From: Epilithonimonas zeae
Lineage (GTDB): Bacteria; Bacteroidota; Bacteroidia; Flavobacteriales; Weeksellaceae
Assembly: GCF_023278365.1 (NCBI RefSeq)
Contig: NZ_CP075338.1
Location: 372,001-436,000 of the forward strand
Direction of reading: 5' to 3'
DNA length: 64,000 nt
Below, in pieces: positions 1-64,000 of this stretch. How positions within the stretch are numbered: position 1 is the first letter of the stretch; each line of letters begins with the position of its first letter. A model generated the notes under the pieces. That model had not been told where the DNA came from and did no database searches. It was given only the letters and a program-made list of their open reading frames with translations. A program made the position numbers and the translations under genes.

Positions 1-2
1 TG

Positions 3-1157
3 AACAACAAGTTGCTGATCTACGAAGCAAAAAAGGATACATTGATAGAAAACAGAAGTGCAGCTATCAAGGAAATGGCGGGGAACAAATACAACCAAAT
101 TCTTGGTCAGTTTCCGGATGAAAAAACAATGTTGGCAGCGTACAAATTTAGAACATCTTACGAGATGAAAACTGCAATCGAAAAAATTGATGCTGATAAC
201 TATTATGGCCAGGCCAAATATGGAAGAATTACTGAAAAAGCGGATGTAACGCCAAATGAAGTAACGGATTTTTATAATCAATTCAAATATCAGCTTCCGA
301 ATGTAAAAGATGAAGTGACGCTTTCTAAAATCAGTATCTATCCGAAGATTTCTGCAGCTCACAAAAAAGAAATTATTGATAAGCTTAACAAAATAAAGCA
401 GGATATCAAAGGTGGTGAAAGTTTTGAAAACCAAGCAAGAATCTATTCTGAAGATGAAGGTTCTGCTGCTGTTGGTGGGATTTACAAAAACATCAATATG
501 GGACAGATGGTAAAACCGTTTGAAGCTGCCGCGCTTAACCTTCAGGAAGGTGATTTGTCAGATCCTGTGGAATCGGAGTTTGGATACCACTTGATTCAAT
601 TGGTGAAAAGGAATGGTAAAAAGTACGACGCAAGACATATTCTCATAAAAAGTACGCCAAACGCCGAGGAAATTACAGCTGCAAAAAAAGAGTTGGATAG
701 TATCAGAACTTTGATTTTGGAGAAGAAAATTACTTTCAAAGATGCAGCTTACAAATATTCAGATGATAAGAGCAACAAATTCAGTGCTGGTATTATGACC
801 AACAACCAAGATGGTTCTGATAAACTAGAGAAACTGAATCTGGATCCAACCATTTCTTATCAGATTGCAGGACTTAAAAAAGGTGATGTTACAGATCCTT
901 TCCAACAAGAGGATTCTCAGAAAAGAAAAATGATAAGCATTGTTCAAGTGAATGATATTATCGATGCGCATCAACTGGAATTGTCCACAGATTATGAAAG
1001 AATCAAGGATATGGCGCTGAACAAAAAGAAAAATGAAATCGTAGAAAAATGGGTGACGAATAAAATCCCATCAATTTTTATCTCGATTGACAACAAATAT
1101 AAAGATTGTAAGTTCCATACAAACTGGTTGAAAACATCAGTTGTTGAAGCTAAATAA
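3..1157 (+). CDS. SurA-like peptidylprolyl isomerase, 5' partial
   Basis: The reading frame is open back to the window edge, so the true start lies upstream; the first in-window TTG at 12 is not the start. The product carries two parvulin (PpiC) modules. The first covers about residues 99-205 counted from the TTG, with the family pattern GGIYKNINMGQMVKPFEAAA followed by FGYHLIQLV. The second begins at ARHILIK near residue 208 and is more degenerate. This arrangement fits periplasmic SurA-type chaperones that escort outer membrane proteins. A hairpin terminator lies 18 bases past the stop. The missing N-terminus should hold the signal peptide and the chaperone domain. Confidence 0.85.
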   Translation, partial: NNKLLIYEAKKDTLIENRSAAIKEMAGNKYNQILGQFPDEKTMLAAYKFRTSYEMKTAIEKIDADNYYGQAKYGRITEKADVTPNEVTDFYNQFKYQLPNVKDEVTLSKISIYPKISAAHKKEIIDKLNKIKQDIKGGESFENQARIYSEDEGSAAVGGIYKNINMGQMVKPFEAAALNLQEGDLSDPVESEFGYHLIQLVKRNGKKYDARHILIKSTPNAEEITAAKKELDSIRTLILEKKITFKDAAYKYSDDKSNKFSAGIMTNNQDGSDKLEKLNLDPTISYQIAGLKKGDVTDPFQQEDSQKRKMISIVQVNDIIDAHQLELSTDYERIKDMALNKKKNEIVEKWVTNKIPSIFISIDNKYKDCKFHTNWLKTSVVEAK

Positions 1158-1174
1158 TCAACTTATTCGAAAAT

Positions 1175-1208
1175 AAAAAATGATGAACATCATTGTTCAT
1201 CATTTTTT
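1175..1208. terminator. bidirectional intrinsic terminator
   Basis: An A6-TGATGAAC arm pairs with GTTCATCA-T6 around a six-base loop. It lies between the convergent parvulin gene and the minus-strand gene ending at 1227, and has a T run on both strands. Confidence 0.8.
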
Positions 1209-1226
1209 ATTGTTTTTAATCTAAAC

Positions 1227-1565
1227 TCATTCTGGTTTTACAATTTTATAATCACCAAATATCCCATCCCATTTTTCATTGTATGTATTGAATTCTATGG
1301 AAGTGATTTCGCCATTACTGACATCAACGACATAACTCAAGCCATCTTTTAAACCTTTAATTTCGATATTTTCTCCATTGCTGAATAAAGCATTAATATC
1401 GTCAAAATCTCCACTGAAATCCGAATAAATAAGATTGACAATCAAACTATCTTTGTTAAGTTTTCTTTCCTTAACTTTTAGAAAAGGAAGGTGAGGTTTT
1501 AAGGATGGATATTTTATTGTTAAGTTATCTACGAGAATTAGTTCTAGTTCGTTTAGTTCATCCAT
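1227..1565 (-). CDS. hypothetical acidic protein, 112 aa
   Basis: I do not recognise this family. It is a soluble acidic protein with no signal peptide or membrane segment, rich in Asp, Glu, Leu and Ile, starting MDELNELELILVDNL. It is the last member of a minus-strand series (3611 to 1227) and starts 27 bases after the metallo-hydrolase gene, so cotranscription is likely. The size and acidity resemble small immunity-type proteins, but no toxin gene is adjacent, so I make no functional claim. Confidence 0.55.
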   Translation of the reverse strand: MDELNELELILVDNLTIKYPSLKPHLPFLKVKERKLNKDSLIVNLIYSDFSGDFDDINALFSNGENIEIKGLKDGLSYVVDVSNGEITSIEFNTYNEKWDGIFGDYKIVKPE

Positions 1566-1592
1566 ATCACAAATTTAAATGAGTATAATAGT

Positions 1593-2711
1593 TTAAGAAT
1601 TCCACCACTCTGGAAAAACCTTCGAATCATCATTCAGATTCAATTTTTCGCCAATGATGGGTGTGGCTATTTTGAAATTTTTACCTTGGCTGTTTTCAAA
1701 TATTTTCTGCAAAGGTTCGTTCCAAGAATGTTGCGCTAATGCAAATTTTGAAGAATGAACGGGCAAAACATTTTTCACATTCAGATCTTCTACAACCTGT
1801 ACCAATTCTTCTGGAAGCGTATGGATGTTTCGCCATTTCACATTGTATTGTCCATTTTCTAAAATGGCCCAATCGAAAGGTCCGAATTTCTCTCCAATCT
1901 GTTTGAAATGAGAATCGTAACCACTGTCTCCACCAAGAAAAATTGTCTTACTCGGCGTTTCCAGAACAAAAGAAGACCAAAGTGTATTATTCCTTTTAAA
2001 TCTTCGTCCGGAAAAATGTCTCGCTGGAGTAGAAGTTATCTTAAATCCGGTTGCGATATTTTCACCCTCATACCAATCCATTTCGATGATTTTTTCTTCA
2101 TCAAAACCCCATTTTTCAAAATGTGAACCTACACCCAGACCACAGATTACGTCTTTAATTTTAGGTTTAAGGCTTTTCACGGTTTTGTAGTCCAAATGAT
2201 CGTAATGATCGTGCGAAATAATCAAAAAATCAATCTCAGGAAAATCTTCTGCGGAATAAATATCTGTTCCATCAAAAGCTTTTGTAGTTCCCGGGATTGG
2301 TGAGGCGTTTCCACTAAAAACTGGATCAACCAGAAATTTTTTTCCATCAAGTTGAAAATAGTAAGACGAATGTCCCATCCAAACTAAGAAATTCTCAGTT
2401 ATCGGTTGATTTTTCAAATCGGTTTTATGAGTTGGTAAAAGATTTTTAGGTTTTTTATTTTCAGTTTTGTCTGTAATGAATTCCCAAAGAACTTGTCTCA
2501 TTGTAAAGCCTTCTGCCAAAGATGGCGTATAACTTAAGTTCTGAAAAACACCATCTTTATAATTAGGCGATTGTTTCATCCGGATTAACCTTTTGCCGGA
2601 AAAACTGCCACCAAAAACAGGAAGATTGTAAAGATAAATTGCCAAGGCAGCTAACAAAATGAGAAAAGTAAGAATCATAATTAATCGGTCTTTTTTACTA
2701 TTAAAACCCAA
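1593..2711 (-). CDS. membrane-anchored MBL-fold hydrolase (NAPE-PLD/UlaG-like)
   Basis: This is a metallo-beta-lactamase-fold hydrolase with the metal motif SHDHYDHLD about 160 residues in, a later HFSGR histidine, GGDSGYD with the bridging aspartate, and a C-terminal LPVHSSKFAL histidine. The overall pattern matches the NAPE-PLD-like and UlaG-like branch, whose members cleave phosphodiester or related bonds; the substrate here is unknown. A hydrophobic segment near residues 12-29 predicts an N-terminal membrane anchor. The start at 2711 overlaps the upstream zinc-ribbon gene by 31 bases. An alternative ATG at 2678 leaves a two-base gap, but the longer form keeps the KKDR positive charge before the anchor. 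Confidence 0.85.
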   Translation of the reverse strand: MGFNSKKDRLIMILTFLILLAALAIYLYNLPVFGGSFSGKRLIRMKQSPNYKDGVFQNLSYTPSLAEGFTMRQVLWEFITDKTENKKPKNLLPTHKTDLKNQPITENFLVWMGHSSYYFQLDGKKFLVDPVFSGNASPIPGTTKAFDGTDIYSAEDFPEIDFLIISHDHYDHLDYKTVKSLKPKIKDVICGLGVGSHFEKWGFDEEKIIEMDWYEGENIATGFKITSTPARHFSGRRFKRNNTLWSSFVLETPSKTIFLGGDSGYDSHFKQIGEKFGPFDWAILENGQYNVKWRNIHTLPEELVQVVEDLNVKNVLPVHSSKFALAQHSWNEPLQKIFENSQGKNFKIATPIIGEKLNLNDDSKVFPEWWNS

Positions 2712-3034
2712 TCGTTGTCAAGGATTTTGTAACCTTGGTCATAAACGAAAAAGTATTGTGAGCCGTTTTTATAGGTCACGATTTGTGTGATAAAATCGAA
2801 ATCAAAATCGGCGTTCTGTAGTTTAAGACGATTGATTTTTGTTTTTCCTTCAAAATTATGTTCAGAAAGTATGCGGTAATTTTTGCGGAGTTTGTTGTTG
2901 ACGTTCCGCATATAGTTGGTTGTCGTTTTATTTTGTTTATTGTTAAAGGCGTTTCGGCAAGCATCGGAACAGAATTTTTTATCTGATCTTCCAACGATTT
3001 TGTCACCACATTCAGGGCAGGTTAGATTTTCCAT
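2681..3034 (-). CDS. zinc-ribbon protein (DUF2116-like)
   Basis: The first 35 residues form a zinc ribbon: CPECG, then KKFCSDACRNAF, the pattern seen in DUF2116-type small proteins. The rest is a basic linker and a compact C-terminal region of alternating hydrophobic and charged residues. I chose the ATG at 3034 (MENLTCPEC) over an in-frame ATG at 3049 because the ribbon starts immediately after it. The gene overlaps the next start at 2711 and follows the secreted-protein gene by 43 bases. Its role is unknown; such ribbons usually stabilise protein or nucleic-acid contacts. Confidence 0.7.
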   Translation of the reverse strand: MENLTCPECGDKIVGRSDKKFCSDACRNAFNNKQNKTTTNYMRNVNNKLRKNYRILSEHNFEGKTKINRLKLQNADFDFDFITQIVTYKNGSQYFFVYDQGYKILDNDWVLIVKKTD

Positions 3035-3077
3035 TTGTGTGTTTATCAATTTAACTAAATTACAAAACTTCAGAAAC

Positions 3078-3611
3078 TTAATGATTAGTTGTTGCTTTTT
3101 TCTTAATTAATTTTCCATTCTCAGTGCTCATATCTTTTTCCAAGAAATAGATTGCCTTATTTTCCTTGAAAACTCTGTTCTGTAAATCCTTTTCACTAAA
3201 ACTTTCACATCCGGTTGGAATCAAAAACGGCTGAACAATTTTTATCCAGTTTCCTTTGATGAAAGAATAGGTTGTCATTGTGTAAGTGCAGCCATTCATC
3301 GGTGCTTGATAAATTGAGATTTCGTCGCTCCCATCATCATTCAGATCGCCTTCGTTAATGAGAATAATCTCGCAACAGCCTGCTTTGATCGGTTTTAATT
3401 TTACATCAGAAAATCGAATTTCGAATTCTGCTGGTGTACCGTTTTCTATCGGATTTCCTGTTGCTTCTTTAGTTTTGATGACAAAAGCTGTTACTTTTTT
3501 ACCATTTCCCAGAAAGTTACCTTGGATTTTTTCTCCGATTTTATTTTCGAGTTTTGAATTTTGTCCGAAAGTTAAAACGCTAATAGCCAGAAATGTTATT
3601 ATAGATTTCAT
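3078..3611 (-). CDS. secreted hypothetical protein, 177 aa
   Basis: An N-terminal signal peptide is visible (MKSIITFLAISVLTFGQ, cleavage probably near residue 17). The mature part has paired cysteines (AGCCE, NGCT, TGCE) and an Asp/Asn-rich loop EGDLNDDGSDEIS that resembles an FG-GAP or EF-hand-like calcium loop. This suggests a periplasmic or surface protein. It heads the minus-strand series that ends at 1227. I cannot assign a function. Confidence 0.65.
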   Translation of the reverse strand: MKSIITFLAISVLTFGQNSKLENKIGEKIQGNFLGNGKKVTAFVIKTKEATGNPIENGTPAEFEIRFSDVKLKPIKAGCCEIILINEGDLNDDGSDEISIYQAPMNGCTYTMTTYSFIKGNWIKIVQPFLIPTGCESFSEKDLQNRVFKENKAIYFLEKDMSTENGKLIKKKATTNH

Positions 3612-3794
3612 TTTATTAAATCAATTTATCCTCTCTAAAATTATAAAAACTTTCCATTTACAAACGATTACAAACGGATATAAATGCTTTTTAACCGAAT
3701 CCAGTTTTCTTTTTGATGAATATTTGCAACAGAAAATCAAGCGAAAGACAAAACCCGGCTTGGTTTTAAAAGTTTAATTCAAAAATTTAATATT

Positions 3795-4130
3795 ATGTCT
3801 TTAAGAAACAAAGTGACACTTATTGGTCACACAGGAAAAGAAGTAGAAGTTTTCAATTTCGAAAACGGAAATAGAAAAGCAACTGTTAGTCTTGCAACAA
3901 GTGATCATTATATTAATGCTGCAGGTGAAAAAGTAGAGGAAACGCAATGGCACAATCTCGTTGCTTTTGGAAAAGTGGTGGATATTCTTGAAAAGTATGT
4001 CCCAAAAGGTAAAGAAATAGCAATAGAGGGAAAACTAACTTACAGGTCGTACGATGACAAAGATGGAACAAAACGTTTTTTGACTGAAATCAAAATAGAA
4101 GAACTCGTTCTTTTAGGATCTAATAAATAA
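3795..4130 (+). CDS. ssb: single-stranded DNA-binding protein, short form
   Basis: The 111-residue protein is a single OB fold of the SSB family (RNKVTLIGHTGKEVEV, WHNLVAFGKVVDILEKYVPKGKEIAIEGKL, YRSYDDKDG). It ends at ELVLLGSNK directly after the OB fold, so it lacks both the flexible linker and the acidic C-terminal tip that housekeeping SSB uses to recruit repair and replication partners. It is therefore probably a second, specialised SSB, and the main ssb should lie elsewhere. The next gene codes for an HRDC protein, 59 bases on. Confidence 0.9.
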   Translation: MSLRNKVTLIGHTGKEVEVFNFENGNRKATVSLATSDHYINAAGEKVEETQWHNLVAFGKVVDILEKYVPKGKEIAIEGKLTYRSYDDKDGTKRFLTEIKIEELVLLGSNK

Positions 4131-4189
4131 TATCAGATCAACCTTGGCAAGTCAAGAACTTGTTGAGGTTTATATTTAAATTGAATATT

Positions 4190-4630
4190 ATGAAAGTAAA
4201 AGTTTTGAAAATTAGGCTCTCCAATCAGTTTCAGAAAATGGATGAGGATTCTGTTAATGATTATTTTTCCAACTTTGAAGTGATTAGTATGGAAACAAAA
4301 TTGATTGAGAATGAAATCAATTATTGGTCAATTTTACTTTGCTATAAGGAGAAATCTGGCAAACCAATTTCCAATAAAACTATTGTCAACTCAGAAGAAG
4401 ATTTATCACAAGAAGAAATGATTATTTATAACAAATTGAAAAGTTGGAGAGCCGAAAAAGCAAAACAATATCAGCTTCCACCTTATATTATCTTTCATAA
4501 TACGCATTTGATGTCCATTGCAAGACATAAACCTTGCACTCTGGAAGACTTGGAAAATGTAAATGGAATCGGGAAATCTAAAATAGAAAAATTTGGGATA
4601 GAAATCATCGAAGTTTTGGAAAATGCTTAA
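4190..4630 (+). CDS. stand-alone HRDC domain protein
   Basis: The C-terminal 75 residues match the HRDC fold: MIIYNKLKSWRAEKAKQYQLPPYIIFHNTHLMSIARHKP, then LEDLENVNGIGKSKIEKFG. HRDC domains normally sit at the C-terminus of RecQ helicases or RNase D and bind nucleic acid. Here the domain stands without a helicase, behind an unassigned N-terminal region of about 70 residues. I chose ATG 4190 (MKVKVLKIRL) over the in-frame start at 4160. The link with the preceding ssb suggests a shared role on single-stranded DNA. Confidence 0.75.
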   Translation: MKVKVLKIRLSNQFQKMDEDSVNDYFSNFEVISMETKLIENEINYWSILLCYKEKSGKPISNKTIVNSEEDLSQEEMIIYNKLKSWRAEKAKQYQLPPYIIFHNTHLMSIARHKPCTLEDLENVNGIGKSKIEKFGIEIIEVLENA

Positions 4631-4699
4631 ATGTAAAATTTACAATAAAAATAACATTCCTAAGGATTGATTTTATGATTTATCTCTTATTTTTGTTAT

Positions 4700-7246
4700 A
4701 TGCTAAACGATCAAAAAATTGAAAAATTCAGGCAAATTGTAGAGAATAAATTTCAAATCTACAACTCGCTCTTCATGAGTTTGCCTTATGATAAAATGAC
4801 GAATATTGGGATGTTGCTTCCTTTTCTTTATGAAGAAAGTAAAGATGGCTATAATGTCGGGAAATCTCCGGAAGAAATTGTGGAAGAGTTTTTCCAGAAA
4901 CATACCGAGTTACAAACAGAAGACCAGAAACTGGAATTGTTGTTTAAAATTATCCAATATATTGAAAGACAAGTGGTTTTGTTTGACAGTATAGAAGATG
5001 CGGCTTTCCAGCAATTACATTCTGAAACCGATTCTGGAACGGTAATGAATCTCTATGACAGAGCCAATCAGGAACATCATTTGACAGCCATTCGAAAAAA
5101 AATGGATGACTTTGGAATTAAGATTGTTTTCACGGCGCACCCAACTCAGTTTTATCCAAACGCTGTTCAGAGAATCATCCATGATTTGCGTGATGCCATC
5201 ATTAATGATTCGGTGACGCAAATTGATACCTTGCTTCAGCAATTGGGGAAAACGCCTTTTGTTAATAAAGAAAAACCAACACCACTAGACGAGGCGATGA
5301 GCATCATTTATTACCTGAGATATGTTTATTATCAAAGTATTGGTGAGCTTTACAGAAAGATCAAACAAGTTTACGGAACATCTAATTTCACGCCGAGCCC
5401 AGATATTATTCAGTTAGGGTTTTGGCCAGGTGGAGACCGCGATGGAAATCCTTTTGTAACGGCAGATATCACTATGAAAGTGGCTGAAGAATTGAGAATT
5501 TCTATTCTTAAAGATTATTATGGACATCTTAAAATTGTAAGAAGGAGACTGAGTTTCCGTGGTGTTTCTGATGTCTTGGATAAATTGAGTAAAAATCTTT
5601 ATGCTTCCATCTTCCAAAAAGAGGCGCGAATTTCAACTGATGAAATTGTAAAAAAACTGGATGAGGCAGAAAAAATTCTTAAAGAAGAACATAATGCACT
5701 TTTCATAGATGTGTTAGATGACTTTAGAGATCGAGTGAAGATTTTCGGAACTCACTTTGCGACTTTGGATATCCGTCAGGACAGTAGAGTTCATCAAAAT
5801 GTAATCGATGATATTTTCAAAAAAGTAATAGACGGAAATGCAGATTCCAGAACGGATGATGAAAAAGTTCAGCTTTTGATTGATTCTAATCAGGTTTTGG
5901 ATCCACAAGATTTTGAAGATGAAATGACGTGTGAAACTCTGAAAAGTATTTATAATATCAAAAAAATTCAGGAGAGTAATGGCGAGCGAGGAATGCATCG
6001 TTATATCATTTCCAACTCGGATGAAGTGAAAGATGTGATGAATGTTTATGCTATGATGAAACTTTGTGGTTATGCAGATGATGAAATCAACATTGATATA
6101 GTTCCGTTGTTTGAAACGATGGAAGGTCTTGACAGATCGGAAGAAGTGATGAGAACTTTGTATAATCATCCGATTTATAAGAAGCATCTGCAAAAACGAA
6201 ACAACAAACAAATCATTATGCTTGGCTTTTCAGACGGAACCAAAGATGGTGGTTATCTGAAAGCGAACTGGCAAATCTATACTTCGAAAGAGAAGTTGAC
6301 TAAAATCTCTGAGGAAAACGGAGTGAAAGTTGTTTTCTTTGATGGTAGAGGTGGACCGCCAGCGAGAGGTGGTGGAAAAACCCACGATTTCTATGCTTCG
6401 CAAGGAAAAACGATTGCGAATAATCAAATTGAGTTGACGATACAAGGGCAAACTATTACGAGTGTTTTTGGAAATAAAGATCAGGCAAAATTCAATTTTG
6501 AACAGTTGTTGACAGCTGGGATTGAGAATGATGTTTTCAAAAGTGTGAAAAAAGATTTGAACGACGGCGAAAGAAAATTAATCTCAGAATTAGCAGACAT
6601 CAGTTATGGTAAATATTCTGATTTGAAGGCGCATCCAATGTTTGTTCCTTACCTGCAAGAGATGAGTACTTTGGAATACTATGGCCGAACTAATATCGGA
6701 AGTCGACCAAGTAAAAGAGGGGCGGGTTCTGAACTGAAGTTTGAAGATCTTCGTGCGATTCCGTTTGTGGGATCCTGGGCTCAGCTAAGACAGAATGTTC
6801 CTGGGTTCTTCGGATTTGGCTCTGCTTTGAAGGCTTTGAAAGATGCAGGAAGATTTGATGAAATTAAAGAATTATATAAAGGTTCGGACTTCTTCAAAAC
6901 GCTAGTTCTCAATTCGATGATGAGTATGAATAAGACTTATTTCCCGCTGACTTATTATATGAGAAATAATGAGAAATTCGGTGAGTTCTGGAATATTCTT
7001 TTTGCTGAATTCTCTTTGTCTAAAGAAATGATGCTGGAACTAACCGGTTATAATATCCTGATGCAGGAAGAACCTATCAACAGAAAATCTATCAGAATTA
7101 GAGAAAAAATCGTACTTCCGCTGTTGAGTATCCAGCAATATGCTTTGATTAAAATCCAAAAAGGAGAAGGCGATCGTGAGTCTTATGAGAAGCTTGTGAT
7201 GCGTTCCTTGTTTGGAAATATTAATGCCAGTAGAAACTCGGCTTAG
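4700..7246 (+). CDS. ppc: phosphoenolpyruvate carboxylase
   Basis: This enzyme adds bicarbonate to phosphoenolpyruvate to give oxaloacetate and so refills the TCA cycle. All family signatures are present: TAHPTQ at residues 145-150 with the catalytic histidine 147, GFWPGGDRDGNPFVT, the glycine-rich FFDGRGGPPARGGG, NIGSRPSKR, and LRAIPFVGSWAQLRQNVPG. At 848 residues it is slightly shorter than the E. coli enzyme. It stands alone, with a terminator 50 bases downstream. Together with sucA-sucB in this window it serves central carbon metabolism. Confidence 0.97.
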   Translation: MLNDQKIEKFRQIVENKFQIYNSLFMSLPYDKMTNIGMLLPFLYEESKDGYNVGKSPEEIVEEFFQKHTELQTEDQKLELLFKIIQYIERQVVLFDSIEDAAFQQLHSETDSGTVMNLYDRANQEHHLTAIRKKMDDFGIKIVFTAHPTQFYPNAVQRIIHDLRDAIINDSVTQIDTLLQQLGKTPFVNKEKPTPLDEAMSIIYYLRYVYYQSIGELYRKIKQVYGTSNFTPSPDIIQLGFWPGGDRDGNPFVTADITMKVAEELRISILKDYYGHLKIVRRRLSFRGVSDVLDKLSKNLYASIFQKEARISTDEIVKKLDEAEKILKEEHNALFIDVLDDFRDRVKIFGTHFATLDIRQDSRVHQNVIDDIFKKVIDGNADSRTDDEKVQLLIDSNQVLDPQDFEDEMTCETLKSIYNIKKIQESNGERGMHRYIISNSDEVKDVMNVYAMMKLCGYADDEINIDIVPLFETMEGLDRSEEVMRTLYNHPIYKKHLQKRNNKQIIMLGFSDGTKDGGYLKANWQIYTSKEKLTKISEENGVKVVFFDGRGGPPARGGGKTHDFYASQGKTIANNQIELTIQGQTITSVFGNKDQAKFNFEQLLTAGIENDVFKSVKKDLNDGERKLISELADISYGKYSDLKAHPMFVPYLQEMSTLEYYGRTNIGSRPSKRGAGSELKFEDLRAIPFVGSWAQLRQNVPGFFGFGSALKALKDAGRFDEIKELYKGSDFFKTLVLNSMMSMNKTYFPLTYYMRNNEKFGEFWNILFAEFSLSKEMMLELTGYNILMQEEPINRKSIRIREKIVLPLLSIQQYALIKIQKGEGDRESYEKLVMRSLFGNINASRNSA

Positions 7247-7295
7247 TAGTAAAATTATGATTTATAAATTATAAATTGATTAAAGACGGTATAAT

Positions 7296-7326
7296 AAAAA
7301 AACTCTCAATCATTTAAGAGTTTTTA
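7296..7326. terminator. terminator between ppc and the minus-strand membrane cluster
   Basis: AAAAACTCT pairs with AGAGTTTTT around a ten-base loop, with A and T runs on the outer sides, so it can serve both convergent genes. Confidence 0.75.
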
Positions 7327-7337
7327 TCGTTAATAAC

Positions 7338-7586
7338 TCAAGATAAATTTTTGCTTTGATGATTATGAGGAAAAGAATTGATAATCATCCAAAGAAAAAC
7401 TGCAAAACCAAGTTTGTCATAGCTCCAATCAAGTTGAAATGGAATGAATGTCATAGCACTTAAAACCGCAATCAACAACATTAGAGTCCAAGATATTTTA
7501 GTCTTGAATATATACTTTGTAGCATTTTGGAATATTATTGATTCTAAAAAAGCTCCCAGGAAAAATGAGATGATAGGTTCTGTCAT
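7338..7586 (-). CDS. membrane protein, probable C-terminal part of a frameshifted gene
   Basis: This 82-residue frame holds two hydrophobic helices (SFFLGAFLESIIF; WTLMLLIAVLSAMTFIPF) and a third near FAVFLWMII. It overlaps the preceding frame (7498-7848) by 89 bases. In that frame the hydrophobic pattern ends and turns into a polar tail exactly where this frame becomes hydrophobic. The simplest reading is one membrane protein of about 165 residues interrupted by a single indel near 7580-7600, but two overlapping small genes cannot be excluded. Confidence 0.5.
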   Translation of the reverse strand: MTEPIISFFLGAFLESIIFQNATKYIFKTKISWTLMLLIAVLSAMTFIPFQLDWSYDKLGFAVFLWMIINSFPHNHQSKNLS

Positions 7587-7848
7587 TATACAAATAACTG
7601 AAGGAAACCAAGTAGAAAATCACGTTACTGACTACTAAATGTCTTATTAAATCTAATTTGTTTCGTTTAAAGCCTGCTACAAGTAAAGGAAACAGTATAG
7701 CTCCAATTAACATTAATATAGTAACGATTCTTTCATCACCATTGTTTTCAAGAGTAACTCCGGCAATCCAAAATAAAGTTGGAGCTATTATACAATAGGT
7801 GAATCTTTTATACATTGATAGAAGAATTACAGTTGTGATTTCGAACAA
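7498..7848 (-). CDS. membrane protein, probable N-terminal part of a frameshifted gene
   Basis: The frame shows three hydrophobic helices (FTYCIIAPTLFWIAGV; IVTILMLIGAILFPLLVAG; NVIFYLVSFSYLY), then a 28-residue polar tail that looks out of place. It starts 17 bases after the stop of the upstream membrane-protein gene, so the cluster is probably one transcript. See the downstream frame at 7338-7586 for the continuation. I do not recognise the family. Confidence 0.5.
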   Translation of the reverse strand: MFEITTVILLSMYKRFTYCIIAPTLFWIAGVTLENNGDERIVTILMLIGAILFPLLVAGFKRNKLDLIRHLVVSNVIFYLVSFSYLYNDRTYHLIFPGSFFRINNIPKCYKVYIQD

Positions 7849-7865
7849 AATTCTTTTGCATTGCT

Positions 7866-8270
7866 TTACTCCTTAATAAAATTCAAACAAAAGAAATTGA
7901 CAATTGCAATAATTATCCAAAACGGTGAAGCAAAGACGATTGCAAAAATAAACATCGGAATAATGCCTTTTAAGCCTGCTGTTATGATGTTATCCATTGG
8001 CAAGCGCATTCCGATAGAGGTAAAAATGCAAGCAATCATCATTCCTGATAAACTTAGCAAAATTGAGATGCCAACGAGTTGCCATTTTGTTTGTTTTTGA
8101 ATGTTTTGCTGTAATCGGTAAAATGAAAATCCGTAAAGAATAATGATACAGAAAGAAATAATTAAGCGATAAATGATTGCCAAATCAGGAAACATCAACA
8201 AAGCAAGATTGCCAATAATTAAATTGAGAACGATACAAAATATAGCAATTGATTTAAATCGGTTAGACAT
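7866..8270 (-). CDS. hypothetical four-helix membrane protein
   Basis: The 134-residue product has four predicted membrane helices, at about residues 8-27, 33-50, 62-84 and 102-130, joined by a short basic loop (RLQQNIQKQTKWQ). There is no signal peptide, catalytic motif or recognisable domain. It heads the small minus-strand membrane cluster that continues to 7338. Function unknown. Confidence 0.6.
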   Translation of the reverse strand: MSNRFKSIAIFCIVLNLIIGNLALLMFPDLAIIYRLIISFCIIILYGFSFYRLQQNIQKQTKWQLVGISILLSLSGMMIACIFTSIGMRLPMDNIITAGLKGIIPMFIFAIVFASPFWIIIAIVNFFCLNFIKE

Positions 8271-8429
8271 TTCTTAATGGAATTGTGTTGTGTAAATATA
8301 ACAGATACTTCGGAAAGAAAAAACCTCACAAGCAATGATTTGAAAATGTATTTGTTATAATCTTATTAATATTGATTAGACTAAGATGGCATAAATTCTG
8401 ATAAGTAGCTAATATCAAATCACAAAATT

Positions 8430-8657
8430 ATGGCAATAGAATTACATTTGAAAAAGAACGAAGCATTGAAAACTTATCTGCCTTCAACCTTATTAATTTC
8501 CAAAGAAAACTACAATCTACATTTGGCGCAGCGTTATTTTTATGCTGGAGTTTATGCTGACAAAGAGGCTCTGAAAAAGTATATTAATGAGGATATCTAT
8601 TTCTATGATCTTTACATCACTTACCATAATTTTCATCAGGATGTTCCAACTAAATAA
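8430..8657 (+). CDS. hypothetical small protein, 75 aa
   Basis: A small soluble protein rich in Tyr and Lys (MAIELHLKKNEALKTYLPST; RYFYAGVYADKEALKKYINE). An A-rich leader ahead of the ATG is typical for this phylum. It lies on its own, 160 bases from the divergent membrane cluster and just ahead of the 8728 gene with which it may be cotranscribed. No family recognised. Confidence 0.55.
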   Translation: MAIELHLKKNEALKTYLPSTLLISKENYNLHLAQRYFYAGVYADKEALKKYINEDIYFYDLYITYHNFHQDVPTK

Positions 8658-8727
8658 ATTCTATGATTGTATTTAATTAGCAATGGCTCAATTTGTGCAA
8701 GTAGGACTAACATCGAATCCAATTATT

Positions 8728-9138
8728 ATGTACAAGAAAATACTTGCAGGTTTGGGCGGTGCGATTGCCCTGAACCTTTTGCACGAAATCGTTAGGAAAA
8801 ACTGCACGAATGTGCCGGAAGTGAACAAAGTAGGAGAGGAAGCTCTCAACAAAGCTTTGGATACTGTCAATATGAAAATTACCAACCACGACCAACTCTA
8901 TGCTGCAACACTGGCGGGAGATGTTATCAGTAATGCTGCTTATTATGCAGCAACAGCTACAAGTGGTTTTAATATTGCATCGGATATTACTGCTGGTTTA
9001 GGAGCGGTGGTATTACCAAAACAAATGGGTCTTGATGATGCTCCAGTTGCGGAAACGACACAGAAAAAACTGTTGACTGTAGGTTATTATCTTTTTGGAG
9101 CCGTGGTAACAAAACTCATCTATCATAAAATAAAATAG
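8728..9138 (+). CDS. hypothetical membrane-associated protein
   Basis: The product starts MYKKILAGLGGAIALNLLHE, a glycine-rich hydrophobic helix, and ends with a second one (LLTVGYYLFGAVVTKLIYHK). Between them is an Ala-rich stretch (ISNAAYYAATATSG) that also looks membrane-seeking. An in-frame ATG at 8683 would add 15 residues; I prefer 8728 because the hydrophobic helix then follows directly. Function unknown. A strong terminator follows seven bases after the stop. Confidence 0.55.
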   Translation: MYKKILAGLGGAIALNLLHEIVRKNCTNVPEVNKVGEEALNKALDTVNMKITNHDQLYAATLAGDVISNAAYYAATATSGFNIASDITAGLGAVVLPKQMGLDDAPVAETTQKKLLTVGYYLFGAVVTKLIYHKIK

Positions 9139-9144
9139 GATATT

Positions 9145-9183
9145 AAAAAGCCTCGTTTCATCCATTGAAACGAGGCTTTTTTT
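9145..9183 (+). terminator. strong intrinsic terminator
   Basis: AAAGCCTCGTTTCA pairs with TGAAACGAGGCTTT around a five-base loop, followed by a T run. A near copy lies at 9877-9911. Confidence 0.85.
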
Positions 9184-9343
9184 ATTCTTTAATGAATTTT
9201 TCAACTTTTTCTCCAAAATCGGTTTTTATTTTCAGGATGTAATTTCCTTTTGATAATTGAGAAACATTGACTTTAGTAGATTTTTCTGTTTTTATGAGAA
9301 TTCCTAAAGTATTATATATTTTAACGAAATTATTATGAATCAT
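9182..9343 (-). pseudogene. orphan type IX secretion C-terminal sorting domain fragment
   Basis: Reading the minus strand from an ATG at 9343 gives 53 residues that match the Por secretion (type A) C-terminal sorting domain: FVKIYNTLGILIKTEKSTK, then VNVSQLSKGNYILKIKTD, GEKVEKFIKE. In this domain the order is a VxIYNxxG strand, a central LxxGxYIxKI and a final basic KFIKE. It normally ends a large secreted protein, but here nothing in frame precedes it: an in-frame stop lies a few codons upstream, and the neighbouring gene (9333-9845) ends in another frame. It is best seen as the scar of a deleted or frameshifted secreted-protein gene. Confidence 0.7.
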
Positions 9344-9845
9344 AATCATCATTAGTTAAAATCGATAAATACCAAAAGCCTATTTCGTCGCCATAATTAT
9401 TTTCTCCAGTAGTTGATCTGATAATAAATGTTGTTGTTGCACCTCGATATATTTTTTTCATTTCATTATCTACTATTTCTGAAGATATCAGTTTACATCC
9501 ATATCCTTTTATAGCATTCATATACTCTGTATATTTTGCTTTTTTAAAGAACTGAATTGTAATTTTCGTTTTATCAAAGTCATTTTTGAAGGCATAGAGT
9601 ATATAAGATTCTGCATGATCGGGTTGATCTGGTACTTTATTATATAAAAAAAAGACTTGTGAAAATTCTTCGTTGAAATCAGCTTTACCAGCTTCTTTAA
9701 ACTCCCAACCTTTAGAAACCAAATATTCTTCAGCATTAGCTAAATTTTTCTTTCTAATTTCTAAGAGCTGAGCTAATGATAAATTTTGAGCTTGTAAGGC
9801 AATATTTATTAAACTAAAAATAATTAATAGTAAAAAGTTTTTCAT
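9333..9845 (-). CDS. secreted hypothetical protein, 170 aa
   Basis: A signal peptide is clear (MKNFLLLIIFSLINIALQAQ, cleavage after residue 19 or 20). The mature region is mixed alpha/beta with aromatic-rich strands (SQVFFLYNKVPD, ESYILYAFKND, TKITIQFFKKAK) and a C-terminal TTFIIRS, FWYLSIL. I do not recognise the family. Its stop overlaps the sorting-domain fragment at 9182-9343 in a different frame, so it could once have been fused to that domain; as it stands it would be exported to the periplasm only. Confidence 0.6.
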   Translation of the reverse strand: MKNFLLLIIFSLINIALQAQNLSLAQLLEIRKKNLANAEEYLVSKGWEFKEAGKADFNEEFSQVFFLYNKVPDQPDHAESYILYAFKNDFDKTKITIQFFKKAKYTEYMNAIKGYGCKLISSEIVDNEMKKIYRGATTTFIIRSTTGENNYGDEIGFWYLSILTNDDYDS

Positions 9846-9876
9846 TTATAGTTTGTATGATTTTATTAGTTTAGAT

Positions 9877-9911
9877 TAAAGCCTCGCTCAAATGAATGAA
9901 ACGAGGCTTTA
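9877..9911. terminator. hairpin downstream of frr
   Basis: TAAAGCCTCG pairs with CGAGGCTTTA. It lies 21 bases past the frr stop. The better T run is on the plus strand (TTTATTTTTT), so its strength as the frr terminator is uncertain. It has the same length and outer arms as the terminator at 9145. Confidence 0.6.
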
Positions 9912-9932
9912 TTTTTTAAAAAGAGAAAAAAC

Positions 9933-10487
9933 TTAAACTTTTAAGATTTCTGCTTCTTTGATTTTCAAATGTTCATCAGCTTTCTTAACATAAGCATCTG
10001 TCAAATCCTGAATGTCTTTTTCAACCCCTTTAATAAGGTCTTCCGCAACACCTTCCAATCTTTTCAGTTCTTTGTTACCTTCTTGTCTCGCGTTTCTGAT
10101 GGTTACTTTTGTCTGATCAGTTTCTCCTTTTGCCTGTTTTGCCAATTCGCGTCTTCTGTCCTCTGTTAAAGGCGGAACATTGATAATGATAACATCACCA
10201 TTGTTAGACGGTGCAAATCCAAGGTTAGAGTTTACGATTCCTTTTCCAATTGCTCCCAAGGCTGTTCTGTCCCAAGGCTGGATAGAAAGCGTCATTGCAT
10301 CTACCACAGAAACGTTGGCGACTTGACTAAGTGGAGTTGGTGCACCGTAGTATTCTACCATTACATCCTGTACCATAGCTGTAGAAGCACGACCTGCTCT
10401 AATCTTTTGAAAAGCGTGATCCAAATGCTTGATTGCAGCATCCATCTCTTGCTTTACCGATGCTACAATGAGTTCTAATTCTTCCAT
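9933..10487 (-). CDS. frr: ribosome recycling factor
   Basis: The 184-residue protein matches RRF along its length: MEELELIVASVKQEMDAAI, HAFQKIRAGRAS, the hinge and domain II around SIQPWDRTALGAIGKGIVNS, and the C-terminal helix ending LKIKEAEILKV. RRF splits the post-termination ribosome together with EF-G. An in-frame ATG at 10517 would add ten residues unlike the family (MCQLSNFKYT), so I chose 10487. It follows pyrH, the usual order in bacteria; the 106-base gap between them is AT-rich and could hold a second promoter. Confidence 0.95.
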   Translation of the reverse strand: MEELELIVASVKQEMDAAIKHLDHAFQKIRAGRASTAMVQDVMVEYYGAPTPLSQVANVSVVDAMTLSIQPWDRTALGAIGKGIVNSNLGFAPSNNGDVIIINVPPLTEDRRRELAKQAKGETDQTKVTIRNARQEGNKELKRLEGVAEDLIKGVEKDIQDLTDAYVKKADEHLKIKEAEILKV

Positions 10488-10593
10488 TGTATATTTAAAA
10501 TTTGATAATTGACACATATTTTATTCATAAATGATAATTTATAAACGATAAATAATTCGATATTGATATCATTTATCACTCATTAATTATCAA

Positions 10594-11301
10594 TTATACG
10601 TTAACTAAGGTTCCGATATTTTCTCCGTCTACCAGTTTTTCCAGATTACCTTCTTTGTTCATATCAAAAACGATGATTGGTAACTTGTTTTCGTGGCTCA
10701 AAGTGAAAGCGGTCATATCCATAACTTTCAGATTTTTTTCAAAAACCTCGTCGAAAGATAGGCTGTTGAATTTCACTGCGTCTGCATTTTTTTCAGGATC
10801 ACTGTCGTATATTCCGTCCACTCTGGTTCCTTTCAGGATTACATCTGCGTCAATTTCGATTGCTCTAAGTGTTGCAGCAGTATCTGTCGTGAAATATGGA
10901 TTTCCAGTTCCAGCTCCGAAGATTACAACACGTCCTTTTTCCAAATGACGAACTGCTTTTCTTTTGATGAAAGGTTCAGCTACTTTGTCCATTTCGATAG
11001 CAGATTGCAATCTGGTGATAATTCCGGCATCTTCCAAAGCACCTTGTAGAGCCATTCCGTTGATAACCGTTGCAAGCATTCCCATATAATCTCCCTGAAC
11101 GCGGTCCATTCCTTTTGCAGCACCGGCTAATCCTCTGAAAATATTTCCACCACCGATAACAATCGCTACTTCGCAGCCTTTATCTACTACTTTTTTGATT
11201 TCGACTGCATACTCTTTCAGTCTGTCGTTATCGATGCCGTATTGGCGTTCTCCCATAAGTGCTTCACCACTCAATTTCAGAAGGATTCTTTTATATTTCA
11301 T
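10594..11301 (-). CDS. pyrH: uridylate kinase
   Basis: UMP kinase of the amino-acid-kinase fold, which makes UDP from UMP in pyrimidine synthesis. Key features are the phosphate loop [14 protein letters not shown] at residues 4-17, [10 protein letters not shown] with the glycine-rich nucleotide turn, [13 protein letters not shown], and [17 protein letters not shown]. The length of 235 residues is normal. It is the first gene of the pyrH-frr pair and reads divergently from porQ. Confidence 0.96.
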
Positions 11302-11401
11302 CTAGCTTGTAATTACTTTTTGATTTTTATTTCAAATTTTGACTGTGCAAATATAATGAAAGCAAAAGAATTACGTTAATGAAAAAGATAGTAGTCCAAA
11401 A

Positions 11402-11433
11402 ATTTTGATACGCATCAAAATAGATTATTTTTG
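11402..11433 (+). promoter_or_regulatory. Bacteroidota-type promoter of porQ
   Basis: TTTG at 11404-11407, an 18-base spacer, then TATTTTTG at 11426-11433 matches the TTTG/TAnnTTTG consensus. It covers the upstream in-frame TTG at 11431 and so argues for a later start codon. Confidence 0.65.
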
Positions 11434-11451
11434 CAAAGCCAAAAGACAGTG

Positions 11452-12447
11452 TTGAAGAAGTTTTACAATCTTTTTTTTATCGCAATTTCCACTATGGTTT
11501 TCTCTCAAACGGGAACCTCGGTTTATCAGTTTCTTAATATTCCGATTTCTCCAAGACAAGCAGTTTTGGGAGATGCTATTTCTGTTCGGGATTATGATGT
11601 CAATTTCACAGCAGCCAATCCGGCTCTTATGAATCTTGCAATGGATAAAATGTTATCCGTCAATTATGCGTCATATTTAGCTGATACCAAAATTGGAAGT
11701 GTCAATTATGTTCGTGATTTGGGTGAGGGACATTTAGCATCGTTCAGTGCAAGATATATGGATTACGGAAGTATGCCAAGAACGGATGAGAATTCTATTG
11801 TTAATGGTGATTTTTCTGCAATGGATGCTTCTGTCGGACTTGGTTATGCGTATCAGTTTGAAGATGATTTCACGATTGGAATCAATGGTAATTTTGTAAC
11901 TTCAAAGATCGATACTTATACATCTTCTGCTGTTACAGCAAGTGCGGGAGTTACTTACCATTTTGATAAAACCAATGAAACCCTAGCCTTGGTTTTTAGG
12001 AATTTTGGATATCAAATCAAACCATATAACGGTGTGAGAGAAAGGTTACCTTTCCGTGTGGATCTTGGTTATACTAAAATTTTGGATGAATTTCCAGCAG
12101 CATTAACGATTACGGCACACGATCTTCAGCAATTTAATATCTCTGCGGAAACAGATATCAATGGACAGCCTACCAAATTCGGAAGAAAAGTTTTGGACCA
12201 TATTTCTTTGGGAGCAGAATTATTTCCTGGTCAGGCTTTCAATATCAGATTCGGATATAATGTCAAGAGAGGAGGAGAACTGGCAGTTTTGGATCAAAGA
12301 AGTTTTACAGGTTTGTCTGCAGGTTTCAGTTTGAAGATTTCTTCTTTCAGATTCGATTATTCTCACATGCGTTATCATAATGCTTCCAATGTAAATATGC
12401 TGGGGCTTACAATGGATTTGATAGAACTTGGCGGAAATAGGAGATAG
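11452..12447 (+). CDS. porQ: type IX secretion system protein PorQ
   Basis: The product is a predicted outer-membrane beta-barrel of the PorQ family, which works with PorV and PorU in the type IX secretion system that exports proteins carrying the C-terminal sorting domain. Supporting features are a signal peptide (KKFYNLFFIAISTMVFSQ), the early TSVYQFLNIPISPRQAVLGD typical of PorV/PorQ relatives, alternating amphipathic strands, and the usual position directly ahead of cmk. I chose TTG 11452 because the promoter -10 box runs to 11433 and this start gives a canonical Met-Lys-Lys signal peptide. The alternative TTG at 11431 lies inside the -10 box. Confidence 0.88.
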   Translation: MKKFYNLFFIAISTMVFSQTGTSVYQFLNIPISPRQAVLGDAISVRDYDVNFTAANPALMNLAMDKMLSVNYASYLADTKIGSVNYVRDLGEGHLASFSARYMDYGSMPRTDENSIVNGDFSAMDASVGLGYAYQFEDDFTIGINGNFVTSKIDTYTSSAVTASAGVTYHFDKTNETLALVFRNFGYQIKPYNGVRERLPFRVDLGYTKILDEFPAALTITAHDLQQFNISAETDINGQPTKFGRKVLDHISLGAELFPGQAFNIRFGYNVKRGGELAVLDQRSFTGLSAGFSLKISSFRFDYSHMRYHNASNVNMLGLTMDLIELGGNRR

Positions 12448-12514
12448 CGTTTGAGAGTTTTAGTGTATTAAAGTATTTTTTAATTTTTCTCAATGCCAAA
12501 ATCTCAGAATTTTC

Positions 12515-12522
12515 TAATTTTG
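12515..12522 (+). promoter_or_regulatory. -10 box of cmk, very close to the start codon
   Basis: TAATTTTG ends four bases before the cmk ATG at 12527, which would make the transcript leaderless or nearly so. No clear -33 box was found. Confidence 0.45.
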
Positions 12523-12526
12523 CGCT

Positions 12527-13204
12527 ATGATAAAAAAACCGGTAATTGCTATCGATGGCTTTTCATCCACGGGAAAAAGTTCGATTTCTAAAATCATCGC
12601 CAAAAGGTTAGGTCTTATCCATATGGATACAGGCGCGCTTTACAGAGGTATTACTTTTTATGCTATTCAGAATTGTACAGATAACGATGGTAATATTGAT
12701 TTGCAAAAATTAATTTCTTCACTTCCTAAAATCAATCTAGAATTTCAAAATATTGATGGAGAACTGATTCTGTTTCTTAATGGAAAAAATATCGATAAAG
12801 AAATCCGTTTTCCTCAAGTTTCAGATAATGTAAGTCAGGTCGCAAAAGAAGCAGAGGTTCGTAATTTTCTGTTGAATACTCAAAGAGATATTGCTGAAAA
12901 AGGTGGAGTGATAATGGATGGAAGAGATATCGGAACAGTTGTCCTCCCTAATGCGGATTACAAATTTTTTATGACAGCAAGTCAGGATGAGCGTGCCAGA
13001 AGACGTTTTCTGGAATTGGAATTGGCAGGTGAAAAAACAGATGTGGAAACTGTGAAACAAAACCTGATCTCTCGTGATAAGATCGACAGTGAAAGAGAAA
13101 TTTCTCCTCTGAAACAGGCTAATGACGCTATTTTGATTGATAACACTAATATCAACAAAGAAGAAACGATTGAGTTGATTTTATCCTATATCAAAAAGTT
13201 TTAA
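12527..13204 (+). CDS. cmk: cytidylate kinase
   Basis: (d)CMP kinase, which phosphorylates CMP and dCMP with ATP. The P-loop GFSSTGKSS is at residues 11-19, followed by the HMDTGALYRGITF nucleoside site, the MDGRDIGTVVLPNADYKFF core and the LID region with ERARRRFLELE-like arginines (DERARRRFLE). Length 225 matches the family. It is downstream of porQ by 79 bases, the common flavobacterial order. The -10 box directly before the ATG suggests its own, nearly leaderless, promoter. Confidence 0.96.
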   Translation: MIKKPVIAIDGFSSTGKSSISKIIAKRLGLIHMDTGALYRGITFYAIQNCTDNDGNIDLQKLISSLPKINLEFQNIDGELILFLNGKNIDKEIRFPQVSDNVSQVAKEAEVRNFLLNTQRDIAEKGGVIMDGRDIGTVVLPNADYKFFMTASQDERARRRFLELELAGEKTDVETVKQNLISRDKIDSEREISPLKQANDAILIDNTNINKEETIELILSYIKKF

Positions 13205-13307
13205 CAAAATTTTAAGAGCCTTATTTTTTCTTTGGCATTTTAGTTGTAAATTTAGAATCATCAAAATCATCAAATCGAATTTTACAATAAACTAAAAATT
13301 ATAAATA

Positions 13308-13685
13308 ATGTCAAAAAAATCAAATTCAGCAGCAGTATTAGCAGCATTGTTAGCAGGAGCTGCAACAGGAGTTATATTAGGATTACTTTATGCTCCGGAA
13401 GAAGGTAAAGAAACAAGAAAAAAAATCAGAGAAAAAGCAAACGACTTGAAAGATAAAGCTGTAGATGAATACGGTAAAACTTCTGAAAAAGTGAGAGATG
13501 CTTATTCTGATGTTTCTCACAATGTAAGAGATAAATACCAATCACTATCTTCTACTTTCAAAGAAACAGCTCAAAATGTAGCTTCTACAGTGAAAGATAG
13601 TTATGACAAATACAAAGATCAGATTGTTTCCAAAACTTCTGATGTTGTAAAAGATGTAGAAACAGAATTAGATGGTTTGAAATAG
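13308..13685 (+). CDS. YtxH domain protein
   Basis: A glycine/alanine-rich membrane helix (residues 8-27) ends in GLLYAPEEGKETRKKI, the hallmark of YtxH-domain proteins. The remaining 90 residues form a long amphipathic helix rich in Lys, Asp and Tyr, with repeated pieces such as KVRDAYSDVSHNVRDKYQSL. Homologues are small stress or envelope proteins of unknown mechanism. It is followed by its own terminator and then by a holin-like and an unknown gene, a grouping that suggests a shared envelope role. Confidence 0.85.
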   Translation: MSKKSNSAAVLAALLAGAATGVILGLLYAPEEGKETRKKIREKANDLKDKAVDEYGKTSEKVRDAYSDVSHNVRDKYQSLSSTFKETAQNVASTVKDSYDKYKDQIVSKTSDVVKDVETELDGLK

Positions 13686-13704
13686 CCTAATCTAATATAG
13701 TTAT

Positions 13705-13737
13705 AAAAAGGAATTTAGTTTCTAAATTCCTTTTTTT
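13705..13737 (+). terminator. terminator after the YtxH gene
   Basis: GGAATTTAG and CTAAATTCC form a stem with a three-base loop, preceded by A5 and followed by T7. Confidence 0.85.
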
Positions 13738-13775
13738 GTAAATAATTGTGTAATTTTAAAACTAATAAGATTCTT

Positions 13776-14084
13776 ATGATTGATATTATAAAAGATTATA
13801 CGACCAAGCGTCTGGATCTGATAAAACTCCAGTTCACGGAAAAATCGTCACTTTCAGCGGGAATTATTGCGTTTCTATCTATATTATTAATTGCATTTTC
13901 TTTTTTTATTATCTTATTCAATTTCGGAATTGCATTTCTCATTGGGCAATCTTTAGGTAATGCCGCACACGGATTTTTGATTGTTGCAGGATTCTATTTT
14001 GTGTTGATGATAATCGTTTTCCTGATGAAGAAAAAAATTGTAACCGTTGTAGCAAACCAAGTTATTGACTTTCTAAAAAAATAA
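13776..14084 (+). CDS. phage-holin-family-like membrane protein
   Basis: The 102-residue protein has an N-terminal amphipathic part (MIDIIKDYTTKRLDLIKLQF) and two membrane helices (IIAFLSILLIAFSFFIILF and HGFLIVAGFYFVLMIIVFL) followed by a basic KKKIVTVV end. This layout fits the Phage_holin_3_6 family, chromosomal proteins that are named after holins but are not known to lyse cells. The start at 13776 was preferred over one at 13746 because the family begins with this amphipathic helix. It is two bases from the next gene, so they form an operon. Confidence 0.7.
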   Translation: MIDIIKDYTTKRLDLIKLQFTEKSSLSAGIIAFLSILLIAFSFFIILFNFGIAFLIGQSLGNAAHGFLIVAGFYFVLMIIVFLMKKKIVTVVANQVIDFLKK

Positions 14085-14086
14085 TT

Positions 14087-14581
14087 ATGGCGACTAAATA
14101 TACTAACTTAGATGAGTTGAGAAGTGAAAAAAGACTTCTGAAAAAGGAGATTGGAGAGTTGGAAGATATTCTGACCTTCAAAAGTAAAAAAGAGAGTCTG
14201 GGAGTTTTGACGCATGGATTTACCGATAAATACCTAAAAGAAACTCAAAATGCAGAAGGTGAAAACGAACTTTCTTTGGATACTCAAAATATAATGCGGG
14301 AAATATCTTCTGGACTGAAAGAGTCTGCATCCAAAAAAAATGTAATGAGTTTGGCTAGCGATAGTTTATCTTCCGGATTATTGGAAACCACAATTAAAAT
14401 GGGAGTTGTATCTTTGGTGGGAAATTTTGCAAAAAAAAGCGTGATGAATAAAAACTGGAAAAGAAAACTATTGGGGCTTGCATTGATTTATGTAGCACCT
14501 TATGCCCTTAGATTTGCACGAAAAAAGCTGGATGAGTTCCAGAGAAATAAAACAGCGAAAAGCTTAGAAAAATTGATTTAG
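14087..14581 (+). CDS. hypothetical protein in YtxH/holin-like cluster
   Basis: The N-terminal 45 residues are a charged coiled coil (DELRSEKRLLKKEIGELEDIL). The C-terminal half has a possible membrane helix (RKLLGLALIYVAPYALRF) flanked by lysines. The gene begins two bases after the holin-like gene, so the two are probably translated together. No known domain is recognised. The partners suggest a cell-envelope or membrane-stress function. Confidence 0.65.
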   Translation: MATKYTNLDELRSEKRLLKKEIGELEDILTFKSKKESLGVLTHGFTDKYLKETQNAEGENELSLDTQNIMREISSGLKESASKKNVMSLASDSLSSGLLETTIKMGVVSLVGNFAKKSVMNKNWKRKLLGLALIYVAPYALRFARKKLDEFQRNKTAKSLEKLI

Positions 14582-14598
14582 TTATAAATCAATTTTTT

Positions 14599-15327
14599 TT
14601 ATTTTTTAGAGAATATTTCTCCCAAAATGATTCCTGTTGACATAGAAACATTCAAACTTTCTGTGGATTGATTTCTCCCGAATCTTGGGATGGTAATCAT
14701 TTTAGTAATCAGATTTTCTGTAGAAGATCTCAGTCCATTGCCTTCGTTCCCAAAAACTAAGGAGAATCTTTCCGGGAATTGGGTTTTATAAATATTCTCT
14801 CCATCCATATCGGTTCCGAGAATAGGATATTCGTAAGTAGAAAGATAATCTTCCAAATCAACATAACAAACATTCACTCTTAGAAAAGAACCCATTGTTG
14901 CTTGTATCACTTTGGGATTATAAACATCTACAGTATCATTACTGCAAATAATCTGTTCTATCCCAAACCAATCTGCCAATCTGATGATCGTTCCCAGGTT
15001 TCCGGGATCCTGAATTCCGTCCAAAACCAATTGAATTGAAACATCTTTCAGAACTTTATTTTCTGGAATTTTGCAAACTGCTACAGAATCCTTCGGAGTT
15101 TGTAAAAAGCTGATTTTTTTGAGTTCAGCGGGCAAGATTTTTGTTTCGTTTGCCGTTTTTATATTTAATACCTCGGGATCAATGGAATACAGGTTGGTAA
15201 TTTCGTAATCAGAATTTGGTAGTTCTTTTATGATTTTATTACCTTCAACTAAAAACAAATTGTATTTTTGCCTGTATTTCTTTTTGTCCAGAGATTGTAT
15301 AGTCTTTATAGTATGAGCCGTAAGCAT
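14599..15327 (-). CDS. SpoU/TrmH-family RNA 2'-O-methyltransferase
   Basis: A SPOUT-class enzyme that transfers methyl from SAM to a ribose 2'-OH in rRNA or tRNA. The three SpoU motifs are present: motif 1 DPGNLGTIIRLADWFG, motif 2 SLVFGNEGNGL, and motif 3 ESLNVSMSTGIILGEIF. An N-terminal substrate-binding domain (KKYRQKYNLFLVEGNKI) is typical of the RlmB/TsnR-like group. The start at 15327 (MLTAHTIKTI) is favoured over 15354. This start lies 15 bases inside the divergent tamL gene, so the two open frames overlap head to head. Confidence 0.88.
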   Translation of the reverse strand: MLTAHTIKTIQSLDKKKYRQKYNLFLVEGNKIIKELPNSDYEITNLYSIDPEVLNIKTANETKILPAELKKISFLQTPKDSVAVCKIPENKVLKDVSIQLVLDGIQDPGNLGTIIRLADWFGIEQIICSNDTVDVYNPKVIQATMGSFLRVNVCYVDLEDYLSTYEYPILGTDMDGENIYKTQFPERFSLVFGNEGNGLRSSTENLITKMITIPRFGRNQSTESLNVSMSTGIILGEIFSKK

Positions 15328-17910
15328 ATCAACAAATATTTTCAAAAATATCATATATTTTATTACTCCGCAATTTTCAGTGTGTTTTTGTACGCATGTA
15401 ATGTGACGAAAAAAGTTCCTGACGGTGAGTATCTGTTGACAGCTAACAAATTCGAATACACAGATGGTAAAATTTTCTCAGACGAAATCCCGGATCTTGT
15501 AGCTCAGAAACCTAATAAAAAAACACTTTTGGTTCTTCCTTTAGGAGTTGGTCTTTATAATATGGCAAATCCTAAATACGATACAATTCTGAAAGAGTAT
15601 ATGACCTATCCTAGCGAAATGAGAAATCAAAAGCTAAGAGATTCTCTTTTTAAGAAATTTGATCATCCGGAATTTGTAGGACGTAATTTATTCTGGAATC
15701 GATTCTTCCATACTGTTGGAGAAGCTCCCGTGATTTATAGCGATGCAAAAACGAAACAAAGTGCAAAAAGTATTAATAACAGATTGATTAATCGTGGTTA
15801 TTGGGATGCTGAAGTTACAACTAATGTAAAAAGAGATTCGGCTGCTAAAAAAGCAGAAGTTGATTATATTATTACCCACAATGATCCAACTTATACCAAG
15901 GATTATTTCTATAATATTCCGGATCAGAATGTCAGAAGTATATATGAATCTCAATTGACCAAAAGTCTTGTTAGAAAAGGTCAAATTCTGGATGAAACGG
16001 TTTTGGAAAAAGAGATTACAAGGATTAATGATTTGATGAAAGAAGAAGGTTATTATAAATTCAATAATGACAATCAGGATATTTATTTTGTTGCTGATTC
16101 CTTACAAAGCCGAAAAAATGTTCCTTTGGTAATGAACATTATTAAGGATTCTATAGGAACACCTTACAGAAAAGCCACCATTGGAAAAATTACAGTTTCT
16201 GTAGCAGGTAATGTAAACAATGCTGATAAACTTCCATTGAAAGACAGTATTCGCGGAATTAATATTTTCAGAAGAGACAGTGCTTATAAAGCGAATGCTC
16301 TTTGGTTACCAATTATCCTGAAACCTGGTGACATTTACAAACAATCGAATCTTGATCTCACAAGAAGGAATCTGATATCAATGAATAATTTTACGATTCT
16401 CAAAGCTGCTGATTTTCTACGTAAAGAAGGTACAGCTGCGGAAAGAGACAGTATTATAGATGTTGAATATGTTCTGAGACCTTTGCCGAAATATGAGTTT
16501 AATATCGCGACAGATATTCATTATTCTCAGATTCTGAATTTCGGTTTTTCCCCATCTGTAGATTTAACAACAAGAAATGTTTTCGGAGGTGCTGAAAACC
16601 TTGTGACAAGTTTCTCGGGTGTAATAGGAACCACTAAAGATCCTAAAAATCCGGATGCCGTTTTTAATGCTTATGAGTTGTCTGCTCAGGCATCCCTTCA
16701 GTTTCCAAGATTGTTGGTGCCTTTTAGAAAATACTATAAAGTAATCCCGAAGAGATATTCACCGATTACCAGTATCAACTTAGGAGCATCTGTTCAGAAT
16801 AATATTGGTTTGGGGAGAATCAACTTCAATGCGGGGCTTAATTATTCAGCGAATGTTGATGAAGGAAGAATTCAGCATAGATTGACTTTATTCAATACCC
16901 AATTCAGTTTTACTCAGAATAAGGACAAATATTATGACTATTTTCCTGCTGAGGATTTAATAAGACAAGCCGTTTTTGGTTGGTATGATGATTGGAATCC
17001 TGGTGTTGTTAATTCGGGCTTATCTTATGATGAAATTATTAAAATGCTGGTAAGTGATCAGGCGTTTTTAGCTTCTATACCTGCGGAAAATGCTGATATT
17101 TTCAATGCTTTTACACAATCATTGATTAACAAAGATCGCCAAACTCAGAACGTTATTATTTCTTCAATTATTTATAATTTCACTTATAACGAGATTGGAA
17201 AAAAGGAATACTCCAACCCCATATTTTTCAGCGGGAAAGTTGAGTTTGCGGGTAACACACTCAGTCTTTTGACTCATAAAGAAAAAGAAGATGGAGTAGT
17301 GTCGGGTAATTCTAAAACGATATTCAAAATTCCATATTCTCAGTTTATCAAATTTGATTTCGATTTCAAAAAATACTTCACTTTTTTCAACGACAGAGCT
17401 AAACCGCATACATTAGCATTTAGACAGCTTGTCGGAGTAGGGATTCCGTATGGTAATTCATCTACAATGCCTTTCATTCGTTCTTATTTCAATGGTGGAG
17501 CCAATGATATCAGAGCTTGGGTGGCATTTGGAGGCTTAGGTCCCGCCGATTCTCAGTTAGATGAGAGAGTACGTTCTTATGCGATGGATAACGTGAAACT
17601 GACAACCAGTTTAGAATATCGTCTTCCCTTAACCAATATGTTTGAAGCAGCTTTGTTTACGGATGCTGGAAATATCTGGGGGCTGAAGGATAATGGATAT
17701 GGTGATCAATTCAAATTCAAAAAATTCATTTCTCAAATTGGTGTTGGTAGTGGTTTCGGAATCAGGATGAATATAGCTTATGTAAATCTGAGACTTGATT
17801 TTGCTTACAAAATGCATGATCCTAACCGTCCAAAAGGAAGCCGTTGGGTTATAGATGAAATTAAACCTCTGCAACCAACTGTCAATTTTGCAATCGGATA
17901 TCCTTTCTAA
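15313..17910 (+). CDS. tamL: TamL-type BamA/TamA-family outer membrane lipoprotein
   Basis: The 865-residue protein has a lipobox (VFLYAC, Cys29), POTRA-like repeats in roughly residues 30-420, and a C-terminal 16-strand Omp85 barrel with motifs such as YFNGGANDIRAW, TSLEYRLPLTNMFEAALFTDAGN and a final ...FAIGYPF aromatic end. Bacteroidota encode this lipidated TamA relative, TamL, which works with TamB in outer membrane assembly or lipid transport. No tamB is adjacent here. ATG 15313 (MSRKHIN) gives a good lipoprotein signal; the frame opens at 15268. The start overlaps that of the methyltransferase on the other strand. Confidence 0.85.
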   Translation: MSRKHINKYFQKYHIFYYSAIFSVFLYACNVTKKVPDGEYLLTANKFEYTDGKIFSDEIPDLVAQKPNKKTLLVLPLGVGLYNMANPKYDTILKEYMTYPSEMRNQKLRDSLFKKFDHPEFVGRNLFWNRFFHTVGEAPVIYSDAKTKQSAKSINNRLINRGYWDAEVTTNVKRDSAAKKAEVDYIITHNDPTYTKDYFYNIPDQNVRSIYESQLTKSLVRKGQILDETVLEKEITRINDLMKEEGYYKFNNDNQDIYFVADSLQSRKNVPLVMNIIKDSIGTPYRKATIGKITVSVAGNVNNADKLPLKDSIRGINIFRRDSAYKANALWLPIILKPGDIYKQSNLDLTRRNLISMNNFTILKAADFLRKEGTAAERDSIIDVEYVLRPLPKYEFNIATDIHYSQILNFGFSPSVDLTTRNVFGGAENLVTSFSGVIGTTKDPKNPDAVFNAYELSAQASLQFPRLLVPFRKYYKVIPKRYSPITSINLGASVQNNIGLGRINFNAGLNYSANVDEGRIQHRLTLFNTQFSFTQNKDKYYDYFPAEDLIRQAVFGWYDDWNPGVVNSGLSYDEIIKMLVSDQAFLASIPAENADIFNAFTQSLINKDRQTQNVIISSIIYNFTYNEIGKKEYSNPIFFSGKVEFAGNTLSLLTHKEKEDGVVSGNSKTIFKIPYSQFIKFDFDFKKYFTFFNDRAKPHTLAFRQLVGVGIPYGNSSTMPFIRSYFNGGANDIRAWVAFGGLGPADSQLDERVRSYAMDNVKLTTSLEYRLPLTNMFEAALFTDAGNIWGLKDNGYGDQFKFKKFISQIGVGSGFGIRMNIAYVNLRLDFAYKMHDPNRPKGSRWVIDEIKPLQPTVNFAIGYPF

Positions 17911-17928
17911 TTCTTTATTTCATAAAAA

Positions 17929-18963
17929 ATGCGCTGGCTCAAATTTATTTTAATTATATCATTTTGTCTTTTCGGTATCTATTCTGTATCCATGAATTTT
18001 GTGGATGAAAGCAAAAGTTTTACCCATCAGTCAGAAATCAATTATCCTGTTGATAAGGTTTTTCCACAGTTCAACAATCTTCAAAACTTTGCAGCCTGGA
18101 ACGACTTTTTTGCTGGCAAGGAAGATTTGACTTATTCATTTTTTACACCTTACGAAGGTCTAGGAAGCGCAATGAAGTTCTCTGATGAAAAAAATAACAA
18201 ATTGGGCGATTTGTTTATCCGATATTCTAATGCTAACCGTACTTTACGTTATCAGCTTTTCGATGGCGAAAGTGCTAATCCGTATTTGATAGATGTGAAA
18301 TTCGTTCCTAATGGACAAAAAACCAAATTATTCTGGAATATCCACACGCCAAAAAGAGATTATTTAGAACGTTCTCTCAATCTTATTGCTGAAGATTTTT
18401 TTGTCGAAAATATTGATAAAAGTATGAAAAATCTTTATCAGTTATTAGGTAATAAAGTTGATAGAGATCAGAAATTAGCCTCAATCAAATATGATAGTAT
18501 TATGGTTGAAAATAGGGAAGGAGAATTGCTTCTAGGAGTCAATGTCAGCACTCGAAATACCAAAGATATTCTTTTCAAAAATGTCATAATGAATCACGGA
18601 AAAGTGGTAAATTATGTTAGGTCAGATTTAGGAAAAAAAGATGATGAATTCGGGATGCCTGTACTTCTTACTAATCCGGCTAACCTGAAAGATAAAGAGG
18701 TGTCTTATTTCTACGGTGTTCCATTGTCCAAAAGGATTTCTGTGAGCGATAATAATTTCAGTTTTCAAACGCTCAATGCTTCCAAAGTTTATTATATCTA
18801 TTATCAAGGGAATTATAACAACCGTGTGAAAAATATTCAGGAGCTTCTCAAAAAGGCTAAAAAAGATACTTTGAGAAATGGTCAGCTAATGGAAGAGTTT
18901 CTGGAAGAACCGATTGATAATCAAGATGTAAAACTCAAATTGTCCTTGCCGGTTTATCGATAG
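17929..18963 (+). CDS. SRPBCC-family membrane-anchored protein
   Basis: A short N-terminal membrane helix (LKFILIISFCLFGIYSVSM) is followed by a START-like SRPBCC domain: HQSEINYPVDKVFPQFNNLQNFAAWNDF, GLGSAMKFSD, TKLFWNIHTP, YLERSLNLIAEDFFVENIDKSMKNL. The last 150 residues resemble a GyrI/SOUL-like region. SRPBCC folds bind hydrophobic ligands. It is 18 bases after tamL and so likely cotranscribed, which would fit a role at the envelope. Exact function unknown. Confidence 0.72.
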   Translation: MRWLKFILIISFCLFGIYSVSMNFVDESKSFTHQSEINYPVDKVFPQFNNLQNFAAWNDFFAGKEDLTYSFFTPYEGLGSAMKFSDEKNNKLGDLFIRYSNANRTLRYQLFDGESANPYLIDVKFVPNGQKTKLFWNIHTPKRDYLERSLNLIAEDFFVENIDKSMKNLYQLLGNKVDRDQKLASIKYDSIMVENREGELLLGVNVSTRNTKDILFKNVIMNHGKVVNYVRSDLGKKDDEFGMPVLLTNPANLKDKEVSYFYGVPLSKRISVSDNNFSFQTLNASKVYYIYYQGNYNNRVKNIQELLKKAKKDTLRNGQLMEEFLEEPIDNQDVKLKLSLPVYR

Positions 18964-19036
18964 AAAAATCTGATAAATATCATGTATATTTACTGGAATA
19001 AATCACTCCTTTAAACATTAGTCCACAAAAATTTAG

Positions 19037-19044
19037 TAAATTTG
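19037..19044 (+). promoter_or_regulatory. -10 box of sucA-sucB
   Basis: TAAATTTG lies 45 bases before the sucA ATG. A short palindrome (ACAGAT-A-ATCTGT, 19073-19085) sits between box and start and may be a regulatory or structural site. Confidence 0.5.
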
Positions 19045-19089
19045 TTGGCAATTATTTAAAATTAAAATTTTAACAGATAATCTGTAATA

Positions 19090-21900
19090 ATGGATAAATT
19101 TTCATTTCTAAATGCCGTACATGCTCAGTTAGTTGATGATATGTACGAGCAGTACAAAAAATACCCAGATGCTCTAGAACCTTCTTGGAAAGCTTTTTTC
19201 CAAGGTTTTGATTTTGCATTGGAAAATTACAGCGATGAAGATGCGACATCACAGTCCGTTTCTCAATCAGCTCCAGTTCAATATGCTCAGCAAGCAGTTA
19301 CAAACAATGCTGTTTCAGAAGATATTTCAAAAGAATTCAAAGTGGTGAACCTAATCGAAGCTTACAGGTCGAGAGGTCACCTTTTTACAAAAACGAATCC
19401 TGTAAGAGAAAGAAGACATTATTTCCCAACACTTGATATCGAAAATTTTGGTTTGTCTAAGGAAGATTTGAACAAAAAATTCAATTCTGCAACACAAACC
19501 GGGATGCCAGGTCCTGCAACTTTGCAGGAGATTATTACACATTTAGAAAACATTTATTGTGATTCTATCGGTGTGGAGTATATGCACATCCAAAATGTAG
19601 AAGAGAAGAAATGGATTATGGAATGGGTAAATGTGAATGAAAACCATCCGACATTATCTGCTCAAGAAAAAACAGAAATCCTTTTCAAATTAAACCAAGC
19701 GGTGGCGTTTGAAAATTATCTTCACACAAAATTCGTAGGTCAAAAACGTTTCTCTCTTGAAGGTGGCGAATCTCTGATTCCTGCATTGGATCAATTGATT
19801 ACACGTTCTTCACAATTAGGCGTTGATGAGGTTGTTCTTGGAATGGCTCACAGAGGTCGTCTGAATGTTTTGACTAATATTTTCCAAAAGTCTTACAAAC
19901 AGATTTTCTCAGAATTTGAAGGAAAAGAATTTGAAGAAGATGTATTTTCTGGTGATGTTAAATACCACTTGGGTTCTTCTAAAAAAATTACAACAGCGAA
20001 CGGAGAAGAAGTTAGAATCAACCTTACTCCGAATCCATCGCACTTGGAAACCGTTGCCGCGCTTGTAGAAGGAATTTGTAGAGCAAAAGTAGATAACGTT
20101 TACAAAGATGATTATTCTAAAGTTTTACCAATAGTGATCCACGGAGACGGGGCTATTGCCGGGCAAGGTATTGTTTACGAAATCGCTCAAATGATGAATC
20201 TGGAAGGTTACAGAACGGGTGGAACTGTTCACATCGTTGTGAATAATCAAGTTTCTTTCACCACTAACTATCTTGACGCAAGATCATCAGTTTACTGTAC
20301 AGATATTGCAAAAGTGACGGATTCTCCAGTAATGCATATTAATGCAGATGATGTAGAAGCTGTGGTTCACGCGATTAGATTTGCGGCAGATTTCCGTGCA
20401 AAGTTTGGCAAAGATGTTTATATCGACCTTTTAGGTTATAGAAAATATGGTCACAACGAAGGTGACGAGCCAAGATTTACTCAACCAAATCTTTATAAAT
20501 TAATTTCAAAACACCAAAATCCAAGAGAAATCTATAAAGAACTTTTGATTAAGGAAAATGTAGTTTCTGATGAGGTTTTGAAAAAAATGGAGCAGGATTT
20601 CAAGGCTTTGCTTGATGAAAACTTTGATGCTTCCAAAGAAATCGAAAGGAATACAATGGACATCTTTATGAAAGATGACTGGACCGATTTCCCAATCGGC
20701 GGAAAGGGCGCTGTAGCTAATTCTACCATTGATACAAAATTCGATTTAGAAAAATTAAAAGAATTAGCAATCAAGATTTCGACACTTCCTGCAGATAAGA
20801 AATTCATTAACAAGATTACCCGTCTTTTTGAGAACAGAATCAAAATGGTGGAGAATAATTCTTTGGATTGGGCAGTTGCAGAATTGTTGGCATATGCTAC
20901 ACTTTTGACAGAAGGTTACAATGTGAGAATCTCTGGAGAAGATGTGGAAAGAGGAACGTTCTCCCACCGTCACGCTGTTGTAAAAACAGAAGATACAGAA
21001 GAGGAGTATATCCCATTAAGACACGTTAATGAGCAAAGATTTGATGTTTATAACTCTCATCTTTCTGAATATGGTGTTTTAGGATTTGATTACGGTTATG
21101 CGATGGCTGCTCCGAAAACATTGACTATTTGGGAAGCTCAGTTTGGAGATTTTACCAATGGCGCTCAGATTATTGTTGACCAATATTTGGTTGCTGCTGA
21201 AGAAAAATGGAAAATCCAAAACGGAATGGTGATGATGTTGCCTCACGGTTCTGAAGGCCAGGGTGCGGAACATTCTTCTGCAAGACTGGAAAGATTCTTG
21301 ACACTTTCAGCTAACGAAAATATCATTGTTGCAAACATTACTTCTCCAGCGAACTATTTCCACTTGTTGAGAAGACAAATGAAATTCGGATTCAGAAAAC
21401 CATTGGTTATTATGACGCCTAAATCTTTATTGAGACATCCAAAAGTGGTTTCTCCTTTAGAAGATTTGGCAAACGGAAGTTTCCAGCCGATTTTGGACGA
21501 TCCAACTGCTGACCCTGCAAAAGTGGAAAGATTGGTGCTTTGTACGGGTAAATTGTATTACGATTTATTAGCTAAGAAAGAAGAGCTTAATGACGATAAA
21601 GTTGCTTTGGTAAGATTAGAGCAAATCTATCCTTTGAATATGGATAACGTTAATGCCATCTTTGATAAGTATAACAACAGAAAAGATTTAATCTGGGCTC
21701 AGGAAGAACCGGAAAATATGGGTGCTTGGAGTTATATTTTGAGAAACTTCAGAAACACAGATATCCAGTTGATTTCTCCAGTTGCTAGTGGAACGCCTGC
21801 GCCGGGAAGTCATAAGATGTTTGAGAAAAATCAGACCAAAATCATCAATGATGTTTTCCAAACGGATGATGCACCTGCAAAAAGACCAGTAACAGCTTAA
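19090..21900 (+). CDS. sucA: 2-oxoglutarate dehydrogenase E1 component
   Basis: The thiamine-diphosphate-dependent E1 subunit decarboxylates 2-oxoglutarate and hands the succinyl group to E2. Visible features are the N-terminal E2-binding helix (SFLNAVHAQLVDDMYEQYKKYP), LGMAHRGRLNVL, the ThDP/Mg motif IHGDGAIAGQGIVYE ending near VNNQVSFTT, GHNEGDEPRFTQP and the C-terminal LPHGSEGQGAEHSSARLERFL. The 936-residue length is normal. sucB follows after 65 bases in the same operon. Confidence 0.97.
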   Translation: MDKFSFLNAVHAQLVDDMYEQYKKYPDALEPSWKAFFQGFDFALENYSDEDATSQSVSQSAPVQYAQQAVTNNAVSEDISKEFKVVNLIEAYRSRGHLFTKTNPVRERRHYFPTLDIENFGLSKEDLNKKFNSATQTGMPGPATLQEIITHLENIYCDSIGVEYMHIQNVEEKKWIMEWVNVNENHPTLSAQEKTEILFKLNQAVAFENYLHTKFVGQKRFSLEGGESLIPALDQLITRSSQLGVDEVVLGMAHRGRLNVLTNIFQKSYKQIFSEFEGKEFEEDVFSGDVKYHLGSSKKITTANGEEVRINLTPNPSHLETVAALVEGICRAKVDNVYKDDYSKVLPIVIHGDGAIAGQGIVYEIAQMMNLEGYRTGGTVHIVVNNQVSFTTNYLDARSSVYCTDIAKVTDSPVMHINADDVEAVVHAIRFAADFRAKFGKDVYIDLLGYRKYGHNEGDEPRFTQPNLYKLISKHQNPREIYKELLIKENVVSDEVLKKMEQDFKALLDENFDASKEIERNTMDIFMKDDWTDFPIGGKGAVANSTIDTKFDLEKLKELAIKISTLPADKKFINKITRLFENRIKMVENNSLDWAVAELLAYATLLTEGYNVRISGEDVERGTFSHRHAVVKTEDTEEEYIPLRHVNEQRFDVYNSHLSEYGVLGFDYGYAMAAPKTLTIWEAQFGDFTNGAQIIVDQYLVAAEEKWKIQNGMVMMLPHGSEGQGAEHSSARLERFLTLSANENIIVANITSPANYFHLLRRQMKFGFRKPLVIMTPKSLLRHPKVVSPLEDLANGSFQPILDDPTADPAKVERLVLCTGKLYYDLLAKKEELNDDKVALVRLEQIYPLNMDNVNAIFDKYNNRKDLIWAQEEPENMGAWSYILRNFRNTDIQLISPVASGTPAPGSHKMFEKNQTKIINDVFQTDDAPAKRPVTA

Positions 21901-21965
21901 TAAAATTAATAAACTATAAAGAATAACAATCTCCGGATTGTTCTGAAATTAAAAACAATATTAGT

Positions 21966-23207
21966 ATGTCAATATTAGAAATGAAAGTTCCTTCACCGGG
22001 AGAATCTATCACAGAAGTAGAAATTGCAACGTGGTTAGTACAAGACGGTGATTACGTAGAAAAAGACCAGCCAATTGCAGAAGTAGATTCTGATAAGGCA
22101 ACTTTGGAACTTCCTGCTGAGCAAAGCGGAATTATTACTTTGAAAGCTGAAGAAGGAGAAGTAGTACAAGTTGGACAAGTGGTTTGTCTTATTGATATGG
22201 ATGCCGCTAAACCAGCAGGTTCTGCAGCTCCAGCCGAAGAAAAACCTAAAGAAGAGCCAAAAGCAGAAGTTAAAAAAGAAGAACCAGCTCCGGTAAAAGC
22301 AGAAGTTGCAAAAACTGAAACTTATGCTTCTCAAACACCTTCACCCGCTGCTAAAAAAATTCTTGACGAGAAAGGAATCAGTGCATCTCAGGTAACAGGT
22401 TCTGGTAGAGATGGAAGAATTACCAAAGATGATGCGGTAACGGCTTCAGTTCCTGCAATGGGAAGTGCTCCTGCTGGTGGAAACAGAGCTCAGACCACTA
22501 CAAAACTTTCAGTTCTTAGAAGAAAGATTGCTGCAAGATTGGTTTCTGTTAAAAATGAAACAGCGATGTTGACGACTTTCAACGAAGTTGATATGTCAGA
22601 AATCTTCAGAATCAGAAAACAATACAAAGAAGAGTTTGCTGCTAAACATGGGATTGGACTTGGATTTATGTCATTCTTTACAAAAGCGGTGACAAGAGCA
22701 TTAAAACTTTATCCAGACGTTAATGCTTCTATTGATGGCGATTTCAAAATCAATTATGACTTTGCTGATATTTCTATCGCAGTTTCCGGACCAAAAGGTT
22801 TGATGGTTCCTGTGCTTAGAAACGCAGAAAATATGACGCTTAGAGGTGTTGAAGCTAACATCAAAGATTTGGCAACTAAAGTTAGAGACGGTAAAATCAC
22901 TGTTGACGAAATGACTGGTGGAACTTTCACAATTACCAATGGTGGAACCTTCGGTTCTATGATGTCAACGCCAATTATCAACCCTCCACAATCTGCAATC
23001 CTTGGAATGCACAACATTATCCAAAGACCAGTTGCGGTTGACGGACAAGTGGTGATCAGACCAATGATGTACGTTGCAATGTCTTATGACCACAGAATCA
23101 TCGACGGAAAAGAATCTGTAGGTTTCTTGGTTGCTGTGAAAGAAGCGATTGACAATCCGGTAGAATTCCTAATGGATGGCGACGAAAGAAAAGCGTTGGA
23201 ATTGTAA
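21966..23207 (+). CDS. sucB: dihydrolipoyllysine succinyltransferase, E2 of 2-oxoglutarate dehydrogenase
   Basis: The protein has one lipoyl domain with the modified lysine at DSDKAT (Lys44), an Ala/Pro/Lys/Glu linker, a peripheral-subunit-binding domain ([31 protein letters not shown]), and a C-terminal acyltransferase domain. The catalytic motif is SYDHRIIDG with His376 and Asp380. [17 protein letters not shown]-like residues mark the succinyl type. It completes the E1-E2 pair with sucA; the E3 gene is not in the window. A terminator follows 21 bases downstream. Confidence 0.96.
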
Positions 23208-23228
23208 GAAATTACAATCAAGATATTT

Positions 23229-23255
23229 AAAGAGAGCAAATTGCTCTCTTTTTTT
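23229..23255 (+). terminator. terminator of sucA-sucB
   Basis: AAAGAGAGC pairs with GCTCTCTTT around AAATT, followed by a T run. Confidence 0.85.
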
Positions 23256-23284
23256 GTTATATTTAATTTCAAAATTTAATTTTG

Positions 23285-23743
23285 ATGAAATGCTTTGAAT
23301 TACCGATTTATAAAAAATCTCAAGAAATTTTTAATGTCCTTGAAACTATTACAAGTTTGTTTCCAGAAGATAATGACTATTTGAAAAGCATTAAAGGGGA
23401 TTTACTTGGAGATATTATGCTAATTCAAGCTAAAATTTGCAGTGCTGAAGCTGTGAAGCTTTATGATATTAAAATGGAGAATGCTACAATCATCAGAAAA
23501 GCAGCAAGAAATATTTTTGTTGGAGGAAATACTTTGGAGTATTTTGGTTTTTCTGATTCAAAATATTATAATTTAGTGAGAAACTTAATTGAAGAATTCA
23601 GACTTCTATTCATCGATTGGATTTCTAGCTTTAATCCAAACCATTATATTGTTGACAATTGGGGATTGTTTAATCCGCCAGGAATTTCCCCTAATCATAT
23701 CCAGAGTGATGACGAACTTGATTTTTTAGATGAACATGAATAA
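23285..23743 (+). CDS. four-helix-bundle-like hypothetical protein
   Basis: The N-terminal pattern (ELPIYKKSQEIFNVLETITSLFPE) and the later helical segments resemble the four-helix-bundle proteins related to 23S rRNA intervening-sequence proteins, but the match is loose. The C-terminus is Asp-rich (DDELDFLDEHE) and there is an unusual NHYIVDNWGLFNPPGISPNH loop. The start is ATG 23285; a TTG directly before it is in frame. It has no signal peptide. Function unknown. Confidence 0.55.
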   Translation: MKCFELPIYKKSQEIFNVLETITSLFPEDNDYLKSIKGDLLGDIMLIQAKICSAEAVKLYDIKMENATIIRKAARNIFVGGNTLEYFGFSDSKYYNLVRNLIEEFRLLFIDWISSFNPNHYIVDNWGLFNPPGISPNHIQSDDELDFLDEHE

Positions 23744-23808
23744 TTCTTATTCTTTGCGAACCTTAACGATATTCTCAATAATTAATAAAATCTTTGTGTT
23801 CTTGGTGT

Positions 23809-23824
23809 TCGAAAAATTTTTCGA
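23809..23824. repeat. 16-bp palindrome upstream of dnaX
   Basis: TCGAAAAA and TTTTTCGA abut with no spacer. It follows a stretch (CTTTGTGTTCTTGGTGTTCG) that weakly resembles the arms of the inverted element before pnp. It may be a degenerate terminator for the 23285 gene. Confidence 0.4.
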
Positions 23825-23863
23825 GTTAATCGAAAACCATTTCCAAAATTCACAATTAATCCT

Positions 23864-23871
23864 TACTTTTG
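23864..23871 (+). promoter_or_regulatory. -10 box of dnaX, very close to the start codon
   Basis: TACTTTTG ends four bases before the dnaX ATG at 23876, the same spacing as at cmk, so the dnaX transcript may be leaderless. Confidence 0.45.
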
Positions 23872-23875
23872 AGCA

Positions 23876-24958
23876 ATGGAAAATTTCATCGTATCCGCAC
23901 GCAAGTACCGTCCGCAAGAGTTTGACACTGTTGTTGGACAATCTCATGTTACCGATACTTTGGAACACGCTATTGACGAAAGTCAGTTGGCTCAAGCCTT
24001 ATTGTTCTGTGGACCAAGAGGCGTTGGTAAAACAACTTGTGCCCGAATCTTAGCCAGAAAAATCAATGAAAAATCTGGTGCGGCAGATGATGATGGATTT
24101 GCATTTAACATTTATGAATTAGATGCGGCTTCCAATAACTCAGTCGATGATATCCGTGAATTGATTGATCAAGTAAGATTTGCACCTCAGGTTGGTAAAT
24201 ATAAAGTTTACATTATCGATGAGGTTCATATGTTGTCTCAGGCAGCTTTCAATGCGTTTTTGAAAACTTTGGAAGAGCCGCCAGCTCACGCTATTTTTAT
24301 CTTGGCGACTACTGAGAAGCATAAAATCATTCCAACGATTCTTTCAAGATGTCAGATTTATGATTTCAAAAGAATCACAATTGAAGATATTCAGGAGCAT
24401 CTTAGAAAAATTGCTGAAAAGGAAAGTATCACTTACGAAGATGATGCGCTTTATCTGATTGCTCAGAAAGCTGATGGTGCCTTAAGAGATGCTTTATCTA
24501 TTTTTGATAGACTAAGTACATTTTCTCAAAAAAATATTACACTTGAAAAAGCAGCTGAAGTTCTTAATATTCTGGATTATGACCAATATCTGAAGATTGT
24601 TGACTTAGCTAAAGAAAATGATATTCCAAGTGTTTTGACCGCTTTTGATGAGATCGTTAAGAAAGGTTTTGACCCGCATATTTTCATTGCCGGATTGGGG
24701 AATCATTTCCGAGATCTGATGATGGCTCAAAATCCTAAAACTTTGAATCTTATCGAAGTTGGAGAAAAAACGAAATCAAAATTCGCTGAACAATCTCAGA
24801 AATGGTCGGCTCAACAATTAATTGATGGGATCGAAATTTGTAATTTCGCCGACATCAATTATAAAAATTCCAAAAACCCGAGACTGACTGTGGAAATTGC
24901 GTTGATGCAATTGTCAAGTCTGGCTGCAGGTTTGGAAGCTAAAAAAAAAAGTTCTTAA
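23876..24958 (+). CDS. dnaX: DNA polymerase III gamma/tau, zero-frame (gamma-like) part
   Basis: This is the clamp-loader ATPase of DNA polymerase III. It shows SARKYRPQEFDTVVGQ, the Walker A box GPRGVGKTTCA, Walker B IIDEVHMLS, the SRC motif ILSRCQIYDFKRI, and the sensor 2 region KADGALRDALS. One oddity is the missing zinc-finger cysteines between Walker A and B, a known trait of this lineage. The zero frame ends at residue 360 (EAKKKSS-stop) directly after an A10 run. The rest of tau continues in the -1 frame (24949-25575). Full-length tau would be about 566 residues. Confidence 0.93.
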   Translation: MENFIVSARKYRPQEFDTVVGQSHVTDTLEHAIDESQLAQALLFCGPRGVGKTTCARILARKINEKSGAADDDGFAFNIYELDAASNNSVDDIRELIDQVRFAPQVGKYKVYIIDEVHMLSQAAFNAFLKTLEEPPAHAIFILATTEKHKIIPTILSRCQIYDFKRITIEDIQEHLRKIAEKESITYEDDALYLIAQKADGALRDALSIFDRLSTFSQKNITLEKAAEVLNILDYDQYLKIVDLAKENDIPSVLTAFDEIVKKGFDPHIFIAGLGNHFRDLMMAQNPKTLNLIEVGEKTKSKFAEQSQKWSAQQLIDGIEICNFADINYKNSKNPRLTVEIALMQLSSLAAGLEAKKKSS

Positions 24959-24984
24959 TATTAGCGCCGCTTCTTGAGGCTAAT
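24941..24984 (+). other. candidate -1 recoding or slippage site in dnaX
   Basis: Ten consecutive adenines (24941-24950) are followed by G. In zero frame they read AAA AAA AAA AGT TCT TAA. The heptamer A AAA AAA allows a -1 slip, after which AAG TTC TTA ATA continues in an open frame. A hairpin with ATTAGC (24960-24965) and GCTAAT (24979-24984) begins ten bases downstream, where frameshift stimulators lie. RNA polymerase slippage on A10 would do the same. An assembly indel in the homopolymer is the main alternative. Confidence 0.6.
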
Positions 24985-25575
24985 TTAATTGCCGATAATA
25001 AACCTGTTTCTACAGAACCAAAAGTTCAAGCTGAACCCAAGCCCGAAACGGTAAAATCCGTTTTTGAAGAACCAAAAAAAATTATTCAGAAAGCTTCTGA
25101 ACCCATTGCCAGAAGTTCTTCTAATTCTCAATTCAGCATCAAAGCGGCTTTAGAGAAAAAGGAAGAAGTCAAGAAAGACGAATTTTCAGAAATCAAGGAT
25201 GAAAACCTTCCGTCGAATCATTTTTCTCAGACGGATTTGGACAGAGAATGGGAAATTTTCCTGAAAAACACTTCAAAAACCAACACATTTCTTTACAATG
25301 CCATCAGTAGTTTTAAGATGGAGAAATCTGATGAGAATCTGGTAGTTGTAAAGTATTCTTCAGAATTTGCTAAATCAGAATTTGATAGAGTCAGCCCCGA
25401 GTTTTTTAACCATTTCAGACACAAAGTCAATAATTTTAAATTTGAAATCGACTATCAAACAGACTTAACGATTAAAAAAGAAGTGATGACCAAAAGAAAA
25501 ATCTTCGAAAAGTTTGTTGAGATTAATCCTCTGTTGAAAGATTTGGATGACTTGATGCGATTTGATCTTTCATAA
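24949..25575 (+). CDS. dnaX: DNA polymerase III tau C-terminal part, -1 frame
   Basis: Read in the -1 frame from the A run, this gives an uninterrupted 208-residue extension: FLILAPLLEANLIADNKPVS, a Pro/Lys/Glu-rich linker (KVQAEPKPETVKSVFEEP), and a folded C-terminal domain (DREWEIFLKNTSKTNTFLYN, then LVVVKYSSEFAKSEFDR). That is the usual architecture of tau, where the last domain contacts the polymerase alpha subunit and helicase. No good independent start codon precedes it; a TTG at 25237 lies inside the folded domain. Its stop overlaps the convergent AraC/TPR gene by six bases. Confidence 0.8.
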   Translation, partial: KFLILAPLLEANLIADNKPVSTEPKVQAEPKPETVKSVFEEPKKIIQKASEPIARSSSNSQFSIKAALEKKEEVKKDEFSEIKDENLPSNHFSQTDLDREWEIFLKNTSKTNTFLYNAISSFKMEKSDENLVVVKYSSEFAKSEFDRVSPEFFNHFRHKVNNFKFEIDYQTDLTIKKEVMTKRKIFEKFVEINPLLKDLDDLMRFDLS

Positions 25576-27333
25576 AATAATTTTTTTTGTAGAAGATAGT
25601 ATTGGAAAATTTTTCTTGCTGTCATCAGTATTTTTTGTGATATACTCCTGTCTTTTTTTGATAAATTCTGTTGGTCTCATCCCATTGATTTCCCTGAATA
25701 AATTAGAAAAATTGGTTCTGGACGCAATACCACATTTTTCTGCCAAAGTTTCTATTTTGTAGTTCAGATATACTTTGTCAGTGTATAATTTGTTAGTGAT
25801 ATAATTAATTCTTAGTTCACCAAGATATCTATTGAAATTCATTCCTTTGTGGTCATTAATAACTTGAGAAAGATAGGTCGAGTTGGTTCGTAATTTATGC
25901 GCCAGCTTATTGATTGTTAATCCATTTTCAATATAGCCACATTTGTCTTCAAAGGATTTTAATTTACACAATAGGTTTTCTACCAAGTTTTCGTTTAGAG
26001 GACATTTCTCTGTTTCCTCGTGATGTTCTGGTGATTCTATTTTTATTTTATCCTGAGCTAAAGTATAAATGCTGTTCAAAATTTTATCTTCCAGTATTTT
26101 GTAATTAATTCTGGTTTTTCTTTCATTTTTTTCTTTCATTACCAGAAGTAGCATTAACGTTATTGCTACAGAAGACAATATCCCAACAATCCAAGCTCCA
26201 ACGGAATTTGTATTGTTCAGCTTATCTTGTAAAATTTTCGTATCAAATTTTTTGTGGATTGTAGAAGATAGGTAAGCAAAATCTTTGTTGATAATTCTGT
26301 CGGCTTGTAGAAGTTGTTTGGTGTAATAGAGTTCTTTGTCCGTGTCTTTTTGATCTTTATAATGAAGAATCAGTAATTCGTAATTTTCTCTAAGTTCAGG
26401 GAGTATGAAATTATGTTTTTGAAAAACAGAATCAACTTTTTTGAAATATAAAATCGCTTTAGCTGGATTATCGTTAGCTAAATATGACTTCCCTATGTAG
26501 AAATAATTGACTGTCGCCCATGAAAAATCTTTAATTTTTAAAAGTGGTTTCTGAGATTCTTGTAATGAAGAAATAGCATTTGTGAATTTCTTATTTCGGA
26601 AAGCTTCAATTCCTTTTTCCTTTAGAAAATAACCATACTCCTGCTTGTAATCCGGATTGTTTTGTGTTTGTGATAATCCAATATTGATAAGGGAATTTAG
26701 AGCTTTGTAATTTTTCAGATTTCTTTGGCAGACAATGATTCTGTGCAAAGTATTGTAATAACCTTTTTTGTTATTAAAGATAATATTGGGATGTGCTTTT
26801 TCCTGAATTCCTTTGTAGAAAAATTGATTCGCTTTCTGGAAATGTTCCAGCGCAGAATCGTAGTAACCAAGGTAGCTTTTCACTACACCAAGATGATAAA
26901 GAATTTCATTTTTCAGATATTCATCTTTAGTATTTTCTGAGTATTGATAAGCCTTCAAATATTGATCTAAAGCAGATTTATATTTTTTATAATTGAAATA
27001 ATAAATAATACCTTTTCCCAAAAAAGCGTCGCTTATCAAATCATTATCTTTTGTAGATAAAGCCGATAGAATAGTGCTGTCAGCATACTTCAGTTTATCT
27101 TTTGATGAAGCCGTATAGAAAACAGCATCTTTATAAGCCTGAACCAATTGATAGTTGTTCTTTTCCTTTTTTGAAAGCGATATAGCTTTATTTAGGAATT
27201 GGAATGCACGACTATCATTCTCTGGGAAATATTCATAATTTTTTTTCAGTTCATAAAAATCGCTGAACTGTTTTTGTTGAGAATAGAGACTCTTAAATAT
27301 TAGAAGTATAGTTATGAAATAGATTTTTTTCAT
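25570..27333 (-). CDS. TPR-transmembrane-AraC family regulator
   Basis: The 587-residue protein has a signal peptide or first helix (MKKIYFITILLIFKSLYSQ), about eight TPR helices pairs in the periplasmic part (residues 40-340, for example YYDSALEHFQKANQFF and PAKAILYFKKVDSVFQ), a membrane helix (VGAWIVGILSSVAITLMLLLVM), and a C-terminal AraC-type double helix-turn-helix (LTINKLAHKLRTNSTYLSQVINDHKGMNFNRYL; KIETLAEKCGIASRTNFSNLFREINGMRPTEF). Such one-protein sensors link an outside signal to transcription. It faces the lipoprotein and secreted-protein genes at 27610 and 27993, which are its probable targets. Confidence 0.85.
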   Translation of the reverse strand: MKKIYFITILLIFKSLYSQQKQFSDFYELKKNYEYFPENDSRAFQFLNKAISLSKKEKNNYQLVQAYKDAVFYTASSKDKLKYADSTILSALSTKDNDLISDAFLGKGIIYYFNYKKYKSALDQYLKAYQYSENTKDEYLKNEILYHLGVVKSYLGYYDSALEHFQKANQFFYKGIQEKAHPNIIFNNKKGYYNTLHRIIVCQRNLKNYKALNSLINIGLSQTQNNPDYKQEYGYFLKEKGIEAFRNKKFTNAISSLQESQKPLLKIKDFSWATVNYFYIGKSYLANDNPAKAILYFKKVDSVFQKHNFILPELRENYELLILHYKDQKDTDKELYYTKQLLQADRIINKDFAYLSSTIHKKFDTKILQDKLNNTNSVGAWIVGILSSVAITLMLLLVMKEKNERKTRINYKILEDKILNSIYTLAQDKIKIESPEHHEETEKCPLNENLVENLLCKLKSFEDKCGYIENGLTINKLAHKLRTNSTYLSQVINDHKGMNFNRYLGELRINYITNKLYTDKVYLNYKIETLAEKCGIASRTNFSNLFREINGMRPTEFIKKRQEYITKNTDDSKKNFPILSSTKKIIL

Positions 27334-27497
27334 ACCTCTTCAAATTAGTGGTTAAGTTTTCTGAACTAAAATTAATCAAAATTTATACTAAATCGATTAA
27401 AACAATTGTGAAATATTTAAAAATTAATATGATTGTTGCGAATATGTAATTAATAAGAGAGTATCGTATTGTTAGTGTTAATCATATAAAATATTGT

Positions 27498-27519
27498 GTG
27501 CTTATTTGGAAATAAGCAC
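27498..27519. promoter_or_regulatory. palindromic operator candidate
   Basis: GTGCTTATTT and AAATAAGCAC form perfect ten-base arms around GG. The site lies between the divergent AraC/TPR gene and the 27610 lipoprotein gene, 32 bases upstream of the predicted -10 box, an activator-like position. Confidence 0.5.
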
Positions 27520-27551
27520 CAAGCTTCGTTTTAAAAGCAAAAGATTGTCAA

Positions 27552-27559
27552 TAGATTTG
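27552..27559 (+). promoter_or_regulatory. -10 box upstream of the small lipoprotein gene
   Basis: TAGATTTG fits TAnnTTTG, 50 bases before the ATG at 27610. No good -33 box is seen, as expected for an activator-dependent promoter. Confidence 0.45.
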
Positions 27560-27609
27560 ATGAAAGAATTCTAATAACCGGCCGGGATAACCTTCAAAAT
27601 TTTTTACCA

Positions 27610-27822
27610 ATGAAAAAGTTTATCTCAACTATTTTGACATTAGCAATAGTAACTATTGCACATTCTTGCAGACCGCAAGATGATATTTTAACAGCTAATA
27701 ATGAAATTAGCCAAAATTCGATCTTCAAAAAAAGCAGTGATAGTGTACAGACAGATAGTACCAGCATTCCGCAAAAGCCAGTGGTAGGAGATCCGCCTCC
27801 GAAGAATGGTCATCAATGGTAA
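27610..27822 (+). CDS. small lipoprotein, 70 aa
   Basis: A lipoprotein signal (MKKFISTILTLAIVTIAHSC, lipidated Cys20) is followed by a 50-residue polar, disordered tail rich in Asp, Ser, Gln and Pro and ending VGDPPPKNGHQW. There is no domain. It is the first gene divergent from the AraC/TPR regulator and precedes the secreted C1q-like gene, which suggests that the three belong to one surface-signalling unit. Confidence 0.7.
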   Translation: MKKFISTILTLAIVTIAHSCRPQDDILTANNEISQNSIFKKSSDSVQTDSTSIPQKPVVGDPPPKNGHQW

Positions 27823-27992
27823 CCTCATTGTTTTAATAATGGACAATAATAAAAACTAATAACCGTGGAAACCTACAAAAAACAAAATCATATGTAGAAA
27901 AAGTATTGATAGTGGTGGGATATTATTCTGTAGGTAGTTAAAGAAGCTAAAATTGGTTTATGCTTTCAACAATAATATTTAATACGGGACTC

Positions 27993-28730
27993 ATGGAAAA
28001 ATACTTCAGCTTATTCGTTGTTTTTGTGTTAACGAATATTTTATACGCACAAGTTGGGATTAATACATCTACTCCCAAATCGACCTTGGACATTAATGGA
28101 AATTTGAAAATCCGAACATTACCAGTTATTTCAGTTTATCCAACGAGTGATCAGGTGATTTTAATTTTGGATAAAAATGCTATGACTGGCGATTTCGAGG
28201 TTAAGCAGATTAGCGCAGATATATTGTTTGGTGGTCAGGCTTATTACGCTTCCAAAACTGGATCTTGGTCTTTGTTGAACCTTGCAATAGGTGATTCTTG
28301 GTATAAATTAAATCTTACAGGTACTGCAGACACGAAAATAGGCGACCAATCTCGTTTTACTGATGGAGTATATACAGCTCCACAATCTGGTGTTTATTCT
28401 GTCAACTATGAGATCCAGTTGGCTTCAGGTGTAGATATTGAAGTTTTAGGAGGCAAGAGGATTGGTCTTATAAAAAATAATACTGTTGTTTGGGATGAGA
28501 AACTTTTTGATGCTGTTAGAGTAGCTATTAATGTTCCATTGGTTCTGACACTTACTCTCGCTGCTATTCCTGTCAATTCTACATCACTTAACTCTATGGT
28601 GCATTTAAACGCTGGAGAAACCTTAACATTTGCTCTCAATACGTCAGGCGTTTTACCCATAAATCTGGGGCTTTTGACTACTGCAAAAGTGAATATTAAT
28701 ATCCATAAAATATCAAATCAAACGCAATAA
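27993..28730 (+). CDS. secreted C1q/TNF-like protein
   Basis: After a signal peptide (MEKYFSLFVVFVLTNILYAQ) comes VGINTSTPKSTLDINGNLKI, the N-terminal motif shared by many secreted Bacteroidota adhesin- and phage-tail-like proteins. The C-terminal 130 residues look like a C1q or TNF-type jelly roll: SRFTDGVYTAPQSGVYSVNYEIQL, LGGKRIGLIKNNTVVWDE, VHLNAGETLTFALNTSG. The ATG at 27993 was preferred to 27960 since it gives a clean signal peptide. A binding or matrix role is likely but unproven. Confidence 0.72.
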   Translation: MEKYFSLFVVFVLTNILYAQVGINTSTPKSTLDINGNLKIRTLPVISVYPTSDQVILILDKNAMTGDFEVKQISADILFGGQAYYASKTGSWSLLNLAIGDSWYKLNLTGTADTKIGDQSRFTDGVYTAPQSGVYSVNYEIQLASGVDIEVLGGKRIGLIKNNTVVWDEKLFDAVRVAINVPLVLTLTLAAIPVNSTSLNSMVHLNAGETLTFALNTSGVLPINLGLLTTAKVNINIHKISNQTQ

Positions 28731-28780
28731 TTGTTAAAACAGATTCTAAGTAAGAATCGAATATTAAATTTAAATTTTGT

Positions 28781-28810
28781 AAAAGCAGATTCGTCTGCTT
28801 TTATTTTTTT
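28781..28810 (+). terminator. terminator after the C1q-like gene
   Basis: AAAAGCAGA and TCTGCTTTT enclose a TTCG tetraloop, followed by ATTTTTTT. Confidence 0.85.
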
Positions 28811-28818
28811 ATCTAGAA

Positions 28819-28851
28819 TTGAGCTAAGTTTGATATTAATTTATATATTTG
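28819..28851 (+). promoter_or_regulatory. predicted promoter of the aromatic leader transcript
   Basis: TTG at 28819-28821, a 22-base spacer and TATATTTG at 28844-28851 match the phylum promoter. It lies just after a terminator and 78 bases before the leader ORF, leaving a 5' leader of about 350 bases ahead of the DAHP synthase gene. Confidence 0.5.
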
Positions 28852-28928
28852 TCAAAGATTTCTTCGACACAAGAAGAAAAAATATCAACCAAAACAAGCT
28901 AAAAGTCCTTTAACAAAGGATTTATAAA

Positions 28929-29057
28929 ATGGAATCAAATCAATTTCCATATTTTACAACTTCAAGATCTGTCATTTCTTTTGACAGATTATTTAGTTTT
29001 TTTGGATTTTATTATGGAAATTTCAGAACCTATTACCGATTTTATTGGCTTAGCTAA
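28929..29057 (+). CDS. aromatic-rich leader peptide, 42 aa
   Basis: A short frame with an A-rich initiation site (TATAAAATGG) encodes 42 residues of which 16 are Phe, Tyr or Trp. Residues 22-40 read FSFFGFYYGNFRTYYRFYW, 12 aromatics in 19. It ends at TAA 29055-29057, 153 bases before the gene for DAHP synthase/chorismate mutase, the entry step to Phe, Tyr and Trp. This is the signature of a translational sensor for ribosome-mediated attenuation: scarce charged Phe/Tyr tRNA would stall the ribosome within the aromatic run and alter leader folding. The regulatory role is inferred; the coding bias is directly visible. Confidence 0.75.
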   Translation: MESNQFPYFTTSRSVISFDRLFSFFGFYYGNFRTYYRFYWLS

Positions 29058-29128
29058 CTGAATTTCTTTCTCAAAAAACTCACGGAACAATTTCAAATTC
29101 CGTAACACATTTAAAATTTTTTTAACGG
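28967..29128 (+). promoter_or_regulatory. candidate attenuator structures upstream of DAHP synthase
   Basis: Several pairings can form. ATCTGTCA (28967) pairs with TGACAGAT (28982) inside the leader ORF. GAAATTTCAG within the aromatic codons can pair with CTGAATTTC just past the stop. ACGGAA (29082-29087) pairs with TTCCGT (29098-29103), and that CCGT can instead pair with ACGG (29125-29128), with TTAAAA and TTTTAA between. The last two share bases, so they exclude each other. A T run lies at 29117-29123 and T5 at 29132-29136. Which is terminator and which antiterminator needs folding. Confidence 0.5.
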
Positions 29129-29145
29129 TACTTTTTGAAAAGGAA

Positions 29146-29165
29146 TTATAAATCAAGATTTATAA
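29146..29165. promoter_or_regulatory. 20-bp palindrome before DAHP synthase
   Basis: TTATAAATC and GATTTATAA form perfect nine-base arms around AA, ending 45 bases before the ATG. It could be an operator or an AT-rich hairpin in the leader. Confidence 0.4.
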
Positions 29166-29210
29166 CAGATACACTATTGCATTAATTTAAAATTATATAA
29201 AATTAAAAAT

Positions 29211-30290
29211 ATGAACTTAAACGATTTAAAGAACGATTGGATACAAGACTTCGCAAACCCAATGATTATTGCAGGTCCTTGTAGTGCAGAAAGCGAATCT
29301 CAAATGCTAGAAACAGCTAAAAGACTGAAAGAAAGTGGTGCAGAAATCTCAGCTTTCCGTGCAGGGATTTGGAAGCCAAGAACCAAACCAAACGGTTTCG
29401 AAGGAGTAGGGGTAATCGGTCTTAACTGGCTAAAAAAAGTAAAAGAAGAATTCGGTTTCAAAACGGCAACAGAAGTTGCGAATGCACACCACGTTTTTGC
29501 AGCATTGGAAGCAGATGTAGACATTCTTTGGATTGGAGCGCGTTCTACGGTTAACCCATTCACGGTTCAGGAAATTGCTCAAGCGTTGAGAGGAACCAAC
29601 AAACCAGTTTTGGTAAAAAATCCGGTTAATCCAGATTTGGCGCTTTGGATTGGTGCTTTGGAAAGACTTTTGGGTCAAGGTGTAGAAAATATCGGCGCCA
29701 TCCACAGAGGTTTCTCAACTTACCAAAAAACCAAATACAGAAACATCCCGAACTGGCAAATTGCTTTAGATTTCAAAAATCAATTCCCTAATATTCCTTT
29801 GTTCATAGATCCTTCACACATTTGTGGAAACAGAACTGGTTTGGCAGGCGTTGCGCAGGAAGCTTTCAACGTGGGTTACCAAGGTGCAATTATAGAAAGT
29901 CACTGTGACCCGGATAATGCGTGGAGCGATGCTTCTCAGCAAATCACACCAGAAGTTTTGGCAGAAATGATAAACAATCTTCAGGTTCGTAACTCTGATA
30001 TTTCTGGATATGAAGACGAAATGGGAAAACACAGAACTTTAATCAGTGATATGGATTTCCAATTGATTGAGTTGTTATCTCAAAGAATGAAAATTTCTGA
30101 GAAAATTGGAACATTGAAAAAAGAGAATAACATCGCTATTTTCCAGCCGGAACGTTGGAAAGTAATTACAGAATATGCGACTCAGAAAGCATTTGAAACA
30201 GGTATGTCTCAGGAGTTCATAGAAAAAGTTTTCAAAGCCATCCACGAAGAAAGTATCGAAGTTCAGAATAACATTATGATTGACAGATAA
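29211..30290 (+). CDS. bifunctional DAHP synthase / chorismate mutase type II
   Basis: The first 260 residues form a KDO8P/DAHP-synthase barrel (AroA-beta type): IIAGPCSAES, FRAGIWKPRTKPNGFEG, LWIGARSTVNPF, LVKNPVNPDL, IDPSHICGNR, IESHCDPDNAWSDA. It joins phosphoenolpyruvate and erythrose 4-phosphate, the first step of the shikimate pathway. The C-terminal 95 residues are an AroQ chorismate mutase (DFQLIELLSQRMKISEKIGTLKKENN, QPERWK). The fusion allows the mutase part to sense prephenate. No other aro gene is adjacent. An aromatic-rich leader peptide upstream points to attenuation. Confidence 0.93.
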   Translation: MNLNDLKNDWIQDFANPMIIAGPCSAESESQMLETAKRLKESGAEISAFRAGIWKPRTKPNGFEGVGVIGLNWLKKVKEEFGFKTATEVANAHHVFAALEADVDILWIGARSTVNPFTVQEIAQALRGTNKPVLVKNPVNPDLALWIGALERLLGQGVENIGAIHRGFSTYQKTKYRNIPNWQIALDFKNQFPNIPLFIDPSHICGNRTGLAGVAQEAFNVGYQGAIIESHCDPDNAWSDASQQITPEVLAEMINNLQVRNSDISGYEDEMGKHRTLISDMDFQLIELLSQRMKISEKIGTLKKENNIAIFQPERWKVITEYATQKAFETGMSQEFIEKVFKAIHEESIEVQNNIMIDR

Positions 30291-30299
30291 TAATTATTT

Positions 30300-30434
30300 G
30301 GGCAGCTTAATCCACCTTCCGCTCCCAAACTTAACAGAGTGGTTCGACGAAGTCAATCTTTTTTGCAGACCATTTCAGATTAAGTAGAAATTGAGTACAG
30401 GCAAAAAAGGATTTCCGCTCAAGTCGGGCTGCAC
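30300..30434 (-). repeat. dispersed noncoding element, copy 1
   Basis: Read on the minus strand it opens with GCAGCCCGACTTGAGCGGA (box at 30414-30432) and closes with GAGCGGAAGGTGGATTAAGC then TGCCC (30300-30324). Between them, a T-rich arm (AATCCTTTTTTGC) pairs with an A-rich arm (GCAAAAAAGATT). The ends GCAGC and GCTGC also pair. A second copy of the same design is at 38719-38799. It holds no open frame and follows the DAHP synthase gene. Confidence 0.7.
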
Positions 30435-30462
30435 AAGATTCTCTGTTTTAATACTAGAAATC

Positions 30463-30493
30463 AAAAGAAGCTAAATTATTAGCTTCTTTTTTT
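30463..30493 (+). terminator. terminator of the DAHP synthase transcript
   Basis: AAAAGAAGCTAA and TTAGCTTCTTTT pair around ATTA, followed by more T. Confidence 0.85.
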
Positions 30494-30515
30494 ATTGAGG
30501 CTGATTTTAAATTTC

Positions 30516-30523
30516 TAAATTTG
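30516..30523 (+). promoter_or_regulatory. -10 box of rsgA
   Basis: TAAATTTG covers the in-frame TTG at 30521, which therefore cannot be the start; the TTG at 30545 is 21 bases downstream. Confidence 0.55.
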
Positions 30524-30544
30524 CCAAATACAAAATTCTACTGT

Positions 30545-31471
30545 TTGAAAGGAATCATCATCAAGTCAACCGGAAGCTGGTATCAGGTTTTGGAATCAGA
30601 AACGAAACAAATCTTCGAAGCCAGAATCCGTGGAAAATTCAAATTAATCAAAACACGTCTTACCAATCCGTTAGCGGTAGGAGACGAGGTAGAGTTTTCT
30701 TTGGAACAGGATGACGTCGCCTGGATTACCAAGATTTTCCCAAGAAAAAATTATCTCATCAGAAAATCTGTCAACCTTTCCAAAGAAGCACATATCATAG
30801 CTTCCAATGTTGATATTGCTTGTTTCATTTACACTTTGAAATTTCCTGAAACGTCTTTGGGTTTTCTTGATCGGTTTTTAGCTTGTTGTGAGGCGTACAA
30901 TATTTCCCCATTGATTTTATTCAACAAAATGGATACGCTGAATGATGATGAAAAGGAAATTGTAGAAAATATAGAAGCAATGTATCAAAACATTGGTTAT
31001 GATACTTTAGAAATTTCATCATATTCAAAACTGAATCTTAACCTTCTTGTAGAAAAAATTAGAAATAAAACCTCGGTTTTCTTCGGACATTCCGGTTGTG
31101 GAAAATCAACACTAGTGAATGCAATGCAACCTGATTTACACATCAGAACAGGCGAAATTTCAGAATCTGTACTCAAAGGAAAACATACCACGACATTTGC
31201 CCAGATGCATTTTTGGGATTTCGGAGGTTCAGTAATCGATACTCCAGGCGTTCGAGAATTTGCAATGATAGATGTAGGGAAAGAAGAAATTCAACATTAT
31301 TTTCCTGAGATTTTCCAAAAAGGTAGAGATTGCAAATACCACAATTGTATGCACATCAACGAACCCAAATGTGCGGTTCTTCAAGGCTTGGAAACGGGCG
31401 AAATAGAAGAAACCAGATATTCCACTTATCTCAAATTAATGGAAGAAGCAGAAGAAATGAATCAGAAATAA
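30545..31471 (+). CDS. rsgA: ribosome small subunit biogenesis GTPase RsgA
   Basis: A circularly permuted GTPase that matures the 30S subunit. An OB fold comes first (GIIIKSTGSWYQVLE, RGKFKL, VGDEVEF), then the permuted motifs in the order G4 NKMD (about residues 127-130), G1 GHSGCGKST (181-189), and G3 DTPG. The C-terminal zinc knuckle CKYHNCMHINEPKC is complete. The start is TTG 30545 (LKGIIIKSTGSW), because the -10 box covers the upstream TTG at 30521. Terminators flank the gene, so it is a single-gene unit. Confidence 0.93.
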   Translation: MKGIIIKSTGSWYQVLESETKQIFEARIRGKFKLIKTRLTNPLAVGDEVEFSLEQDDVAWITKIFPRKNYLIRKSVNLSKEAHIIASNVDIACFIYTLKFPETSLGFLDRFLACCEAYNISPLILFNKMDTLNDDEKEIVENIEAMYQNIGYDTLEISSYSKLNLNLLVEKIRNKTSVFFGHSGCGKSTLVNAMQPDLHIRTGEISESVLKGKHTTTFAQMHFWDFGGSVIDTPGVREFAMIDVGKEEIQHYFPEIFQKGRDCKYHNCMHINEPKCAVLQGLETGEIEETRYSTYLKLMEEAEEMNQK

Positions 31472-31472
31472 A

Positions 31473-31502
31473 AAAAATCCTACAAATTATTGTAGGATTT
31501 TT
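31473..31502. terminator. terminator between rsgA and the FadL-type gene
   Basis: AAAAATCCTACAA pairs with TTGTAGGATTTTT around ATTA. It is symmetric and serves both convergent genes. Confidence 0.85.
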
Positions 31503-31523
31503 AGTTTTATGTCAAGTTGGATT

Positions 31524-32936
31524 TTAGAATTTCCAACCAAGCGTGATAAAGAAATTATCTCTCTTGTTTTTCACTTTGGAAACGGCATAAGCCTCACTGT
31601 TGACGTCATATCCACCATTAAAATAACCTGAATTATAATCTACGCTTCCTTGTAAGAAAGGGCTGCTGTATTCAGATGTGACATTTTGGTAAGAAGCATC
31701 TATATAGAAAGCCTGAAAATCGTAACCTAAACCTGCTCCGATTACATTGCGCTTTCCAACAATTAAATTAGAATAAGACTTGTTTGAAGCCGAACCATTA
31801 TCGTTATAACTTAATAAGGATAAATTATCAATATTATTTCCTTGATAAGCGTAACCACCTCTCATTCTAAAACCGGCAATTCTATATTCTGCACCAACTC
31901 TAACTTCAGACGAGTTTTTGTAAGAATCTTTAAAAAAGTCATTCAATTCTTTTTCAGTTCCTGTAACAACATCGTATTTTGGTTTTGTTAGACCTTGAAT
32001 AAAATCGACGTTTAAAGCGAAATTCTTGCTTGGTACAAAAGCAGCACTCAATGATGCTTTCATAGGCGTCGTTAGATTTCTGTCTTCAACGCCAGAGTCA
32101 TCATTTTGACCAAAATTATAGATGTTAAAACCTCTGTCAATGTTCCACCAAGTAGGAGTTTCGATGGCTGCACCAACTCTGAACTGGTTGCTCAATTTGG
32201 CAATCACACCTACATTTGCAGAAAATCCATTCGCTCGTTCTTCATATCCGGTATATTGTTTAGAATACCCAAGAGAAGTTTTATCTAAATCTGAATAGAA
32301 TCCTGCGGTATCATACTGTGTAAAATATGAATTTTGAAAATTCAGTCCGGCACCAAAATATAATCTATTGTCGTAATTACTACCAACAGTAAAACTTGTT
32401 TTTGAGAGATCTCCTGATCTTTCGTAAGAATGACCTAAGAATGTATAATTGATTACTGTATTAGGAACAGAAAAATCATCTATAATTTTAATATTCGAAT
32501 TTCCTGGTGATCTTGAAACATTATCCAAAGACTGCGTTGAATAGTTAATCCCAATATTCACGAACTTCCACTTAGACGCTGTCTGCGTTAGATCAATAGT
32601 CAGTACTCCTCCAGAATTATTCAAATCAGTATTATTGACTTTATAGGCGGAAGATGCACCTGTCAATGATGACGTATTTTTATTATTATTGATTCCTAAA
32701 GTTAGATTAATATCACTTGTAATGAAAACACCAATCCCAGCAGGGTTTACACTCGATGAAGAAATATCTCCACCTAGCGCTCCCATCGAGCCAGCCATTG
32801 CATTGTATTTTGAAGTTCCATTAATGGAGTTATTAGAATAAATATCAATTGTATTCGTAATTACTGAAACATCCTGAGCTTTAAGATAAACCAAAGAGAT
32901 AGGAACACTTAACAGTAAGAAAGTTTTTTTTAGCAT
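31524..32936 (-). CDS. OmpP1/FadL-family outer membrane transporter
   Basis: A signal peptide (MLKKTFLLLSVPISLVYLKAQ) precedes the FadL-like N-terminal hatch (GTSKYNAMAGSMGALGGDISSSSVNPAGIGVF), then 14 or so amphipathic strands and a C-terminal aromatic residue (FFITLGWKF). FadL-type porins pass hydrophobic molecules such as fatty acids through the outer membrane. The NPAG motif is conserved in the family. It follows the Gly/Trp-rich lipoprotein gene by 30 bases, so the two are probably cotranscribed. Confidence 0.87.
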   Translation of the reverse strand: MLKKTFLLLSVPISLVYLKAQDVSVITNTIDIYSNNSINGTSKYNAMAGSMGALGGDISSSSVNPAGIGVFITSDINLTLGINNNKNTSSLTGASSAYKVNNTDLNNSGGVLTIDLTQTASKWKFVNIGINYSTQSLDNVSRSPGNSNIKIIDDFSVPNTVINYTFLGHSYERSGDLSKTSFTVGSNYDNRLYFGAGLNFQNSYFTQYDTAGFYSDLDKTSLGYSKQYTGYEERANGFSANVGVIAKLSNQFRVGAAIETPTWWNIDRGFNIYNFGQNDDSGVEDRNLTTPMKASLSAAFVPSKNFALNVDFIQGLTKPKYDVVTGTEKELNDFFKDSYKNSSEVRVGAEYRIAGFRMRGGYAYQGNNIDNLSLLSYNDNGSASNKSYSNLIVGKRNVIGAGLGYDFQAFYIDASYQNVTSEYSSPFLQGSVDYNSGYFNGGYDVNSEAYAVSKVKNKRDNFFITLGWKF

Positions 32937-32966
32937 TTTTATATGAAATGTTTTTAGAATTTACAA

Positions 32967-34055
32967 TTATCTTCTTCCGCCACCGCCGGATCTCATTCCA
33001 CCGCCGCCACCAGATGAACCACCAGATCTAAATCCACCGCCAGAATTGAAACCGCCGGAATTACTTCCAGATCTTGATGGGGCTGTATAACTATCATTTC
33101 TGAAACCTCCATTATTTTGAGTTCTTATATTTCCGTTGTTAGGATAACTTGGAGAAGTTCTTACGCCGCCATTGTTAGGATAAGTGTTTCGTACGTTACC
33201 ATTGTTTGGATATGTGTTTCTAGTGCCGCCGTTATTTGGAAATTGTCTGATGTTACCGTTGTTCTGGTTTCTTATATTTCCATTATTGATTCCTCTGATG
33301 CCGTTACTATTTCTAATGTTGCCATCATTTCTAATAATTCTATTATTATTAGCAGTAATCATCTGTGATGTTCTTGAAGAATTAATACCACGGAAACCAT
33401 TTGTTCTGTTGTTGGTAGAAATCATTCCACCTAGTCTACCGTTAGAACCTGATCTGATGTATGCCGGTCTGTAGTAATTTCCATAAGGATAATATCCTCC
33501 GTAGTAACCGCCCCAGCCATAGCCCCAGAATGGATCATAGAAACCTCCTCCCCAGCCCCAAGGTGAGTAGAATGAGCTTCCCCATCCCCAGCCAAAGCCC
33601 ATTCCCCAACCGAAAGAATTGAATCCCCAACCGTAGTTAGGATAGCCCCAGCCAAAACCGCCCCAGCCACCATAGCCATAGCCCATTCCCCAGCCACCAT
33701 AGCCCCAATTATTAAAGCTGGAATAGTTGGTTTCTGTTCCTGTAAAATTGCCCCAGTCAGAATCGGATGTTAGAGCGTAACGGTTATTTTGATCTTGGAT
33801 GTTTTGCTGGTTGTTATCATAGATGCTTGGATAAGTATCCTGATAGTTATAATAATCATCAACTTGATTACCATAATTGCCTGTATAAGACCCAGCAGGC
33901 AAAGAATCTTTGTTCGGGTCGTAATAAACACCATCTGTTTCTGAGTAACCTCCAGTATAAATAACACAAGAAGTCAAAAGAAAACTGCTGGAAATCAATA
34001 TCAAACATTTTGATTTGATGAAATTGAATAAGCTTTTATTGTTGAAATTTTTCAT
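32967..34055 (-). CDS. Gly/Trp/Tyr-rich lipoprotein of low complexity
   Basis: A lipoprotein signal ends at LLTSC (the start at 34055 gives MKNFNNKSLF; in-frame ATGs at 34079 and 34106 are alternatives). The middle, roughly residues 115-200, is a glycine-tryptophan-tyrosine-phenylalanine repeat (GWGMGYGYGGWGGFGWGYP). The next 100 residues repeat Asn/Arg units (YPNNGNVRNT, NNGNIRNQ), and the end is Gly/Ser/Arg-rich. Such sequences resemble adhesive or condensate-forming proteins. Its role at the outer membrane is unknown. The base composition here is noticeably GC-richer than the neighbours. Confidence 0.75.
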   Translation of the reverse strand: MKNFNNKSLFNFIKSKCLILISSSFLLTSCVIYTGGYSETDGVYYDPNKDSLPAGSYTGNYGNQVDDYYNYQDTYPSIYDNNQQNIQDQNNRYALTSDSDWGNFTGTETNYSSFNNWGYGGWGMGYGYGGWGGFGWGYPNYGWGFNSFGWGMGFGWGWGSSFYSPWGWGGGFYDPFWGYGWGGYYGGYYPYGNYYRPAYIRSGSNGRLGGMISTNNRTNGFRGINSSRTSQMITANNNRIIRNDGNIRNSNGIRGINNGNIRNQNNGNIRQFPNNGGTRNTYPNNGNVRNTYPNNGGVRTSPSYPNNGNIRTQNNGGFRNDSYTAPSRSGSNSGGFNSGGGFRSGGSSGGGGGMRSGGGGRR

Positions 34056-34203
34056 TTTATGAGATGTATTAAGTTTCATATATTTGCATTTCTTAAAAGA
34101 GACCAAAATTTATACCATTTAATATTAATAAATACGTGTAAAATTAGGCTTTTTATTTAGATTATAAATAGTTAAAAAAGTTAAAAATCATATCAAAAAA
34201 TTT

Positions 34204-35679
34204 ATGGCAAAGTTAACATCAAGAGCAGAAGATTATAGCAAATGGTATAATGAACTGGTTGTCAAAGCAGATTTAGCAGAGAATTCAGGCGTTAGAGGAT
34301 GTATGGTTATCAAGCCCTATGGTTATGCAATTTGGGAAAAAATGCGTGACGAGATGGACAGAAAATTCAAAGAAACCGGACATCAGAATGCTTACTTTCC
34401 TCTTTTTGTTCCCAAAAGCCTTTTTGAAGCTGAAGAAAAAAATGCTGAAGGTTTTGCCAAAGAATGTGCTGTGGTTACCCATTACAGATTAAAAACTGAT
34501 CCAAATAATCCTGGGAAATTAATTGTTGACCCAGACGCAAAACTGGAAGAGGAATTGATTGTTCGTCCTACTTCTGAAGCGATTATCTGGAATACTTATA
34601 AAAACTGGGTTCAGTCTTACAGAGATTTGCCGATTTTGATTAACCAATGGGCGAATGTCGTAAGATGGGAGATGAGAACCAGATTATTCCTTAGAACTGC
34701 TGAGTTCCTTTGGCAGGAAGGGCATACAGCTCACGCTACAAAAGAGGAAGCTATAGAAGAGACTGAAAAAATGCTTGAGGTTTACGCAAAATTCGCTGAA
34801 GAATTTATGGCAATTCCGGTAATAAGAGGAATCAAAACACCTTCAGAAAGATTTGCCGGAGCAGATGAAACTTATTGTATCGAAGCTATGATGCAGGATG
34901 GAAAAGCTTTGCAGGCTGGAACTTCGCATTTCTTAGGTCAGAATTTTGGGAAAGCTTTTGATGTGAAATTCACAACCAGAGAAGGAAAAATAGAACACGC
35001 TTGGGGAACTTCTTGGGGAACTTCTACAAGATTGATGGGCGCTTTGATTATGACACATTCTGATGATTTAGGTTTGGTTTTGCCTCCAACTTTGGCACCT
35101 ATTCAGGTTGTGATTGTTCCAATTTTCAAAGGAGAAGAGCAATTAGCCCAAATCAGTGATGTTGCTTTGGATATTCAGGCTAAGTTGAGAGCAAAAGGAA
35201 TTTCAGTGAAGTTTGATAATGATACGCAAAACAAACCAGGTTGGAAATTTGCTGAATATGAATTGAAAGGTGTTCCGTTGAGAATCGCAATGGGACCAAG
35301 AGATTTGGAAAACAGAACTGTTGAATTGGCTAGACGTGATAATTTGACCAAAGAATCGGTTTCGATTGATGGATTGGAAAACTATATCGAGGAATTACTA
35401 AAAACAATTCAAAATGATATTTATACCAAAGCTTTAACTTACAGAGAAGAAAATATCACGAAAGTTGATTCTTACGAAGAGTTCAAACAAGTTTTGGAAG
35501 AAAAAGGTGGTTTCATTTTAGCACATTGGGATGGAACAGAAGAGGAAGAAGAGCAAATCAAGCAAGAGACAAAAGCAACAATTAGATGTATTCCTTTGAA
35601 TAATGAGCAGGAAGATGGAGTTTCTTTAATATCTGGAAAACCTTCTAAGCAAAGAGTTGTATTTGCAAAAGCCTATTAA
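34204..35679 (+). CDS. proS: prolyl-tRNA synthetase, type 3
   Basis: Class II synthetase that charges tRNA-Pro. The 491-residue product is the short eukaryote/archaea-like form without the INS editing domain. Markers are [44 protein letters not shown] (motif 2 vicinity), [33 protein letters not shown], and [29 protein letters not shown]. The C-terminal region includes RVVFAKAY. It is a stand-alone gene with its own terminator. Confidence 0.96.
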
Positions 35680-35702
35680 TTCTCAAAAAATATTATAATA
35701 AG

Positions 35703-35729
35703 AACCGAAGATTATTCTTCGGTTTTTTT
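35703..35729 (+). terminator. terminator of proS
   Basis: AACCGAAGA and TCTTCGGTT pair around TTAT, followed by T runs. Confidence 0.88.
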
Positions 35730-35862
35730 GTTTTTTAATTATGAATCTAATCAAAAAGTTAAATCAGAAATAGTTAAAGTTTTATTAAAATTACGAACAC
35801 CCAAAATTTGTGGATTAAAATTTGGTAACATTACATCACATCAAACATTAAAATAAACTACT

Positions 35863-37188
35863 ATGTCAATCAACTTAATCGATCTTATCAAAGGTCAGCT
35901 GGGACCGGCAACAGTTTCCCAAACAGCAACTCAACTAGGAGAAAGTGAGTCCGGTATTTCAAAAGCAATTTCTGCGTTATTGCCTGCCGTGGTAGGTGGT
36001 TTTGCTAATAGTAATGCACAGTCTGAACTTTTTTCGACTGTAAAAGAAGCGGCTTCTTCAGGTGTGCTGTCCAATTTATTAGGAAATCTGAATGGAAGCG
36101 ATTCTGCAATTTCAAAAATTCTATCTCTGATATTCGGTGACGGAGATAAGTTAGCCGCAATCACAAATTCTGTGTCCAATTATGCAGGAATCAGTAACGA
36201 TTCTACAAGCTCTCTATTAAGTCTTGTTACTGGAGCTACAGCGGGAACGCTTGGAAAATACGCATTGGATAATAATACCGATGCGTTTTCTTTTGGTAAT
36301 CTTCTTAGCGAACAAAAAAATAATCTATCAGCACTTTTACCTGCTGGATTTAGTTTTGCAAGTTTAGGTTTGGGGAATTGGTTTGGTAGTGTAGATGCTG
36401 AACCTGTAAACGTAGTTCCGGAACCAATGCAGACACCAATTGCTGATGTGAATCCTGTAACGCCAGTCACGGAAAAACCTGTAGTAACAGAAACGCCGCA
36501 AGTGGAAGTTACAAGAAGTGGAACAACGCACGATATTGTTGGGAATAACGATTCTGGAGGAAGTATCTGGAAATGGTTGTTACCATTATTATTGTTATTG
36601 CTTTTAGGATGGTTTTTCTGGAAACAATGTGATAAAAAGGCTGAGCCCGCACCAGTTGCTATGACAGATTCCACAACAGTAGTTACCGATTCTACAAATG
36701 CAGTAGGTGATACGGTTTCTACGACTAGAGAAACTTTGGTTGTGACTTTGCCAAGTGGTAAAACTTTACAAGCATATAAAGGCGGAATCGAAGATCAAAT
36801 TGTAACTTTCCTGAAGTCTGACGAATATAAAAACTCAACAGAAGCACAATTGAAAGACAAGTGGTTCAATTTTGATAATCTGAATTTCGAATTTGGAAAA
36901 GCAGTTTTGACACCAGAATCCCAAGTTCAATTGGATAACTTGAAAATGATTTTAGCCGAGTTTCCTGATGCTAAAATCAAAATTGGAGCTTACACCGATA
37001 AAAAAGGTGACGAGGCGGTGAACCTAAAATTATCTGGTGAAAGAGCAGGTGTTGTAAAATCGGCGATCAATTCTAAACAAGTTTTGGAAGCGGAAGGATA
37101 TGGTTCTAAGTTTGCCAAAGTTCCGGCAGAAGCTTCTGACAAAGAAAGAGAGTCTGACAGAAAAACAGCTGTGAGATTTACAAAGTAA
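35863..37188 (+). CDS. DUF937 and OmpA-domain membrane protein
   Basis: The N-terminal 160 residues match DUF937 (LGPATVSQTATQLGESESGI, ALLPAVVGGFAN), then a Pro/Val/Thr linker, a membrane helix (WKWLLPLLLLLLLGWFFW), and a C-terminal OmpA/MotB domain (NFEFGKAVLTPESQVQLDNLKMILAEFPD, IGAYTDKKGDEAVNLKLSGERAGVVKSAI) that binds peptidoglycan. The domain order places DUF937 in the cytoplasm and OmpA in the periplasm. The function of such fusions is unknown. A terminator follows. Confidence 0.82.
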   Translation: MSINLIDLIKGQLGPATVSQTATQLGESESGISKAISALLPAVVGGFANSNAQSELFSTVKEAASSGVLSNLLGNLNGSDSAISKILSLIFGDGDKLAAITNSVSNYAGISNDSTSSLLSLVTGATAGTLGKYALDNNTDAFSFGNLLSEQKNNLSALLPAGFSFASLGLGNWFGSVDAEPVNVVPEPMQTPIADVNPVTPVTEKPVVTETPQVEVTRSGTTHDIVGNNDSGGSIWKWLLPLLLLLLLGWFFWKQCDKKAEPAPVAMTDSTTVVTDSTNAVGDTVSTTRETLVVTLPSGKTLQAYKGGIEDQIVTFLKSDEYKNSTEAQLKDKWFNFDNLNFEFGKAVLTPESQVQLDNLKMILAEFPDAKIKIGAYTDKKGDEAVNLKLSGERAGVVKSAINSKQVLEAEGYGSKFAKVPAEASDKERESDRKTAVRFTK

Positions 37189-37207
37189 AATATAATTTCG
37201 AATTAAT

Positions 37208-37236
37208 AAAAACTGTCAAATTCTGGCAGTTTTTTT
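37208..37236 (+). terminator. terminator after the DUF937-OmpA gene
   Basis: AAAAACTGTCA pairs with TGGCAGTTTTT (one G-T pair) with a T run. Confidence 0.8.
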
Positions 37237-37245
37237 ATTGTCTTA

Positions 37246-37276
37246 TTGTAAGTTAAGAAAAGTATTATTAAATTTG
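37246..37276 (+). promoter_or_regulatory. promoter of the Nramp transporter gene
   Basis: TTG (37246-37248), a 20-base spacer, then TAAATTTG (37269-37276). The start codon lies 28 bases beyond the -10 box. Confidence 0.6.
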
Positions 37277-37293
37277 TTAGTCTAATCTAACAA
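37274..37293. promoter_or_regulatory. DtxR/MntR-like operator
   Basis: TTGTTAG and CTAACAA form perfect seven-base arms around TCTAAT. The core TTAG-N6-CTAA resembles sites bound by DtxR-family metal regulators, and it overlaps the -10 box and likely start of transcription, a repressor position. Confidence 0.6.
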
Positions 37294-37303
37294 TAGAAAT
37301 TAA

Positions 37304-38638
37304 TTGAATCAAAATAATAACAACAACGCTTGGAGAAAGGAGAGAAGTTCCAATTCACTTCAAGAGGTTTTCGCCAGCGTCAATATTCCCAAAGATGGGA
37401 GTTTTAAGAAAAAACTAATGGCTTATATGGGACCGGGATTACTGGTCGCAGTTGGTTACATGGACCCTGGGAATTGGGCTACAGATATTGCGGGAGGTGC
37501 GCAGTTTGGTTACACTTTACTTTCAGTCATTCTTATTTCTAATCTTTTTGCGATAGTTCTTCAATATTTATCTGTGAAATTAGGAGTTGTTGCGGAACGC
37601 GATTTGGCGCAGGCCTGTAAAGACCATTTTCATCCGGTAGTTAATTTTATACTGTGGATATTTTGTGAGATTGCGATTGCAGCTTGTGATTTGGCTGAAG
37701 TTATCGGTTCAGCAATTGCATTGAATTTGTTATTCGGAATTCCTTTGAGCGTTGGGGTTGTCATTACTGTGATTGATGTTTTTCTGATTTTATTCCTGCA
37801 ATCGCGAGGTTTCCGGTATATAGAAAGTATTGTTGGCGGTTTGATATTCATCATTTTTGCATCTTTCTTATATGAGATAGTTTTGAGCAAACCGGAGATT
37901 TTACCAATGTTGGAAGGATTGATTCCCAAGAAAGAGATTGTAACAAACCCATCAATGCTTTATATTGCTATCGGGATTTTGGGTGCTACTGTAATGCCAC
38001 ATAACCTTTATCTTCATAGTAGTATTGTTCAAACCAGAAACTATCCGCGTACTACTGAGGGTAAGAAAGAAGCCTTGAAATTTGCCGGACTAGATAGTAG
38101 TTTTTCTCTGATGTTGGCCTTTTTTATTAACGCTGCTATTTTAATTATTTCGGCTGCTACTTTTCACACAACGGGTAATAAAGACGTAGCAGATATCAAT
38201 GATGCTTATATGTTACTGACACCACTTCTTGGAACAACTTTGGCAAGTATATTTTTTGGGATAGCATTATTGGCTTCAGGACAAAATTCAACATTAACAG
38301 GAACACTTGCAGGACAAATCGTAATGGAAGGTTTTCTTAATATAAGACTGAAGCCTTGGGTAAGACGATTGATTACAAGATTGATTGCGATAGTTCCGGC
38401 TTTGATTATTTCTATCAAATATGGTGAGCGAGGAACGGCTGATTTATTGGTTTTCAGTCAGGTTATTTTATCGATGCAACTGAGTTTTGCTGTGGTTCCT
38501 TTGGTAATGTTTACCGGAAGTAAGGCTAAAATGGGCGAATTTGTTAATAAGCCTTGGTTGAAGATTGTAGCTTACATCATCAGTGCAATCATCATCGTTC
38601 TGAATCTTTATCTTTTGAAGGAGACTATATTTCCTTAA
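37304..38638 (+). CDS. mntH: Nramp-family divalent metal ion transporter
   Basis: An 11- to 12-helix proton-coupled transporter for Mn2+ or Fe2+. The two metal-binding motifs are intact: DPGN in helix 1 ([15 protein letters not shown]) and [16 protein letters not shown] in helix 6. The start is TTG 37304, giving an Asn/Arg-rich cytoplasmic N-terminus; an alternative would trim it. An MntR-like palindrome overlaps the promoter, so repression by high manganese or iron is inferred. A terminator follows 12 bases after the stop. Confidence 0.92.
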
Positions 38639-38650
38639 GTTATAAAAATA

Positions 38651-38677
38651 AAACCGAATCCTGAGATTCGGTTTTTT
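38651..38677 (+). terminator. terminator of the Nramp gene
   Basis: AAACCGAATC and GATTCGGTTT pair around CTGA and are followed by T. Confidence 0.88.
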
Positions 38678-38718
38678 GTATGTTGATTTTGGAAAATCAG
38701 TGTTGTTTTGTGCGCAGC

Positions 38719-38799
38719 GCACCCCGACCTGAGCGGAGCTCTTTTTATTTTTTTATGAAAAAATAAAAAAGCGAGAGCGGAGGGCGGATAAGGTGCCCC
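38719..38799 (+). repeat. dispersed noncoding element, copy 2
   Basis: It opens GCACCCCGACCTGAGCGGA (38719-38737) and closes GAGCGGAGGGCGGATAAGG then TGCCCC (38775-38799). The middle is a long hairpin, TTTTTATTTTTT against AAAAAATAAAAA. The ends GCACC and GGTGC pair. Compared with copy 1 (30300-30434, minus) the closing pair is changed on both sides, G-C in one and C-G in the other. It lies between two convergent genes. Confidence 0.72.
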
Positions 38800-38804
38800 A
38801 ATAA

Positions 38805-39458
38805 TTATCCTAATTTCTTAGAATCTGCCACGAATTGTGCTAACCCAGAATCTGTAAGCGGGTGCTTCAACAAGCTAAGAATCGGTGCCAATGGAGATGT
38901 AATCACATCTGCGCCAATCTTTGCACAATTGATGATGTGCATAGGACTTCTGATAGATGCTGCTAATATTTCTGTTTCGAAATAATAGTTATCGTAAATC
39001 GTTCTGATTTCCTCAATAAGATTAAGTCCATCTACAGAAATATCATCCAATCTTCCCAAGAAAGGAGAAACGTAAGTTGCGCCAGCTTTTGCAGCCAATA
39101 ATGCCTGACCTGCTGAGAAAATTAATGTGCAATTGGTTTTGATGCCTTTATCAGAAAAATATTTAAGAGCTTTTACGCCGTCTTTAATCATTGGGATTTT
39201 CACTACGATTCTCTCGTGAAGTGCCGCCAACTCATCTCCTTCCTTAATCATTTCTTCGTAAGTTGTCGAAAGAACTTCTGCAGAAACGTCGCCATCTGCA
39301 ATGTTGCAAATATCGATATAATGCTGGTTGATTGCTTCTTTTCCGGAGATTCCTTCTTTTGCCATTAGCGAAGGATTGGTAGTAACGCCATCCAGAATCC
39401 CCAAATCTTGTGCTTCTCTGATTTGGTCTAAATTGGCTGTATCAATAAAAAATTTCAT
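38805..39458 (-). CDS. fsa: transaldolase / fructose-6-phosphate aldolase-type
   Basis: The 217-residue barrel is of the short (FSA/TalC) subfamily: [32 protein letters not shown], catalytic Lys in [43 protein letters not shown], and [23 protein letters not shown]. It moves three-carbon units in the pentose phosphate pathway, either as transaldolase or fructose 6-phosphate aldolase; sequence alone does not settle which. It is a single minus-strand gene whose 3' end lies six bases from the noncoding element. Confidence 0.9.
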
Positions 39459-39517
39459 ATATAGGTTTTTATAAAATTGTTTTGTAAATATAGGTATTTA
39501 AATAGCATTGTGGAAAT

Positions 39518-39543
39518 AAAAAAGAAGCCAAAAGGCTTCTTTT
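39518..39543 (-). terminator. terminator of gyrA-TPR operon
   Basis: AAAAGAAGCC and GGCTTCTTTT pair around AAAA. On the minus strand the stem follows the TPR gene stop by three bases and is followed by a T run. Confidence 0.8.
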
Positions 39544-39546
39544 AAG

Positions 39547-40923
39547 TTATTTCATTCCAGCTTCTTTTGCTTTGAACTCGTTGTACTTTGCAGTGTTTTG
39601 AGTGGTCATATACATTCCTTTTAGGAGTGTTACAACTTCTTTGTTATTAGGCTCATTAGCATAAAGTTTTTCAGCATAAGGTAAAGCTTTTTGGAATCTT
39701 GCTCTTCTTTGCTCCAGAACTTTATTAGCTTCATCTATTTTCCCGGCTTTTTTCAAATCTCTGTATTGATTGATTGCGGCCTCATCTTCTCCTAAAATTG
39801 CAAAAACTAAGTTGTTAAGTGCATTAGGGAATTTAGAATCAATCTCTACTAATTTTTTGAAAGTAGCTTCAGCTTCAGCTTGTTTTGCCGGATCTTTACT
39901 TAGCATAACACCAAGGTTATAAAGACTTTCTTTATCGTTTGGATTAGCAGTAATTTTTGCTTTCAGGTTATTCACAAACTCATCTGTTTTTCCTGATTTG
40001 AAGTAAGAATTGCTTTGAACCTGACCTAAAGATTGATTTTTAGGGAATTTCTTTAAACCTTCCTCTGCAACTTTTCCAGCTTCCTCATATTTCTGCTGAT
40101 CGAAAAGTAATGAAGCAGTTACTTCATAAAGTTCTTCTTGCTTGCTTGGTGTTTTCTCAATTTTGAAATCTGTATAACCAGCATTTGCTTTTTTATAAAG
40201 GTCAAAAGCTGCTTTGTCTAAAGTTTCTACTTGTCCAGATTTGGTATTTTTTGCTGTATAAACAGTTTCTTCTCCCGTATAATTGGATTTAATTAAAGAT
40301 TGAAGAATATCTGTTGATTGTGCCTTTTTATCAGGAGTTTGAGCATAAGCTACACCAGCATAATATAGGAAATTTTTATTATCCTGACCTGCCGCTTTGA
40401 ACAGGTAATAAGTCTCAGCGAACTTTGCACCAGCAACATCAAACTTTTTGTTGTTATAGTTGGTTGTTGCTTCTTCATTTGCTTTTCTTAAAAGCGGATC
40501 AATTGCTCCTCTTAATTTTTCCGTCAAAGAAGGCGAATATTTTTCCTCTTTCAAAGAAAGACCACTTCCAGACTTATCAGCAGCTTCTTTTCCAACAAAA
40601 TACACTTTATTCTTTTCTGCATCTTTTCCAGAATAAATTGTTTCATTACCTAAAGTTGCAATTTTAGCAAGATATTCTGCGCCTTCAATATTTTTTCCAG
40701 CTTTCAAAAGAGACAATCCTTTTGCGTAGTAATATTGCTCAAGAACAGAAGGTTCCAACAAATAAGTTTTGTCACCAAAAATACCTTCCGCCTTTGAAAT
40801 TTCAGTATTTGCAGTTGTAAGATCTCCTGAATCAACTGCTTTTACAGCATTAGCGATTTCTTTTTTCTGAGCATTCATCAATGCTACAGATAGAACTGCT
40901 AGACTTAAAATTAATCTTTTCAT
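39547..40923 (-). CDS. periplasmic TPR protein
   Basis: The signal peptide (MKRLILSLAVLSVALMNAQ) is followed by at least six tetratricopeptide units, for example KFDVAGAKFAETYYLFKAAG, QKYEEAGKVAEEGLKKFPKN, and KESLYNLGVMLSKDPAKQAEAEATFKKLVEIDSKFPN. TPR proteins act as scaffolds for other proteins. It begins 17 bases after the stop of gyrA and shares its terminator. The linkage is seen in other flavobacteria, but it is not clear why a periplasmic scaffold is transcribed with gyrase. Confidence 0.82.
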   Translation of the reverse strand: MKRLILSLAVLSVALMNAQKKEIANAVKAVDSGDLTTANTEISKAEGIFGDKTYLLEPSVLEQYYYAKGLSLLKAGKNIEGAEYLAKIATLGNETIYSGKDAEKNKVYFVGKEAADKSGSGLSLKEEKYSPSLTEKLRGAIDPLLRKANEEATTNYNNKKFDVAGAKFAETYYLFKAAGQDNKNFLYYAGVAYAQTPDKKAQSTDILQSLIKSNYTGEETVYTAKNTKSGQVETLDKAAFDLYKKANAGYTDFKIEKTPSKQEELYEVTASLLFDQQKYEEAGKVAEEGLKKFPKNQSLGQVQSNSYFKSGKTDEFVNNLKAKITANPNDKESLYNLGVMLSKDPAKQAEAEATFKKLVEIDSKFPNALNNLVFAILGEDEAAINQYRDLKKAGKIDEANKVLEQRRARFQKALPYAEKLYANEPNNKEVVTLLKGMYMTTQNTAKYNEFKAKEAGMK

Positions 40924-40940
40924 ATTAAACTTTTAATTTT

Positions 40941-43562
40941 TTATTCGTTATCTTCTGATTCCTCAGTGTTTTCTGGCGCTTCGTCAGTCGTATTGTTTAC
41001 TTCTTCTGATTCACCGATATTTAATTGGCTGTCTCCAGTTTGCTCTTCTGCTGTGAATTCTGGATTATTGCTGTCGTTCTCGACTCCTTCTTCGTTTTCT
41101 TCCTCTACATCTCTGTCCATTTCTACTTTAGCAATAGCTGCAATTTCGTCTTTAGTTTTTAGGTTAATAACTTTCACACCTTGTGTATTTCTACCCATCA
41201 CACGCATCTCGTTCATATTCATTCGTATGGCGACACCGGATTTGTTGATAATCATCAATCCATCTTCATCTGTTACACTTTGGATGGCGATTAGATTACC
41301 TGTTTTTTCGGTAATGTTAAGTGTGATAACACCTTTTCCACCACGGTTGGTGATACGGTAATCTTCTACAGCCGTTCTCTTTCCGTAACCTCTTTCAGAA
41401 ACCACCAAAACAGTATCATTTTCCAAATCGTTAACAACAATCATTCCGATAACTTCGTCATTATCTTCAAGGGAAATTCCTCGCACACCAATAGATCCTC
41501 TGCCGACAGCTCTTGCTTTTTCTTCTGGGAAACGGATACATTTTCCGTTTTTGGTAGCGATCATAATCTGAGAATTTCCGTCCGTTAATTTTGCTCCCAA
41601 TAATTGGTCATTATCACGGATTTCAATAGCATTTACACCATTGGTTCTTGGTCTGGAGTAAGCTTCCAAAGATGTTTTCTTGATGGTTCCGTTTTTGGTA
41701 ATCATCACAACATTCATTTGGTTGATGTATTCCTGGTTTTTAAGATCTTTGGTTCTGATGTAAGCTTTAATCTTATCATCAGGTTCGATGTTGATCAAAT
41801 TCTGAACAGCTCTACCTTTTGCAGTTTTAGATCCTTCCGGAACTTCGAAAACTCTTAGCCAGAAACATTTTCCTTTTTCTGTGAAGAATAGTAGATATTC
41901 GTGGTTAGTTGCTGTTACTATGTATTCTAAGAAATCTTCATCTCTTGTCGTTGCCGCTCTATTTCCAACGCCACCTCTGGATTGTACTTTATATTCAGAA
42001 AGAAGTGTTCTTTTGATATATCCTGCGTGAGAAATAGTCAAAACAACTTTTTCATCTGGGATAATATCTTCGATAGACATTTCTCCTCCAGAATAATCAA
42101 TTTCTGAACGTCTCGCGTCACCGTATTTTTCTTTGATTTCAAGAAGTTCATCTTTGATGATTTGGTAACGTCTTGGCTCATTAGATAGAATATCTTCCAA
42201 ATCTTTAATCAAAGCCATTATCTCTTCGTACTCAGCACGGATTTTATCCAATTCCATACCGGTAAGACGAGCTAAACGAAGATCTAGAATAGCTTGAGCT
42301 TGGATTTCAGAAAGTTCAAATTCAGAAATCAAACCTTCTTTGGCAGCAGCTGGATTCTCACTATGACGAATGATTGCAATCGCTCTATCCAAAGAATCCT
42401 GAGTTCCGATAACCTTCATAAAGCCTTCAAGAATATGAGCTCTTTCTTTGGCTTTTTTAAGTTCATATTCAGTTCTTCTAACGATTACTTCGTGACGGTG
42501 ATCCACAAAATGAAGAATCAAATCTTTAACATTCAACTGTAAAGGTCTTCCTTTAACTAAAGCAATGTTATTAACTGAAAATGAAGTTTGTAGAGAAGTG
42601 TATTTGTATAAAAGGTTTAATACAACATTTGGAATGGCGTCATTCTTTAATTCATAAACAACTCTAAGTCCGGTTCTGTCAGATTCGTCACGGATTTCGT
42701 AAATTCCAGGAAGTTTATCGTCCTTAACCAACTCAGCAGTTCTGGCGATCATTTCTGCTTTATTTACTTGGTAAGGAACTTCAGTTACGATAATAGCATT
42801 TCTGTTTCCGATTTCTTCGAAATTAACTTTTGCTCTTAGAACAATACGTCCTCTTCCCGTGTGGAAAGCATCACGAACTCCATCATAACCATATATAATC
42901 CCACCAGTCGGGAAATCAGGAGCGATGATATGTTTCATCAACTCATCAATGGTAATTTCTTTATTATCGATATATGCACAAATGGCATCAATACTTTCAG
43001 ATAAATTGTGTGGCGCCATATTCGTCGCCATACCAACTGCAATACCAGAAGTTCCGTTGACCAAAAGGTTTGGAACTTTTGTAGGAAGAACAGTAGGTTC
43101 TTGCAAAGAGTCGTCAAAGTTATTCTGAAAATCAACAGTATCTTTATCAAGGTCGGCAAGAATTTCATCAGAGATTTTCTTAAGTCTTGCTTCCGTATAA
43201 CGCATTGCTGCAGGCGGATCTCCATCCATAGAACCGAAGTTACCCTGCCCGTCAACCTGCTCATAACGCAAACTCCAAGGTTGTGCCATTCTTACCATTG
43301 CATCGTAAACCGAGCTGTCTCCGTGTGGGTGATATTTACCCAAAACGTCTCCAACAATTCTGGCAGATTTCAAATGTTTTCTGTTGGAAAATACATTCAG
43401 ACCATACATACCGTAAAGAACACGTCTGTGTACGGGTTTCAAACCATCTCTTACATCTGGCAAAGCTCTTGATACAATTACTGACATCGAGTAATCGATG
43501 TAAGAGGTTTTCATCTCGTCAACAATGTTGATCGGTATTAACCTTTCTCCTTCCTTATGCAT
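40941..43562 (-). CDS. gyrA: DNA gyrase subunit A
   Basis: The protein cuts and rejoins DNA to introduce negative supercoils. The catalytic tyrosine is Tyr122 in AMRYTEARL. In the quinolone region ([21 protein letters not shown]) Ser83 and Asp87 are both present, so there is no classical resistance change. The six-bladed C-terminal DNA-wrapping domain is complete, with SRGGVG where the GyrA-box usually reads RGGKG, and a second box-like NRGGKG. A long acidic tail (about 50 residues) ends the protein. Length 873. The TPR gene follows 17 bases later. Confidence 0.97.
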
Positions 43563-43709
43563 AAATATTTTTAATTTATTGTAAATCAGAAATTTATTTT
43601 AGTTTCTGACCTGTTGAGTTTTTCTGTTTTTTATAACGGGCTAATTTACAAAAAAAAACCGATTTTTGCATTCTGAATTTATCAACATTAATCATAAAAA
43701 TATAAAAAT

Positions 43710-44024
43710 ATGAGCATCCTTAGTATTACATTTCACACCGTTGAAGATAAAATAGAAGAATGGGATTTGTATGTAGAAAATGACTTGCATCAAATGGTTG
43801 AGAATCTTATAGATGTTGAAAAATATATTCTGTCCGAAGTTCATTCTGATATGGTAAACGAAGGAAAAAATACCAACCTTTTTCTTTTGTTTGATAATGA
43901 TGAGATCCGAAACCAGTTTATGGAAAGTGAATTGGTGAATATAGAAGAAAGAATTTTGCAGAAATTCGGGCCAGAAGTGATGGTTTTTCCCACGTTTCTC
44001 AATCCAAAAAAGAAAAGATTTTAA
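43710..44024 (+). CDS. DUF4286 family protein
   Basis: A 104-residue soluble protein resembling DUF4286 (ferredoxin-like fold): MSILSITFHTVEDKIEEWDLY, an amphipathic helix (VENLIDVEKYILSEV), a second strand-helix unit (TNLFLLFDNDEIRNQFMES) and LQKFGPEVMVFPTFLNP. It lies 41 bases before the ABC1 kinase gene in the same orientation, so they may be an operon. Function unknown. Confidence 0.75.
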   Translation: MSILSITFHTVEDKIEEWDLYVENDLHQMVENLIDVEKYILSEVHSDMVNEGKNTNLFLLFDNDEIRNQFMESELVNIEERILQKFGPEVMVFPTFLNPKKKRF

Positions 44025-44065
44025 AGGGAATAATTTTTGAGGACAATTAAAACTCAATTCAAATT

Positions 44066-45703
44066 ATGTTCGACAAACAACAACGAAAACTTAAACGATC
44101 TGCAAAACTAATCTCTGTTTTAAGCAAGTATGGATTCAAAGATTTGATTGCCAGGATGGGCAAAAAGCCAGAAGAAAGTTCTGTAAATGAAATTGTTTCC
44201 AAAGGAACGGTTTATGAAAGAATCAGATTGGTTTTGGAAGAGTTGGGACCAACGTTTGTGAAGCTTGGACAGACTTTCAGTAATCGTGAGGATTTGTTGC
44301 CGCCGGAATTGATTCAGGAGCTGCAGAAACTTCAGGATCGAGTGGAAGTTGTCGACATGAATGTTGAGGAAATTCTCGAAAATGAATTCAATATTTCGGT
44401 GAAAGAACATTTTTCGGAAATCATTTCAAAACCTTTGGCGACAGCGTCTATTGCTCAGGTTTACAAAGCTACTTTAATTTCTGGTGAAGAAGTGATTCTG
44501 AAAATCAAAAAGCCTGATGTTCTCAGTGTTATTGAGGATGATTTGCTTCTTATTAAAGATCTAGTAAAGCTAATCTCTACTTATTCTGAAATTGCTTCAA
44601 AACTAAATCTGAAACAAGCGATTGCAACCTTCGAAAAGTCTTTGCTGGAAGAGGTTTCTTTGGTTAATGAGCGTAATAATATCAAGCAATTCTCTCTCAA
44701 TTTTAAAAATAATAAAGAAACTTACGTTCCGATTGTTTATGACGAATTTTCCAAAAATAATGTCCTTTGTATGGAGTTTATTGACGGAATCAAAGTCACA
44801 GATAAAGCTGAACTTTTACGCCATAATATTGATCCGGTTAAAATTTCGGAAGTTGGATTAAGGCTTTTTGTTTCTCAGATTTTGGATTACGGATTTTTCC
44901 ACGCTGATCCTCACGCAGGAAATATTTTGGTGAAAAAAAATGGAAGAGTAGTTTTTATAGATTTTGGTGCAGTTGGAAAAATTCAGCCAAATGATAAGGA
45001 GATTTTGGAGAGTCTGATTGTTGCTTTTGTTGCGAAGAATTCTAATAAAATTGTACGTTCTCTCAAGAAAATGGCGGTGAGTTATGAGATTCCGGATGAT
45101 AGGAAATTTGAAAATGATGTGGATGAAGTTCTGAATTTCGTTCACAGCACTTCTTTAAAAGATATTAATCCGCACATTATCATCAACAAAATGAAAGATG
45201 TTCTTAAGGATAATCAGCTTTACATGCCAGATTATTTTTATCTTTTGTTCAAAGGAATTGGTTTGATAGAAGGCGTTGGCAGAACCATTAATCCGGATTT
45301 GGATATTGTAAAAAGTCTACATCCTTACACCAAGAAAATATTAACAAAGAAAATCAGTCCGAAAAAACTCCTGAAAAACGGAATGGATAAAGTGATTAAT
45401 TTCACGGATAATGTAGATGAAATTCCAAAAGAACTTCGTTCTGTTCTGCAAAAACTGGATGATAATAAATTCACGATCTCAAGTGAAATCAAAAATATTG
45501 AGAAAACGAATAATCTTATTAAATCTAGCATCATTAATCTGATTTTAGCGATGATTCTTGGAGCGAATATTATTGCAACTGCCATAGTTTTTGTTTCAGA
45601 ATCAGGTCCAAGGATTGGAGAAATGTCTTTGGTGGCGGTTTTAGGATTTGTGTTTTCTATTTTCCTGGTTATAGTTTTATTATTAAGGATTACAAGAAAG
45701 TGA
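44066..45703 (+). CDS. ABC1/UbiB-family atypical kinase
   Basis: The protein has the family's KxGQ motif (FVKLGQTFSNREDLLPPE), the A-rich nucleotide loop (PLATASIAQVYKA), the ion-pair lysine (EEVILKIKKPDV), the catalytic HADPHAGN and DFG (FIDFGAVGKI). Two C-terminal membrane helices (LILAMILGANIIATAIVFVS; VLGFVFSIFLVIVLLL) anchor it. UbiB-type proteins support isoprenoid quinone synthesis or lipid homeostasis through ATPase activity. In a menaquinone-using flavobacterium the quinone or lipid role is inferred. Confidence 0.88.
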   Translation: MFDKQQRKLKRSAKLISVLSKYGFKDLIARMGKKPEESSVNEIVSKGTVYERIRLVLEELGPTFVKLGQTFSNREDLLPPELIQELQKLQDRVEVVDMNVEEILENEFNISVKEHFSEIISKPLATASIAQVYKATLISGEEVILKIKKPDVLSVIEDDLLLIKDLVKLISTYSEIASKLNLKQAIATFEKSLLEEVSLVNERNNIKQFSLNFKNNKETYVPIVYDEFSKNNVLCMEFIDGIKVTDKAELLRHNIDPVKISEVGLRLFVSQILDYGFFHADPHAGNILVKKNGRVVFIDFGAVGKIQPNDKEILESLIVAFVAKNSNKIVRSLKKMAVSYEIPDDRKFENDVDEVLNFVHSTSLKDINPHIIINKMKDVLKDNQLYMPDYFYLLFKGIGLIEGVGRTINPDLDIVKSLHPYTKKILTKKISPKKLLKNGMDKVINFTDNVDEIPKELRSVLQKLDDNKFTISSEIKNIEKTNNLIKSSIINLILAMILGANIIATAIVFVSESGPRIGEMSLVAVLGFVFSIFLVIVLLLRITRK

Positions 45704-45714
45704 TTATGTCATTT

Positions 45715-45858
45715 GTTAAACACAAAGGCACAATGTTTTTTTTAATTCAAATTAGATTAGGGCACAAAGTACAACTTAGTTAAATAAAAAATCTTTGATT
45801 TTCTTCGTGCCTTAGTATAGCTAAGAGCTAACATATTCTTCGTGCCTTTGTGTTTAAC
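45715..45858. repeat. inverted noncoding element upstream of pnp
   Basis: GTTAAACACAAAGGCAC at 45715-45731 is perfectly inverted at 45842-45858. Weaker inner copies (GGGCACAAAG near 45760 and CTTCGTGCC near 45817) form a nested second pair. There is no open frame of interest. It is probably a dispersed flavobacterial repeat; a diverged arm may also lie before dnaX near 23790. Confidence 0.6.
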
Positions 45859-45914
45859 TTCGAGCAGATTTATTTTAAAATTTCTTTCTCAGAATCGCTT
45901 GTTTTCAACACTTA

Positions 45915-45944
45915 TTTGTAATCCAAATAAATACATTAAATTTG
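45915..45944 (+). promoter_or_regulatory. promoter of pnp
   Basis: TTTG (45915-45918), an 18-base spacer, then TAAATTTG (45937-45944). It excludes the open frame upstream of 46010 as part of the gene. Confidence 0.65.
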
Positions 45945-46009
45945 CACCAAATTTTAGACGAAATACATTAATTAAAAGTACTCAATACGGAGTACAACAC
46001 AAACAATTT

Positions 46010-48271
46010 ATGAGTGCACCTCAAGCAATTACAGAGCTGATTACTCTTGCAGACGGCAGAGAAATCACAATCGAAACAGGGAAGCTGGCAAAACAAGCTG
46101 ACGGATCTGTTGTAGTAAAAATGGGCGGAACAATGCTTTTAGCAACGGTTGTAGCCAACAAAGAAGCCAATCCTGGTGTAGACTTTTTACCTTTAACAGT
46201 TGATTACAGAGAAAAATTCTATGCAGGCGGTAAAATCCCCGGAAACTTTTTCAGAAGAGAAGCCAGACCATCTGATCAGGAAATCCTGACAATGCGTTTG
46301 GTTGACAGAGTTTTGAGACCTTTATTCCCTGAAGATTTCCACGCGGAAGTTCAGGTAATGATTTCATTAATTTCTTATGACGGACAGTCGATTCCTGATG
46401 ATTTAGCAGGTCTTGCGGCGTCTTCAGCGATTGCGATTACTGATATTCCTTTTAATGGGCCAATGTCTGAGGTAAGAGTAGTAAGAATTGATGGTCAGCT
46501 TTCAATCAATCCTAAATTCGAAGATCTTAAAAATTCTGACCTTGATATTATGGTTGGAGCAACTAAAGATTCTATCGTAATGGTGGAAGGTGAAATGAAG
46601 GAAATCACTGAGGCAGAAATGCTTGAAGCGATCAACTTCGCTCACGCTGAAATCAAAAAACAAGTTGAAGCTCAGGAAAGATTAGCTGAGAAAGTAGGAA
46701 AAGCTTTCCCTAAAAGAGAATACAACCACGAAAATCACGATGAAGCCATCCGTGAGAAAGTGTGGAAAGAAACTTACGATAAAGTTTACGAAGTAGCTAA
46801 AACTCCTTCTAGTAAAGAAGAAAGAGGAGAAAAGTTCAAAGCGGTGCGTGATGAATTTTTAGCTCAATATGTTGATGATGCAGAAGAACTAGAAAGAGTA
46901 ACCCCTTTCGTGAAAGTATATTACCACGATGTGGAAAAAGAAGCGATGCGTCAGATGATTTTGAATGACAAAATCCGTCTTGATGGTCGTGATCCTCAAA
47001 CGATTCGTCCGATCTGGAGCGAAATCGATTATTTACCTGGAGCACACGGTTCTGCGATCTTTACAAGAGGGGAGACTCAGTCTTTAACGGCTGTAACGCT
47101 TGGTTCTGTAAAAGACGCAAATATGGTCGACAGTGTAATGGTCAATTATGACGAAAGATTTTTCCTTCATTATAACTTCCCTCCATTCTCAACGGGTGAA
47201 GCTCGTCCTTTAAGAGGAACTTCTAGAAGAGAAGTTGGTCACGGAAACCTGGCTCAAAGAGCTTTGGCGAATATGATTCCTGAAGAAAATCCTTATACCA
47301 TCCGTGTTGTTTCTGATATTTTGGAATCAAACGGTTCGTCTTCTATGGCGACAGTTTGTGCAGGAACTTTAGCATTGATGGATGCGGGTGTTCAGATTCA
47401 TAAGCCGGTTTCAGGTATTGCAATGGGATTGGTAACTGATGTAAAAACAGGGAAGTTTACAGTACTTTCTGATATTTTAGGAGATGAAGATCACTTAGGT
47501 GATATGGACTTCAAAGTAACGGGAACTGCAGACGGAATTACGGCGTGTCAGATGGATATCAAAATCCAGGGGCTTTCTATGGATATTATGGAAAAAGCGC
47601 TTCTACAAGCCAGAGAAGGAAGACTTCATATTTTAGATAAAATTACTGAAACTATTGCTGCTCCAAGAGAAGATGTGAAACCTCACGCTCCGAAAATGGT
47701 GATGATGGAGATCCCTAAAGATTTCATCGGTGCTGTTATCGGGCCTGGTGGAAAAATCATTCAGCAGATGCAGAAAGATACGGATACCGTTATCGCTATC
47801 GAGGAAGTTGGAGAAATCGGAAGAATCGAAATTTCCGGTATCAGCAGAGAGAAAATCAACGAAGCGGTTGCGAAAATCAATGAAATTACTTTTGTACCGG
47901 TTGTAGGCGAAGTCTACCAAGGTAAAGTAGTGAAAGTAATGGATTTCGGAGCTTTCGTAGCGATTGCTAAAGGGACTGAAGGATTGCTTCACATCTCAGA
48001 AATCGAGTGGGCAAGACTTGATAAAGTTCCTTACAAAGAAGGTGACGAAGTGGAAGTGAAATTTATGGGTTATGATGACCGTAAGAAAATGAAACTTTCA
48101 AGAAAAGTTTTGTTGCCAAGACCACCAAGACCTGAAAAGAAAGAAGGTGAGCAAAGAGGTCCAAGACCTGAAGGTCAGAACAGACCGGAAAGACCTGCGA
48201 GACCGGAAGGTAAAGTAAATCCTGAAGGGAAAGACCAGCCGGGAGAGCACAAGCCTTTGAACGAAGCTTAA
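46010..48271 (+). CDS. pnp: polynucleotide phosphorylase
   Basis: A trimeric 3'-5' phosphorolytic RNase. Two RNase PH domains are present ([57 protein letters not shown]), then the KH domain ([16 protein letters not shown]) and the S1 domain ([20 protein letters not shown]). An Arg/Pro/Glu-rich tail of about 50 residues follows ([19 protein letters not shown]). I place the start at ATG 46010 ([10 protein letters not shown], 753 residues); the open frame begins at 45842, but its extension crosses the promoter and an inverted repeat. A terminator follows. Confidence 0.95.
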
Positions 48272-48290
48272 GATTATCTTAATCATATAG

Positions 48291-48318
48291 AAAACCACCG
48301 AAATTCGGTGGTTTTTTT
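48291..48318 (+). terminator. terminator of pnp
   Basis: AAAACCACCG and CGGTGGTTTT pair around AAATT, followed by T7. Confidence 0.88.
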
Positions 48319-48410
48319 GTGGTTTTTTGTTGAAAATCCTTCGAGAGCATCAGGATGACACCGCTACTTTTAGATTTATATATTGCTTATGACTTAAGAA
48401 TGTTATTTCA

Positions 48411-48620
48411 AGTAATGAGAATATACTTTACAGTGACAAGAATATGATTTGCAGTTGGGAAAATATGCTCTAAAGTAATGAGAATATGATTTACAGTAGC
48501 GACAATATTTTTCACAGTAGGGGTAATGTGATTTTAAGTAATGACAATATGCTCTGCAATAGTGAGAATATGGTTTGCAGTCATAAGAATATGATTAATA
48601 GTTATGGAAATATTAATCTT
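48411..48620. repeat. ten-copy degenerate 21-bp tandem repeat
   Basis: Ten consecutive 21-base units without any insertion or deletion start at 48411 and then every 21 bases to 48600. The consensus begins AGTAATGAGAATATG and continues ATTTGC. Read in the first plus frame each unit spells a heptapeptide of the type Ser-Asn-Glu-Asn-Met-Ile-Cys, with Asn-Met most constant, and only one in-frame stop in ten units (end of unit 3). It lies between pnp and the 48716 gene. Confidence 0.85.
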
Positions 48621-48632
48621 GTTACAAGCATA

Positions 48633-48669
48633 TAAAAAAACATCCTGACTGGGAATTCATTCAGGATGT
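48633..48669 (-). terminator. terminator of the 48716 gene
   Basis: ACATCCTGA and TCAGGATGT pair around a 12-base loop; on the minus strand a T7 run follows. Confidence 0.75.
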
Positions 48670-48715
48670 ATAATGTTATGTTTTGATGCTAAAAATCTGT
48701 GAATATCTGTAGATT

Positions 48716-49450
48716 TTAGCTTTTTACTACTGTAAATTTTATTGCAGATACTGTTTCAAATTCCGGGGAGGTTGCTCCGTAAATCGTCTTGACATATTTT
48801 TTGACGTTTTGGGCGATGGTGTAGAGTCCTGTTTCTTCTGCGTATAAAACCTGATCTCTTTCTGTGAGTTTGATATTCAGTTCTGCTTCGGTCTGGTTTA
48901 CTGGTTGGGTAGCGCTCACCAGTGACGCGTGATAGGAAGTGAGATTGTTTAATTTTAAATCGTCCTCATTAGGCGTGTAAGCGGGGATGGTTGCCAGCAA
49001 CTGTAACAGAATCCCAAAATTCTCTGCCTGTTGAGTGTAGGATTGGCGGGAAGTGGAAATTGAGTTGTTGTTTGATGATTGTCCGTTGTCGGGATTTTCG
49101 GAGGTTGTCTTTTTCTTTTGTCCGCCTTGTATGGTGCGGTTTAAGGTTCTGGCTTGGTCGATAGTTGCCTGCTGTAATCCCAAAATGTCTAAGAAGCTGA
49201 CAATACGGGTGCAGATTGGTTTTAGATTTTCGTAAGCGGTTTGACGCACTGCAATGGCATTTTTGTTGGCGGTTCGTTTTTCTTCTACTTCGCTGAGTTT
49301 TGCAACGGCAGTGGTGTAGAGGTTTTGGAGACTGTTGACCGATAGATTTGCTACCGGTGGATTGTAGAGTGTGTAAACGCTAACTTGTTCGATTAGTTTT
49401 TGCAGGTTGGCTACGTTTTTAGCGTGTCCTACTTCTGAAGTACTAGACAT
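48716..49450 (-). CDS. hypothetical helical protein, 244 aa
   Basis: The protein appears entirely helical, with coiled-coil-like heptads (AVAKLSEVEEKRTANKNAIAV) in the first half, a low-complexity Ser/Asn/Gln linker (NPDNGQSSNNNSISTSRQS) at about residues 118-140, and a C-terminal part with a conserved-looking NQTEAELNIKLTERDQVLY. It opens MSSTSEVGHAKNVANL. There is no signal peptide. I recall a group of hypothetical flavobacterial proteins with this start, but no function. It is a single gene with its own terminator. Confidence 0.6.
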   Translation of the reverse strand: MSSTSEVGHAKNVANLQKLIEQVSVYTLYNPPVANLSVNSLQNLYTTAVAKLSEVEEKRTANKNAIAVRQTAYENLKPICTRIVSFLDILGLQQATIDQARTLNRTIQGGQKKKTTSENPDNGQSSNNNSISTSRQSYTQQAENFGILLQLLATIPAYTPNEDDLKLNNLTSYHASLVSATQPVNQTEAELNIKLTERDQVLYAEETGLYTIAQNVKKYVKTIYGATSPEFETVSAIKFTVVKS

Positions 49451-49559
49451 AATATTTGTGTTTTAAATTGTTTTTTCAAATATAGAATTTATTTTGAATT
49501 GAAATTATTTTTAGGTTAAATATTTTGTTATCAGGATATTATGTTAAATTGGGAATGGG

Positions 49560-49584
49560 AAACCCTAGCGGGAGGCTAGGGTTT
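49560..49584. repeat. GC-rich hairpin upstream of the GHKL gene
   Basis: AAACCCTAGC and GCTAGGGTTT pair around GGGAG, followed on the plus strand by a G-run. It marks the left side of the accessory gene at 49702 and may be an old terminator. Confidence 0.5.
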
Positions 49585-49701
49585 TGGGGGGTTGTTGTGG
49601 AGGAGTGCGGAATGTAAATATGTTCTATCGGTATTAATATTTATCTTTTTTATTCATTAAACATAGTTTATTTTTACTTTTACAATATAATTATTATTAA
49701 A

Positions 49702-51573
<1,872 letters not shown>

Positions 51574-51577
51574 TATT

Positions 51578-51616
51578 TTAGCTATACATTTATCTCGTCT
51601 TAAAATGTATAGCTAA
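51578..51616. repeat. long hairpin after the GHKL gene
   Basis: TTAGCTATACATTT and AAATGTATAGCTAA form perfect 14-base arms around 11 bases. No T run follows, so it is not a classic terminator. Confidence 0.6.
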
Positions 51617-51626
51617 GCTTACAAAT

Positions 51627-51661
51627 AAAAAGGTTATGAAAAGAAAGATCATAACCTTTTT
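51627..51661. terminator. terminator after the GHKL gene
   Basis: AAAAAGGTTATGA and TCATAACCTTTTT form 13-base arms around nine bases, with T and A runs on the outer sides. Confidence 0.75.
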
Positions 51662-51741
51662 ACGTTCAAAATCAATTTGTTTAGATTCCTCCGGAATGAC
51701 AAAGAGGATGTTTGCAAAGTTGAGATTGCTTCGTCACTTCG

Positions 51742-51806
51742 TTCCTCGCAATGACAATGCTGAATTCCTCGCAATGACAATGTTGATTTCCTCGCAACGA
51801 CATTAC
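51742..51806. repeat. three-copy 23-bp tandem repeat
   Basis: Copies begin at 51742, 51765 and 51788, each opening TTCCTCGCAATGACAATG (third copy CAACGACATT, cut short). The preceding GATTGCTTCGTCACTTCG completes a repeat sequence of a kind often found between bacterial genes. The third copy touches the end of the receptor gene at 51803. Confidence 0.75.
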
Positions 51807-54235
51807 CCATTCCCAGCCCTCTGCTTCAAATCATCAGCCCCGCCTGTTTTTCTAGCTTGCCCGGATTTTCCGGAACCGAAGTTATAAGTGTAGGAAAGCG
51901 TCGCCACTCTGGTGTCTCTTCTCACAATGAAGTTTTCTACATAGCCGGAATAGATGTTTCGGGCTTCCGGATTGCTCTTGAAGAAGATGTCGTTGAAAGA
52001 AAATTTGAGCGTACTGTTGTTCTTGAATTTCTTCTGAGCACCGATGTTTACAGACCACATTGGTTTCAGGTGCATATAGGCATAGATTTGCTTTGCCTGA
52101 TAGTTTCCTGATAACTCTGCCGAATAACCGTTCCCAATCTTGAAAGAGTTGATGCTGTTGATGTTGAAGGTGAAGTTTCCTTCGTTTTTTATGTAAGTAT
52201 TGGAGATGTTCCCTGTGTAAGTTCCGTAGTAGAAATTGGCGTTGTTATTCATATCCCACCATTTGGTCACTTTTACAGGTGCAATCAGGTTGAGTCCGTA
52301 ATAAGATGCGGAACTCAGATTCTCGTTGGTCTGTACCACCACTGTTTTATCGTCTTCGATAATCGGCATCAGAACATCGGTGATGTTTTTGTTGGTTTTG
52401 CTGTAGCTCAAGGTTGCAAAATATTTGTTGCTCAAACTGTAGGTGAACTCATAATTCATCATAGTTTGCGGATCGAGATTGGGATTTCCGGCCTGGTAGG
52501 TTGTCGGGTCCAGATAGAATTTGAAAGGATTAAGCTGACGGTAATTCGGTCTTGTGATTCTTCGGCTGAAGTTGAGCTCTACCGTGTTTTTGTCATCGAT
52601 ATCATAAGAAAAAACGGCACTTGGAAATAACTGTGTGTAATTCTTTTTGTTGATTTGGTTTGTTGTGACCTGATTTCCTGTAACGTTGGTGTTTTCTACC
52701 CTCAGACCAAAATTAACTTTGAACTTATCCCAGTTTTTGATCACGTTTCCATAAGCTGCGTTGATGTTTTCCTCGTAAATGAAATGGTTGGTTTTTGATC
52801 TGTCAATCACAGAATTGCCCGAGCTTGCATTGAAAAACTGAAGGTCGTTATCCGCTGTCACGAAGCTTGTTTTGACTCCTGTTTCCAATTTCCAGTTGTT
52901 TCTGAATACTTTGGTAAGGTCAGATTTTAAGGAATAGATATTGAGATTGCCGTCCAGATCGCCTTTTAAAATATATGGATTCGGATTGTCGTCGGTAGAT
53001 GGCGAAAGATTGCCGGCAACATCAAAGTTCCTTGTGTTGAAGTTCTGAAGCGATGTGTTGGAATAGTTGATGTAATCCAGATCGGTTGTGAGTTCCGAAC
53101 CTAACGAGTCGATTTTGTACTTGTGGTTGAAGTTCAGAGATACATTTTTCCAATGGTCGCGGTTGTTGCTTTTGGTGTTAAATGTTCCGTCGGGCTGGTA
53201 ATTTTGGTTCAGAACCTGTGTGTCGTTATTACTTGTCGGGTCAAATCTATTGCTGACAAAACCTACTGAAAATCCTAAAACATTTTTATCATTGGCGTAA
53301 TAATCCATTCCGACTTTTGCGATGTGATTGCGGAAATTCATTTTCAAAAAATTATCCTGATCATAAGCATTCTTGAAAGTTCCATTCTCATAGAAGTTCC
53401 TGTCGAGAATCAACTTGTTGTAAAACTCCCTGTAAGCAAAGCTGTAATTGGCAAAAAGATTGACTTTTTTGTTTCTGTGGTTGATGCTGAAACTGTTGTT
53501 GTTTTTAATATATTTTCCGGTTCCGAGAGACGTAGATAGACTGCCGTTGGTACCCTTTCGCTGATCTTTTTTGAGTTTGACGTTGATGATGGATGTTCCC
53601 GCCGCATCATATTTTGACGAAGGATTGGTAATGAATTCGATTTTTTCAACACTTGAAGACGGAATTCCTCTGAGGTAATTCGCAAGGTCGGTTCCGGTCA
53701 TCGGTGTGTTTTTTCCATCGATCTGAACGAGGAGATTGGCTTTACCGCGCATACTGATATTGTCGTTGCTGTCGATGTTGACGCCGGGCGCTTTTTCCAA
53801 CACTTCAAAGGCAGAATTTCCGGTGGAAGCGATGCTGTTTTCTACGTTCAGAATCATTTTTCCGTCCTGTCGTTCGATGTAAGGTTTTGTTTTGGTAATG
53901 GTTACCGCTTCAATAGATTTCTCGTTGAGTGCAATCGAAGGCATTATAACATTTTCATTAACTGAAACTTCCGATTGATAAACTTCGGCACCGTTCTTAT
54001 TGATTTTCAGATGGTAATTTCCTGATATCAAATCATTGAAAGAGAATTTTCCGTTTTGATCGGTGACTTCGGTTTTTACCAATTTGTTTTCCGAATTGAA
54101 TAGATTGATTTCTACCTGATTCGTATTGCCGGAATCAATCGTTCCCGACAAAGAAAAATTCTGGCTGGACTGCGCAAACAATGTGGTGCAGAAAGACACT
54201 ATCCAAATGAGTATGGCTAAAAATATTCTGGTCAT
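51803..54235 (-). CDS. TonB-dependent receptor-like outer membrane barrel protein
   Basis: The ~810-residue protein has a signal peptide (MTRIFLAILIWIVSFCTTLFAQ), a carboxypeptidase-regulatory-like Ig domain (NFSLSGTIDSGNTNQVEINLF), a plug domain (AFEVLEKAPGVNIDSNDNISMRG, IEFITNPSSKYDAAGTSIINV), and a C-terminal barrel of the OMP_b-brl_3 type. No TonB box is evident. The family takes up siderophores, peptides or other ligands; the substrate is unknown. The start 54235 was preferred to 54262. The MarR gene lies 70 bases upstream in the same direction, so it probably controls this receptor. Confidence 0.87.
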   Translation of the reverse strand: MTRIFLAILIWIVSFCTTLFAQSSQNFSLSGTIDSGNTNQVEINLFNSENKLVKTEVTDQNGKFSFNDLISGNYHLKINKNGAEVYQSEVSVNENVIMPSIALNEKSIEAVTITKTKPYIERQDGKMILNVENSIASTGNSAFEVLEKAPGVNIDSNDNISMRGKANLLVQIDGKNTPMTGTDLANYLRGIPSSSVEKIEFITNPSSKYDAAGTSIINVKLKKDQRKGTNGSLSTSLGTGKYIKNNNSFSINHRNKKVNLFANYSFAYREFYNKLILDRNFYENGTFKNAYDQDNFLKMNFRNHIAKVGMDYYANDKNVLGFSVGFVSNRFDPTSNNDTQVLNQNYQPDGTFNTKSNNRDHWKNVSLNFNHKYKIDSLGSELTTDLDYINYSNTSLQNFNTRNFDVAGNLSPSTDDNPNPYILKGDLDGNLNIYSLKSDLTKVFRNNWKLETGVKTSFVTADNDLQFFNASSGNSVIDRSKTNHFIYEENINAAYGNVIKNWDKFKVNFGLRVENTNVTGNQVTTNQINKKNYTQLFPSAVFSYDIDDKNTVELNFSRRITRPNYRQLNPFKFYLDPTTYQAGNPNLDPQTMMNYEFTYSLSNKYFATLSYSKTNKNITDVLMPIIEDDKTVVVQTNENLSSASYYGLNLIAPVKVTKWWDMNNNANFYYGTYTGNISNTYIKNEGNFTFNINSINSFKIGNGYSAELSGNYQAKQIYAYMHLKPMWSVNIGAQKKFKNNSTLKFSFNDIFFKSNPEARNIYSGYVENFIVRRDTRVATLSYTYNFGSGKSGQARKTGGADDLKQRAGNG

Positions 54236-54305
54236 TGTGTTATTTTTTTGATTAAAAGTCATTTTATTTCTCGCTGATTTAATTGATTTTTTGCAGATGG
54301 GAGTT

Positions 54306-54746
54306 TTATTTTTTTGTGTTGATACAGTTTTCTGCTATTTTGAGAAGGGCAGAGTTCATTATTTCTAACTCAGATTTAGAAACATTTTCTAAAGCCACGC
54401 TTCTGTTATTTTCTACAAGATTCTGGACTTTTTCGATGATTTCTTTACCAGATTTTGTGACTTTCAGGTTGGTTTTTCTACGATCGTTGGGATGAATTTC
54501 CCGAATGATGAATCCCGATTTGACTAATAAATCAATAATCCTCGTAACCGAAGCATTGTCCTTGAACACCAGATTTCCGATTTCGTTCTGTGTGATTTCT
54601 GGGTTTTCGAGAATCGCTTTGATGATGAGCCATTGGTCGATTGTGATCTTGAAGCCATTCGCTTTCAGTTGTCTTTGTGCGTAATTTCTGTAAGCTCGGA
54701 TGGCTTTATCGATATTGTAAAATATGATTGAATCTAATTTTTCCAT
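54306..54746 (-). CDS. MarR-family transcriptional regulator
   Basis: A 146-residue winged-helix protein: helix-turn-helix at NPEITQNEIGNLVFKDNASVTRIIDLLVKSGFI, the wing at HPNDRRKTNLKVTKSG, and N- and C-terminal dimerisation helices. MarR dimers repress genes and release DNA on ligand binding. The downstream receptor gene is probably in its transcript. A palindrome at 54769-54796 lies directly upstream of the start and is the likely autoregulatory operator. Confidence 0.9.
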   Translation of the reverse strand: MEKLDSIIFYNIDKAIRAYRNYAQRQLKANGFKITIDQWLIIKAILENPEITQNEIGNLVFKDNASVTRIIDLLVKSGFIIREIHPNDRRKTNLKVTKSGKEIIEKVQNLVENNRSVALENVSKSELEIMNSALLKIAENCINTKK

Positions 54747-54768
54747 AGTTTGAAATTTTAAAATGATT

Positions 54769-54796
54769 TATCAATTATTGATATGTCAATTAATTG
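54769..54796. promoter_or_regulatory. MarR operator candidates
   Basis: TATCAAT-T-ATTGATA (54769-54783, perfect seven-base arms) is followed by CAATTAATTG (54787-54796, perfect). Both share CAATTA half-sites and end 22 bases before the marR-type start at 54746. Confidence 0.55.
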
Positions 54797-54867
54797 GTTG
54801 TGATTGTTTTTGATTTGTTACAAATAGGTGAAAAAAAATATCCATCTTTTTGAGACGGATAATGATT

Positions 54868-56304
54868 TTACTTTATAAGTTTATCTAATAGAAATTTCCA
54901 GCGGGGATTTTCTGGTTCCAGTTCCTGTGCTTTTCTGAAACATTCGATTGCTTTTTTCTTGTTGTTATTTCTTTTATAAATTTCTCCAAGATTTTCGTAG
55001 GGAAGTGTAGAGTTAGGATATTCGGAAACATTCATTTCGAAAATTTTAATTGCATCATTTAGTTTGTTGGCTTTTCTTAATTCGTGACCGAGATAATTGA
55101 GCTGGTTCTCATTGAAATCTAAATCCGATGCTTTTGAGATTTTCAATCTCTTATATAAACTGATTCCTTCATTTACACCAGATTGCTTAATAGTTGTTCG
55201 TAATGTGTCCAGCAATTTCCAGGGATATTTGTAAGGTGTTATATTCGCAGTAGGATCTATGATGTGATTGCCGATATCTGTAACACCATTATTTGAATTG
55301 GACAAAACAACAACTGCAAACCCGTTCTTTTTATCGATCCCTAAAAATGTTCTGAATCCTGGCGTTCCGCCATCTTTGAAAAGAATATACCTTCCTTCGT
55401 CATTGTGCAAGGTCCAGCCGAGCGTGACATAACCTCTGTTGCCATCCTTTTTGGCTTGCTGCAGATGCGTTAGTTCCATTGCGGGATAAATATCGGATTT
55501 GATGAATCCCAAATTTGCCGCCGCAAAAGTCAGCATATCATTGGTTGTTGACCGGAAACCACCTCCCGCTTCAATTGCTCCCAACTCAATAAAATCAACA
55601 GGTTTACCGTATTCCGAATGCCCGATTGCTGCTCTTTTTTTGATTTCCGGAGTAAAGGTAATCACTGTACTTTTCATTCCCAAAGGTTTGCAGATGACAT
55701 CCTTCACAAATGTCTCGTAATTCTTTTTATGAGCCACAGAAGTCAGAATCTCGCCTAAAACACCATATCCAACATTGGAATATTGCCATCTGGAATCGAT
55801 GTCAAAACTTGGTTTGAAATCAGAAACATATTCGTACAAGCGCTTCACACTATAATCTTTATAAGGCTGATCCAGATTTTTCGGGTCAACATTGTAAGGA
55901 AATCTTGGGAAAGTTGACCGATGAGTAGAAAGATTGGACAAGGTAATCTCTTTTCCGTTTCTTGTTGGTGATTTTACATTTTGTGGAAGATATTGTGAGA
56001 TGGGATCGTTCAGATTAACTTCATTTCTCAAACTCATATCTGCCAATAGGAGAGAGGTGAAAACCTTTGTGATAGAGCCAATCTCATAAACTGTATCTCC
56101 GTCTGGTAAAGCAGGATTTTCATCACTCAAAACGCCTTCAGAATAAATTTGTCTTCCGCTTTTATCAATGAATCCAACAACAATGCTTTTGCTTCTTTTA
56201 TTAGCAACTTCCTGTTTGATGATCGCTTTTATACTATCCGCAGATAATTGTGCAAAAGTGATTTGTGACACAAAAGTCAATAATATCAGGATTGATTTCT
56301 TCAT
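54868..56304 (-). CDS. serine hydrolase (class C beta-lactamase-like) with TPR tail
   Basis: After a signal peptide (MKKSILILLTFVSQITFAQ) comes a penicillin-binding/beta-lactamase-like domain: SITK (SxxK, catalytic Ser), YSN (Y-x-N, RWQYSNVGYGVLG) and a late KDGGTPGF in the place of the KTG box. The C-terminal 100 residues form TPR-like repeats (DAIKIFEMNVSEYPNSTLPYENLGEIYKRNNNKKKAIECFRKAQ). Such enzymes act as esterases, peptidases or cell-wall enzymes rather than true beta-lactamases. It reads as a single gene upstream of, and not overlapping, marR. Confidence 0.87.
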   Translation of the reverse strand: MKKSILILLTFVSQITFAQLSADSIKAIIKQEVANKRSKSIVVGFIDKSGRQIYSEGVLSDENPALPDGDTVYEIGSITKVFTSLLLADMSLRNEVNLNDPISQYLPQNVKSPTRNGKEITLSNLSTHRSTFPRFPYNVDPKNLDQPYKDYSVKRLYEYVSDFKPSFDIDSRWQYSNVGYGVLGEILTSVAHKKNYETFVKDVICKPLGMKSTVITFTPEIKKRAAIGHSEYGKPVDFIELGAIEAGGGFRSTTNDMLTFAAANLGFIKSDIYPAMELTHLQQAKKDGNRGYVTLGWTLHNDEGRYILFKDGGTPGFRTFLGIDKKNGFAVVVLSNSNNGVTDIGNHIIDPTANITPYKYPWKLLDTLRTTIKQSGVNEGISLYKRLKISKASDLDFNENQLNYLGHELRKANKLNDAIKIFEMNVSEYPNSTLPYENLGEIYKRNNNKKKAIECFRKAQELEPENPRWKFLLDKLIK

Positions 56305-56397
56305 TTTTTGTAATTAATATTCCAGAGTTAAGACAACTCAAAGCTATGGATAATTACATTGGCAAGATATGGTTTGTTATTATTACTTTTTCATTGA

Positions 56398-56434
56398 ATA
56401 AAAAATAACACCATCGAATTTTGATGGTGTTATT
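56398..56434 (-). terminator. terminator of the rtcB operon
   Basis: AATAACACCATC and GATGGTGTTATT form perfect 12-base arms around seven bases, with a T run on the minus strand. The stop codon of the last nucleotidyltransferase lies inside the stem. Confidence 0.82.
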
Positions 56435-57491
56435 TGTAAAGTTGATTTCTAATTTCTATTAATGTTCTCTCAGCTTTTTCTTTATCAGGCAAATCTGGTA
56501 AAGAAGATTTATCAGTGAGTGAATTCAATTCTTCAATTAGTTTATCCGCTAACAAAAGCAAGTCATCATAATCCCAATTTCCTGTTTTGATGTCCAAAAG
56601 TTCATCACGGTTTTTAACACGGATTTCAATCTTATTATTCCTGAAAATATTAACCGCCGATTGCAAAAGACGAATAGTATGCATCATATTTTTGCTGTCG
56701 TAATTTTTGCCGTGTTTTTGATTGGTATTGTATCGGTCATCATTTCTTTTCTCGACCCATTCCCAATATTCCTTATAGTTTTTGCAATAAATAGAGTAGG
56801 CATCCTGATTGAAAAACAAATAAGCTTCTTGCTTTTCTTCTTTTGGGACAGATGATAAACTGACTTCATTAGAATCTTCAATTTTGTAGATTCCACTGTA
56901 ATCCTTATCTCCCAAGTCATCATAAAACAAAGCGAAAACACCTTTTGAATTGGGCATCTTTACCAAACCGCAATTTTCTTGTAAAAAGTTTTTTTCCTTC
57001 AACCAATCTTTTGCAGGAATTGAATTTGAATCTTCCAAAATCACACAAAAATCCAAAATTCCTTTTCGTTCTTTTTCAACAGGATTCACAATCTTTTTAT
57101 TAAGTCCTCTTGCTTTCTGAATCTGAGTTGACGCATATCCACCAAAAGTATCTTTACAAAGTTTTGATAGAAAATCTTCCTGACGAAATTTATCCATTAT
57201 CGGATTTTTGTAAAGAATACAATCTTCCGGCGTTGCTAATATTTCCAGAATATTTGGATTATTTTTTAATAGAAGTTCAACAAAACGTCCTATTTCATAG
57301 TAAACAATATCATTAGTTGCATTTGAAACTTGCGGAATATATTCTAAACCATAGAATAAATCTTTCGGTAAATAGAAAACACCTTTTATATCCGTATCCG
57401 AATTTTCCGTCGCCAATCCGAAAGACTTGCTTCCGGAAATGGCTTCGAAAAGGATAAGGTTATTTTGTTTTAAAAAATCGATAGTTATCAT
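56430..57491 (-). CDS. nucleotidyltransferase of the DNA polymerase beta superfamily, 353 aa
   Basis: The N-terminal 60 residues hold the nucleotidyltransferase core: ILFEAISGSKSFGLATENSDTDIKGVFY, matching the GSxxFGLAxxxSDxDIKG pattern of the YcgL-like (PF10127) group. The rest is helical and may bind RNA. It starts two bases after the preceding nucleotidyltransferase gene, inside the rtcB operon. Members may add or remove nucleotides at RNA ends, which suits an RNA-repair context; substrate unknown. Confidence 0.82.
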   Translation of the reverse strand: MITIDFLKQNNLILFEAISGSKSFGLATENSDTDIKGVFYLPKDLFYGLEYIPQVSNATNDIVYYEIGRFVELLLKNNPNILEILATPEDCILYKNPIMDKFRQEDFLSKLCKDTFGGYASTQIQKARGLNKKIVNPVEKERKGILDFCVILEDSNSIPAKDWLKEKNFLQENCGLVKMPNSKGVFALFYDDLGDKDYSGIYKIEDSNEVSLSSVPKEEKQEAYLFFNQDAYSIYCKNYKEYWEWVEKRNDDRYNTNQKHGKNYDSKNMMHTIRLLQSAVNIFRNNKIEIRVKNRDELLDIKTGNWDYDDLLLLADKLIEELNSLTDKSSLPDLPDKEKAERTLIEIRNQLYK

Positions 57492-57493
57492 TG

Positions 57494-58243
57494 TTAAGAT
57501 TTCAATAATTCTACAAATATTCTTTCAGCTTCTGATTTATCAAGATTTCCTGCTCTCAAAGTTTTTGCTTTTTCTGAAAGGTTTTCTATTTCTGATTTAA
57601 GATATTCGAAAAGTTCCCAATCTTGACCGTGGAAATATTTTTCTCCATTTTCAGATTTTATATTCAATAAAAATTGAACTTTATAGAACATATTTTCGGG
57701 TAACAAATCTAACATTTCGTGAAATATTACCGGCGGAAAAGTTCCTTTCTCAACAACCCATTTTGAGGCTAAAGTTGTCCTTAGACAATAGAAATAATCT
57801 TTAAGCTTCACTTCATCTTTGTTACACGATTCCAAATATTTTTTACTTATTGATAAATAATGGAAAACTACTGAAACAGGAGAAAAAGCTTCTTTTGCTA
57901 AAGGTATCATCTTTTCCAGAAATGTATCATTTTTTATATAAAATATGTGTGAAAACAGATGCTCCAAAAGCGGAACGTTCGATTTGTTCAATAAATGAAA
58001 AGTCTTCTTCAAGTCCCAACCGGAACCGTCCAAATCATCTTCGGTCATAAATTCTATTGTATCGCGCTTTTCCCACGGCGAAAGATACCAATCTGTAGGA
58101 TGTTTGTATATGAAACGTATATCGTAATCGCTGTCCGGAGAAGCAAATCCCCAAGAACGGCTTCCGGATTCTATAGCGAAAAGTATGTCTATATTTTTCT
58201 CTTTTTCAAGAGTTTTTAATTTATCTATTATTTTTGTTTTCAT
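57494..58243 (-). CDS. second nucleotidyltransferase of the same superfamily, 250 aa
   Basis: It has the same core, IDILFAIESGSRSWGFASPDSDYDIRFIY, and DTIEFMTEDDLDGSGWDLKKTFHLL. It is a paralogue, not a fragment, of the 353-residue neighbour and differs in its C-terminal helices. The ATG at 58243 (MKTKIIDKL) lies four bases after the stop of rtcB; the longer frame to 58297 would overlap rtcB. Two non-identical nucleotidyltransferases with one ligase suggests division of labour on different RNA ends. Confidence 0.82.
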   Translation of the reverse strand: MKTKIIDKLKTLEKEKNIDILFAIESGSRSWGFASPDSDYDIRFIYKHPTDWYLSPWEKRDTIEFMTEDDLDGSGWDLKKTFHLLNKSNVPLLEHLFSHIFYIKNDTFLEKMIPLAKEAFSPVSVVFHYLSISKKYLESCNKDEVKLKDYFYCLRTTLASKWVVEKGTFPPVIFHEMLDLLPENMFYKVQFLLNIKSENGEKYFHGQDWELFEYLKSEIENLSEKAKTLRAGNLDKSEAERIFVELLKS

Positions 58244-58247
58244 TGTT

Positions 58248-59693
<1,446 letters not shown>

Positions 59694-59727
59694 TTATTTT
59701 AATTATTTTTGATGAAATTTTATTAAA

Positions 59728-60063
59728 ATGATTTTAGAACAACTGAAAAATTCTCCTGAAAGTATAGATTTCAAAGAAGCAATTGCTTTTATTGATGAGA
59801 ATTATGATTTCACACCAACGAAATTCACGAACGGAAATACGGTTAACGAAGCCAATCAAAATAATGGTTCTTGCAAGGTTTTTAGTTTTGCAAAATTGAA
59901 TCAACTTTCAAAGGAGGAAACTTTAGCATTGTTCGGGGACTTTTATAAAACTGATGTTTTGAAAAACCCTGAAGGAACAGACCACCAAAATATCAGGAAT
60001 TTTATAGAGTTTGGATGGGACGGGATTTCTTTTGAAGGAGAAGCTTTAAGGAAAAAAGATTAG
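59728..60063 (+). CDS. HopJ-family protein
   Basis: The 111-residue product matches the HopJ family (MILEQLKNSPESIDFKEAIAFIDENYDFTPTKFTNG, NGSCKVFSFAKLNQLSKEETLALFGDFY). In spite of the name, chromosomal homologues are widespread soluble proteins, and most have no link to type III secretion. It reads away from rtcB, with only 97 bases between the starts, so it shares the intergenic control region with that operon. Confidence 0.82.
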   Translation: MILEQLKNSPESIDFKEAIAFIDENYDFTPTKFTNGNTVNEANQNNGSCKVFSFAKLNQLSKEETLALFGDFYKTDVLKNPEGTDHQNIRNFIEFGWDGISFEGEALRKKD

Positions 60064-60148
60064 GATTTACTGGAGCTTAGAAAATTGTTAAATTTTACGG
60101 CAATTCAAATTCATTTATAATTCATAATTAATCAGTTATAATTATTCT

Positions 60149-61165
60149 ATGTCATCCAACAAAAATGCTTTAATCCGCTATAAAACACTCGACAAATGTC
60201 TCAAAAATAAGTATAAAAAATATACTTTGGAAGATCTGATGGACGAATGTTCCGAAGCCTTGTTTGAATTTGAAGGCAAAGAATCTTTTGTGAGCAAACG
60301 CACCATCCAGTTGGATTTGCAGAATATGCGGAGTGAGAAATTTGGTTATGAAGCGCCTATCGAAGTTTATGAAAAACGATTTTATCGTTATAGTGACCCA
60401 GATTACAGTATTCATCAGATTTCTGTGAATGAGAATGATTTGAAAGCTATGAATAATGCCGTTCAGATTCTGAAACAGTTCAAGGATTTTTCAATGTTTA
60501 AGGAGATGAATGGCGTGATTCAGAAACTGGAAGATTCGATACAATCTACGAGTCAGAAATCAATTATTCATCTTGATAAAAATGAACAGCTAAAAGGTCT
60601 TGAACATATTGATATTCTTTATGAAAGTATTCTGAACAAAAAAGTTTTAAGGATTCTTTATAAAAGTTTCAAAGCCAGAGAGTCGAATCATTACATTGTT
60701 CATCCTCAATTATTGAAAGAATATAATAACCGTTGGTTCTTGATATGTTGGCATAAAAACAAGATTATGAATCTTGCATTAGACAGAATGGAAGACATCT
60801 CTGTTGAAGATAAAATTGAATATATTGATAAGGAATTTAATGCCGACCGATATTTTGGAGAAGTCATTGGCGCAACGGTTTCCGAAACACAGCGTCCGCA
60901 AAATGTGATATTCTTTATCGACAGAAAGCACGCACCTTATGTCAAAACGAAACCTTTCCATCATTCTCAGGAGATTATCAAAGAAGAAGAATCGGGAACG
61001 ACTTTCAAAATCTGTGTTCAATTGAACTTCGAATTGGAAAGAATGATTCTTGGAATGGGAGAGTTTATCAAAGTTTTAGGACCTCGAAAATTGAAACAAA
61101 GAATTGCTAAAAGTCTGAAATTGGCGAGTGAAAATTATACTTCTGAAGAACTAAAAATTAATTAA
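60149..61165 (+). CDS. WYL-domain transcriptional regulator
   Basis: A winged-helix N-terminus (RYKTLDKCLKNKYKKYTLEDLMDECSEAL, KRTIQLDLQNMRSE) is followed by a WYL domain (RILYKSFKARESNHYIVHPQLLKEYNNRWFLICWHKNK) and a C-terminal WCX extension. WYL regulators sense nucleic-acid-derived ligands and often control RNA-repair or defence genes, so control of the nearby divergent rtcB operon is a reasonable inference. Its stop overlaps the convergent helicase stop by four bases. Confidence 0.87.
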   Translation: MSSNKNALIRYKTLDKCLKNKYKKYTLEDLMDECSEALFEFEGKESFVSKRTIQLDLQNMRSEKFGYEAPIEVYEKRFYRYSDPDYSIHQISVNENDLKAMNNAVQILKQFKDFSMFKEMNGVIQKLEDSIQSTSQKSIIHLDKNEQLKGLEHIDILYESILNKKVLRILYKSFKARESNHYIVHPQLLKEYNNRWFLICWHKNKIMNLALDRMEDISVEDKIEYIDKEFNADRYFGEVIGATVSETQRPQNVIFFIDRKHAPYVKTKPFHHSQEIIKEEESGTTFKICVQLNFELERMILGMGEFIKVLGPRKLKQRIAKSLKLASENYTSEELKIN

Positions 61166-62304
61166 TATCCGTGCAAATCCAAGCCTTCCATCCTTTGCAA
61201 AGTCACTTTTTTGCCCATCTTTTTCTGAATCACTCGGAAATGATGTAATTCATCATCCGTTAAAATATTGATGGCTGTTCCTTTTTCGCCTGCACGACCT
61301 GTTCTACCAATTCTATGGATATAATCCAAGGGCGAACGAGGCAGTTCGTAATTAATAACACAAGGCAAATCATCGATATGGATTCCACGACCAATCAAAT
61401 CTGTGGCTACTAGAATCTGAGCACCATTAACCTTGAATTCTTCCAAGTTATTTCGTCGAGCACCTTGCGATTTCTGGCTATGGATGGCAACAGCTTTTAT
61501 TTTATTCTTTTTAAGTTTTTCAACCAAATTATCTGCAGACCTTGTGGATGAAACAAAAATCAAAGCTTTTTCAACTTTCTTTTTTTTGATAAGATATCTC
61601 AAAAAAGGACCTTTGTTTTCGGGGGCAACGTGATAGGCTAATTGTTCGATATTGTCAATTTCAACTTCTTCCTTTTTGATTTCGATTAAAGTCGGGTTGA
61701 TTGAGAGTCGTTCCCTCATTTCAGAAACTTTATCATTCAAAGTTGCGGAAAATAGGGTTGTTTGTTTTGCAACAGGCATCATTGCAAACAGCTTGTTCAT
61801 TTCTTCACCAAAACCTAATTGAAACATCTTATCTGCTTCATCAATCACTAAGTGTTGGATTCCAGAAATGCTCAGAGCATTATGATCAATCAAATCCAAA
61901 AGGCGACCAGGCGTTGCAATAAGAACTTCTACGCCGAACATTCCTTTCATCTGGGGATTGATAGAAACACCGCCGTAAACAGCCATTGTACGAACTTCAC
62001 GTTTTAGATTATCTGTAAAAGCGCGGAAAACTTCATCAATTTGAATGGCTAATTCTCGTGTAGGAACCAATATTAAAACCTGAACGTTTCTGTCTTTTTT
62101 AACTTCGGTATTTTGTAGTTTTTCTAAAATAGGCATTACGAAACAAGCTGTTTTTCCCGAACCTGTTTGTGCTATTCCCATCAAGTCTTTACCTTGTAAT
62201 ATCACAGGAACTGCTTGTTCTTGGATTGGAAAAGGTTTCAGATAACCCAATTTTTTAACAGACCGAATAATATTGCTTGATAATCCTAACGCTTCGAATG
62301 ACAT
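61162..62304 (-). CDS. DEAD-box RNA helicase (RhlE-like)
   Basis: ATP-dependent RNA helicase with the full motif set: Q-motif (GYLKPFPIQEQAVP), motif I AQTGSGKT, Ia PTRELA, Ib TPGR, II DEAD (VIDEADKMFQLGF), III SAT, V ATDLIGRGIH and VI HRIGRTGR. The 380 residues end soon after the core (QRMEGLDLHGY), so it lacks a long basic tail. The ATG at 62304 follows a TATCTTTG -10 box on the minus strand; the upstream in-frame TTG at 62322 lies within it. Confidence 0.93.
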   Translation of the reverse strand: MSFEALGLSSNIIRSVKKLGYLKPFPIQEQAVPVILQGKDLMGIAQTGSGKTACFVMPILEKLQNTEVKKDRNVQVLILVPTRELAIQIDEVFRAFTDNLKREVRTMAVYGGVSINPQMKGMFGVEVLIATPGRLLDLIDHNALSISGIQHLVIDEADKMFQLGFGEEMNKLFAMMPVAKQTTLFSATLNDKVSEMRERLSINPTLIEIKKEEVEIDNIEQLAYHVAPENKGPFLRYLIKKKKVEKALIFVSSTRSADNLVEKLKKNKIKAVAIHSQKSQGARRNNLEEFKVNGAQILVATDLIGRGIHIDDLPCVINYELPRSPLDYIHRIGRTGRAGEKGTAINILTDDELHHFRVIQKKMGKKVTLQRMEGLDLHGY

Positions 62305-62319
62305 AAAACTAATTTGCGG

Positions 62320-62327
62320 CAAAGATA
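62320..62327 (-). promoter_or_regulatory. -10 box of the DEAD-box helicase
   Basis: On the minus strand TATCTTTG lies 15 bases before the ATG at 62304. Confidence 0.5.
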
Positions 62328-62413
62328 AGTTATTGAATCTGGTTTCTATTATTTGTTGGGAATCAAAAGATTAAATGGCTTATTTCTTGTAATGATTTTT
62401 CAAAATTTAAATT

Positions 62414-62539
62414 ATGAAATCAAGATTGTTAAGAATGGCTTTGACTTGGCTGGCTCCGATTGTAATTGGATACGTTGTCAAAAAAATAGAAGAGAAAGTG
62501 TCTAATAAGAATCAGCCAAAAGAGATTCCGACTAACTAA
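62414..62539 (+). CDS. small membrane protein, 41 aa
   Basis: MKSRLLRMALTWLAPIVIGY begins a short protein with one amphipathic membrane helix followed by a charged tail (VVKKIEEKVSNKNQPKEIPTN). An A-rich start region and a strong terminator nine bases after the stop support it as a real gene. I recall similar short proteins in related bacteria, without a function. Confidence 0.6.
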   Translation: MKSRLLRMALTWLAPIVIGYVVKKIEEKVSNKNQPKEIPTN

Positions 62540-62545
62540 AAAATC

Positions 62546-62578
62546 ATCCATCAATTTACTGATGGATTTTTTTATTTT
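62546..62578 (+). terminator. terminator after the 41-aa gene
   Basis: ATCCATCA and TGATGGAT pair around ATTTAC, followed by a T7 run. Confidence 0.85.
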
Positions 62579-62658
62579 TCATAGTCATAATCATATAAAA
62601 TTGATTTGTTTATTTGTTTTTGGCTTAAGTTTTGAATTTAATTCACAAATATTATACT

Positions 62659-62823
62659 ATGAAAAAATATATTAACTTTATTCCGCTGTTTTTATTAGCG
62701 GGAATGTTGACAAGCTGCGAAGCAGTCGAAACTATCTTCAAAGCCGGTATGTGGTGGGGAATTATTTTAGTTGTAGGTGTTATCGGCTTAGTAATGTGGT
62801 TGTTATCTAGGGGTAAAAACTAA
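62659..62823 (+). CDS. small lipoprotein with one membrane helix, 54 aa
   Basis: A lipobox at LTSC (Cys20) is followed by a Met/Trp-rich helix (MWWGIILVVGVIGLVMWLL) and a basic end. It resembles a widespread Bacteroidota small protein that is often mislabelled as phosphatidate cytidylyltransferase; nothing in 54 residues supports that activity. The start was set at 62659 (MKKYINF), not the in-frame 62632 TTG. Confidence 0.75.
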   Translation: MKKYINFIPLFLLAGMLTSCEAVETIFKAGMWWGIILVVGVIGLVMWLLSRGKN

Positions 62824-62858
62824 AAAAAAGCGGGAAATATTTCCCGCTTTATATTTTT
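62824..62858. terminator. terminator between small lipoprotein and rhodanese
   Basis: AAAGCGGGAAAT and ATTTCCCGCTTT form a 24-base perfect palindrome with A and T runs either side, serving both convergent genes. Confidence 0.87.
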
Positions 62859-62868
62859 TTGTATAGTC

Positions 62869-63156
62869 TTAAAGATTCTCTAAAGTCGCACTTAGGTCGT
62901 TGTAACCACCACCATTGTAGACATTGTCAAAACCTTGAGATTTGTAAAATTCAGTTGCTTTTCCAGATCTGTTTCCAGATCTGCAGAAGAAAATTACGTT
63001 GCCATCTAAAGCTCTGATTTCATCGATATGCGCTTCGATGTCTCCCAAAGGAATATTATTTGCTTCTGCGATATTTCCATCAACTTCCAGTTCCAAAGGT
63101 TCACGAACATCAATCAAGTGATAATTTCCAGCTTTCAATACGTCTTCTATTGCCAT
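62869..63156 (-). CDS. rhodanese-like protein
   Basis: A single rhodanese domain of 95 residues: YHLIDVREPLELEVDGNIAEANNIPLG, then the active loop CRSGNRSGKA with the sulfur-carrying cysteine. These proteins move sulfane sulfur, or sense stress in detoxification and thiolation pathways. It is a single gene that reads away from queG. Confidence 0.9.
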   Translation of the reverse strand: MAIEDVLKAGNYHLIDVREPLELEVDGNIAEANNIPLGDIEAHIDEIRALDGNVIFFCRSGNRSGKATEFYKSQGFDNVYNGGGYNDLSATLENL

Positions 63157-63279
63157 AATATTTTATTTTTTTACGTTTTAATACTAACAAAAATACAAAT
63201 TTTAGATATTAGTTTTAATATAAAATAAGTTCTTTTTTATGTTGCAAAATCAATTTTATGATTGATGATTTTAAAACAT

Positions 63280-63287
63280 TAATTTTG
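63280..63287 (+). promoter_or_regulatory. -10 box of queG
   Basis: TAATTTTG lies ten bases before the ATG at 63298. Confidence 0.5.
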
Positions 63288-63297
63288 CAATTTCCAA

Positions 63298-64000
63298 ATG
63301 AACAACAAAGAGAGATACAGCAATCTGATAAAATCCAAAGCTTTAGCTTTCGGGTTTCAGTCTTGTGGTATTTCCAAAGCTGATTTTCTGGAAGAAGAAG
63401 CACCGCATTTGGAACAATGGTTGAAGAACAATTTCCACGGTGAGATGAGATATATGGAGAATTATTTCGATAAACGTCTAGATCCGAGATTGTTGGTAGA
63501 AGGTTCCAAATCTGTGATTTCTCTGAGTTACAATTATTTCCCTGAAGAAGTTCAAACCAATAAAGACTTTAAGTTAGCCAAGTATGCTTACGGCGAAGAT
63601 TATCACGATGTTATCAAAGATAAATTGAAGCTAATGATTGCTGAACTTCAGGAAGAAATAGGAGAGTTCTCTTTTCGCGTTTTTGTAGATTCTGCACCGG
63701 TTTTGGAGAAAGCCTGGGCAAAGAAATCTGGAATTGGCTGGGTTGGGAAAAACTCAAACCTTATTACCAAAAAAAATGGTTCGTTTTATTTTTTGGCAGA
63801 AATCATTTGTGATTTGGAATTGATTCAGGATTATGAGGTAACAGACCATTGTGGGAGTTGTACCAAATGCATCGACGCTTGCCCAACACAAGCAATAGTT
63901 TCTGATAAAATCATCGATGGAAGCAAATGTATTTCTTACGCAACCATTGAATTAAAGGACCAAATTCCGGATTTTTTTAAAGATAAAATGGAAGATTGGA
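63298..64000 (+). CDS. queG: epoxyqueuosine reductase, 3' partial
   Basis: This cobalamin-dependent enzyme reduces epoxyqueuosine to queuosine in tRNA. The N-terminal cobalamin-binding region is clear ([71 protein letters not shown]), and the first iron-sulfur cluster motif follows ([13 protein letters not shown]). The second cluster and C-terminus lie beyond the window. 234 codons are present. Confidence 0.93.

Follow-up and report, generated by a model that had tools for sequence, protein, structure and literature searches.

What controls the gene for a DAHP synthase/chorismate mutase fusion in Epilithonimonas zeae (genome size 3.94 Mb), and does the short, aromatic-rich reading frame that precedes it take part in that control? 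We addressed this question in a stretch of 64,000 nucleotides (the window, to which positions refer unless a locus is named), for which a preliminary description had read the frame as the leader peptide of a ribosome-mediated attenuator. The elements from which this reading starts are the following:

28844 to 28851, + strand: promoter -7 box TATATTTG, of the Bacteroidetes TAnnTTTG type (motif match, kept in relatives).
28929 to 29057, + strand: leader frame of 42 codons, 16 of them for Phe, Tyr or Trp (composition, conservation, shuffles).
29211 to 30290, + strand: DAHP synthase/chorismate mutase fusion gene (PF00793, E 1.3e-40; PF01817, E 4.5e-22).

Domain matches agree with the identity given earlier to the gene, which encodes a DAHP synthase (PF00793) followed by a C-terminal chorismate mutase (PF01817). 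The predicted upstream promoter is also borne out, as the box at 28844-28851 fits the TAnnTTTG consensus for Bacteroidetes promoters, as given in the portion of PMC9723704 used here, and 103 of 105 related leaders have the motif 166-237 bases upstream of the last base of their stop codon. Shortly 3' of the fusion gene, at 30300-30313, there is a motif GGGCAGCTTNATCC that was found in 18 of 227 loci, some of them overlapping; by eye it belongs to a larger segment that recurs at Epilithonimonas loci and may be a repeat dispersed between genes.

The leader frame translates as MESNQFPYFTTSRSVISFDRLFSFFGFYYGNFRTYYRFYWLS. A recount returned the figures of the preliminary description, i.e. 42 codons with 16 aromatics, 12 of them within residues 22-40, which are the densest 19 codons of the frame, and 153 bases from the end of the stop to the gene start at 29211. 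In aromatic density the frame ranks first among the 509 ATG frames of 19-80 codons in the 64-kb window; as a caution, 12 of 51,972 stop-free 19-codon windows over all six frames hold at least 12 aromatics, the leader's own among them. When the leader was subjected to 20,000 dinucleotide shuffles, of which the 1,683 stop-free ones were counted, a single one matched 12 aromatics in 19 codons. The aromatic density of the frame is above chance, and the enrichment is not equal to that of shuffled controls, an outcome that the preliminary description had set against its own reading. Rfam 15, with all its riboswitches and leaders, T-box included, gave no match at the gathering score.

Concerning distribution, all 23 Epilithonimonas genomes were positive for the leader in a protein search, and a profile of 18 leaders had matches in 198 of 320 family genomes, comprising 23/23 Epilithonimonas, 169/173 Chryseobacterium, 2/2 of a third genus (g32) and, with weak scores only (E 9e-4 to 0.008), four from other genera. 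An RNA model that includes sequence and structure matched in 196 of the 320 genomes (Epilithonimonas 23, Chryseobacterium 169, g32 2, nearly always once per genome), with two weak matches in other genera (E 0.0026 and 0.007). Outside the family, an order-wide draw of 296 genomes yielded only profile matches with E above 0.003. Within the family, no such frame precedes the gene at any of 30 loci read in 29 other genera (one genome per genus, two for g26), and their richest short frames, with 3-7 aromatics in 15 codons, are unlike the leader. In 17 of these 30 loci, judged by eye, the frame preceding the gene has the same kind of C-terminus as the window's dnaX frame (LDDLxKFDxS and variants), which suggests that promoter and leader were either gained between the two genes in the genera that carry them or lost in the others.

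For 30 Chryseobacterium genomes, picked for a weak or absent leader match, the sequence preceding the gene was inspected directly. A clear leader is present in 26, one of which (L149) reads through the usual stop and is the only one of 105 leaders to have lost it; L155, L156 and L160 are very divergent and less certain, and L164 has no leader before the gene, the sole such case among the 30. The search of related genomes that the preliminary description called for thus finds the Phe/Tyr/Trp-rich frame kept in Epilithonimonas, Chryseobacterium and g32, and loss of the frame with retention of the DNA, which it had named as a contrary sign, comes down to one lost stop in 105 leaders and one absent leader in 30. 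All 105 leader regions were taken from before the gene, a few species being represented twice (L145 = L109, L150 = L111); L041, whose leader is on its own contig, is outside this set. Alignments A2 and A3 hold 58 and 35 of the 105 leaders, respectively, after removal of near-identical rows, and L149, L155, L156 and L160 were left out of both as unalignable.

The last 24 sense codons of the 105 leaders contain 6-14 aromatics (median 12), F, Y and W together making up 49% of these codons, versus 10% in the window frames of at least 250 aa (shares of Y, F and W are 0.26, 0.19 and 0.042, respectively), while Lys and Ile, which have AT-rich codons, are nearly gone (0.007 and 0.005, versus 0.082 and 0.076 in the large window frames). 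Tyr occurs there in 105/105 leaders, Phe in 104/105 and Trp in 104/105. The preliminary description expected a response to Phe and Tyr; both codons are indeed constant, but the limit to two products does not hold, and since Trp is as constant as the other two, all three products could be sensed by the leader. A comparison of 19 distinct Epilithonimonas leaders gives dN/dS values of 0.67 for the frame, 0.94 for its first half and 0.38 for its second half, and of 0.88 in each of the two other frames; therefore the peptide as such is weakly constrained in the first half. On these grounds and those given below, we consider it probable that the leader is a cis-acting ribosome sensor of the supply of charged aromatic tRNA for the DAHP synthase/chorismate mutase gene.

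Three segments of the RNA are relevant to such a sensor:

29016 to 29026, + strand: segment 1 (S1) of pairing P0, codons G N F R (pairing, covariation).
29058 to 29080, + strand: segment 2 (E1), right after the leader stop, which pairs with S1 (P0) or with E4 (P1).
29127 to 29147, + strand: segment 3 (E4), a U-tract plus GAAAAGGAATT, the P1 partner of E1 (P1 -11.9 kcal/mol).

RNAalifold, run on 58 sequences and given no hint, pairs the bases of the G/R-N-F codons with those directly after the stop. In P0 92.2% of cells are paired, versus at most 68.4% in slid versions, and the third base of the Phe codon matches its partner after the stop (C with G or T with A) in 71 of the 78 usable leaders, the other 27 of the 105 having been dropped where the pattern did not read a site, some of them carrying a non-pairing third base. 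On the gene tree, for these 78 leaders, this wobble site and its partner changed 11 and 9 times, 5 of them on the same branch, whereas independent simulation gave a mean of 0.96 and attained 5 once in 500 runs. It should be noted that the covariation of P0 lies mainly at this one synonymous Phe-codon site, where only 38 of the 58 aligned leaders have a standard pair, the other 20 being 5 register shifts by eye and 15 true mismatches. The percentage of paired cells is reached by 11 of 500 shuffles and the count of pairs with two-sided change by 433 of 500; against shuffled strands, the duplex has z < -1 in 65/105 leaders and < -2 in 12. Among single leaders, L085, L146 and L147 carry S-S codons in place of RNFR and have a P0 of about -12 kcal/mol (versus -8.1 in the window), and in L155 frame and pairing strand are both changed and still pair.

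E4 lies some 60-70 bases beyond E1, and the complementarity of the two defines P1, with z < -1 in 95/105 leaders and < -2 in 45. Its covariation is slight because the strands are nearly invariant; in one Chryseobacterium group (L099, L109, L127, L130) matched changes on both strands can be seen by eye. Because both use E1, P0 and P1 are mutually exclusive, and they provide the 1:2 versus 2:3 alternative of an attenuator, P0 by covariation at one site (with 15 of 58 leaders mismatched) and P1 by complementarity. The mutually exclusive hairpins proposed in the preliminary description do exist, but the pair that holds across species is P0/P1 and not the local one: a CCGT/ACGG alternative to hairpin H2 (see below) is confined to the window and part of Epilithonimonas, being absent in other Epilithonimonas, and was rejected.

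Peptides such as TnaC and SecM stall the ribosome that makes them, and the leader could be read in the same way, with a nascent peptide ending in RFYW causing arrest and sensing the free amino acid. The nearly constant peptide end agrees with this, the R, Y and W of R-x-Y-W being present in 92/92 leaders of canonical spacing, a set picked by a pattern that requires them. Variants at this end, however, keep the RNA pairing or the aromatic codons and not the peptide: an extra Tyr is found inside the block (RFYYW) in L146, L147, L152, L153 and L157, L154 reads QLYFW, L147 has RSSE for RNFR, and L143 and L144 have a displaced stop that lies inside the pairing strand. The near-neutral first half in Epilithonimonas also speaks against arrest. 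An arrest leader should conserve its peptide and not its codons, which is not the case here, even though the last residues are still nearly constant, and we hold this explanation to be very unlikely.

In classical attenuation of the trp, his or pheA type a stalled ribosome opens an intrinsic terminator that lies between leader and gene, and it is this architecture, that of the pheA and trp leaders, that the preliminary description had assigned to the locus. The own genome of E. zeae provides two positive controls, listed here by locus:

L195, 1187-1243, reverse strand: his leader frame (frame and terminator).
L197, 1260-1337: trp leader frame (frame and terminator).

Both leaders, MSIQLMHHHHHSHVQAGR and MKLMNTKNWWWLSNSLSGLKGLSVF, are of textbook type and each is followed by a single strong terminator ahead of the gene, so that the leader strategy is probably used in this organism; the stretch before pheA of the same genome (L196) has no leader of the aromatic-frame kind. 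For the aromatic leader the assigned architecture fails at the terminator. On the + strand of the window the terminator scan found no site from leader stop to gene, and by the same criteria a terminator-like site is present there in 0/105 leaders. A d'Aubenton-Carafa-type score, with constants from general knowledge, was applied to 25 of the 105 leaders; the best values after the stop range from -27 to -71, with no candidate in 2, far below those of the controls (his +35, trp +29, and +17 for the terminator of the gene upstream of the aromatic leader).

What does favour the classical scheme is that the alternative pairings have one strand in common, and that a weak AU hairpin precedes the 5-8 base U-tract of E4, its base seeming to covary by eye (CC/GG, TACT/AGTA, CCGT/ACGG); in 51/96 leaders the U-tract ends 7-9 bases beyond the last paired base of this hairpin. 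Yet the 32 bases before this tract have a mean fold of only -1.0 kcal/mol (98 sequences) and the weak hairpin is not excluded by P1, so we judge classical attenuation distinctly unlikely. The leader does have control codons before a biosynthetic gene, but the search for an intrinsic terminator between leader frame and gene, successful for his and trp, came out negative here, and for this reason we do not class the leader as a terminator-based attenuator. It is the sensing half of ribosome-mediated attenuation, whose output half does not fit, the output being other than a classical intrinsic terminator after the leader.

The strongest structure lies instead within the frame, upstream of the main aromatic block:

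28966 to 28990, + strand: hairpin IH inside the leader frame (-10.4 kcal/mol; z, covariation).
28991 to 29005, + strand: U-rich tract after IH, largely Phe codons (F S F F).

The IH region folds with a mean of -10.3 kcal/mol and has z < -1 in 99/105 leaders. In the hairpin 83.7% of cells are paired and 52 show two-sided change (19.4 when shuffled), with a covariation score of 0.481 against 0.236 for shuffled alignments, reached in 0/500 shuffles and with 0.192 as the best slid value; in Epilithonimonas plus one g32 leader 183 of 198 cells are paired, versus at most 103 when slid. An extra hairpin directly before IH, e.g. AAAACC/GGTTTT, is seen in L135, L137, L141, L142, L151, L158, L162, L080 and L117, all of them Chryseobacterium leaders, and in several of these it is read as added codons like KNLFGF.

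These data bear on the idea that the frame encodes a functional small protein, aromatic-rich for a membrane or other role. The frame is kept in about 194 genomes, as such a protein would be, but its first half is near neutral at the amino acid level while the RNA of IH covaries, and the peptide has no match in Pfam or NCBIfam, which makes this idea highly improbable.

A hairpin followed by a U-rich tail could itself be the terminator of the attenuator, in which case a ribosome stalled at FPYF just upstream would mask the 5' arm of IH and allow polymerase to read on. The conservation and strong covariation of IH are in line with this, as are a site within the frame that meets terminator-like scan criteria in 87/105 leaders and a Tyr8 that is invariant in the 18 leaders of alignment A1. 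On the other hand, the terminator score of IH is below zero in 25/25 leaders scored (-37 to -0.6, versus +17 to +35 for the controls), the U-tract is broken by AG, and P0 and P1 are left unexplained; we therefore consider it unlikely that IH has this role. Doubtful, too, is a version in which the stop or pause signal is inside the frame and P0/P1 are terminator-free, IH and the U-rich tract, which reads mostly F-S-F or Y-F-S-F codons, acting together as a Phe codon sensor and polymerase signal. IH would fit either a pause hairpin that keeps polymerase and ribosome in step or a terminator of low strength.

Four further elements were delineated in the transcribed region:

28859 to 28879, + strand: 5' end hairpin a (TTTCTTC/GAAGAAA; folding z).
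28889 to 28908, + strand: 5' UTR element U1, which can pair with the U-rich tract after IH.
29082 to 29103, + strand: hairpin H2 between E1 and E4 (z < -1 in 93/105 leaders).
29145 to 29166, + strand: hairpin H5 (TTATAAATC/GATTTATAA; A2 alignment).

The 38 bases after the promoter motif, corresponding to hairpin a, fold with z < -1 in 75/103 leaders. U1 may pair with 28987-29005 (mean -12.0 kcal/mol over 103 leaders), its own partner beating swapped ones in 73/103 and z being below -1 in 49/103; such a helix, for which these values are no more than suggestive, would close a domain around the leader start. H2 shows compensating arms by eye (ACGG/CCGT, GCGG/CCGC, ACAGGA/TCCTG), and H5 is kept, mostly invariant, in nearly all 58 sequences of A2. 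Two candidates were rejected. One is hairpin b, upstream of the start codon, which has a mean z of -0.30 and falls below -1 in only 27/103 leaders; the other is a pseudoknot between the H2 loop and the AAAGGRCT that precedes CTATTG. In the latter the loop, AGYCCTTT, matches AAAGGRCT about 50 bases before the gene start in L060, L061, L066 and other main-group Chryseobacterium, and the pairing covaries by eye in that group and fails in others. Read on the - strand, 29080-29105 consists of H2 and then the complement of an A-tract, terminator-like for - strand transcription.

The lack of a terminator 3' of the leader would also suit an action on the translation or stability of the DAHP synthase mRNA and not on transcription, as would the long-range helices (P1, and U1 with the U-rich tract), which need bases that are made late. 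The gene start region, however, is about equally open in all modelled states, with a predicted openness of 0.600 when stalled and 0.580 with the ribosome at the stop (higher when stalled in 68/105 leaders), and with no clear difference between states, sequestration of the start site was rejected. Control at the mRNA level is a tentative possibility.

Returning to the ribosome sensor of aromatic tRNA supply, we infer translation, stalling, the assignment of ON and OFF states and the output of the leader as follows. Transcription would start near 28858, as placed from the promoter box, and a ribosome would translate the 42-codon frame, whose retention across species speaks indirectly for translation. 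A stall on the codons around S1 (Tyr-Tyr, Phe, or Tyr-Tyr) would leave S1 covered and E1 free, thereby allowing P1, whereas a ribosome at the stop would cover E1, which after its exit would pair again with S1 to give P0; the ribosome footprint sizes behind this covering of S1 and E1 are general knowledge. By analogy with known attenuators, P1 would be the ON state. Since the U-tract of E4 is itself part of P1, this pairing can take effect only after the tract has been transcribed. The likeliest output is a pause at IH until the ribosome arrives, followed by putatively Rho-dependent, or weak intrinsic, termination.

In the pheL-pheA and trpL-trpE systems of E. coli, control codons stand in the leader frame and 1:2 and 2:3 pairings alternate. 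The aromatic leader has the same two features and differs in that no 3:4 terminator was found, in its long structured 5' UTR and in its in-frame hairpin, which to our knowledge is no feature of trp or pheA leaders. The genome's own his and trp leaders share with the aromatic leader the promoter type, by eye, and the runs of cognate codons; they differ from it by short 5' UTRs, again by eye, and by the strong intrinsic terminator before the gene.

The preliminary description pointed to attenuation at the pathway entry point and to its flavobacterial setting; both have precedents. The aroR-aroF attenuator of Corynebacterium glutamicum (Neshat 2014) has a leader peptide, with Phe-Tyr-Phe residues in aroR, before a DAHP synthase gene, and according to the passage of PMC11802643 used here it responds to Phe limitation and not to Tyr. 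Compared with that passage, and by description, the leader analysed here resembles aroR-aroF in preceding a DAHP synthase gene and differs in belonging to another phylum, in involving three aromatic amino acids with about 12 aromatic codons in the last 24, and in having a hairpin inside the frame and no terminator after it. For Flavobacterium psychrophilum, the portion of PMC9723704 used here proposes leader-peptide attenuation for amino acid operons and reports a conserved structured element upstream of pheA, i.e. in the same phylum, Bacteroidetes, and at another gene, a comparison by description only. Small frames reminiscent of attenuation leaders are mentioned for Bacteroides in an excerpt of PMC7366714, and the Bacteroid-trp RNA (RF01692) appears in an excerpt of PMC6414381 as a cis-regulatory RNA of the aromatic pathway in Bacteroidetes; the RF01692 covariance model has no match in the window or in the whole genome. 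A search of the open-licence literature in PubMed Central found no paper on this aromatic leader.

If the proposed reading is true, control coupled to translation would govern the committed step of the aromatic pathway across about 194 species with sequenced genomes, and this in a phylum that departs from the textbook models in both its translation and its promoters. The leader would then represent a design that keeps the ribosome sensor without the standard terminator, beside his and trp attenuators of textbook type in one and the same genome, and its many natural variants make the mechanism directly testable.
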